From contig JAISBF010000047.1 in assembly GCA_031266335.1 (NCBI GenBank), positions 1-33,643 of the forward strand: a DNA stretch of 33,643 bases, read 5' to 3'. The DNA is from Verrucomicrobiales bacterium. Lineage in GTDB: Bacteria > Verrucomicrobiota > Verrucomicrobiia > Methylacidiphilales > JAAUTS01. Under the pieces are notes generated by a model. The model did not search any database. It saw only the letters and a program-made list of their open reading frames with translations, and was not told the origin of the DNA. Numbering within the stretch: the stretch's first letter is position 1; each line of letters begins with the position of its first letter. The translations under genes were made by a program, and so were the position numbers. Of the stretch, positions 1-33,643 are shown one piece after another.

Positions 1-2
1 CG

Positions 3-419
3 TGGCCGCGCTTCACCCGCAACCAATCCGAGCAATTTGAAGCGCGCCTCGTGCCCGTCACCATCAGCGCCTCCCCCTCCATCTTCTTCCGCGACATGAC
101 CGGCACCGTGGCCCCCATCGTCATCTCCCACGGCGAAGGCCGCGCCGATTTTTCCCAACACGGCGACCGCGCCCGCGTCCCCATCGCCATGCGCTACACC
201 GACCACCACGGCGCGCCCACCGAGCGCTATCCGTACAACCCGAACGGCAGCCCCGAAGGCATCGCCGGCGTGACCACGGACGACGGCCGCGTCACCGCCC
301 TCATGCCGCACCCCGAACGCGCCATCCGCACCGCGCAACTCAGCTGGCACCCCGCCGCCTGGGGCGAAGCCAGCCCCTGGCTGCGCCCCTTCCAGAACGC
401 GCGGGTGTGGGTGGGATGA
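3..419 (+). CDS. purL: Phosphoribosylformylglycinamidine synthase, C-terminal glutaminase part (5' truncated by window)
   Basis: In-frame translation from nt 3: WPRFTRNQSEQFEARLVPVTI...SHGEGR...YPYNPNGSPEGIAGVTTDDGRVTALMPHPERAIR, typical of the PurL GATase domain. Confidence 0.93.
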   Translation, partial: WPRFTRNQSEQFEARLVPVTISASPSIFFRDMTGTVAPIVISHGEGRADFSQHGDRARVPIAMRYTDHHGAPTERYPYNPNGSPEGIAGVTTDDGRVTALMPHPERAIRTAQLSWHPAAWGEASPWLRPFQNARVWVG

Positions 420-439
420 ACGGGCGCGCTTCCCCCTGC

Positions 440-591
440 AACGCTGAACTACCCCGTCCGCCTGCGCGGACACCCCTTCACGGAAGGGGAATCGCTGACG
501 CGGCAACACTCCCCCCCGACTAATGCCCCCGCGCGAGCAAAATTCCCCTTCCGTGAAGGGGTGGCGCGGAGCGACGGGGTAGTTCAGCGTT
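440..591. repeat. Paired inverted repeat element, family I, locus 1
   Basis: Left arm AACGCTGAACTACCCCGTCCGCCTGCGCGGACACCCCTTCACGGAAGGGGAAT; right arm AATTCCCCTTCCGTGAAGGGGTGGCGCGGAGCGACGGGGTAGTTCAGCGTT. Confidence 0.95.
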
Positions 592-607
592 GCGTGCTGT
601 CCGCAGC

Positions 608-776
608 GTGTCGAACCCCACCCTGCAACGATTTTCCCGACCCCCCGACATCGGGAACCCCACTCCGCAACGATTTTCCCGACCTCCCGACATCGGGAAC
701 CCCACTCCGCAGCGATTTTCCCGACCTCCCGACATCGGGAACCCCACTCCGCAGCGATTTTCCCGACCTCCCGAAA
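608..776 (+). repeat. Tandem array A: 4 units of 42 bp
   Basis: Unit CGGGAACCCCACTCCGCARCGATTTTCCCGACCTCCCGACAT repeated contiguously; contains the palindrome TCCCGACATCGGGA. Confidence 0.95.
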
Positions 777-830
777 AATTAACCCGCAAAAAAAGATTGC
801 AGAACTGTACCAAACAGACAAGATGAACCA

Positions 831-1598
831 GTGAAACTTATCAAACCTATCTTTAACGAATACAAAGCCCTCGAAATCTACGAATACATCAAGGAGACGT
901 TAGAGGACTTAAAGAAAACCAACTTCGTCAACGGCGCCCTCCAGTCGCTCTATAACCAAGTCGAGCCGGCGTTCACCTTGTACGACCAAGCCACCTACCA
1001 CGACCGCGCCCTGCCCCTCACCGACGAGTTGAAAAAGCACGACACCGCGCGCGACCACGCCTACACCGGCCTGCACTACACCTTCCGCGGCCTGACCTAC
1101 CACTACAACACCGCCTACGCCGAGGCCGCGCGGGTCTTGCTCGGCGTGTTCAAAAAATACCCCGCCGCCACCCGCGAGGGCTATAACGAGGAGAGCGGCA
1201 TCATCGCCAACCTGTGCCAAGACCTGCTCACCGCCCGCACCCCGGGCCGCGTCGCCCTGGACACGCTGGACACCACCGACCTGCGGCTGCTCAAATGGGT
1301 GGAAAACCTGCGCGAGCACAACACCCAATTCGGCAAACTGATGGACGAGCGCTACGCCGACCTGGGCAAGGCCGCCGCCGTCCCGTTAATCAAAGACACG
1401 CGCCCGGCGGCAGTAACGGGCATCGTGACCATCCTGGAAAAAATCGCCGCCCTGGTCACCGCCGACGTGAACCTGGCCATCACCGAACCGCTACTCGCCC
1501 AAATCAACCAACGCACGGAGAAATACAACACCGTCGCCCGCGCCCGCCGCAAACGGCATGAGGACGCGGAGGCTGATGAGATAAGCCCTGAACGCTGA
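831..1598 (+). CDS. DUF6261-like hypothetical protein
   Basis: 255 aa, GTG start; pattern HDTARDHAYTGLHYTFRGLTYHYNTAYAEAARVLLGVFKKYP..GYNEESGIIANLCQDL...LLKWVENLREHNTQFGKLMDERY resembles DUF6261 from memory. Confidence 0.7.
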   Translation: MKLIKPIFNEYKALEIYEYIKETLEDLKKTNFVNGALQSLYNQVEPAFTLYDQATYHDRALPLTDELKKHDTARDHAYTGLHYTFRGLTYHYNTAYAEAARVLLGVFKKYPAATREGYNEESGIIANLCQDLLTARTPGRVALDTLDTTDLRLLKWVENLREHNTQFGKLMDERYADLGKAAAVPLIKDTRPAAVTGIVTILEKIAALVTADVNLAITEPLLAQINQRTEKYNTVARARRKRHEDAEADEISPER

Positions 1599-1778
1599 GA
1601 CACTCCGTCCGCTGGCGCGCCCCCCTCTGCGCGAGGGGAATTAACATGAGCAAATTCCCCTTCCGTGAAGGGGTGTCCGCGTAGGCGGACGGGGTAGTTC
1701 AGCGTTAAGGGCAATACCAAAACCGAACGCTAAACTACCCCGTCGGCTTGCGCCGCCACCCCTTCACGGAAGGGGAAT
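1591..1778. repeat. Family I inverted repeat, locus 2 (three arms)
   Basis: Arms AACGCTGAGACACTCCGTCCGC...CCCCTCTGCGCGAGGGGAATT, AAATTCCCCTTCCGTGAAGGGGTGTCCGCGTAGGCGGACGGGGTAGTTCAGCGTT and AACGCTAAACTACCCCGTCGGCTTGCGCCGCCACCCCTTCACGGAAGGGGAAT. Confidence 0.93.
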
Positions 1779-1827
1779 ACGCTGCCGCGGGAGGCTGGGG
1801 CGGTGGGGGGCGGGGTCAGCGCTGCCT

Positions 1828-2055
1828 TCAAGCGCGGCGGCGGAACAACTCCGCGCCTTTTTCATCAATATGCCGGCGCAGATTCGCGTTGGTGAGTTGT
1901 TCGTAGGCGATTAAGTCCAGTTCCACCGGCAAATTAAACTCGGTCAACGCGACGTGTAATTTGACGAGGTCGCTGACGGTGAGGTCGTCGCCGAACAAAG
2001 CGAGGTCAATGTCCGAGGCGGGACGGAAGGTGCCCAGCGCGCGCGAGCCGAACAA
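1828..2055 (-). CDS. Minimal nucleotidyltransferase-domain protein (MNT/KNTase-like), possibly N-terminally truncated
   Basis: LFGSRALGTFRPASDIDLALFGDD matches the GSRARG..SDxDL signature; only a TTG start and no N-terminal helix before it. Confidence 0.7.
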   Translation of the reverse strand: MFGSRALGTFRPASDIDLALFGDDLTVSDLVKLHVALTEFNLPVELDLIAYEQLTNANLRRHIDEKGAELFRRRA

Positions 2056-2072
2056 TACCGCCTTGGTGATTT

Positions 2073-4598
2073 TTATTTTGCGGCAGTCTTTTTGGCGGGA
2101 CGGCGCGGGGTGGTCTCGCGCGGGGGGAATTCAAAGCCGGTTTTGCCGTCGGGTTGCAGGACCAGGTAGGCTTTGAACGGGCGGTGGGTGCGTTTGCTGA
2201 TGAAGCCGGTTAGTAAATCGGTCTTGCCGGTGGCGAGGAGTTTGGTCACTTGCTCGCGGGTGATTTCTTGTTCGAGGATTTTGTGGCCCATGCGGAAGCT
2301 GTCTTTGCCGCTGCGGGTTTCACCGTCGGCGGGTTCGGTGATGTAGGCGTTGGGGGTCTCGAAGATGCGGCGTTTGGTGACGGGGCAGCGGCCCAGCGGG
2401 GTTTGGTCGCTGAAGTCGGGGGCTTGGTCGTGGCCGGGGTTGGCGGCATTGGCGGCGTGGCCCCAGTCGAGGGTGATTTCTTTGTTGTCGTCGAGGCGGA
2501 CGTAGGCGCTGAAGGGGCGGCCCATGCGGTTTTTGAAGTCGTCCAGCGGGCCGACGACGCGGTGGGCGAGCAGTTCGGCGATTTCGTTCTCGGCCATGAC
2601 GCGGCCGGCGATGATTTTCGGCGCGATGAAGGTGCCGTCCGCGGTGCGGTAGTCTTTCAGGGTTTTAATCATCTTTTGCCCGCTGAAGGGGTCGGTTAGC
2701 CGGGTGTCGTGCAGGATGACTTCGCTAGGGTCGCCGCTGCGGCGGATGCGGTCGATGATGTCACGGGTGGTGCCTTCAATTTCGCTCATAAATTTCTCGC
2801 GGGTCAGTTGTTGGTGTTCGATTTGCTTGAGCTTGTACTCCCATTCGCCGGTGAGTTCGGGCGAGGAGAGCGCGGTGATGTTTAATTGGCCGAGGGTTTC
2901 CAGCAGGTCGAACGCTTTCACCGTCGGCTTGAGTTCGCGGCCCTGGCGGTCGATGTATTTCTCGGTGATGAGGCCCTCGATGATGGCGGCGCGCGTGGCG
3001 GGGGTGCCGAGGCCTTTCTCCGACATGGCCTCGCGCAATTCCTCGTCCTCGACCAGTTTGCCGGCGCCTTCCATCGCGGAGAGCAGCGTCGCTTCCGAGA
3101 AGCGCGCGGGGGGGCGGGTCACGTCTTCGCGGAGGTCCAGTTCCTTGGTGGCGACTTGCTCGCCGTTGGTGACGGGGGGCAGGGACTGGCGCTCATCGTC
3201 AGCGGGTTGTTCCTCGCGGCCGTAGATGGCGAGCCAGCCGGCTTCCTTGAGTACTTTGCCCTCGACTTTGAAGGCGTGCCCGGCGACGCGGGTGACGCGG
3301 GTGGTGACTTCAAACACGGCGGGCGGGAAGAAGACGGCCATGAAGCGCCGGGCGACCAGGGTGTAGATTTTCGCCTCGGTCTCGTTGAACTTGGCGGTGG
3401 GCGGGGCCTCCGGCGTGGGGATGATGGCGAAGTGGTCGGAGATTTTGGCGTTGTTGAAGATGCGTTGGTTCGGGCGCACCCAGTTGTTGGCGAGGATTTT
3501 CTCGGCGAATGGCGCGAGCGTCGGCGCGGGCAGGCGGCCCAGTGTGGCGCGGACGGTGGCGAGGTAATCCTCCGGCAGGTAGCGGCTGTCGGTGCGCGGG
3601 TAGGTCAGCGCCTTGTGTCTTTCGTAGAGTGATTGGGCGACGGACAGCGTCATGCGCGCGGGGAAGCCGAACTTGTTGTTGGCCTCGCGCTGCAACGAGG
3701 TGAGGTCGAACAGCAGCGGGGAGAGTTGCGTGGCGGGTTTGCTTTTTTCCTCGACGATGCCGGGCTGGCCGGCGCAGGCGCTGACGATGGCGTCGGCCTG
3801 GGCGCGCGTCCAGATGCGCTCGGCTTTTTCGAGGCGCTTGTCGCTGCCCTCGTCATCGTTGGCGGCGGTCTTTTTGAACTGCTCGTTGAACCAGCGGCTC
3901 GGATAATCGCCGGCGGCGGCGGCGAACCGCGCGTGGATTTCCCAGAACGGGCGCGGCTGGAAGCGTTGGATTTGTTCCTCGCGCTTGACGAGGACGGCCA
4001 GCGTCGGCGTCTGCACGCGGCCCACCGTGGTCTTGTTAAACCCGCCGCCCTTGGAGTTGAACGACGTCAGCGCGCGCGTGCCGTTGATGCCGATGAGCCA
4101 GTCGGCCTCGGAACGGCATTGCGCCGCCGCCGCCAGTGGCCGCAGCTCCTCGTCGGAGCGCAGGTGCTGGAACCCGCCGCGGATGGAGTCGGGCGTCATG
4201 GATTGCAGCCACAGCCGGCGGATGGGCTTGCGCACCTTCGCCAGTTGCACGATGTAGCGGAAAATCAACTCACCCTCGCGCCCGGCGTCGCACGCGTTAA
4301 TCAGCGTGTCCACGTCCTTGCGCGTCGCCAGCCGCTTGAGCAACTTAAACCGCGCCGCGGTGCGCTCGATGGGATTTAACGCGAAGTGCGCGGGGATGAC
4401 CGGCAGGTTGGCGATGTTCCACTTGCCGCGCTTCGGGTCGGCGTCGCCCGCGCTGATTTCCACCAAATGCCCGATGGCCGAGGAAATGACATAGTCATCG
4501 TTCTCGAAAAAATCCTTCTCCTTCGTAAACTTGCCCAGCGCCTTGGCGAGGTCGCCCGCCACGCTCGGCTTTTCCGCGATAATCAACGCTTTGCCCAT
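2073..4598 (-). CDS. topB: DNA topoisomerase III (TopB-like type IA topoisomerase)
   Basis: MGKALIIAEKPSVAGDLAKALG..., NACDAGREGELIFRYI, KTTVGRVQTPTLAVLVKRE, LTYPRTDSRYLPEDY, C-terminal repeat modules. The ATG at 4598 is preferred over the longer ORF. Confidence 0.93.
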   Translation of the reverse strand: MGKALIIAEKPSVAGDLAKALGKFTKEKDFFENDDYVISSAIGHLVEISAGDADPKRGKWNIANLPVIPAHFALNPIERTAARFKLLKRLATRKDVDTLINACDAGREGELIFRYIVQLAKVRKPIRRLWLQSMTPDSIRGGFQHLRSDEELRPLAAAAQCRSEADWLIGINGTRALTSFNSKGGGFNKTTVGRVQTPTLAVLVKREEQIQRFQPRPFWEIHARFAAAAGDYPSRWFNEQFKKTAANDDEGSDKRLEKAERIWTRAQADAIVSACAGQPGIVEEKSKPATQLSPLLFDLTSLQREANNKFGFPARMTLSVAQSLYERHKALTYPRTDSRYLPEDYLATVRATLGRLPAPTLAPFAEKILANNWVRPNQRIFNNAKISDHFAIIPTPEAPPTAKFNETEAKIYTLVARRFMAVFFPPAVFEVTTRVTRVAGHAFKVEGKVLKEAGWLAIYGREEQPADDERQSLPPVTNGEQVATKELDLREDVTRPPARFSEATLLSAMEGAGKLVEDEELREAMSEKGLGTPATRAAIIEGLITEKYIDRQGRELKPTVKAFDLLETLGQLNITALSSPELTGEWEYKLKQIEHQQLTREKFMSEIEGTTRDIIDRIRRSGDPSEVILHDTRLTDPFSGQKMIKTLKDYRTADGTFIAPKIIAGRVMAENEIAELLAHRVVGPLDDFKNRMGRPFSAYVRLDDNKEITLDWGHAANAANPGHDQAPDFSDQTPLGRCPVTKRRIFETPNAYITEPADGETRSGKDSFRMGHKILEQEITREQVTKLLATGKTDLLTGFISKRTHRPFKAYLVLQPDGKTGFEFPPRETTPRRPAKKTAAK

Positions 4599-4600
4599 AG

Positions 4601-5698
4601 TTAATCCGTCTTCACAAAATATTTTCCCGGCAACTGGCGCGCCAGCCGCCGCATTTCCAAGCGCAGCAGGGTAGAGGACATCCGCGCCGATGGCAACCCG
4701 CATTTTCGCGTCAGCTCGTCAAGGTGCGTTTCCTCCACCCCCAGCGTCTCCATAATCAGCCGCTCCTCATCCGTCAAATCCGCCGGCAGCGGGCGGCGCG
4801 GCGCGCTGATGGCGGACTTGGGCAACAGAAACTCGAACTCCGCCAGAATGTCGTCCACCGATTCCACCAACTTCGCGCCCTCCTTGATGAGCCGGTGGCA
4901 GCCCTTCGACTGCAGGTGGTCAATCCGCCCCGGCACCGCGAACACCTGCCGCCCCTGCTCCACCGCCATCCGCGCCGTGATGAGCGCCCCGCTGTGCTCG
5001 CCCGCCTCAATCACCAACACCCCGCCGCTCAAGCCGCTGACGATGCGGTTGCGCATCGGAAAAGTTCGCTTGTCCGGCGGCGTCCCCAACGGAAACTCCG
5101 ACACCAACAACCCGCCGTGCTCCACCAGCGCGTCCGCCAGCGCCTGATTCTCCGGCGGATACATCAAGTCCAGCGAGCAACCCAGCACCGCGATAGTCCG
5201 CCCCCGCGCCGCCAGCGCCCCCTGATGCGCCGCCGTGTCAATGCCGCGCGCCAGCCCGCTCGTCACCGGCAGCCCCGCGTAAGCCGTTTGATAGGACAAT
5301 TTTTTCGCCGTCTCCAACCCGTAGGGCGAAGTCCGCCGCGACCCCACCACACTGATGCCGCGCCGGCTGGCGGCGGCGAGGTCACCCTTGTAATACAACA
5401 CCAGCGGCGGGTCGTAAATCTCCGCCAATTGCCTCGGATACCGTTCATCCGCGCAATCCAGCACGCTGATATTCAACTCCCCCAGCCGCCGCAATTCCTC
5501 CGCCAAGTCAAAATGCTGCTCCCACTCCCGCAGCGACCGCGCGACTTTTGGCCCGATACCGTCCACCGCCGCCAACGCCGACATTGACTGCAAGAAAATC
5601 CGCTCCACCGCCCCGAACGCCTCCACCAATTTCCTGACCCGCACCGGCCCAATCAACCGCAAGCTGTTCAAGACCAGATAACATTCCAACCGTTCCAT
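4601..5698 (-). CDS. dprA: DNA-processing protein DprA
   Basis: ISVVGSRRTSPYGLETAKKLSYQTAYAGLPVTSGLARGIDTAAHQGAL...PMRNRIVSGLSGGVLVIEAGEHSGALITARMAVEQGRQVFAVPG. Confidence 0.96.
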   Translation of the reverse strand: MERLECYLVLNSLRLIGPVRVRKLVEAFGAVERIFLQSMSALAAVDGIGPKVARSLREWEQHFDLAEELRRLGELNISVLDCADERYPRQLAEIYDPPLVLYYKGDLAAASRRGISVVGSRRTSPYGLETAKKLSYQTAYAGLPVTSGLARGIDTAAHQGALAARGRTIAVLGCSLDLMYPPENQALADALVEHGGLLVSEFPLGTPPDKRTFPMRNRIVSGLSGGVLVIEAGEHSGALITARMAVEQGRQVFAVPGRIDHLQSKGCHRLIKEGAKLVESVDDILAEFEFLLPKSAISAPRRPLPADLTDEERLIMETLGVEETHLDELTRKCGLPSARMSSTLLRLEMRRLARQLPGKYFVKTD

Positions 5699-5798
5699 TA
5701 TTCCCCCAACATATCACTATCAGCGGTGAAATCGACCCCGTTTTTGTAAACATTGTCATCGGATGATGAACAATGCCAACCGCCATTCACCACCACCA

Positions 5799-5920
5799 AA
5801 TTCCCCTTCCGTGAAGGGGTGGCCGCGGAGCGGACGGGGTAGTTCAGCGTTCGGTTTTGGCAGTTTCTGTAACGCTGAACTACCCCGTCGCTCCGCGCCA
5901 CCCCTTCACGGAAGGGGAAT
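5799..5920. repeat. Family I paired inverted repeat, locus 3
   Basis: AATTCCCCTTCCGTGAAGGGGTGGCCGCGGAGCGGACGGGGTAGTTCAGCGTT...AACGCTGAACTACCCCGTCGCTCCGCGCCACCCCTTCACGGAAGGGGAAT. Confidence 0.96.
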
Positions 5921-6065
5921 TCGGCTCGCGGGGGAAACCTCCGCAGACTCTGAGCGCAGCCCTGACGGGGGGGAAGGGTACTCGGCCAATGTTATGATGA
6001 ATTACCATATAACTAGTTCTTGGCGTCTCTGCGGCTCTGCGCGAGGTTTGCTTTTTTTGGGTTCT

Positions 6066-6083
6066 ATCAAGCTATAGCTTGAT
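6066..6083. terminator. Perfect 18-bp palindrome at the 3' end of the EIIA-like gene
   Basis: ATCAAGCTATAGCTTGAT is self-reverse-complementary and includes the stop codon of the minus-strand gene. The terminator role is inferred. Confidence 0.5.
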
Positions 6084-6866
6084 GGCCAGGCAATCATGCG
6101 CCGCGCGGTCAGGTTGGTAGCTGGCGGTGGCGCGGAGCAGGACGCGGACGCCTTGCGTCTCGAATTGCCCGCTGTTGGTCAGCTCGGCGGAAAGGGCGGG
6201 GTCTTTGCTTTCCAGCAAGTCCACCAAGGCGCGGTCCCGGCACAACACCAGTGACTTCAGGCCCGGCGCGACGATGACGGTCAGCGGGATGACCCGGTTG
6301 GTGAAGTCCAGCGGCGTGGTGGCGAGGGCGGCGGCTTTTTCCAACTCGGTATGCTTGACTTCGAGTTGAATCATGCGCGCCTTGGCCTCGGGGACGGCGC
6401 ATTCGGCGGCGGCGCTGATGGCGTCGAGCAGACGATGCCGCGCGTCGGCGAGGTCGTCGAGGGATTTCAGGTCTTGCAACGCGGGCTGGGTTTGGATGGC
6501 TTTCGCCAAGGATGAAATTTCCTTAAGATAGGCGTTCTTCTGCGTGTCGGGCACGTAGTACATCACGACGATGTGGATTTTTCCGCCGTCGGCGGCGCCG
6601 TAGTCAATGCCGGCGGGACTCCAGCCGACGGCGCAGAACAGGTGGCCGTCCACGGTGCTGCGCGCGTGGGGGCAGGCCCAGCCTTTGCCGATGCCGGTGT
6701 TGTAGGATTGCTCGCGGGCGAGGACGCTCTCGGTGATGCCGCCCTCGACGCCGATGTCGGGTATCGCCTCGATGAGCGTGGCGAGGTATTCCAGCGCTTT
6801 GGTTTTATTGTTGTCCGGCAGTTCAATCAACCGCCCGTCCTGCAACGCATCAAGCAAACTTCTCAT
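6072..6866 (-). CDS. PTS EIIA (fructose/nitrogen type)-like protein
   Basis: VLAREQSYNTGIGKGWACPHARSTVDGHLFCAVG resembles the EIIA type-2 active-site region (R-E..TGIG.G.A.PHAR). Confidence 0.8.
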   Translation of the reverse strand: MRSLLDALQDGRLIELPDNNKTKALEYLATLIEAIPDIGVEGGITESVLAREQSYNTGIGKGWACPHARSTVDGHLFCAVGWSPAGIDYGAADGGKIHIVVMYYVPDTQKNAYLKEISSLAKAIQTQPALQDLKSLDDLADARHRLLDAISAAAECAVPEAKARMIQLEVKHTELEKAAALATTPLDFTNRVIPLTVIVAPGLKSLVLCRDRALVDLLESKDPALSAELTNSGQFETQGVRVLLRATASYQPDRAAHDCLAIKL

Positions 6867-9538
6867 CAGTCAACTCCGTATTTTTTGAAGAACCACGTTT
6901 TCACCAAGTGAGTCAAGATTACATACGCCAGCACGAATCCGGCAATCCAAATCCAATACGTCCCCGGCAGCGGCACCAGGCCGAGGAAGTTCGCCACGCT
7001 GGGGAGGTACGGCGCCGCGCAGCCGGCGGCGATGGCGGCCAGCGTGGTGAATATCAGCGTCGGGCTGGCCAGGCTTTGCAGGAACGGGATTTTGCGCGTG
7101 CGGATGACGTGCACGATGAGTGTTTGCGTGATGATGGACTCGACGAACCAGCCGGTGTGGAACAGTTTTTCGTAGTACGCGCCGTCGCCCGCTGACAGGG
7201 TCTTGAACAGCGCGCAGTTGAAGAAGTACAGCATCAGGAAAAACGTCGCGTAGTCGAAGATGGAACTGGCCGGCCCCACCCACACCATGAACCGGCGGAT
7301 GCTGGCGATGTTCCACTTGCGCGGGGTGAGGAGATAGTCGTCGTCCACCTTGTCCGACGGGATGCCGATTTGCGAGAAGTCGTACAACAAGTTGTTCAGC
7401 AAAATCTGCACCGGCAGCATCGGCAGGAACGGCAGCCACAAGCTCGCGCCCAACATGCTGAACATATTGCCGAAGTTCGAGCTGGCGCTCATGCGGATGT
7501 ATTTGATGATGTTGCCGAACACGCGCCGCCCCTCGATGATGCCGTCCTCCAGCACGAGCAGGCTTTTCTCCAGCAACACCACGTCGGCGGATTCCTTCGC
7601 CACGTCCACCGCCGTGTCCACGCTGATGCCGACGTCGGCGACGCGCATGGACGGCGCGTCGTTAATGCCGTCGCCCAAGTAGCCGACGACGTGCCCGCGT
7701 TTTTGCAACGCGACGATGATGCTTTCCTTCTGCGACGGCGAGAGGCGCGCGAAGATGTTTTGCCGCTCCGCCAGCTCGCCGAGCTGCTCCTCGTCCAACC
7801 CGAGCAGCTGGTCGCCGGTGATGACCTCGTTGACGGCCAGCCCCACGTCCTTGCAAATCTTCCGCGTCACCAGCGCGTTGTCACCGGTCAGGATTTTCGT
7901 CACCACGCCCGCCTTCTTCAGCGACGCAATCGCCCTGGCGGACGAATCCTTCGGCGGGTCGAGGAACGCGATGTAACCGAGCAGCGTCATCTCCGCCTCG
8001 TCGCTGACGGTGAAGGTCTGCCGCTCGCGCGAAAACTCGCGGTACGCGATGGCGAGCACGCGGTAGCCGTCCTTGCTCAACTCCTCGTACTCCTCCAGCA
8101 AGTCGTTCTTAATCATGTCAATCATCAGATGAATCTCGTCGTCAATCTGATAATGCGTGCAGGTCTTGTAAATATCCTCGACCGCCCCCTTGCAAATCAA
8201 CACATGGTCGCCCTCGTAATCCACGACGACGGACATGCGCTTGCGCTGGAAATCGAACGGGATTTCATCCACCTTGCGGCAGTTGCGCTCCACATCCAAA
8301 TCCGTGTGCGACAAAATCGAGCGGTCGAGCAAATTCCGCAACCCCGTCTGGTAGTAACTGTTCATGTACGCGTACCGCAACACATCGTCGCTGTCGCGGT
8401 TGGTCACATCCACATGTTTCTCCAAAATCACGCGGTCCTGGGTCAGCGTGCCGGTCTTGTCCGTGCACAACGTGTCAATCGCGCCGAAGTTTTGAATGGA
8501 ATTGAGCCGCTTGATGATGACCTTCTTCCGCGACATCGCCAGCGCGCCCTTGGCGAGATTGACGGTGACAATCATCGGCAACATCTCCGGCGTCAGCCCC
8601 ACCGCGATGGCCAGCGCGCACAACAACGCCTGCGTCCAATTGCCGTTGCGCAACCCCAGCACCAGAAACACCGCCAGCGCCATCACCACCATGAACCGAA
8701 TCATCAGCCACGTGAACCCCGCGATGCCGCGGTCGAAACTGGTCCGCACCCGCTGGCCGGAGAGCTTCGCCGAAATCGCCCCGAAATGCGTGCGGACGCC
8801 CGTGTTCACCACCACCCCGCGCGCCGTGCCGCTGAGGACATTGCTGCCCTGGAAACAAGCGTTGGGCAGTTCAATCAAGCCGCGCCCGGTGACGTCACTA
8901 TCAGCGGCGGTCTTCTCCACCGGCATAGACTCGCCCGTCAGCGACGACTGGCTGACGAAAAAGTCCTTGGCACTGAGCAGGCGCAAATCCGCCGGAATAA
9001 TCGCCCCCGCGTGCAACACCACCACATCCCCCGGCACAATCTCCGCCATCGGCACCTCGGACTCCCGCCCGTCGCGCCACACCTCGCAATTGGTGTGCAC
9101 CATCGCCTGCAACTTTTCCACCGCGCGGCTCGACCGGTGCTCTTGGAGGTACGCCAGCACCACACTGAAAAAAATCATCGCTCCCACCAGCGCCGCCGCC
9201 GCGTAATCCGCCGGCGCCGCCGCCTGCCACAACGAGATGACGCAAATGACGGCGAGCTGAATCACCAGCGGGTTTTTGCAGCGCGTCCACAACTCCCGGA
9301 GCACCCCCGCCTGCCGCTTGCCGGCGAGTTCATTCGCGCCGAACTCCCCGCGCCGCTCCTCCACCTGCTCCTCGGTCAAGCCCGCGTCCCCCACCCCCAA
9401 CTGCCGCAACGCCTCCTCCGGGGAGACGCGGCACAACTCGGCCAAGCGTTGTTCATGTTCGGAAACAGTGGCGGCGGAAGCCTGCGCCTCCCGCAAAAAC
9501 ACAGTGGGGTGAATCTTCCCCAAGACTGACCAGAACAT
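6866..9538 (-). CDS. mgtA: Magnesium-translocating P-type ATPase
   Basis: DKTGTLTQDRV phosphorylation motif, GDGINDAPSMRVADVGISVDTAVDVAKESADVVLLEKSLLVLEDGIIEGRRVFGNIIKYIRMSASSNFGNM, MgtA/MgtB type. Confidence 0.92.
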   Translation of the reverse strand: MFWSVLGKIHPTVFLREAQASAATVSEHEQRLAELCRVSPEEALRQLGVGDAGLTEEQVEERRGEFGANELAGKRQAGVLRELWTRCKNPLVIQLAVICVISLWQAAAPADYAAAALVGAMIFFSVVLAYLQEHRSSRAVEKLQAMVHTNCEVWRDGRESEVPMAEIVPGDVVVLHAGAIIPADLRLLSAKDFFVSQSSLTGESMPVEKTAADSDVTGRGLIELPNACFQGSNVLSGTARGVVVNTGVRTHFGAISAKLSGQRVRTSFDRGIAGFTWLMIRFMVVMALAVFLVLGLRNGNWTQALLCALAIAVGLTPEMLPMIVTVNLAKGALAMSRKKVIIKRLNSIQNFGAIDTLCTDKTGTLTQDRVILEKHVDVTNRDSDDVLRYAYMNSYYQTGLRNLLDRSILSHTDLDVERNCRKVDEIPFDFQRKRMSVVVDYEGDHVLICKGAVEDIYKTCTHYQIDDEIHLMIDMIKNDLLEEYEELSKDGYRVLAIAYREFSRERQTFTVSDEAEMTLLGYIAFLDPPKDSSARAIASLKKAGVVTKILTGDNALVTRKICKDVGLAVNEVITGDQLLGLDEEQLGELAERQNIFARLSPSQKESIIVALQKRGHVVGYLGDGINDAPSMRVADVGISVDTAVDVAKESADVVLLEKSLLVLEDGIIEGRRVFGNIIKYIRMSASSNFGNMFSMLGASLWLPFLPMLPVQILLNNLLYDFSQIGIPSDKVDDDYLLTPRKWNIASIRRFMVWVGPASSIFDYATFFLMLYFFNCALFKTLSAGDGAYYEKLFHTGWFVESIITQTLIVHVIRTRKIPFLQSLASPTLIFTTLAAIAAGCAAPYLPSVANFLGLVPLPGTYWIWIAGFVLAYVILTHLVKTWFFKKYGVD

Positions 9539-9583
9539 AGGCGACTAAGATGCCGGAAATCCACCAGCTCGGCAAGCCAAAGG

Positions 9584-9757
9584 CTAACGCGGCGCGACAA
9601 TAATGTGGTACAGACCGGATAATCTGTGCCACATTGTCAGCGGTAACGTTTCACCGCGGATGAACGCGAAGGTGCCCGCGAGCGAGGCAAATAACCAGAA
9701 AACCAAAAAACTCTCCCCCCCTCCAATCCCTCCATGTTCTCGTTGTAAAGTGTTCAT
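9584..9757 (-). pseudogene. 57-aa ORF after array B; possible remnant or replaced gene
   Basis: Hand translation MNTLQREHGGIGGGESFLVFWLFASLAGTFAFIRGETLPLTMWHRLSGLYHIIVAPR*; the 5' part derives from the intergenic repeat GAGAACATGGAGGGATTGGAGGG. Confidence 0.3.
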
Positions 9758-9812
9758 TTTGTTGGTCTTAGTTGGTGGTTAAACCGGGGTTAAAACCAGC
9801 GAAAACGGGTTT

Positions 9813-9917
9813 GGAGAAGCCTTCTCCGCTGACGGAGAAGCCTTTTCTGCTAACGGAGAAGGCTTCTCTGTTAACGGAAAGAGCTTCTCTGTTAGCGGAG
9901 AGAACTTCTCTGTTGCC
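9813..9917 (-). repeat. Tandem array B: 5 units of 21 bp
   Basis: GGAGAAGCCTTCTCCGCTGAC / GGAGAAGCCTTTTCTGCTAAC / GGAGAAGGCTTCTCTGTTAAC / GGAAAGAGCTTCTCTGTTAGC / GGAGAGAACTTCTCTGTTGCC. Confidence 0.95.
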
Positions 9918-10132
9918 GTTTTTGGTCCATCCCCGGTGGGTATGGATAACCGCATGGGGAATGTTAGTTGAAAACCGGCCTCGCGCAGAGTCGCGGAGAC
10001 GCGAATTTTTTAATGGTAACTTGTTCTTGGCGTTTCTGCCCGCGGTTTGCTTTTTTAGGTTCCTCGCAGTTAGCAGTGGCAGCGCTGACGCCGGCCTCCC
10101 TCCACCGCCCATGCCCCGCCCCTGCGTGAGCT

Positions 10133-10254
10133 AATTCCCCTTCCGTGAAGGGGTGGCCGCGGAGCGGACGGGGTAGTTCAGCGCTAACAGGAACCTCGCC
10201 CCACACGCTGAACTCCCCCGGCGCTCCGCGCCACCCCTACACGGAAGGGGAATT
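10133..10254. repeat. Family I paired inverted repeat, locus 4
   Basis: AATTCCCCTTCCGTGAAGGGGTGGCCGCGGAGCGGACGGGGTAGTTCAGCG...CGCTGAACTCCCCCGGCGCTCCGCGCCACCCCTACACGGAAGGGGAATT. Confidence 0.95.
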
Positions 10255-10417
10255 AGCTCGCGCAAGAGTCAAGGTCAGTGAGAGGTGTTCCGGTGTCAAC
10301 GCTCCCATTGCTCACCGTGAGGAACCTTGTTTTAATTACCCTCCTCAAAAAAACTCTGTGACGTTCCAAATCTCTGTGGTTCTCCGTGGCCAAAAATGTT
10401 AGTTTGACCATGCGAAT

Positions 10418-12133
10418 ATGAGCGCGCTGAAGGACAGGTTGTTTCGATGGATGCCCGGTTTGCCGGAACTGGTTCGTTATCAGCGGATGAATTTGCGGCC
10501 CGATGTGCTGGCGGGGTTGTCGGTGGCGGCGGTGGCGCTGCCGGTCAGCATCGCCTACGCGCAATTGGCGGGGTTCAGTCCCGTCGTGGGATTGTACAGC
10601 ACGATTTTGCCGATGTTGGTGTACGCCTTGTTCGGCACGTCGCGGCAACTCATCATGGGGCCGGACGCGGCGACGTGCGCGATGATTGCGGCGACGCTGA
10701 CGCCGCTGGCGGTGGCGGGTAGTGAACAGTATTTGTCGTTCGCGGTGACGCTGACGCTCATGGCGGGCGTGTTTTGCATCATCGCGGGGAAATGCGGGCT
10801 GGGGTTTTTCGCGGATTTTTTGTCGCGGCCGATTTTGATGGGTCTGCTCAATGGCGTGGGGATTAACATCATCATCAGCCAGCTCGGCAAAGTCACCAAG
10901 CTCGCGTTGCAAGGCCACGGCGTCATCAGCCAGCTGGAATCGTTGCTGCGCCAGTTGCCCGCCGCGCATGGGCCGACGGTGGCGCTGGCGCTCGGCTCGC
11001 TGGCGGTGTTCCTCGTCGTCAAATACGCCGCGCCCCGCGTACCCGCGCCGCTGGTGGCGATGGTCGCGGCGGTCATCGTCAGCGGCGTGTTTGGCGTCGC
11101 GCGCCACGGTGTCGCGGTGGTTGGTGAAATTTCCAGCGCGCTGCCGGCGGTGCATCTGCCCGCGCTGCCGCCGCCGGATTCCGTCGGCACGCTGGTCACC
11201 GGCGCGGCGGGGCTGGCGCTCATCAGCTTTTGCAGCGCGATGTCCACCTGTCGCGGGTTCGCCGCGAAGAACGGCTACGACATTGACGCCAGCCGTGAAT
11301 TCGTCGCGCTGGGCGCGTGCGACCTCGCCTCGGCGTTGTCGCAAGGGTTCGCCATCAGCGGCGCGGACTCGCGCACGGCGGTGAACGACAGCGTCGGCGG
11401 CAAGACGCGGCTGGTCTCCGTCGTTGCGGCGCTGACGGTGCTGCTGGCGCTGTTCCTGTTCACCAACCTCATCGCGCTCATCCCGACGGCGACGCTGGGG
11501 GCGATACTCATCGGCTCGTCGCTGGGGTTGATGAACTTCCGGCAAATCTGGAACCTGCGCCGGTACAGCCGCGCGGAGTTTCGCATCGCGCTGGCAACGC
11601 TGGCGGGCGTGGTGTTGATTGGCGTGATGGAGGGTATCGTGCTGGCGGTGACGCTGGCGCTGGTGCGCTTTTTGTCACGCATCGCGCGCCCGCCGGACCA
11701 TGAGTTGGGGCGCATCGCGGGGATGGACGGGTTCTACGAGCTGGCGCATTATCCCGAGGCCGAGGCGGTGCCGGGATTGTTGATTTACCGTTTCGAGTCG
11801 CCGCTGACGTTCTTCAACGCGGATTATTTTCGCCAGCGCGTGTTGCAACTGGTGGCGCGCGCGCGCGGGCCGGTGCGGTGGGTGTTGCTCGACGCCGTGT
11901 CCATCACCGACAGCGACATCACGGGGATGCTGGCGGTGAAGCGGCTGGAAGGCGAGTTGCGGGCGAAAAACATCCGGCTGACGGTGGCGGGGCGGGAGGC
12001 GGAGTTCAGGGAATGGCTGGATGCGCGGGGCTTGCGCGTGGAGGACGTGAATATTACGCTGTATCCGTCAAGGCACATCGCGCTGGCGGCTTATCTGGAA
12101 GCCTCGCGCAAAGACGTGGAGACGTGGGGTTAA
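10418..12133 (+). CDS. SulP-family inorganic anion transporter with C-terminal STAS domain
   Basis: LRPDVLAGLSVAAVALPVSIAYAQLAGFSPVVGLYSTILPMLVYALFGTSRQLIMGPDAATCAMIA; C-terminal STAS-like VLLDAVSITDSDITGMLAVKRL. Confidence 0.93.
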   Translation: MSALKDRLFRWMPGLPELVRYQRMNLRPDVLAGLSVAAVALPVSIAYAQLAGFSPVVGLYSTILPMLVYALFGTSRQLIMGPDAATCAMIAATLTPLAVAGSEQYLSFAVTLTLMAGVFCIIAGKCGLGFFADFLSRPILMGLLNGVGINIIISQLGKVTKLALQGHGVISQLESLLRQLPAAHGPTVALALGSLAVFLVVKYAAPRVPAPLVAMVAAVIVSGVFGVARHGVAVVGEISSALPAVHLPALPPPDSVGTLVTGAAGLALISFCSAMSTCRGFAAKNGYDIDASREFVALGACDLASALSQGFAISGADSRTAVNDSVGGKTRLVSVVAALTVLLALFLFTNLIALIPTATLGAILIGSSLGLMNFRQIWNLRRYSRAEFRIALATLAGVVLIGVMEGIVLAVTLALVRFLSRIARPPDHELGRIAGMDGFYELAHYPEAEAVPGLLIYRFESPLTFFNADYFRQRVLQLVARARGPVRWVLLDAVSITDSDITGMLAVKRLEGELRAKNIRLTVAGREAEFREWLDARGLRVEDVNITLYPSRHIALAAYLEASRKDVETWG

Positions 12134-12203
12134 ATTCAAATAAAAAAGGTGGTTCCTCGCGGTTATTGATGGAATAGCTAATGCCGGAACAACCTCGCCG
12201 ATA

Positions 12204-12325
12204 AATTCCCCTCTCGTAGAGGGGTGGCGCGGAGCGACGGGGTGTTTTAGCGTTGGTGCTCTATTCCCTGAAACGCTGAAACACCCCGTCGGCTTGCGCC
12301 GCCACCCCTCTTCGAGAGGGGAATT
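12204..12325. repeat. Family I paired inverted repeat, locus 5 (variant hairpin)
   Basis: AATTCCCCTCTCGTAGAGGGGTGGCGCGGAGCGACGGGGTGTTTTAGCGTT...AACGCTGAAACACCCCGTCGGCTTGCGCCGCCACCCCTCTTCGAGAGGGGAATT. Confidence 0.95.
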
Positions 12326-12415
12326 CTGCAAGAGGGGAATTAGTCAACGCGGATTGTTCCGGCGTGCGACTTGGCGCGAGATTGCTTTTTTTGATTTTCC
12401 CCCTAGCTTGGCTGG

Positions 12416-13540
12416 ATGTTAAGAGCAGGAATTGTCGGCTTGCCGAATGTGGGCAAGAGCACGTTGTTCAACGCCGTGACCAGGACGCGCAAGGCGCCGG
12501 CGGCGAATTATCCGTTTTGTACGATTGACCCGAACGTGGGTGTCGTCGTCGTGCCGGACGCGCGGCTGGAGGTGCTGGCGGGGATTTCCAAGGCGCGGAA
12601 GATTATTCCGGCGACCGTTGAGATTGTGGACATCGCCGGCCTGGTGCGCGGCGCGAGCCAGGGCGAGGGGCTGGGCAACCAATTCCTCGCGCATATCCGC
12701 GAGGTGGACGCCATTGTGCAGGTCGTGCGCTGCTTCGAGGACGCTGACATTCACCACGTGAGCGGCAGCGTTGACCCGCTGCGGGATATTGAGGTGATTT
12801 TGACGGAACTGATTCTCGCGGACTTGGCGTCGGTGACGAAGCAGAAAGACCGGCTGGCCAAGACGGCGCGCACGGGGGATAAAAAAGCCAGGGCGGAAAT
12901 CGCGGTCATTGAAAAACTCGAGCCGCATTTGAACGCGGGCAAACCGGCGCTGACGCTGGACTTGGGCGACGATGAAAAAAGCATCGCGCGCGGCTTTTTC
13001 CTGTTGTCCGGCAAGCCGACGATTTTCGCCAGCAATGTGAAGGAAAGCGACCTTGCCGCGCTCGCCGGCGGTGACCGCGACGGCGTGGTCGGCGGGCGGG
13101 TGAAGCAGGTGGAGGATTATTGCGCGACGCACCTCGGCGCGGAAGCGGTCATTATCAGCGCGCAAATTGAATCCGAGTTGATTGACCTTGAACCTGACGA
13201 GCAGCGGGCGTTTCTCGCCGACCTCGGCGTGGCGGAGTCCGGCGTCGGCACCCTCATCCGCGCGGTGTATCATCTGCTCGGTTTGCGAACCTACTTCACC
13301 ACCGGCGAGAAGGAGACGCGGGCGTGGACTATTCACGCCGGCGACAAGGCGCCGGCGGCGGCGGGCGTCATTCACAGCGATTTTGAGCGCGGTTTCATCG
13401 CCGCCGAGTGCATGGCTTACGCCGACTTGAGCGTCCTAGGCAGCGAGGCGAAATGCCGCGAGGCGGGCAAGCTCCGTGTCGAGGGCAAAGAGTACACCGT
13501 ACAAGACGGCGACGTGATGGAATTCCGCTTCAACGTGTAA
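12416..13540 (+). CDS. ychF: Redox-regulated ATPase YchF (OLA1 family)
   Basis: [51 protein letters not shown]...[38 protein letters not shown]. Confidence 0.97.
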
Positions 13541-13590
13541 CACTGACGCGGAAACACTTCCCACCGCGCCCCGGCTTCCCGCGTTAGCGC

Positions 13591-13766
13591 ATTCCCATTC
13601 CGTGAAGGGGTGGCCGCGAAGCGGACGGGGTAGTTCAGCGTTACAGGAAATGGGAAAGCCGAAAGGAGAAAGTTGATATTATTTCTGTTTTCAGCTTTCG
13701 TCTTTCTGCTGTCCCAACGCTGAACTACCCCGTCGCTTCGCGCCACCCCTTCACGGAAGGGGAATT
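13591..13766. repeat. Family I paired inverted repeat, locus 6
   Basis: ATTCCCATTCCGTGAAGGGGTGGCCGCGAAGCGGACGGGGTAGTTCAGCGTT...AACGCTGAACTACCCCGTCGCTTCGCGCCACCCCTTCACGGAAGGGGAATT. Confidence 0.95.
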
Positions 13767-13822
13767 AAATACTATACAGCGTCGTGAAATCAGGCGTTCG
13801 CTGTGGAGCGGGGTTTGTTACC

Positions 13823-13841
13823 CGCGTCGTGCCACGACGCG
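13823..13841. terminator. Short GC-rich hairpin between convergent genes
   Basis: CGCGTCGT-GCC-ACGACGCG, 8-bp stem, about 15 bp beyond the minus-strand PEP-CTERM gene; no clear U tract. Confidence 0.35.
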
Positions 13842-13855
13842 CGTGGCGCTATTAT

Positions 13856-16588
13856 TTAACGCCGGCGCCTCAGCGTCAGCGCGAGGATGACGCCGCCGAG
13901 CAGCAGCAAGACCGCTGAGGATGGTTCGGGGATGAGCATGGTCAGTTGCAGTGCGCCGTTGTCCAAGGCCCATGCGTAAGTGTCCGCCGCGAGGCCGGTG
14001 ACGATGATGTTATCCTGGTCAAACACGCTGCCGAGGGCGTTGTAACCGGTGGCGAACAGCCATGTGTCACCCTCAGCGGGGGAGTAATTGTTGAGGAAGT
14101 TTAGCTCGATGGTAGCGCCGGCGTTGAAGTTCAGCGTGGCGGCGCTGTTGGTGAAGGCCAGCGTGTCGGAGAGGCCGTTGCCGGCGAGGTCAACGGCGAA
14201 CACTGAATCGGCCAGGAAGTTGATGGCGGTCACGTTCGCGCCCAGTGTCAGCGTGCCGATGCCGTCCGGGGTGGCGATGCCGCCCGGCGCGAGCACGCCT
14301 GCGTCGCCGACGGTGATGACGTTATTGCCGGTGTACGCGGCGACACTGCCGATGTTCAGTTGGTTGGCGTTGCCGGAGAAATCCACCTTGCCGTCGCCGC
14401 GCAGTTCCGTGACGGCGACTTTGCTATTGCCGCTGACGGTGACGCCGCCGGTCTGGTCCAGCAGCAGCGCGGCGTTGGCGTTCAGCGCGTTGCTGTGGCT
14501 GACGGTCAGGCTGCCGCTCTGCACCAGCGTGTAGCCGGTGTAACTGTTGGCGACGGTGAGCGTTAAATTTCCGTTGGATGCCATAGCGGCAATGAAGCCG
14601 GGCGACTCATTGTCAGCGACGCTGTTAACGTAGGGAACCGAAATGGTCATGCTGGCGGCACCGCCTTGGATGATGAGCGGCCGCGCGCCGGTGTTGAGCG
14701 TGCCGCTGCCAGTTAACGATAACCTGCCACCGGAGGCGAACATCAATGCGCCGCTGGCCAACGTCAGCGTGGAGTTATTTTGAAAGGCGACATTGGCGTC
14801 CCAATTTGCCAAGCGTAGCGAGTTGATAGTACCGCTGGCCGTGACGGTGCCTTTATTGGTGTTTTGCGCGTTGATGGTGCTCACGTTGGTGGTTGAACCC
14901 AGTGCGCTGATTTCGTCGCCATTGGACACCATCGTATATTCACTGTCCGCGAGTGGCCGGAAGGTGCCGCCGCTGACGGTGACAAAAGTGTTGCCGCTGA
15001 AGTGCGAGGCAGCCCACAGGGTGTTGCCTTGGCCTGGATAACCGGCGATGGCGCCGGCCTGTAACTGGCCGGCCGCCCACGGCAAAATGCCGCCGACCAA
15101 CTGGCTCTCCAATGCCGCCGCGTTCTCCGCGTCACTGATGACGATGGGCGAGCCGGCATTGCCGAACAAAAAGTTTACCGTGGCATCGCCCTCGCGCAGC
15201 AATCTGTCCATCGTCAGCGTGAACACCGTGTTGTTCGCGCCGGCGGTGCCGATGATGCTGCGCCCGGACTTCAGCGTTACGTCGCCGACCTGCTGGCCGG
15301 CCTCGGCGCTGGCGCCGTAGGCGTTGAACACGCCCGACCACAGGTTGATGCTCGCGTCGCGCTCAATCAGGTTGCTCTCGGCGCTGGCGGTGTTGAAGTT
15401 GCTGGCGTTGAGTTGCAGCACCGCGCCGTAGGCGGTGAGGTCGTATCGCGTCGCGCCGGACAGCCGCGCCTGGTCCCAAGCGATACCGGCGGCGGCGACG
15501 ACGATTTGCCCGTTCTTGATGGTGACCGTGCTGTCCTCGGCCATCGTGATGCGGTGTGCGGCGTTGGCGTTATCCACCACCAGCGAGCCGACGCCGTCCT
15601 TGGTCAGCGCGCTGAGATTGGTGGCGGAGACGTTCAAATTCAAGCGGTCAAGACCGACGGCGGCGCTGGTCATCATTGAAGCGGTGGACGGGGTGATATT
15701 GAACACCGCCGCGCCGTCCTGGAAATCCAACTTGGGAGTGGAATAGTTGTTAGCCGTGCCAAGCTCGAAAATCAATCCGTCACCGGCAGCGCCCATGTCC
15801 ACAATGAACGAGAAGGTGCCGCTGGCGGGTGCGAGCGTCCAGTTGAAGTTGGAATTCGCCCCAAGCCGGAAGTGGCTGTTGTCGGCGTTTTGATAAACAA
15901 AGGTGTCGCCGCTGACGGTGTAAGGCGCGTTATCAACGGAGATGTTCCAGTAACCGCCGTTGGGAGCATTGGTGAAAAAGGAATAACCGCTGCCGCTCTT
16001 GCCGGCGGTCTGGCTGACGGTGATGGAGTTGGCGCTGTTAATGGCGGTGACGGTGGCGCCGCCTGTGAAAACGTCGGGTTCACGTGAGTTGATAATTGTT
16101 AGGCCAGGAACGAGATAGTGCGTCGCGTCAATGCTTATGGTGACCACGTCCGAGCCTTCCACAGCGGTGAACATGCCCTGGACTTCCGGGTGCGAGCCGC
16201 GCTGATACGCGCCGATGCCGGTCACGGTCAGCGCCGCGTTGCCGCTGGCGGTGACGGGGGCGCTGACGGTGAGCAGGCCGGCGTTGTTGATGGCGGTGAT
16301 GATGGTGCCGTCGGGAATGCCGTCGCCGGTGACGCGGTCGCCGACCTTGAACTGGCTGGTGTTGACCGTGCCGGTGAAAATGAGGTTGGAGCCGTCGCGG
16401 AGCACCGCGTCCGGGACGCTGACGGTGGTCGCGCCAACTGTGCCGATGAATTGGTTGTTAATCGTGTCACCGAGCCAGAAGTCAGTGTCCGTGTAGGTGG
16501 CGCTATAGTTATAGGCGAATGTCGGCGAGATGACGAACTGTGCACGGGCGCTGACCGTCAGCGCAAGAGATAACACGATGTAAATCAA
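13856..16588 (-). CDS. Autotransporter-repeat-like extracellular protein with C-terminal PEP-CTERM sorting signal; start uncertain (see poly-C tract)
   Basis: C-terminus IPEPSSAVLLLLGGVILALTLRRRR (PEP, hydrophobic segment, Arg cluster); body rich in TVSG/NTL beta-repeat text; hydrophobic leader SLIYIVLSLALTVSARAQF. Confidence 0.88.
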   Translation of the reverse strand: MIYIVLSLALTVSARAQFVISPTFAYNYSATYTDTDFWLGDTINNQFIGTVGATTVSVPDAVLRDGSNLIFTGTVNTSQFKVGDRVTGDGIPDGTIITAINNAGLLTVSAPVTASGNAALTVTGIGAYQRGSHPEVQGMFTAVEGSDVVTISIDATHYLVPGLTIINSREPDVFTGGATVTAINSANSITVSQTAGKSGSGYSFFTNAPNGGYWNISVDNAPYTVSGDTFVYQNADNSHFRLGANSNFNWTLAPASGTFSFIVDMGAAGDGLIFELGTANNYSTPKLDFQDGAAVFNITPSTASMMTSAAVGLDRLNLNVSATNLSALTKDGVGSLVVDNANAAHRITMAEDSTVTIKNGQIVVAAAGIAWDQARLSGATRYDLTAYGAVLQLNASNFNTASAESNLIERDASINLWSGVFNAYGASAEAGQQVGDVTLKSGRSIIGTAGANNTVFTLTMDRLLREGDATVNFLFGNAGSPIVISDAENAAALESQLVGGILPWAAGQLQAGAIAGYPGQGNTLWAASHFSGNTFVTVSGGTFRPLADSEYTMVSNGDEISALGSTTNVSTINAQNTNKGTVTASGTINSLRLANWDANVAFQNNSTLTLASGALMFASGGRLSLTGSGTLNTGARPLIIQGGAASMTISVPYVNSVADNESPGFIAAMASNGNLTLTVANSYTGYTLVQSGSLTVSHSNALNANAALLLDQTGGVTVSGNSKVAVTELRGDGKVDFSGNANQLNIGSVAAYTGNNVITVGDAGVLAPGGIATPDGIGTLTLGANVTAINFLADSVFAVDLAGNGLSDTLAFTNSAATLNFNAGATIELNFLNNYSPAEGDTWLFATGYNALGSVFDQDNIIVTGLAADTYAWALDNGALQLTMLIPEPSSAVLLLLGGVILALTLRRRR

Positions 16589-16604
16589 CGACTTACAAAA
16601 ATGC

Positions 16605-16615
16605 GGGGGGGGGGG
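16605..16615. repeat. Homopolymer G11 (C11 in the coding strand of the PEP-CTERM gene)
   Basis: AATGC-GGGGGGGGGGG-TAAAT read directly. Confidence 0.9.
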
Positions 16616-16847
16616 TAAATTTATTGCCTTTCATAACATAACATTAATTACCTGCTTCTGAGCACATTAACAAGTAAAAAACGCGATTATTTTTTATTTG
16701 GTTGTTTACCCATGGTCAACGGCATGGAGTGTCATGCTCCCGAACGGCTTTAAATTGGCAGCGCAGCCGCGCGGTCAAGTCACTCGGAAGAGTGGCGCTG
16801 GGTGAATTGCGCTAAATGTCCGCCGCTGTCAGTGACCTGCAACGAAA

Positions 16848-16883
16848 ACACCAGCCTTGTCCGGGTGGGGACAAGACTGGTGT
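16848..16883 (-). terminator. Rho-independent-type terminator after the Spy/CpxP-like gene
   Basis: ACACCAGCCTTGTCC-GGGTGG-GGACAAGACTGGTGT, 7+7 bp stem with one mismatch, U4 on the minus strand. Confidence 0.7.
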
Positions 16884-16896
16884 GTTGCCGGTGAGC

Positions 16897-17442
16897 TTAC
16901 TGTTTAACCTTGTTGTGGCGCCGCTCAAATTTGGTCACCAGCTCGTCAAATTTCTTTTGCTGGTCGGATTTCAACACGGCGTGGATTTTGGCTTTGCCTT
17001 CCTCCAGCAGCTGTTTGAAATTGGCGGGCTGCTGGTGATCCAGCTTGGACCACAGGGCTTTTTGCTCGTCGATGATTTGCTTGACCTTGGCCTGCTGGTC
17101 GGCATCCAGTTCCAGCTCTTTGACCAAGTGCCGAACCACTTTGCCGGCACGGTCAGCGTCCTGCCAACCGTGATGTTCCCGCGGGCTGCCGAGGCCATGC
17201 CGGCCGGCGCCGGGAGTCCCTTGGTGCTGGAAGCCGCCGTGACCTCCGGCCGGACATTGCAGGCCGGCGACGCCGCCATGCTGCGCGTGAAATTCACGCG
17301 ATCGTTTTTTGTGGCAGCGCGCGCCCACCATCAGCGCGGTAATCAGGATTAGGTTCAGCGCCAAACTGACAATGGAGAGCGTCAGCGCCCAGTTGGTTTT
17401 GCATTTTGCACAGCAGGATTCTTTGTGGTCTGGTTCACTCAT
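16897..17442 (-). CDS. Membrane-anchored Spy/CpxP-like (LTXXQ / heavy-metal resistance-like) protein
   Basis: N-terminal CCAKCK plus TM segment; C-terminal helical LELDADQQAKVKQIIDEQKALWSKL...VLKSDQQKKFDELVTKFERR. Confidence 0.6.
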   Translation of the reverse strand: MSEPDHKESCCAKCKTNWALTLSIVSLALNLILITALMVGARCHKKRSREFHAQHGGVAGLQCPAGGHGGFQHQGTPGAGRHGLGSPREHHGWQDADRAGKVVRHLVKELELDADQQAKVKQIIDEQKALWSKLDHQQPANFKQLLEEGKAKIHAVLKSDQQKKFDELVTKFERRHNKVKQ

Positions 17443-17731
17443 AATTTTTTATCGTTGGTTCGATAACCCATTTATCGAACTATTTGAACGAATAAACACA
17501 CTTGGCGGGCATCAGTTACAACTATTTATCAAAAAATCCACCAACAGCGGCCTTGCCCAATTACCTAAGCATGGTGAAATAAAAAACCGGCACGCAAGTT
17601 TCCTGAAAAAAATACTTGCAAATAAGATAATATTAATTAGCTTTTATATTGACCAGTCGGTAAATTAAAATTAGAAATAAATTTTACCCACTTATCGATT
17701 TTAATAGATTTATTGATAGGATAAGACAGCA

Positions 17732-18670
17732 ATGAACACGACACCATATACCCTTAGTACTTCGGTTGAAAGTTACTTGAAGGAAATCGGGAGATACGCG
17801 TTGCTGACCCGCAAACAGGAGGTCAAACTGGCCAACCGTATTCGCAAAAAAAATCACGCGGCCCTGCATGAATTGGTGCAGGCCAATTTGCGGCTGGTGG
17901 TGAAAATCGCCCTCGAATATGTCAGTCTCGGCTTGCCGCTGCCCGACCTGATTTCGGAGGGTAACCTCGGCCTGGTGCGCGCCGCGGAGTTGTTCAACCC
18001 GAAAGTTGGCGCCAAATTCAGCACTTACGCCGCGCTGTGGATCAAACAGCGCATCCGCCGCGCCATCACCAATCAGGGCAAGACGGTGCGGGTGCCGATT
18101 TGGAAGGCGCAATTGTTGCGCAAGACCCAGCTGGCGACCGATGAGTTGGTCTCGCAATTGGGCCGCCAGCCGTCCGAGGAGGAAATCGCTGACATTGCCG
18201 GCCTGGAAGTGGAGGATATCGGCCGGGCGCGCTCGGCCTCGGTGCAGGTGGTGTCGCTGGACACGCCCCCCGGCAACCCGGATGATTCCAAGGAAACCAC
18301 CTTGTCCAACACCATCCCGGACGAAAGCGCCGCCGACCCGGCCATGGAAATGGCGCAAAAGGAACTGTTGGAAAACGCGATGGCCTCGCTGAATGTCCTG
18401 AATGACAAGGAACTGAAAATCCTGGCCATGCGCTTCGGCCTGCACGGTCGCGAGGAAGAAACGCTCGACACCATCGGCAAGGACTTCCGCGTCAGCCGCG
18501 AGCGCATCCGCCAGTTGCAGGAAATCGCGCTGACCAAGTTGCGCCGCCAGCTGGACGACGAGAGTTCGTGCAACTCGGAAGCGGACCGGCGGAAAAATTC
18601 GCAGCAGTTGAACGAACGCCTGAAGGTGTTGTTCGACGACAAAAATTCCGCGCGCACAGTGCCGGCCTAA
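17732..18670 (+). CDS. RNA polymerase sigma-70 family factor (RpoD/RpoS-like)
   Basis: SVESYLKEIGRYALLTRKQEVKLANRI; LVQANLRLVVKIALEYVSLGLPLPDLISEGNLGLVRAAELFNPKVGAKFSTYAALWIKQRIRRAI; ETLDTIGKDFRVSRERIRQLQEIALTKLR. Confidence 0.93.
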   Translation: MNTTPYTLSTSVESYLKEIGRYALLTRKQEVKLANRIRKKNHAALHELVQANLRLVVKIALEYVSLGLPLPDLISEGNLGLVRAAELFNPKVGAKFSTYAALWIKQRIRRAITNQGKTVRVPIWKAQLLRKTQLATDELVSQLGRQPSEEEIADIAGLEVEDIGRARSASVQVVSLDTPPGNPDDSKETTLSNTIPDESAADPAMEMAQKELLENAMASLNVLNDKELKILAMRFGLHGREEETLDTIGKDFRVSRERIRQLQEIALTKLRRQLDDESSCNSEADRRKNSQQLNERLKVLFDDKNSARTVPA

Positions 18671-18770
18671 CCGGCAGCGATGCCCGGCCGCGGCGCGGGT
18701 GTGAAAAAAGAAGGGGCGGGAGTTCGTTTTTTAAGTTGATTAAGTTTTTTTAGTTTTTTAGGTTTTCATC

Positions 18771-19268
18771 ATGCGTCGCGCGATTTATCCGGGCAGTTTT
18801 GACCCCATCACCAACGGGCATCTCGACATCCTCAGCCGAGCGTTGCGGATTTTTGACGAGGTGGTGCTAGCGGTCGCGCGCAATGAGAACAAGGCGCCGC
18901 TGTTCACCCAGGAGGAGCGCGTGGCGCTGAACCTGGCCGCCATCCGGGACTTGCCCGGCCACGAGCGGGTCCGGGTCGGTTGTTTTCACGGGCTGCTGGT
19001 GGACTATGCGCTGACCGAGCAGGCCGCCACCATCATTCGCGGGTTGCGGGCGGTGTCGGATTTCGAGTTCGAGCTGCAACTCGCGCTGATGAACCGGAAA
19101 TTGCGGTCCGACATCGACACCATTTTTCTGATGCCGAAAGACAACTACACCTACCTCAGCTCCAGCCTGGTCAAGGAAATCGCCCGGCTGGGCGGCGACG
19201 TGGCGGATTTCGTCCCGCCCTGCGCGCAACAGGCGTTGCAAACCAAACTCCGCCAACCCCGCCCGTGA
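18771..19268 (+). CDS. coaD: Phosphopantetheine adenylyltransferase
   Basis: MRRAIYPGSFDPITNGHLDILSRALRIFDEVVLAVARN...IIRGLRAVSDFEFELQLALMNRKL...TYLSSSLVKEIARLGGDV. Confidence 0.97.
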   Translation: MRRAIYPGSFDPITNGHLDILSRALRIFDEVVLAVARNENKAPLFTQEERVALNLAAIRDLPGHERVRVGCFHGLLVDYALTEQAATIIRGLRAVSDFEFELQLALMNRKLRSDIDTIFLMPKDNYTYLSSSLVKEIARLGGDVADFVPPCAQQALQTKLRQPRP

Positions 19269-19729
19269 AAATTCGCCTGGCAGACTTACGGGACGGGCCG
19301 CTGGACCTGCAAGGGGAACTGGCACCGGCAGCGTATGACTTGGTCATCACCGGCCACGAACAGTGGTCGCCGCTGACCTACCGCTTCCACGTCGAACTGC
19401 TCGGTGAACACGAGTTGCTGGCGCGCGGCAGCATCCACACCGCCGTGACCGTCCCCTGCGCCCGCTGCCTGGAGCCGATCACGCTGCCGGTGCGCGTGCC
19501 GGATTTCACCTGCGCCATGCCGGTTACCACCGAGGAGTCAATCGACTTGACGCTGACCATGCGGGAAGATATTTTACTCAACTTGCCAATGGCCCCCAGC
19601 CACGCCGACATCGGCGGCCACTGCCCGCCTCAGGTGGAGCAGCGTTGCCAGGCCGATGCCGAGCAATTCACCGCCCAGCGGCGGAATGAAACCTGGGGGG
19701 CGCTGGATAAGTTTAACGAAAGAGAGTAA
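19265..19729 (+). CDS. YceD/DUF177-family protein
   Basis: VKIRLADLRDGPLDLQGEL...VPCARCLEPITLPV; GTG start overlaps the coaD stop; precedes rpmF. Confidence 0.8.
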   Translation: MKIRLADLRDGPLDLQGELAPAAYDLVITGHEQWSPLTYRFHVELLGEHELLARGSIHTAVTVPCARCLEPITLPVRVPDFTCAMPVTTEESIDLTLTMREDILLNLPMAPSHADIGGHCPPQVEQRCQADAEQFTAQRRNETWGALDKFNERE

Positions 19730-19731
19730 TT

Positions 19732-19917
19732 ATGGGCGTTCCCAAGAGAAAAACATCGAAAATGCGTTCCCGGATGCGCAAAGCCTCCCAGCGCAAAGAC
19801 CCGTTGCAATTGCGCACCGACAGCCGGACGCATCACGCGCACCGCGGGCACACCGTCGATCCGAAAACCGGCCTCTACCGCGGTCGCCAAGTCCTGACCG
19901 TCAGCGCCGCAGGTTGA
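19732..19917 (+). CDS. rpmF: 50S ribosomal protein L32
   Basis: MGVPKRKTSKMRSRMRKASQRKDPLQLRTDSRTHHAHRGHTVDPKTGLYRGRQVL. Confidence 0.96.
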   Translation: MGVPKRKTSKMRSRMRKASQRKDPLQLRTDSRTHHAHRGHTVDPKTGLYRGRQVLTVSAAG

Positions 19918-19938
19918 ACCTGAGTCTTCTCATCCCGG

Positions 19939-20946
19939 ATGAGAATCGCACTTGACTCCATGGGCGGCGACTTTGCCCCCGCCTACCCGGTGCATGCCGC
20001 CGTGGAAGCCTTGCGGAACTTCCGCGCCATCTCGCGCTTGATCCTGGTTGGCGACGAGGAACAAATTCGTCGTGAATTGTCCCGGCACGGCACCGTGCCG
20101 GCTGACCGGCTGCGCGTGTTCCACACCACCCAGGTGGTCGCCATGGCGGACAGCCCGGTGGAGGCGGTGCGCCGGAAAAAGGACAGCTCCATGTGCCGCG
20201 CCGTGGATTTGGTCAAGGAAGGCGCCGCCGACGCCATTGTCAGCGCCGGCAACACCGGCGCCCTGCTGGCCGCCAGCACCATCAAGCTCCGCACCCTGGC
20301 CGGCGTGGACCGCGCGGCGCTGGCGGTGGTGATGCCCAAGCGGGACGGCATTTTCGTGCTCATGGACGCCGGCGCCAGCGTGGACGCCAAGCCGGACAAT
20401 CTGGTTGATTACGCCATCATGGGCGAGGCTTACTGCCGCCATCTCCTGCGCAAGCCCGACCCGAAAATCGGCGTGCTCAGCAACGGCTCCGAGCGAGGCA
20501 AGGGGAGCAAGCTCGCCTGCGAAGCCTACGATTTGCTCAAGGACACGCCGGTCAATTTCATCGGCAACATCGAGGGCCACGACTTGTTTGACGGCCCCGC
20601 CGACGTGGTGGTCTGCGACGGCTTCGTCGGCAATGTCCTGCTCAAATCCATCGAAAGCATGGCCCGGATGACCTTCAAAATGCTGAAGGAAGAACTGACC
20701 GCCAACCTCGTCCGGCTTTCCGGCGCCATGCTCACCAAGGGTGCCTTCGCCACCATTCACAAAAAAGTCAACGCTGACGATCACGGCGGCGCGCTGCTGC
20801 TCGGCGTCAATGGCATCGTCATCAAGGCCCACGGCTCTTCCTCCGTCCGCGCGTTGTGCAGCTCCCTGCGGGTGGCCGTGGAAGCCGTTGACAATCAGGT
20901 CAACCCGCATATCATTGAAAACCTCGCGCGGCTGCGCAATCTGTAA
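19939..20946 (+). CDS. plsX: Phosphate acyltransferase PlsX
   Basis: MRIALDSMGGDFAPAYPVHAAVEAL...DAIVSAGNTGALLAAS...VLSNGSERGKGSKLACEAYDLLK...NFIGNIEGHDLFDGPADVVVCDGFVGNVLLKSIE. Confidence 0.97.
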   Translation: MRIALDSMGGDFAPAYPVHAAVEALRNFRAISRLILVGDEEQIRRELSRHGTVPADRLRVFHTTQVVAMADSPVEAVRRKKDSSMCRAVDLVKEGAADAIVSAGNTGALLAASTIKLRTLAGVDRAALAVVMPKRDGIFVLMDAGASVDAKPDNLVDYAIMGEAYCRHLLRKPDPKIGVLSNGSERGKGSKLACEAYDLLKDTPVNFIGNIEGHDLFDGPADVVVCDGFVGNVLLKSIESMARMTFKMLKEELTANLVRLSGAMLTKGAFATIHKKVNADDHGGALLLGVNGIVIKAHGSSSVRALCSSLRVAVEAVDNQVNPHIIENLARLRNL

Positions 20947-20973
20947 TCCCGCGCCGCCCGCTGAACAACCGTT

Positions 20974-21948
20974 ATGAAAATCCTGGCCACTGGTAAATAC
21001 TTGCCCGCGCGAATTGTCCCCAATTCCTTTTTTGAAAAAACCCTTGAGACCTCCGACGATTGGATCTTCACCCGCAGCGGCATCAAGGAACGTCGCATCG
21101 CCAGCGACCGGGAAACCGCCACCTACATGGCCACCCAGTCCGCCCTCGACGCCCTGGCCAAGGCCGACCTCGCTGCCGGTGACCTGGGCATGATCATCGT
21201 CGGCACTTCCACCTCCGACTACGTGTTCCCCTCCGTCGCCTGCCAGGTGCAGGCCGCCATCGGGGCGCAACAGGCCGCCGCCTTTGACCTGCAAGCCGCC
21301 TGCACCGGATTCCTCTACTCCCTCATCCTCGCCAACCAATTCCTCAGCAGCGGCACCTGCCGGAACATCCTCGTCATCGGCGTGGACAAACTCTCCGCCA
21401 TCATCAACTGGCACGACCGCAGCACCGCCGTCCTGTTCGGCGACGGCGCCGGCGCCGCGGTCCTCCAGGCCAACCGCGGCCAGCACTGCCACGGCCGCCT
21501 CCTCGCCTTCGACCTGGGCGCTGACGGTCGCTACGAGAAAATCCTGTTCATGCCCAACGCCAACACCGCCAAGTCCAACGCCATCGACCTCAGCCACGGC
21601 GTCAGCATGTTCATGAGCGGCCAGGAAGTGTTCAAACACGCCGTCACCGCCATGGCCCAATCCGTGCAAAAAAGCCTGGCCACCGCGGGCCTGACGCTGG
21701 ACGACATCAAATGCGTCATCCCGCACCAGGCCAACCTGCGCATTGTCAAGGTGCTGGCCGACCGCCTGAAAATTCCCAAGGAAAAAGTATTCACCAACCT
21801 CGAACGCTACGGCAACATCAGCGCCGCCTGCATCCCCGTCGCCTTGAGCGAGGCGGAACAACACTACCAACTGCAACCTGGCGACAAAATCCTGATGGTG
21901 GCCTTCGGCGGCGGCCTGACCTGGGCTTCCGCCATCATGGAATGGTGA
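20974..21948 (+). CDS. fabH: 3-oxoacyl-ACP synthase III
   Basis: TSDDWIFTRSGIKERRIA...AAAFDLQAACTGFLYSLILA...VIPHQANLRIVKVLADRLKIPKEKVFTNLERYGNISAACIPVALSEA. Confidence 0.97.
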   Translation: MKILATGKYLPARIVPNSFFEKTLETSDDWIFTRSGIKERRIASDRETATYMATQSALDALAKADLAAGDLGMIIVGTSTSDYVFPSVACQVQAAIGAQQAAAFDLQAACTGFLYSLILANQFLSSGTCRNILVIGVDKLSAIINWHDRSTAVLFGDGAGAAVLQANRGQHCHGRLLAFDLGADGRYEKILFMPNANTAKSNAIDLSHGVSMFMSGQEVFKHAVTAMAQSVQKSLATAGLTLDDIKCVIPHQANLRIVKVLADRLKIPKEKVFTNLERYGNISAACIPVALSEAEQHYQLQPGDKILMVAFGGGLTWASAIMEW

Positions 21949-21954
21949 GCTTTT

Positions 21955-22131
21955 AGCTTCATTAACGCAAAGAGACAAAGAAACAAAGGCGCGAAGAATT
22001 TTTTACAGAGAGGACCTGGAGTTATTGGAGGGGGCCGTTGCTTGGAGCAAACCTTTCTCCAATAACTCCATGCTCTCTTTGTAAAAAAACTTTGTGTCTT
22101 TGTCCCTTCGCGCCTTTGCGTTAATGAAGCT
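21955..22131. repeat. Long nested inverted repeat, family III, copy 1
   Basis: AGCTTCATTAACGCAAAGAGACAAAG...GGCGCGAAG...ACCTGGAGTTATTGGAG / CTCCAATAACTCCATGCT...CTTCGCGCCTTTGCGTTAATGAAGCT. Confidence 0.95.
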
Positions 22132-22173
22132 CTTGACGGTTTCCCGCTTGCAGGTCACGGTCAGCGGGTTAAC

Positions 22174-22884
22174 ATGACCGGCATGTTGTTCTGGATTATC
22201 TTCATTGTCACCGCCGTCATCTCATTGGTCGCGGCGGCGCGGGTCAAGGCGGCGTTTCATCACTGGAGCCGGGTGCCGGCGGCCTCGGGCGAGACTGGCG
22301 CCGGCTGCGCGCGGCGCATCCTCAGCGCGGCGGGGATTCATGACGTGGACATTGTCGCGGGCAACTCGTTCCTCGGCGACCATTATGATCCGTTACACCG
22401 GCGGCTGGTGCTGTCGCCGGACAATTATCGCGGCGACTCCATCGCGGCGTTGGGCATCGCGGCGCACGAATGCGGACACGCTATCCAGCATCAAATTGCC
22501 TACGCGCCGCTGAAATGGCGCATGGCGTCGGTGGGCGCGACCACTTACGCGAACCAGATTGTCACCTGGCTGCCGCTGCTGTTCCTGTTCACCGGCGGCT
22601 TCGGGCATCACGCCTCGACCACCACTTACCTGCTCATCATGGCCTGCGGCTGGGGCGTCATCATGCTGTTCAACCTGGTGACGCTGCCGGTGGAGTTCGA
22701 CGCCTCGCGCCGCGCGGTGGTGATTCTGGACAAGATGAATTTCCTCGCCACGGACGAGGAGCGGGCGGGCGTAAAAAAAGTGCTGACCACGGCGGGCTGG
22801 ACCTACGTGGCGGCGTTCATCACCTCATTACTCTACACCCTGTATTATCTGCTGCCGCTGCTGCTGGGCAACCGGCGGAATTAA
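22174..22884 (+). CDS. YugP-like membrane zinc metallopeptidase
   Basis: DVDIVAGNSFLGDHYDPLHRRLVLSPDNYRGDSIAALGIAAHECGHAIQHQIAYAPLKWR; HEXXH-type site. Confidence 0.92.
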   Translation: MTGMLFWIIFIVTAVISLVAAARVKAAFHHWSRVPAASGETGAGCARRILSAAGIHDVDIVAGNSFLGDHYDPLHRRLVLSPDNYRGDSIAALGIAAHECGHAIQHQIAYAPLKWRMASVGATTYANQIVTWLPLLFLFTGGFGHHASTTTYLLIMACGWGVIMLFNLVTLPVEFDASRRAVVILDKMNFLATDEERAGVKKVLTTAGWTYVAAFITSLLYTLYYLLPLLLGNRRN

Positions 22885-22894
22885 CCGCGGCTAT

Positions 22895-23014
22895 AGCTTC
22901 ATTAACGCAAAGAGACAAAGGAGCAAAGGCACAAAGGTTTTTTGTTAATTAAAAACCAAATCCAAAAAAAACTTCGCGCCTTTGTCCCTTTGTGTCTTTG
23001 CGTTAATGAAGCTT
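22895..23014. repeat. Long inverted repeat, family III, copy 2, between convergent genes
   Basis: AGCTTCATTAACGCAAAGAGACAAAGGAGCAAAGGC...CGCCTTTGTCCCTTTGTGTCTTTGCGTTAATGAAGCTT; right end meets the stop codon of the antiporter gene. Confidence 0.95.
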
Positions 23015-24260
23015 AAAGAAACAACCAACCGATCAGTATCAGCGTCGGCAACAAGATGGGCAGCGCATACTGCCAGATGTATTGCGCGAAGCCGGGGACG
23101 CGGACGCCGGCGTGCTCGGCGATGGCTTTGACCATGAAGTTCGGGCCGTTGCCGATGTAGGTCAGCGCGCCGAAAAAGACGGCGCCGAGCGAGATGGCGA
23201 CGAGATATTCACCATGACCGGCGAGCAGGCCGCTGACGTTGACGCCGCGCAGTCCCTCGGCAGCGCTCAAAAAGGTGAGGTAAGTCGGCGCGTTGTCGAG
23301 CACGCCGCTGAGGATGCCGCTGGCAAAGTAGAACGTCAGCGGCGAGCCGAGGCCCAGGCCGGCGGCGTGCGCTTTCAAATAGGCCAGCGCGGGCATCATC
23401 GTGGCGAAAATGCCGGCGAACAGCCACGCGACTTCCCGGATCGGCTGGAAATTGAAGCCATTGGCGGCGCGCGTGGCGCGTGGCGTGGTGCAGTACGCGG
23501 CAGCGGCGGCGGCCACCATCAGCGCCTCCCGCCACGGCGAGGGCAGGAACACGGCGGCCAGAATCAGCGCCAGCCAGAGGAAGTTGCGCGCGCCGGTGAG
23601 TTGCCACGCTGCGCCACCGTCAGCGGGCGGCACGGCGCGGACCGCGGCCGGCGCGCGCCGGAAGTTCCGCCGGTCCAGCACCCAGAACACCGTCAGCAGC
23701 AGCGCCAACGCGCAGGCCCACGGTGCCAGCAGATGTTGCAACGGCCAGAAAAACGGCACGCCGCGCAGGTAGCCGAGGAACAGCGGCGGGTCGCCGACGG
23801 GAGTCAGGCAGCCGGCGATGTTGCTGACGGTGAAGATGAAGAACACGAGGTGCAGCGCGGTGACGCGGGGCTGGTTCATCCGCAGCCACGGGCGAATCAA
23901 CAGCATGGACGCGCCGGTGGTGCCGATGATATTGGCCAGCACGCTGCCGATGAGCAGGAAGACGACATTGCCGGCCGGCGTGGCCGTGCCGCGCCACGCG
24001 AGGTGGATGCCGCCGCTGACGATGAACAACGAGCCGATGAGGGCGATGAAGCTGGCGTATTCACGCGCGGCGCGCGCCACGGTCAGCGGGTCGCGCAGCG
24101 CGAGGAGATAATACCCCAGCGTAATGCCGCCCAGCCCCGCCGCCACGAGCGGGTAAAACTTTTCCCACCAGCGTTTGTTAACGAACGGCATGATGGCGAT
24201 GGACAACAGCAGCGCCGCGAAGGGCAGCAACATCCACGGGTTGGGGTCGATTGGCATCAC
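23013..24260 (-). CDS. NhaD-like sodium:proton antiporter / ion transporter superfamily
   Basis: Polytopic; VFLLIGSVLANIIGTTGASMLLIRPWLRMN, IAGCLTPVGDPPLFLGYLRGVPFFW, YIGNGPNFMVKAIAEHAGVRVPGF. Confidence 0.83.
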   Translation of the reverse strand: MMPIDPNPWMLLPFAALLLSIAIMPFVNKRWWEKFYPLVAAGLGGITLGYYLLALRDPLTVARAAREYASFIALIGSLFIVSGGIHLAWRGTATPAGNVVFLLIGSVLANIIGTTGASMLLIRPWLRMNQPRVTALHLVFFIFTVSNIAGCLTPVGDPPLFLGYLRGVPFFWPLQHLLAPWACALALLLTVFWVLDRRNFRRAPAAVRAVPPADGGAAWQLTGARNFLWLALILAAVFLPSPWREALMVAAAAAAYCTTPRATRAANGFNFQPIREVAWLFAGIFATMMPALAYLKAHAAGLGLGSPLTFYFASGILSGVLDNAPTYLTFLSAAEGLRGVNVSGLLAGHGEYLVAISLGAVFFGALTYIGNGPNFMVKAIAEHAGVRVPGFAQYIWQYALPILLPTLILIGWLFL

Positions 24261-24277
24261 GGCCTACTGTAACGCTT

Positions 24278-24441
24278 AGCTTCATTAACGCAAAGACGCA
24301 AAGGCGCGAAGATTTTTTACAAGAAGGACATGGAGTTATTGGAGGCAGGTTTGCTTCAATCAATAGCCTCCCTCCAATTCCTCCATGTTCTCCCTGTAAA
24401 AAAAATTCTTTGCCCCTTTGCGCCTTTGCGTTACTGCGGCT
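24278..24441. repeat. Long nested inverted repeat, family III, copy 3
   Basis: AGCTTCATTAACGCAAAGACGCAAAGGCGCGAAG...GACATGGAGTTATTGGAGG / CCTCCAATTCCTCCATGTTCTCC...CGCCTTTGCGTTACTGCGGCT. Confidence 0.93.
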
Positions 24442-25489
24442 AAAAGAGAAATTCCGTTGCCGCTGACGTTGCGCTGATGTCGTCGCGCTGGGTGGCGGCG
24501 TAGAAGAGTTGGGCGTCGGCGGCAAGGAGGCGCCAGAACTTTTGCCGGCGGCCGGCGTCGAGGTCGGTCAGGGCGTCGTCAATCAGCAACAGCGGCCAGC
24601 GGCCGGTGTGCGCCTGGATTAGCCGCGCTTCCAGCAGCCGCAACGCCAGCGCCGCGCTTTTCACCTGCCCCTCGGAGCCGAAGTCGCGCAACGGTTGGCC
24701 GCGCAACGCCAGCGTCCAGTCGTCGCGGTGCGGGCCGAGCAGCGCCGTGCCGCGCTCGCGCTCGCGCCGCCACAACTCGTCGCGCGCCAGCTCCAGGCCG
24801 CGCGGGATTTGCGGCGCGAAGGTCAGCGTCAGCGCCTCGTCCGCGCCCGCCAACCCGGTGTAAAATTCCGCCAGCAGCGGCGCCGCCTGCGCGGTGAACT
24901 CGACCCGCTGACGGTGAATGCCGTCGCTGAGCGCGGCCAGTTGCGCGGTCAGCGCCGACCACAACTCGCGGTCGGGCCGCGGGCCGCGCAACAGCGCGTT
25001 CTTTTGCCGCAGCAACAGTTGCGCGCGTTGTATCTCGCCGAGGTACGGCGGTTGCGCGGCGGCGAGCAAGCCGTCGGCCCACTGACGGCGCGACTGGCCG
25101 CCGCCGCTGACGATGTCACGGTCGCGGTTCTGGAACACCACCGCCGGCGCGCGGCCCCAGAACTCGCGGACGCTGAGATGGTCCCGACCGTCAGCGGCGA
25201 GGTTGCGCCGCGCCGGTGACCATTCGACTTTCAACCGCTGCCGCTGACCGTCGGCGTCCGCGAACACGCCGCTGATGCCGAAGTTTTCCGCGCCCCAGCG
25301 CGCCAGCTCGCGCGGCTGCCGGGTGCGGAAGGAGCGGCAGCGGGAGAGAAAGTACACCGCCTCCAGCACCGAGGTCTTGCCCCGGCCGTTGGGGCCGAGC
25401 AGCAGGTTGCAGCCGGTGAAGCCCTCCAGCTTTAACTCCGCGTGGCAGCGGAAATTTTGCAACGTGAGCGCGGTCAGCATCAGCGGCAT
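24440..25489 (-). CDS. recF: DNA replication and repair protein RecF
   Basis: MLTALTLQNFRCHAELKLEGFTGCNLLLGPNGRGKTSVLEAVYFLSRCRSFR...GPHRDDWTLALRGQPLRDFGSEGQVKSAALALRL...LLLIDDALTDLD. Confidence 0.93.
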   Translation of the reverse strand: MPLMLTALTLQNFRCHAELKLEGFTGCNLLLGPNGRGKTSVLEAVYFLSRCRSFRTRQPRELARWGAENFGISGVFADADGQRQRLKVEWSPARRNLAADGRDHLSVREFWGRAPAVVFQNRDRDIVSGGGQSRRQWADGLLAAAQPPYLGEIQRAQLLLRQKNALLRGPRPDRELWSALTAQLAALSDGIHRQRVEFTAQAAPLLAEFYTGLAGADEALTLTFAPQIPRGLELARDELWRRERERGTALLGPHRDDWTLALRGQPLRDFGSEGQVKSAALALRLLEARLIQAHTGRWPLLLIDDALTDLDAGRRQKFWRLLAADAQLFYAATQRDDISATSAATEFLF

Positions 25490-25607
25490 GATAGCAAGCC
25501 GGGGCGCGGAGGAAAGGCGCTTCGCCGGGCGGCGGTTTTTTTCCGGCGGGCCGCGCGCATGGGACTTGAACCGCGCGCCGGCGCCGGTTAAGGTGGCGGG
25601 CTGCCTT

Positions 25608-26243
25608 ATGCACCAACTCATCGACAGCCTCATGCATCTCGACCGCCAGCTGGAAACCTACGCGCACCAGTACGGGGTGTGGATTTACGCCATCCTGTTC
25701 CTGATTGTGTTCTGCGAGACGGGACTGGTGGTGATGCCGTTCCTGCCGGGCGACTCCATGCTGTTCGCGGTCGGCGCGCTGGCGGCGGCGGGGGTGCTGC
25801 ACATCTGGGTCGCCGTGCCGCTGTTCGTGGTGGCCTCCTCGTGCGGGGATAATACCAACTATTGGATCGGTCGCTGGATCGGCCCGCGCGCGTTCCATTT
25901 TCCCAAGTCGCTGATCTTCAACCCGGCGTATTTGCAAAAAGCGCACCAGTTTTACCAACGTTACGGCTCGCGGATGATGGCGTTCAGCCGCTTCCTGCCG
26001 ATACTCCGCACCTTCGCGCCGTTCGCGGCGGGGGTGGCGGCGATGGACTACCGCAAGTTCCTGCTGTTCGACAGCATCGGCGCGCTGAGCTGGGGCAGTT
26101 CCATCACGCTGCTGGGCTACTGGTTCGGCAACCACGCGGTGGTGCGGAAAAATTTCTCGCTGGTGATCGTCGGCATCATCGTCATCTCGCTGCTGCCGGT
26201 GGGGATCGAGGCGTTGCGCGCGTGGCTGGCGCGCCGCCGCTGA
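25608..26243 (+). CDS. DedA-family membrane protein
   Basis: YAILFLIVFCETGLVVMPFLPGDSMLFAVGALA...GRWIGPRAF...FYQRYGSRMMAFSRFLPILRTFAPFAAGVAAMDYRKFLLFDSIGALSWG. Confidence 0.93.
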   Translation: MHQLIDSLMHLDRQLETYAHQYGVWIYAILFLIVFCETGLVVMPFLPGDSMLFAVGALAAAGVLHIWVAVPLFVVASSCGDNTNYWIGRWIGPRAFHFPKSLIFNPAYLQKAHQFYQRYGSRMMAFSRFLPILRTFAPFAAGVAAMDYRKFLLFDSIGALSWGSSITLLGYWFGNHAVVRKNFSLVIVGIIVISLLPVGIEALRAWLARRR

Positions 26244-26351
26244 CCGTGGTGGCGCCGCCGGCGCGGGCGGCGACCCGGCGCGCCGCCGCCGGGTTGAGGC
26301 GACGGAATAAATCTAGTGGCGTTAACGCGCCAAATCGGCTAACATACCGAC

Positions 26352-26909
26352 ATGTGGCAATTCTTTAGAAACCTCCTGATCGCGGCCGTGTTGATTGGCT
26401 TGGGCTGCGTGGTCTTCGCCAAATTCACCCAGCGGCTGCCGATTGACGCGCACCCGGATGAAAAGTTAAAGGACATGCTGTGGACGATTCTCGGCGTCGG
26501 GTTTCTCGCGGTGGGCGCGGCGGTGTTGCTGTGGCCGCTGGCGGGGACGGTGGGTTCTTACTTCGAGTCGTTGTTCGGCGGGGGCGGCGCGACGGCGGAC
26601 GCGCCGCCGATGTACAAGCTCGCGGCCTGGCTGGCGGAGCAGGGCCGGTACGGCGAAGCGCTGACGGAGTACCAGAAAATCACCAAGCGCAGCCGCCGCG
26701 CCACGGTGGCCTACGAGGGGCAGTTGTACGTGCTGATTCACGCCATGGGCATGGGCGCCGACCTGCCCGCCGTGCAGAAGTTGCTGGCCACCGCGCGCAA
26801 GCGGGTGCCGGCGGAGGAATTGCCGCACCTGGACTGGTTCTACGAGCAACTGTTGGCCAATAATCCCGAAGTCTGCGCCCACCCGCCGCGCGTCGCGGAA
26901 GTCGAGTGA
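26352..26909 (+). CDS. Hypothetical membrane protein with cytosolic TPR-like helical region
   Basis: Two TM segments then MYKLAAWLAEQGRYGEALTEYQKITKRSRR...; ordinary codon usage. Confidence 0.65.
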   Translation: MWQFFRNLLIAAVLIGLGCVVFAKFTQRLPIDAHPDEKLKDMLWTILGVGFLAVGAAVLLWPLAGTVGSYFESLFGGGGATADAPPMYKLAAWLAEQGRYGEALTEYQKITKRSRRATVAYEGQLYVLIHAMGMGADLPAVQKLLATARKRVPAEELPHLDWFYEQLLANNPEVCAHPPRVAEVE

Positions 26910-26918
26910 GGCAACGGG

Positions 26919-26951
26919 CCGCCGGCGGAAAGTTGCCGGCGGCGGCGTTTT
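26919..26951 (+). terminator. Rho-independent-type terminator
   Basis: CCGCCGGC-GGAAAGTT-GCCGGCGG followed by CGGCGTTTT. Confidence 0.55.
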
Positions 26952-26989
26952 CCGCTTTCCCCGCGCCGATTTTTTCCTAGCGTTAACCG

Positions 26990-28207
26990 ATGCAGATCCG
27001 TGCTTTTCAGGGCTGGCGCCCGCCCGTCGAACTGGCCGCCAAGGTCGCTTGCGTGCCGTATGATGTCATCAACAGCGCCGAGGCCGCGCAACTGGCCGCG
27101 GGCAATCCCGACAGTTTGCTGCATGTCATCCGACCGGAAATCGACCTGCCCGCCGGCACCGATTTGCACGCCCCGGCGGTCTATGCGCGGGCGGCGGCAA
27201 ATTTCCGGGACTTCCAGGCGCGCGGGGTGTTGCGCCGCGAGTCCGCGCCGGTGCTCTTCTTGTACCGACTCCGCCACGGCGCGCACGAGCAGACCGGCGT
27301 GACCGCGGTGTTCCACACCGATGACTACAACCGCGACATCATCAAGAAGCACGAGAAGACCCGCCGGGACAAGGAGGACGACCGCACGCGCATCACGCAC
27401 GAGTTGAGCGCGAATCCGGAGCCGGTGTTCCTGACCTACCGGGACGCGCCGGAGATTGACGCGCTGGTCGCCGCCACCGTCAGCGGCGCGCCGTTGTACG
27501 ACTTCACCGCGCCCGACGGCGTCCGGCACACCGTCTGGCGCGTCGCGGACAGCGAACCGTTCGTCCGCGCCTTCGCCACCGTGCCGCGCGGCTATGTCGC
27601 TGACGGTCATCACCGCAGCGCCAGCGCGGCGCGCGTCGGGCAAGAACGCCGGGCCGCCAACCCCGCGCACAGCGGCGCGGAGGATTACAACTGGTTCCTC
27701 GCCACGATTTTCCCCGCCTCGCAACTGCAAGTGCTGCCCTATAATCGCGTGGTGGCTGATTTGCACGGGCTGACGGTCAACGAGTTCCTCGCCGCGGTGG
27801 GCCGCCGCTTCACCGTCAGCGCCAACGCCGCGCCGGCGCCGACCGCGCCCGCGCACGTGAGCATGTATCTCAACGGCCAGTGGCACGGGTTGAGTTGGAC
27901 GCCGGACGCCGCCGCCGACCCGGTGGCGCGCCTCGATGTCAGCGTGTTGCAAAACCGACTGCTCGCCCCCGTGCTCGGCATTGACGACCCGCGCGCCAGT
28001 CAGCGCATCGACTTTGTCGGCGGCAGTCGCGGCACCGACGAGTTGGCGCGGCGGGTGGACGGCGGCGCGGCGGCGGTGGCGTTTTCAATGTTCCCGGTGA
28101 CGGTGCGGCAGTTGATGGACATCGCCGACGCGGGCCAAATCATGCCGCCGAAGAGCACCTGGTTTGAGCCGAAGTTGCGTTCGGGGCTGTTCGTGCATAC
28201 CTTTTAA
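26990..28207 (+). CDS. DUF1015 family protein
   Basis: MQIRAFQGWRPP...VACVPYDVINSAEAAQLAAGNPDSLLHVIRPEIDLP...NRDIIKKHEKTRRDKEDDRTRITHELSANPEPVFLTYRD...GYVADGHHRSASA. Confidence 0.92.
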   Translation: MQIRAFQGWRPPVELAAKVACVPYDVINSAEAAQLAAGNPDSLLHVIRPEIDLPAGTDLHAPAVYARAAANFRDFQARGVLRRESAPVLFLYRLRHGAHEQTGVTAVFHTDDYNRDIIKKHEKTRRDKEDDRTRITHELSANPEPVFLTYRDAPEIDALVAATVSGAPLYDFTAPDGVRHTVWRVADSEPFVRAFATVPRGYVADGHHRSASAARVGQERRAANPAHSGAEDYNWFLATIFPASQLQVLPYNRVVADLHGLTVNEFLAAVGRRFTVSANAAPAPTAPAHVSMYLNGQWHGLSWTPDAAADPVARLDVSVLQNRLLAPVLGIDDPRASQRIDFVGGSRGTDELARRVDGGAAAVAFSMFPVTVRQLMDIADAGQIMPPKSTWFEPKLRSGLFVHTF

Positions 28208-28212
28208 AATTC

Positions 28213-28328
28213 ACCGCGGAGACGCGGAGGCGCGGAGAGCGCGTTGTTACTGCTTTTTATTCACCACGAAGTCACTAAGGCACGAAGGATTTTTGTTTGT
28301 TAACCTTCGTGCCTTGGTGTCTTGGTGG
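28213..28328. repeat. Inverted repeat, family II (HxGDAEARR / ARRHEG type), copy 1
   Basis: TTCACCGCGGAGACGCGGAGGCGCGGAG; then CACCACGAAGTCACTAAGGCACGAAGG...CCTTCGTGCCTTGGTGTCTTGGTGG. Confidence 0.85.
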
Positions 28329-28329
28329 T

Positions 28330-28623
28330 GCAAATGCTTTTGCCACTTCTGACGTGTCGGAACCCAGCAATGCAAATGCTTTTGCCACCTCCGACATGTC
28401 GGAACCCATAAATGCAAATGCTTTTGCCACCTTCGACACGTCGGAACCCATAAATGCAAATGCTTTTGCCACCTTCGACACGTCGGAACCCATAAATGCA
28501 AATGCTTTTGCCACCTTCGACACGGCGGAACCCATGAAAGCAAATGCTTTTGCCACCTTGACACCGGTAAAGGTCATAAAAGCAAATGCTTTTGCCACCT
28601 TGACACGGCGAGGGACGGGAAAA
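28330..28623 (+). repeat. Tandem array D: 7 units of 42 bp
   Basis: Invariant GCAAATGCTTTTGCCAC at 28330, 28372, 28414, 28456, 28498, 28540 and 28582, each followed by a 25-nt semi-variable part such as CTTCGACACGTCGGAACCCATAAAT. Confidence 0.96.
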
Positions 28624-28631
28624 TGACTGTT

Positions 28632-28760
28632 TTATTCACCACCAAGTCACGAAGGCACGAAGTTTTTTAAAAATAAGTGCCGCTCTCCGCGTCTCCGCGC
28701 CTCTGCGGTTAAAAAAACTGCCGCCCTTTGTGCCTTAGTGTCTTCGTGGTGAATAAAACG
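28632..28760. repeat. Nested inverted repeat, family II, copy 2
   Basis: TATTCACCACCAAGTCACGAAGGCACGAAG...CGCTCTCCGCGTCTCCGCGCCTCTGCGGTT...CTTTGTGCCTTAGTGTCTTCGTGGTGAATA. Confidence 0.85.
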
Positions 28761-28786
28761 GTCTCCCCCCGAAGCGCGGCGCCGTG

Positions 28787-29860
28787 TTATCCCCGCCGCG
28801 CGGCCAGGGTCAGCGCCCGTTCGCGCAGGGATTTGACGCGGGCGTTGACCTCGTCGAAGCGCGCGGCGTCGAAGGCGGCCGGGATGCGGGGCAGGTGTTG
28901 TTTGAAGGCGGCCAACGCGGTCAGCGCCGGGCGTAACTCGGCGGCGGACATGAGCGCCAGCGTGTCGTGGGCGAGTTCGGCGCAGGCGGGGTTGTGGCAG
29001 AACATGACCAGGTGCGCGCCGGCGGCGATGGCCTGTCGCGTCGCGCGCCGCGCGCCGTAACGGGTGGCGACGGCGCCCATCTCCAGGTCGTCGGTCATGA
29101 CCAGGCCGCGGTAGCCGAGTTGGTTGATTAACAATTCGCGGATAATCGGCGCGGACAGTGACGCGGGCACCGGCTCCGGGTGCCACGCGGGGAAGTGGGC
29201 GTGGCCGACCATGAAGGCATCGGCGCGGCCGGTGAAGGCGCGGAAGGCGCGCAGTTCCTCGGCGTCGAGTTGCGCGCGCGCGCGGTCCACGCGCGGCAGC
29301 TCGCCGTGCGGGTCGCGGGCGCAGTGGGTGTAGCCGGGGAAGTGTTTGACGGTGCCGCGGACGCCGTGTGCTTGCAAGGCGTCGAGGAACAGGCCGGCGT
29401 TGGCGATGACTTCGTCCGGCGTGGCGCCGTAGCAGCGGTCGCGCAGGGAGTTGTCCGCCGTAGCGCCGGCGGTGGGCGCGTAGTCCACGACCGGGGCGAG
29501 GTCGAGGTTGATGCCGAACAGCGCGAGCAGTTGCCCGGTCAGGGCGCCGTGCTCGCGGATGAGGTCGGCGTCGGCGGCCCGGCACAGTTGCGCCGCGGAG
29601 GGCGGTTCCGCGCCGATGAGTTTCAGCCGCGAGACGCGCCCGCCTTCCTGGTCGATGGTGACGATGGGGGTGGTGTCGCTGAGCGCGTACAGTTCGGCGA
29701 TGAGGTCGAACAATTGCCGCGGCGCGGCGAGGTTGCGGCCGAAGAGGATGAAGCCGCCGGGTTGGAGGCGCCGGATCAGCGCGCGGGTGCCGGCGGTCAG
29801 GGCGGGGCCGGGCACGCCCATGAGGATGGGCTGGCCGTGGGGTTGGCGGGGCGGGTGCAT
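28787..29860 (-). CDS. nagZ: Beta-N-acetylhexosaminidase, GH3 family
   Basis: GFILFGRNLAAPRQL...VTIDQEGGRVSRL...INLDLAPVVDYAPTAG...GTVKHFPGYTHCARDPHGELPRVD...VMTDDLEMGAV. Confidence 0.93.
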   Translation of the reverse strand: MHPPRQPHGQPILMGVPGPALTAGTRALIRRLQPGGFILFGRNLAAPRQLFDLIAELYALSDTTPIVTIDQEGGRVSRLKLIGAEPPSAAQLCRAADADLIREHGALTGQLLALFGINLDLAPVVDYAPTAGATADNSLRDRCYGATPDEVIANAGLFLDALQAHGVRGTVKHFPGYTHCARDPHGELPRVDRARAQLDAEELRAFRAFTGRADAFMVGHAHFPAWHPEPVPASLSAPIIRELLINQLGYRGLVMTDDLEMGAVATRYGARRATRQAIAAGAHLVMFCHNPACAELAHDTLALMSAAELRPALTALAAFKQHLPRIPAAFDAARFDEVNARVKSLRERALTLAARRG

Positions 29861-29926
29861 GGGCGGTCAGCGTAGGGGAATTTCCCCGCTTTACAAGTCC
29901 GGTGAAGGCGATAGATAATAACGGCG

Positions 29927-30286
29927 ATGTTTCAGATTATTTTCACCCCGGTCAGCTCGGCGGAGATGAGCGCTTTGCCGAAGGCGCTGCAATTGGAGAT
30001 TCTCAGTGAGTTCCAGGTGTTGACGCCGGATTTCGTGCAGGATAATCCGGAAAAGTTCGGGCTGGTGCGCGACGGGCAGCGGGTCTTGTACCGTTATCGG
30101 ACGCGGGAGTACCGGATTTATTTTGTGAAGACTGACCAGGGGCTGGCCATCCAGCGGGTGTTGCATAAGAACTCGCTGAAGGATTTCCTGTTCCGCTCCA
30201 AATTGCCGGTGTCCGAGGACGAGGAGTTGCAAGGCAATCCGGCGTTTTGGGCGCTGATTGATTCCGCGAAAAAGAAATCGGACTGA
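29927..30286 (+). CDS. RelE/ParE-like small protein, no visible antitoxin partner
   Basis: MFQIIFTPVSSAEMSALPKALQLEILSEFQVL...LVRDGQRVLYRYRTREYRIYFVKTDQGLAIQRVLHKNSLKDFLFRS, RelE-fold-like pattern. Confidence 0.45.
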   Translation: MFQIIFTPVSSAEMSALPKALQLEILSEFQVLTPDFVQDNPEKFGLVRDGQRVLYRYRTREYRIYFVKTDQGLAIQRVLHKNSLKDFLFRSKLPVSEDEELQGNPAFWALIDSAKKKSD

Positions 30287-31277
30287 GAACCGGGCGCGTT
30301 TTCTGAAATTCTTCCTTCCTACCCGCTGGCGGCGCTGGGCCGGGCGTTTGGCCGGGGGCTGGCCGGCGCTGGTCCGGTCCGGCCGGGCGACGCTTACGCC
30401 GCGCGCGCTGCTGGTGTGGGGCGGCTCGGTGTTGTTGCACGCGCTGCTGGTGGCAGGGTTGTGCCGCGTGGTGGTGTTTTCCGGCGTGTATCCGGGCGGC
30501 GCGCGCGGGCTGGCGGTGAGGGACGCGGCGTTTCAACCGTATGAGGGTCGCTTTGGGGTGGAGGAGCGCGGGGGGCAGAAGTTGTACCAGGTGTCCACGC
30601 GGTTGGCGCCCGCCGTGGCGCCGGTCGGCCGCGGGACGGCAATCGCCGCCGGCACCACCGGCCAGTCGGCAGGCAACACGCCGGAACGACCGCGCCCGAC
30701 GCCGGCCAAGGCTGCCGTCGTCAAACGGGTGGCGGGGCAGAATTCGTTTTTCGGGTTGCGGGCGACGGGGCGGGTGGTGGTGTTTGTCGTTGATGTGTCC
30801 GGCAGCATGTATGAAAAGACCGGCACGGCCACCCGCATGGCGCGGGTGTTTCACGAACTGGAGCAAACCGTCTGGTCGCTGGGCGCCGAGCAGCAATTCA
30901 ACATCGTGTTGTTCGCCACCCGGGCGGTGCCGCTGGCGCCGGCGCCGCTGCCGGCCACCGCGGAGCATCAGCGGCGGGCGGCGGAGTTCCTGGCCGGCGA
31001 GGTGGATTGCGGCGGCACCACCAACCTGGGCGCCGGGCTGGCGCTGGCGCTGACGATGCGGCCGGACCTGCTGATCCTGTTGACTGACGGTGAGGCGGAT
31101 AGTTCGCCGGCGTCCATCGAGTCGCAGGTCGAGCTGCTGCGCAAGCGGTTTTGCCCGGCGGTGCGGATTTGCGCGGTGGGTTTTTACCTGGCGCCGGACA
31201 GCGCGCCGGAGCGTCTGCTGCGGAGTCTGAGCGGGAGCACGCACGGTGAGTATGTGCGCTTGCAAAAGCAACCTTGA
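30258..31277 (+). CDS. von Willebrand factor A domain protein (start uncertain)
   Basis: VVVFVVDVSGSMYEKTGTATRMARVFHELEQTVWSLGAEQQFNIVLFA...GGTTNLGAGLALALTMRPDLLILLTDGEAD; MIDAS DxSGS. Confidence 0.8.
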   Translation: MIPRKRNRTENRARFLKFFLPTRWRRWAGRLAGGWPALVRSGRATLTPRALLVWGGSVLLHALLVAGLCRVVVFSGVYPGGARGLAVRDAAFQPYEGRFGVEERGGQKLYQVSTRLAPAVAPVGRGTAIAAGTTGQSAGNTPERPRPTPAKAAVVKRVAGQNSFFGLRATGRVVVFVVDVSGSMYEKTGTATRMARVFHELEQTVWSLGAEQQFNIVLFATRAVPLAPAPLPATAEHQRRAAEFLAGEVDCGGTTNLGAGLALALTMRPDLLILLTDGEADSSPASIESQVELLRKRFCPAVRICAVGFYLAPDSAPERLLRSLSGSTHGEYVRLQKQP

Positions 31278-31364
31278 ACCGCGCCGCCGCCGCGGCGCTG
31301 CGGTAACTCCGCCAAGTTCTCTTGGTAAAGCAGGGTTTTTCGGCTAAACTGTTGCTTCGTCCGC

Positions 31365-33146
31365 GTGGCCACCACCGCGTGGCCGCTGACCATGAACTTG
31401 TACCGTCGCATTATCGCCTATTACCGGCCGTTCACCGGCGGGGTGTTGCTGGCGCTGACGCTGCTGGTGCTGTCCATCGGCCTGAATGTCCTGAAGCCTT
31501 GGCCGGTGAAATTCGTCATTGACGGCGTGCTGGGCGGTCACGCGGCGAGTTATTCGTTCTTTGACGGCGCGCTGGATTTCGGCGCCTCGCTGCTGGCGTC
31601 GGTGCTGGCGCTGGTGGTCATTTACGTGGGCTGGGGCGTGCTGAACATGCTCGGCAGTTACTGGTTCATCGCCATCGGCCTGCGCGCGTTGCTGCGGCTG
31701 CGCACGGAATTGTACGCCTGCCTGCAAAGCCTGCCGCTGCGCTATCACGACAACAAGCGGAGCGGCGACAGCATTTACCGCGTGGCCTACGACAGCCAGT
31801 CGATTCAGACTTTTTTCAACAAAGGCTTCGCCACCGTCGTCAGCTCCGCGCTGACGCTGGCGGGCATGTTCGCGATCATGTTCCACATGAACGTCAAGCT
31901 CAGCCTGCTGGCGCTGCTGGTGGTGCCGTTCCTGTTGCTCACCATCAGCGTCTTCGCCGCGCGCATCCGGCGGGAGACAGCGCGGTTGCAGCAGGAGGAG
32001 AGCGAGGTGTTGTCGCGGGCGACGGAAGGGTTGAACACCATCCGCATCGTACACGCCTTCGGGCGGGAGGATTACGAGGTCGGCAAGTTCGAGGAAGATT
32101 GCCGGCAATCCATGAACGCCAACCGCCGGCTCACCCGCACCAGCGTGGTGAGCACCATGGCGGTGGGCGCGGTCACGGCGCTGGGCCTGGCGCTGTTGTT
32201 GTATTTCGGCGCCAGGGAAGTGCAGGCGGCGCGCATGGAAATCGGCGACCTGTGGATTTTCATGAGTTACTTGCTGATGCTGTACCAGCCGCTCGAACAA
32301 CTCAGCTACACCGCCTGGTCGCTGGAAGGCGCGGCGGCCGGCGCGCAACGGGTGTTCGAGGTGCTCGACGCTGACAATGAGGTGCGGGACCTGCCGCGCG
32401 CCGCGCCGCTCACCGTCAGCGGCGGGAAAATCGAGTTTCAACACGTGACGTTCGGCTACACCCCCGACCGGAAAATCCTGCAAGACCTGACGCTGACGGT
32501 GGCACCGGGCCAGACCGTGGCCATCGTCGGCGGCACCGGCGCGGGCAAGACCACGATTTTATCGTTAGTGACGCGGTTTTACGACCCGCTGGCCGGGCGG
32601 GTGTTGATTGACGGCCAGGACCTCCGGACGGTGAAAAAAAATTCCCTGCGCAACCGGATTTCGATGGTCTTGCAGGAAACCCTGCTGCTCAACAACAGCG
32701 TGGCGGAGAACATCGCCTACGGCTGTCCCGGCGCCACCATGCCGCAAGTCATCGCCGCCGCCCAGGCCGCGCAAGCCCACGAATTCATCGCGCAACTGCC
32801 GCAAGGTTACGACACCCAGGTCGGCGAGCGGGGCGTCAGGCTCAGCGGCGGCCAGCGTCAGCGCATCGGCATCGCCCGCGCCTTCCTGCGCCACAGCCCG
32901 ATTCTGCTGCTCGACGAACCCACCAGCGCGCTTGATTTGCAAACCGAGGCGGCGCTGATGGTGACCCTGAAATCATTGATGCAACGCCCCACCACGCTGA
33001 TCGTGACCCACCGCCTCGCCACCATCCATGACGTTGACCGGATTCACGTCATGGCGCACGGCCGGGTAGTGGAAAGCGGCACCGGCCCCGAACTCCTCGC
33101 CCAAGGCGGAGTGTACGCCAAGCTGTGGACCGCGCGCGCCACTTAA
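31365..33146 (+). CDS. ABC transporter ATP-binding/permease protein (MsbA-like exporter)
   Basis: TM domain plus VAIVGGTGAGKTTILSLVTRFYDPLAGRVLIDGQDLR, LSGGQRQRIGIARAFLRHSPILLLDEPTSALD, VTHRL. Confidence 0.94.
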   Translation: MATTAWPLTMNLYRRIIAYYRPFTGGVLLALTLLVLSIGLNVLKPWPVKFVIDGVLGGHAASYSFFDGALDFGASLLASVLALVVIYVGWGVLNMLGSYWFIAIGLRALLRLRTELYACLQSLPLRYHDNKRSGDSIYRVAYDSQSIQTFFNKGFATVVSSALTLAGMFAIMFHMNVKLSLLALLVVPFLLLTISVFAARIRRETARLQQEESEVLSRATEGLNTIRIVHAFGREDYEVGKFEEDCRQSMNANRRLTRTSVVSTMAVGAVTALGLALLLYFGAREVQAARMEIGDLWIFMSYLLMLYQPLEQLSYTAWSLEGAAAGAQRVFEVLDADNEVRDLPRAAPLTVSGGKIEFQHVTFGYTPDRKILQDLTLTVAPGQTVAIVGGTGAGKTTILSLVTRFYDPLAGRVLIDGQDLRTVKKNSLRNRISMVLQETLLLNNSVAENIAYGCPGATMPQVIAAAQAAQAHEFIAQLPQGYDTQVGERGVRLSGGQRQRIGIARAFLRHSPILLLDEPTSALDLQTEAALMVTLKSLMQRPTTLIVTHRLATIHDVDRIHVMAHGRVVESGTGPELLAQGGVYAKLWTARAT

Positions 33147-33244
33147 AAACTTTTAAACTTCCCCCTTGACACTCTCCAACAACGCATTAATTTACGCCCC
33201 ATGATTATCGAGCTTGACAACGTGGCAGCCGGGCGGGTAGAGTA

Positions 33245-33278
33245 CCCTCGCTCCCTCGCTCCCTCGCTCCCTCGCTCT
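33245..33278. repeat. 8-bp microsatellite (CCCTCGCT)x4
   Basis: CCCTCGCTCCCTCGCTCCCTCGCTCCCTCGCTC read directly. Confidence 0.9.
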
Positions 33279-33363
33279 TGAGTTAAATTTCCGGCCAAAG
33301 TTTACCCGCTTCATTCCCCATGCGGCTGTCAACCCCCGTCACGGATTGACCAAATCCACCAAC

Positions 33364-33426
33364 AGAGAGGTCTTCTCCGTCGTCAGAGAAGACGTCTCTG
33401 TTAACAGAGAAGACCTCTCTGAACCC
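33364..33426 (+). repeat. Tandem array E: 3 units of 21 bp, homologous to array B
   Basis: AGAGAGGTCTTCTCCGTCGTC / AGAGAAGACGTCTCTGTTAAC / AGAGAAGACCTCTCTGAACCC. Confidence 0.93.
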
Positions 33427-33478
33427 GTTTTTACCCCTTTCAACCCCATATCAACCAACAACTAAAGGAATCCAACCA

Positions 33479-33643
33479 TGTCCACCCAATTCATTAAATC
33501 CCTCACCCGCAACTACTTGCCTGCCAACGAAGACCAAGCCTTCCTCTGGCTCCTCAACTTCAAGACCGAGTTGCCGCGCTTCTCCAACATCTACAAACTC
33601 GACCCCGACCTCATCCAGCAACTCTCTTTTTCCACCACCGTTT
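33479..33643 (+). CDS. Hypothetical protein, 5' part only (truncated by window end)
   Basis: MSTQFIKSLTRNYLPANEDQAFLWLLNFKTELPRFSNIYKLDPDLIQQLSFSTTV, open to window end; ATG preceded by AAAGGAATCCAACC. Confidence 0.75.

Follow-up and report, generated by a model that had tools for sequence, protein, structure and literature searches.

The window, by which we mean the whole 33,643-nucleotide stretch of DNA that was analysed (contig C94 of a 2.77-Mb metagenome-assembled genome (MAG) of an uncultured Verrucomicrobiales bacterium), carries on its minus strand a gene for a large PEP-CTERM protein whose start codon is separated from the protein body by a run of 11 C residues. The features of the locus, in the direction of transcription, are as follows.

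16848..16883 (-): terminator-like hairpin of the upstream gene (scan: 1 found vs. 0.4 expected)
16653..16673 (-): promoter-like element TTGTTAATG-TGCTCAGAAGCA (-35-like TTG plus dyad TGCTnnnnAGCA), common to most repeat-bearing genes
16645-16650 (-): TAATTA, possible -10, part of the description of the promoter-like element
16632..16634 (-): start codon ATG 5' of the tract (MKGNKF...), placed by its position after the promoter-like element, the same as in other family members
16605..16615 (-): C11 homopolymer, the putative slippage tract, between the start codon and the hydrophobic core of the signal peptide (sequence, frame table, genome-wide bimodal run lengths)
16593..16634 (-): short OFF-phase ORF as assembled, MKGNKFTPPPAFL*, 13 aa (sequence, frame test)
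16541..16603 (-): signal-peptide segment after the tract (HFCKSLIYIVLSLALTVSARA, predicted cleavage before QF; homologue alignment, hydropathy)
13856..16588 (-): 910-aa ORF with an internal TTG start; its mature, beta-strand-rich PEP-CTERM part is at 16540-13859 (profile matches, AlphaFold)
13859..13933 (-): PEP-CTERM sorting signal (IPEPSSAVLLLLGGVILALTLRRRR; TIGR02595, predicted C-terminal helix)

By direct reading, the minus strand runs ...TTATG AAAGGCAATAAATTTA C11 GCATTTTTGTAAGTCGTTGATT..., and the C11 tract starts 19 nt after the ATG at 16634. The chance expectation of a C10 run in the window was 0.07; the tract is longer than chance. A frame test from this ATG showed that C11 leads into MKGNKFTPPPAFL with a TAA after 13 codons and that C9 and C12 lead to a stop after 15-16 aa. 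C10 and C13 gave proteins of 925 and 926 aa, respectively, with the ON-frame product MKGNKFTPPP(P)HFCKSLIYIVLSLALTVSARAQF... and the C-terminal end ...IPEPSSAVLLLLGGVILALTLRRRR. Taken by itself, the long ORF starts at TTG 16588 and encodes 910 aa. The first-pass annotation had stated that the C11 frame ends early at TAA, that C10 or C13 would join the ATG to the signal peptide and the PEP-CTERM protein, and that at C11 the 910-aa ORF has only an internal TTG start; all of this was reproduced and the translations were exact. The C11 length was taken from the metagenome assembly, and homopolymer length in a MAG may be off by one. Since an error of one nucleotide in either direction cannot be excluded without reads, the assignment of the window copy as OFF is only provisional.

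In the ON frame, the product has a charged n-region (+4), a hydrophobic core (hydropathy 2.6) and an A-R-A/Q cleavage site; judged by eye and hydropathy, an N-terminal signal peptide is present in this frame only. The AQ at the predicted cleavage site was invariant in 14 homologues. The PEP-CTERM profile TIGR02595 matched at 27.8 bits (cut-off 16), and the beta-strand repeat TIGR02601 gave a weak, marginal match. An AlphaFold model built with 18 homologues (pLDDT 81, pTM 0.83) is nearly all beta with a single C-terminal helix at residues 875-893 of the mature protein. The top Foldseek matches were autotransporter passengers (E to 1.5e-7, TM <0.2), which gives class-level support only. Pfam and NCBIfam searches detected no autotransporter translocator barrel; the C-terminus is one helix with the PEP motif. 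The same genome encodes an EpsH-like exosortase (PF09721, C68:4908-5699, E 7e-47), and one exosortase gene was found in each of the five genus genomes. We infer that the product is an exported, exosortase-processed surface protein, its surface location and signal-peptide cleavage being predicted only.

The first-pass annotation had proposed that the genome be searched for comparable tracts in its other PEP-CTERM genes, and the outcome was positive. The MAG contains 11 internal C/G runs of at least 10 nt. Genome-wide, the run lengths are bimodal, with ∼39 runs of 7 nt, ∼8 of 8 nt and three of 9 nt, and then a group at 10-15 nt (one of 10, two of 11, five of 12, one of 14 and two of 15 nt). Nine of the 11 long runs separate the start codon of a large ORF from its mature part, and these ORFs are of one kind; the runs are C runs on contigs C94 (the window), C141, C164 and C184 and G runs on contigs C47, C133, C137 (two) and C146. 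Eight of these nine ORFs were confirmed as PEP-CTERM; the exception, on contig C133, is cut by the contig end. The number of runs expected in the 5' 120 nt of the 63 PEP-CTERM matches was 0.03 (P for 8 of 11 ∼5e-19). The other two long runs are located at the 3' end of a YfhO gene (contig C15) and, as a C10, on contig C187 in a position that is not in a PEP-CTERM gene. Contig C164 begins with a C run of 69 nt next to a family leader; this run was left out of the count because it resembles a low-complexity assembly artefact. The C11 of the window is one of at least ten similar repeats in the genome that are placed immediately before the export signals of proteins predicted to be large surface proteins. 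As a separate observation, the contig C15 run (G12, L009 7825-7836) is in a membrane-protein gene, where a change of one base moves the C-terminus from 782 to 875 aa.

Two congeners, G002 (Verrucomicrobiales bacterium Gx485_bin111) and G003 (Gx481_bin94), have C-run and G-run versions in the same arrangement; sample Gx485 was taken from the gut of Glyptotermes, a drywood termite (PMC11707648). In other paralogues, tandem octamers in 4-15 copies were found between the ATG and the signal peptide, at the spot identical to that of the C/G runs: (GCGGATTG)10 and (GCACTTCG)10 in the genome under study, and (GCAATTCG)n, (GCACTTCG)n and (GCACTTCA)n in the relatives. Because 8 is not a multiple of 3, gain or loss of one octamer shifts the frame between the start codon and the protein body, as does a change of 1 nt in a homopolymer. 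Homologous proteins were found with either repeat type. A G002 gene with C14 and a G003 gene with 11 octamers encode proteins 89% identical over 924 aa; a C12 gene of the genome under study is 77% identical to its octamer homologue in G003, and the window C11 gene is 54% identical to its own. Contracted arrays were seen in two members, one locked in frame (L351) and one out of frame (L330). It is difficult to see how one frame-shifting repeat type could be replaced by another at a single site if selection were not maintaining the switching.

No full-length family members, long tracts or octamers were found in congener G001, and none of the full-length members in G004, in which C/G tracts occur elsewhere, not in PEP-CTERM genes. 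Long C runs are also present in other genera of the order (G009, G015, G037), and none of those examined was in the N-terminus of a PEP-CTERM gene. The link between tracts and PEP-CTERM genes therefore follows the protein family and is not an order-wide habit. Many long C runs and most octamer arrays in G002, G003 and G004 fall within ∼100 nt of contig ends, so the repeat-bearing genes are probably under-counted. Two further loci were noticed. In G003, a G11 run (L133 4039-4049) follows a TTTATACAATGTATA-like leader and precedes an ORF of at least 1345 aa that matches no Pfam family and whose hydrophobic start is pilin-like; this leader type is also found in two G003 PEP-CTERM genes (L130, L132). 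A class I methyltransferase gene carries C8 in the genome under study (L049 1098-1105, contig C3) and C11 in G002 (L125 1987-1997, contig C278) in the same frame, and is possibly another phase-variable locus.

These comparisons bear on two other readings of the tract. It could be an assembly or sequencing error, the true tract being a fixed, in-frame C10 and the gene constitutively on. We regard this as improbable: homopolymers are error-prone in a short-read metagenome assembly and the 69-nt run at one contig end is implausible, but such an error could explain one length, not runs of 10-17 nt that recur at one position across many paralogues and species, and out-of-frame octamer arrays are not prone to errors of plus or minus one. 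Recoding, that is, slippage of RNA polymerase or of the ribosome, would yield some full-length protein from any tract length and leave no genetic switch. Homopolymer runs can cause transcriptional slippage; octamer arrays cannot act in this way, yet homologous proteins use either repeat, and recoding seems to us even less credible than an assembly error.

Alignment of the leaders revealed a common motif, TTG-N6/7-TGCTnnnnAGCA, located 13-18 nt before the first ATG. The exact dyad TGCTnnnnAGCA is present in 20 of 25 SSR-bearing genes, across the C, G and octamer classes, and absent from the other five. Counts of the element vs. a reversed control were 17 vs. 1 in the genome under study, 14 vs. 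3 in G002, 20 vs. 0 in G003 and 2 vs. 2 in G001; a repeat follows within 260 nt for 27 of the 50 elements in the loci examined. The dyad is flanked by a TTGACA-like sequence and an AT-rich hexamer, ∼17 nt apart. A generic sigma-70 scan did not call the element and found no promoter; it is visible only on leader alignment. The element looks like a promoter with an operator in its spacer and almost no 5' leader, although its promoter function is inferred. The terminator-like hairpin of the upstream gene would fit separate transcription of the PEP-CTERM gene, as a unit of its own.

We placed the start codon 5' of the repeat because the promoter-like element sits 13-18 nt before that ATG. Translation could otherwise begin at the internal TTG 16588, leaving the tract untranslated; the TTG frame is open and retains the hydrophobic core. 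The TTG is, however, preceded by no Shine-Dalgarno-like sequence, the n-region charge would be lost, and the spacing of element and upstream ATG holds in all repeat classes, while the G-run and octamer members carry unrelated sequence at the TTG position. We find an internal start very difficult to defend.

Among homopolymer copies, 4 of 17 are in frame from the first ATG (3 of 9 in the genome under study and 1 of 8 in the relatives), compared with about 3 of 7 octamer copies; about one third of copies in frame fits random phase. The tract lengths of nearest homologues differ (C11 vs. C14; C12 vs. C17). The nearest homologue of the window gene, in G002, is 83-84% identical and carries C14; compared with the window gene, it lacks a single T 3' of the tract (GCATTTTG vs. 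GCATTTTTG), and the two genes therefore need different tract lengths to be in frame. The dN/dS ratio of this pair was 0.47 overall and 0.24-0.36 in the first 450 codons. dS between window 13859-16603 and L122 56-2815 forms a mosaic, at ∼0.07-0.12 in codons 1-450 and 0.47 in codons 450-750, and this jump suggests recombination. MutL is present in the genome, so slippage is not enhanced by its loss. Gene decay, with the frameshift as the mark of a pseudogene, might be suspected from the six of nine own homopolymer copies that are out of frame as assembled, but can scarcely be upheld when ∼900 codons contain no other lesion, all frameshifts are at the repeat and dN/dS against the G002 homologue is below 1.

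The explanation that we consider best by far, and hold with high though not complete confidence, is that slipped-strand mispairing causes translational phase variation in a multigene family of surface proteins; switching within the population is inferred from the anatomy of the genes and from comparison. The first-pass annotation had read the single tract as slippage phase variation in a signal-peptide region, and its reading is strengthened by the recurrence of the repeats, the swap with octamers, the unconserved frame, the length differences under constraint and the shared element. The comparative sequences further support widening it from one gene to a predicted phase-variable surface repertoire in three of the five genus genomes. 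On this reading, the C11 tract would switch a contingency locus with phase-variable translation. Transcription would start from the promoter common to the gene family (its function inferred), and with the ATG 13-18 nt past the dyad the mRNA would have little or no 5' leader, so that the ribosome would meet the repeat at once. Replication slippage, at an inferred rate, to an in-frame length (C10 or C13) would allow read-through into the signal peptide, and the ON product, a beta-helix-like protein of 925-926 aa, would be exported. Its PEP-CTERM tail would be processed by the single exosortase (EpsH-like) before surface display, which is likewise inferred. In the other two phases, translation would end a few codons past the tract. 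With the design repeated in no fewer than ten other genes of this genome, as C, G or octamer repeats, each cell may express a random subset of the surface repertoire. The comparison set consisted of one genome per species with no reads, and length variation within a population was not shown; an ON/OFF mixture in the population and a role in adhesion, or in evasion of phage, host or protist, are inferred.

The switch may also be mobile. In the G002 C14/G003 octamer pair, DNA identity was 95% over the first 900 nt of the mature part but only 62% for the leader, 58% for the signal peptide and 43% for the sequence upstream. This pattern and the dS mosaic lend support to the idea that a movable cassette, made up of promoter dyad, repeat and signal peptide, recombines onto mature bodies that are interchangeable, with the joint at the signal-peptidase site. 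We offer it tentatively, as a possibility that we would not yet bet on. If true, one regulator would govern both the random ON/OFF switching and a shuffling of antigens.

A second repeat set was observed in the same genome. About 12 other PEP-CTERM genes have tandem 7-mer or 8-mer arrays ∼155-240 nt 5' of their ATG (L169 1-112; L170 4080-4143; L171 332-395; L172 590-629; L174 5248-5359; L175 1-84; L176 256-367; L177 1-70; L178 200-318; L186 ∼168-216; L014 1-112; and upstream in L276), with most of the heptamer arrays at an almost invariant distance of 157-164 nt. Background rates were taken from a 433-kb sample of the genome, in which such an array preceded 7 of 14 PEP-CTERM genes and no more than 5 of the 328 other genes (Fisher P 2e-8). 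Transcriptional phase variation by these arrays is possible. A (CCCTCGCT)4 array is also present in the window at 33245-33276, and the CCCTCGCT unit occurs again at L181 24-55, upstream of a PEP-CTERM gene.

A 2025 review named the apparent restriction of multi-locus phase-variable genomes to pathogens as a major open question and suspected database bias (PMC11868660). The genus described here is not known as a pathogen, and one congener comes from the Glyptotermes gut. Its genomes hold about a dozen frame-switch loci and the second set with upstream arrays, nearly all on exosortase-sorted surface proteins; they probably practise many-gene random ON/OFF switching of predicted surface proteins, a habit known so far mainly from pathogens. 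Homologues that change repeat type yet keep the frame switch provide natural evidence for selection on switching itself. If confirmed, PEP-CTERM systems would constitute a major phase-variable surface system of host-associated Verrucomicrobiota. In the literature searched, we found no paper tying such repeats to PEP-CTERM proteins. The mechanism is known; the protein class, the phylum, the number of loci, the exchange of repeats and the promoter-like element are new to us.

Several known systems resemble parts of this arrangement. The Haemophilus influenzae HMW adhesin genes have heptamers in their promoters. Neisseria opc has a promoter poly-C (PMC3960869). Both resemble the separate 7/8-mer arrays upstream of other PEP-CTERM genes here, and both act on transcription, whereas repeats of the window type lie in the reading frame. 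In Akkermansia muciniphila, of the same phylum, long C/G runs were proposed for phase variation and 21 PEP-CTERM proteins were counted; the runs named are in capsule-related genes and no PEP-CTERM link was made (PMC3048395). In gut bacteria, PEP-CTERM genes are reported to be enriched among those potentially regulated by an invertible element (PMC11892184), the mechanism there being DNA inversion as opposed to the repeat slippage proposed here. Neisseria NalP and MspA also carry a homopolymeric tract within the coding sequence of a surface autotransporter (PMC3723659); they are type V autotransporters, whereas the proteins here lack a translocator barrel and have a PEP-CTERM helix at the C-terminus. 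The closest parallel is Neisseria Opa, in which paralogous surface-protein genes have a CTCTT repeat in the region coding for the leader peptide and the copy number sets the frame (PMC3960869). The parallel is one of analogy only, with no Opa match in Pfam or NCBIfam, and the mechanism is already known from it: many paralogous surface-protein genes, each with a frame-setting repeat in the leader-peptide region. Opa are outer-membrane proteins that share one pentamer, whereas the family described here consists of PEP-CTERM proteins of a Verrucomicrobiota lineage with interchangeable C, G or octamer repeats and a common promoter-like dyad.

Follow-up and report, generated by a model that had tools for sequence, protein, structure and literature searches.

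Repeat arrays and genes of the window

The window, that is, the whole stretch of 33,643 nt analysed here, comes from an uncultured member of the Verrucomicrobia and carries tandem arrays with units of 21 or 42 bp at separate places, of which arrays A and E each lie upstream of a small gene. The gene behind array E and its relatives are referred to as E-type. The features are as follows.

613..774, + strand: array A, 42-bp units, 3.9 copies (TRF)
831..1598, + strand: DUF6261 gene (PF19775, E 5e-24), the sole copy in this genome by an own-genome search
9813..9914, - strand: array B, of the array E class, with box and leader and without a gene (orphan; TRF period 21, 4.9 copies)
28329..28607, strand not assigned: orphan array, 42-bp units, 6.7 copies (TRF), between two convergent genes with no family gene adjoining
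31365..33146, + strand: ABC-transporter gene, flank marker of locus E, 98% identical at the matching locus of genome G003
33214..33243, + strand: predicted promoter-like site TTGACA-N18-TAGAGT, 5' of array E (weight-matrix scan, 13.4 bits; L007)
33245..33277, + strand: 8-bp microsatellite (CCCTCGCT)n, 4.1 copies (TRF, 100% match)
33312..33325, + strand: conserved box CATTCCCCATGCGG, common to loci E and B and most E-type copies
33360..33421, + strand: array E, about 3 palindromic 21-bp units, AGAGA/TCTCT class (TRF and by eye)
33422..33477, + strand: leader AACCCGTTTTTACCCCTTTCAACCCC...AACTAAAGGAA, 56 nt from array E to ATG
33478..33643, + strand: multicopy gene of about 243 aa, first 55 codons, then contig end (ATG 33478-33480)

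TRF placed array E at 33360-33419 with a period of 21 and 2.9 copies, and the last unit was followed by eye to 33421. Its units have the form [AGAGA]agacg[TCTCT]gttaac, and an own-genome search found this exact pattern only on three contigs and in array B. An earlier note on this DNA had described palindromic arrays standing 53-55 bp before start codons at three loci. Array E was correctly recognised, but the following ATG lies at 33478, one base earlier than the note had it, and the gap is 56 nt. Array A does precede the DUF6261 gene, which starts with a GTG at 831, again at a gap of 56 nt. Array B lies on the minus strand as described, but the ATG assigned to it opens no family gene. The leader AACCCGTTTT..AACCCC, which the note had seen in both B and E, is indeed common to them.

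The -10 region of the promoter-like site is itself a small palindrome (GGGTAnnnTACCC, GAGTAnnnTACTC, GCGAG..CTCGC) at window positions 33220-33260 and at the equivalent place elsewhere, and its arms co-vary with the sequence of the microsatellite that follows. A repeat AACGCTGAACTACCCCGTC..CCTTCACGGAAGGGGAATT occurs at about 10050-10260, with similar pieces near 480-600 and 1600-1790; it has dozens of matches on both strands of genome G004 and represents a separate dispersed inverted-repeat family.

A multigene family preceded by arrays of different sequence

The 55 residues encoded before the contig end matched 12 places in the genome of the window (G000). The full 243-aa protein as query had 18 matches in G000, 25 in G003 and 14 in G004, and a single distant one in G002; the four genomes are of one genus. 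An array stands directly before the gene in every intact 5' region inspected, and its unit sequence varies by locus, with the classes AGAGA/TCTCT, GGAGT/ACTCC, GTAGT/ACTAC, GGAAA/TTTCC, GTAAA/TTTAC and ACGAA/TTCGT. Very divergent family members (24-36% identity) also have arrays, made of other units. When 390 Verrucomicrobiota genomes were searched with a profile, relatives turned up in G243, G018, G072 and G277; these genomes represent further families and classes, and 21-bp arrays lie upstream of most of the relatives. The association of arrays with gene families extends across several classes of one phylum.

The shared 5' module that the earlier note had proposed is borne out as a multi-locus family, in which a TTGACA/TAnnnT promoter-like site, an 8-bp microsatellite, a CATTCCC box, the array and a AACCCGTTTTTACCCC leader follow one another in this order. 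TTGACA-N18-TAnnnT recurs at the equivalent position in most E-type copies; the 8-mer of the microsatellite at that position differs by locus, and the microsatellite is present in G018 too.

The E-type protein had no match in Pfam, NCBIfam, PADLOC or PHROG, no relative among solved structures was found by sequence, and no plasmid or phage relatives were found for the two proteins tried. An AlphaFold model was built from eight relatives (mean pLDDT 62). Residues 150-231 form a beta sandwich in the model, with block means mostly above 80 pLDDT, and the best Foldseek matches of the C-terminal part are Fn3 modules in the PDB (prob 1.0, E 1.6e-3). Judged from the model, the C-terminal half of full-length E-type copies has an Fn3-like fold. 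The N-terminal half is helical in the model at low confidence, therefore no function was read from it. The genes behind the 21-bp arrays, which the earlier note had taken for unrelated, belong mostly to one superfamily with a helical N-terminus and an Fn3-like C-terminus.

Full-length members have a median pI of 6.0 and are mostly acidic, which is atypical of DNA-binding proteins. No partition NTPase or recognisable DNA-binding partner adjoins the arrays, and no recombinase was found adjoining the loci. Large internal deletions were seen in eight E-type copies (L036, L040, L041, L089, L103, L106, L110 and L112); seven of these remain in frame, and the copies retain their array, their N-terminus and the final residues ..AKHSEGAN.

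Conservation of the period without conservation of the sequence

The 73 distinct family genes included 68 with at least 250 nt upstream, and these were compared with 1000 random 650-nt windows from the same genome sample, an array being called at a lag-21 segment score of at least 20. This score was reached by 56 of the 68 upstream regions and 22 of the 1000 controls. When lags 22, 42, 43, 63 and 64 were counted as well, 59/68 family genes had an array versus 22/1000 windows, an enrichment of about 40-fold, and the palindromic 21-bp array family that the earlier note had suspected at multiple loci is thereby confirmed. The mean lag-21 score was 82 in the family and 8 in the control. In the family average, the only lags above the control were 21, 42 and multiples of the 8-bp microsatellite. 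Related copies inflate these family counts, and the stronger argument is the spread of the arrays across distant subfamilies.

A basic period of 21 dominates in 55 family arrays and one of 22 in two; in L105 and L108 it is 43. Array E has about three units and most relatives have 8-12. The unit sequences are unrelated between loci and only their length is kept; the pitch is conserved while the sequence is not. Since periods of 21, 22 and 41-43 are multiples of about 10.5 bp, they fit two or four helical turns. A reading of the 21-bp unit as seven codons of a peptide was rejected, because periods 22, 41 and 43 occur and are not multiples of 3; the arrays are non-coding and positioned upstream of start codons.

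Genome-wide statistics were drawn from a 710-kb sample, made up of the window and 60 contigs, and from homology searches. In this sample TRF gave 29 clusters at periods close to 21, 42 or 63, of which some were short or borderline, and there were about 20 sequence-distinct arrays of period 21/42. About 11 of the 29 clusters precede a small gene of the Fn3-like superfamily or DUF6261, several lie at contig ends and others are orphan. Some orphan arrays retain the 5' module after loss of the gene, and others are without the module. Orphan arrays of period 21 or 42 were seen at L226 (645-912), L260 (4343-4514), L254 (6704-6874), L255 (19110-19237) and in the window at 28329-28607. Arrays were rarer in other genomes than in this one (small samples: 1.5 per 100 kb in G243, 0.7 in G002 and 0.6 in G018), and none was seen in the 99-140 kb sampled from G001 or G006. 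The arrays seen in the sister genome G002 (L304, 1403-1573; L071) have a period of 22, not 21.

Four-turn arrays beside DUF6261 genes

The DUF6261 gene of the window is a member above the curated cut-off of its family (85.4 bits against a Pfam gathering cut-off of 27). Of the 390 genomes, five were found to carry DUF6261. In L292, L299 and L298 an array of period 41 or 42 stands 26, 150 and 169 nt 5' of the gene, respectively, and in L290, L294 and L295 such an array lies just 3' of it; L291 and L296 have no array close to DUF6261, and in L297 the nearest is about 1 kb away. A single-sequence structure model of the protein reached a pLDDT of 42 and was of no use for reading the fold. Two protein families without detectable relation therefore share the array association, one mostly in a two-turn and the other in a four-turn form, and the earlier suggestion of a module attached to unrelated small genes holds in so far as at least two families of small proteins are accompanied by arrays. 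As far as could be found, the link between DUF6261 and 41/42-bp arrays is apparently undescribed in the literature.

In L290 (G277), a CRISPR array (36-bp repeat, 814-1145) is followed by DUF6261 (1317-2064), the 41-bp array (2087-2329) and, from about 2549, cmr2 (PF12469, E 8e-29).

The fixed spacing of 53-55 bp claimed by the earlier note is not supported as a general rule. In the E-type subfamily the gap from array to ATG has a mode of 56 nt (range 26-63 plus one of 105), which is explained by shared ancestry; in other subfamilies it is 43-336 nt. Arrays beside DUF6261 show distances of 26, 56, 150 or 169 nt when placed before the gene, and some are placed after it.

Exchange of blocks between loci and gain of the window locus

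Seven pairs of loci in G000 and G003 were matched by their upstream flanks at 97-98% identity. The array class is kept in four pairs (C160/C16, C22/C162, C67/C104 and C81/C56) and swapped in the other three: AGAGA at C88 against GGAGT at C265, AGAGA at the window locus C94 (3 units) against GGAAA at C173 (8 units, gene internally deleted), and GTAAA at C170 against CAGAAA at C28. In C88/C265 the two sequences are nearly identical up to CATTCCCGATGTGGT, the array block is replaced, and identity returns at AACCCGTTTTTACCCC. The CATTCCCCATGCGG box marks the upstream limit of the exchanged block, as the identity of these orthologues stops just past it. The number of units also differs between orthologues, for example in C160/C16.

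Residues 4-10 of the protein track the array class, with an identity of 0.91 within and 0.49 between classes, whereas the gene body is independent of it (0.54 versus 0.60 for residues 36-60, 0.80 versus 0.82 for the C-terminal 110 residues). The array and the first ~10 codons move together. All genomes of the genus are fragmented assemblies with several contigs ending inside family genes; there is a slight possibility of a wrong join at a repeat, though in the swapped pairs the flanks, the promoter and the spacer are single-copy in detail. Blocks have been exchanged at orthologous loci.

The element after the ABC-transporter gene is present in G000 and G003, and no array follows the orthologous gene in G002, G004, G005 or G001. 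This places the gain of the window locus in the lineage of G000 and G003. The earlier proposal of a mobile or recombining module is supported by both the cassette exchange between loci and this lineage-specific gain.

DNA element, RNA leader or by-product

Promoter positions were predicted with our own E. coli-like weight matrix, and with it a promoter-like site of at least 10 bits was predicted upstream of the array at 20 E-type loci and between array and ATG at nine other loci. In the former layout the array would form part of the leader, and in the latter it would lie 5' of the -35 box and thus outside that transcript. The pitch is identical in both layouts. This bears on the idea, raised in the earlier note, of an RNA leader, in which a transcribed ladder of about 10 hairpins would act on mRNA through stability, translation or capture of a protein. 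A strong promoter-like site does precede the array at E-type loci and the array stops about 56 nt before the ATG; arrays are palindromic in 29/29 cases of the leader class and in 1/9 upstream of the promoter, a contrast confounded with subfamily; and Subirana and Messeguer report that similar satellites of the 52-nt type are transcribed in Bacillus coagulans (PMC8625621). However, palindrome mismatches of the G.U type do not exceed A.C mismatches (80 versus 115 overall; G.T 92 versus A.C 89 in the leader class), compensation within units is absent (16 double changes against 23.7 expected by independence), the antisense RNA fold is more stable than the sense fold in 20 of 25 arrays, the pitch is unchanged where the array lies outside the leader, and the window has no Rfam match. 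No RNA hairpin signature was found in the mismatch, compensation and antisense results, none of which indicates selection for a hairpin of the sense strand, and since the palindromes show neither a G-U preference nor compensation, a DNA-level cis element is favoured over a hairpin leader, which we consider unlikely. That arrays, microsatellites and boxes serve mainly as a recombination substrate for cassette exchange among paralogues, much as silent cassettes do for variable surface proteins, appears quite improbable to us. Blocks are replaced between conserved boxes in all three swapped pairs, the N-terminus is linked to the array while the body is mosaic, and unit number varies between orthologues; but the exchanged arrays have no common sequence and are therefore cargo rather than homology, ordinary gene conversion could make do with the conserved boxes and the genes, the loci have no recombinase found next to them, and pitch conservation is left unexplained. 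The arrays could also be a neutral or selfish by-product, made and symmetrised by slippage or template switching with an intrinsic two-turn ruler and linked to genes by co-duplication only. Mutation by quasi-palindrome correction is known to occur, there are many orphan arrays and decayed copies, sequence turnover is fast, and the sampled parts of G001 and G006 held no array. We nevertheless find this doubtful, as the pitch survives full sequence turnover beside genes that are 20-30% identical in other classes, arrays are enriched about 40-fold beside the family, and the deletion copies retain the array and, in seven of eight, the reading frame.

We tentatively favour the reading that the array acts in cis at the level of DNA as an element belonging to a multigene family, with its sites stacked two or four turns apart, and hold it to be not far short of evenly balanced. 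The array would sit in the promoter/leader region of a small-protein gene, and because the pitch equals two (or four) helical turns, every unit would present the same face of the helix. Constraint would act on pitch and not on sequence, units would turn over by unequal exchange within the array, and blocks comprising the array, the leader and the initial ~10-30 codons would be replaced as a whole between paralogous loci, so that each locus would come to have its own array class. The pitch may serve cooperative or oligomeric protein binding or a local DNA shape that sets the expression of the adjacent gene, with phased sites for a dimeric or polymerising protein as a candidate form. Most of the adjacent proteins are acidic, so that binding by an outside factor has at least the same likelihood as self-binding, and the low pI disfavours self-binding by the adjacent protein. 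Counting against a DNA element, the promoter positions derive from an E. coli-like matrix, DUF6261 arrays can be 3' of the gene, many arrays of this genome have no such gene adjoining, and the 29/29 versus 1/9 contrast in palindromes is also explicable by an RNA role.

An extension of this reading, which we put forward as a speculation with a low chance of being right, is that the arrays and the adjacent small proteins (Fn3-like and DUF6261) make up one cognate system, in which the protein or a dedicated partner would read the pitch and locus-specific classes would separate paralogous loci while cassettes are traded.

Comparison with known systems

Several known repeat systems resemble the arrays in part. 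CRISPR was rejected, as the units are contiguous and degenerate, without spacers. In plasmid partition centromeres (parC/parH-type iterons), a small gene likewise adjoins helically phased tandem sites whose sequence is specific to each system; the likeness is one of layout only, as no partition NTPase or DNA-binding partner was recognised beside the arrays. REP/REPIN elements (GTAG- and CGTC-tagged palindromes, PMC3733652) are likewise short extragenic palindromes in high copy, but REPs have one sequence per genome and a tag, whereas here the sequence is locus-specific and the units are in tandem at a strict pitch. A REP/REPIN reading was rejected, since the array E unit pattern is confined to three contigs and array B and other loci differ; a Pfam search of proteins beside the loci found no RAYT (Y1) transposase. 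PARCELs (PMC2996958) likewise consist of tandem palindromes that spread through genomes and are shuffled there, but they are coding (25-residue repeats), and this reading was rejected for the present arrays, which are non-coding and include periods of 22, 41 and 43.

The closest likeness is to a class of bacterial tandem repeats described by Subirana and Messeguer (Int J Mol Sci 2021, PMC8161180), in which the unit size is constant at 20-23 or 52 nt and the sequence varies. There, 20-21 nt is equated with two helical turns, and a protein polymerising on DNA, or small RNAs, are suggested. Those satellites are also non-coding, with several unrelated families of equal length (20-21 nt) in one genome. 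The size range of 20-23 nt holds for the 57 family arrays of period 21 or 22; the class comprises arrays of at least four repeats, against about three units in array E and 8-12 in most relatives. That work deals mainly with Bacillus, whereas the present arrays are from Verrucomicrobiota, and the sections consulted mention neither an associated gene family nor a promoter, a microsatellite, exchange at orthologous loci or four-turn forms of 41/43 bp. What appears to be new is that the arrays go with two gene families, belong to a stereotyped 5' module, include four-turn forms and are exchanged as blocks between loci. The present arrays fit the constant-size, variable-sequence class.

These satellites have been an open puzzle because length alone is conserved and no gene was tied to them. 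For two identifiable gene families, length now has a link to genes that spans several classes of one phylum and comes with a stereotyped 5' module and with alleles naturally swapped between sister species, and the question of why two helical turns becomes testable by expression, footprinting and changes of pitch. If arrays and adjacent proteins did form a cognate system, an explanation would be at hand for all bacterial satellites of the constant-size, variable-sequence kind.
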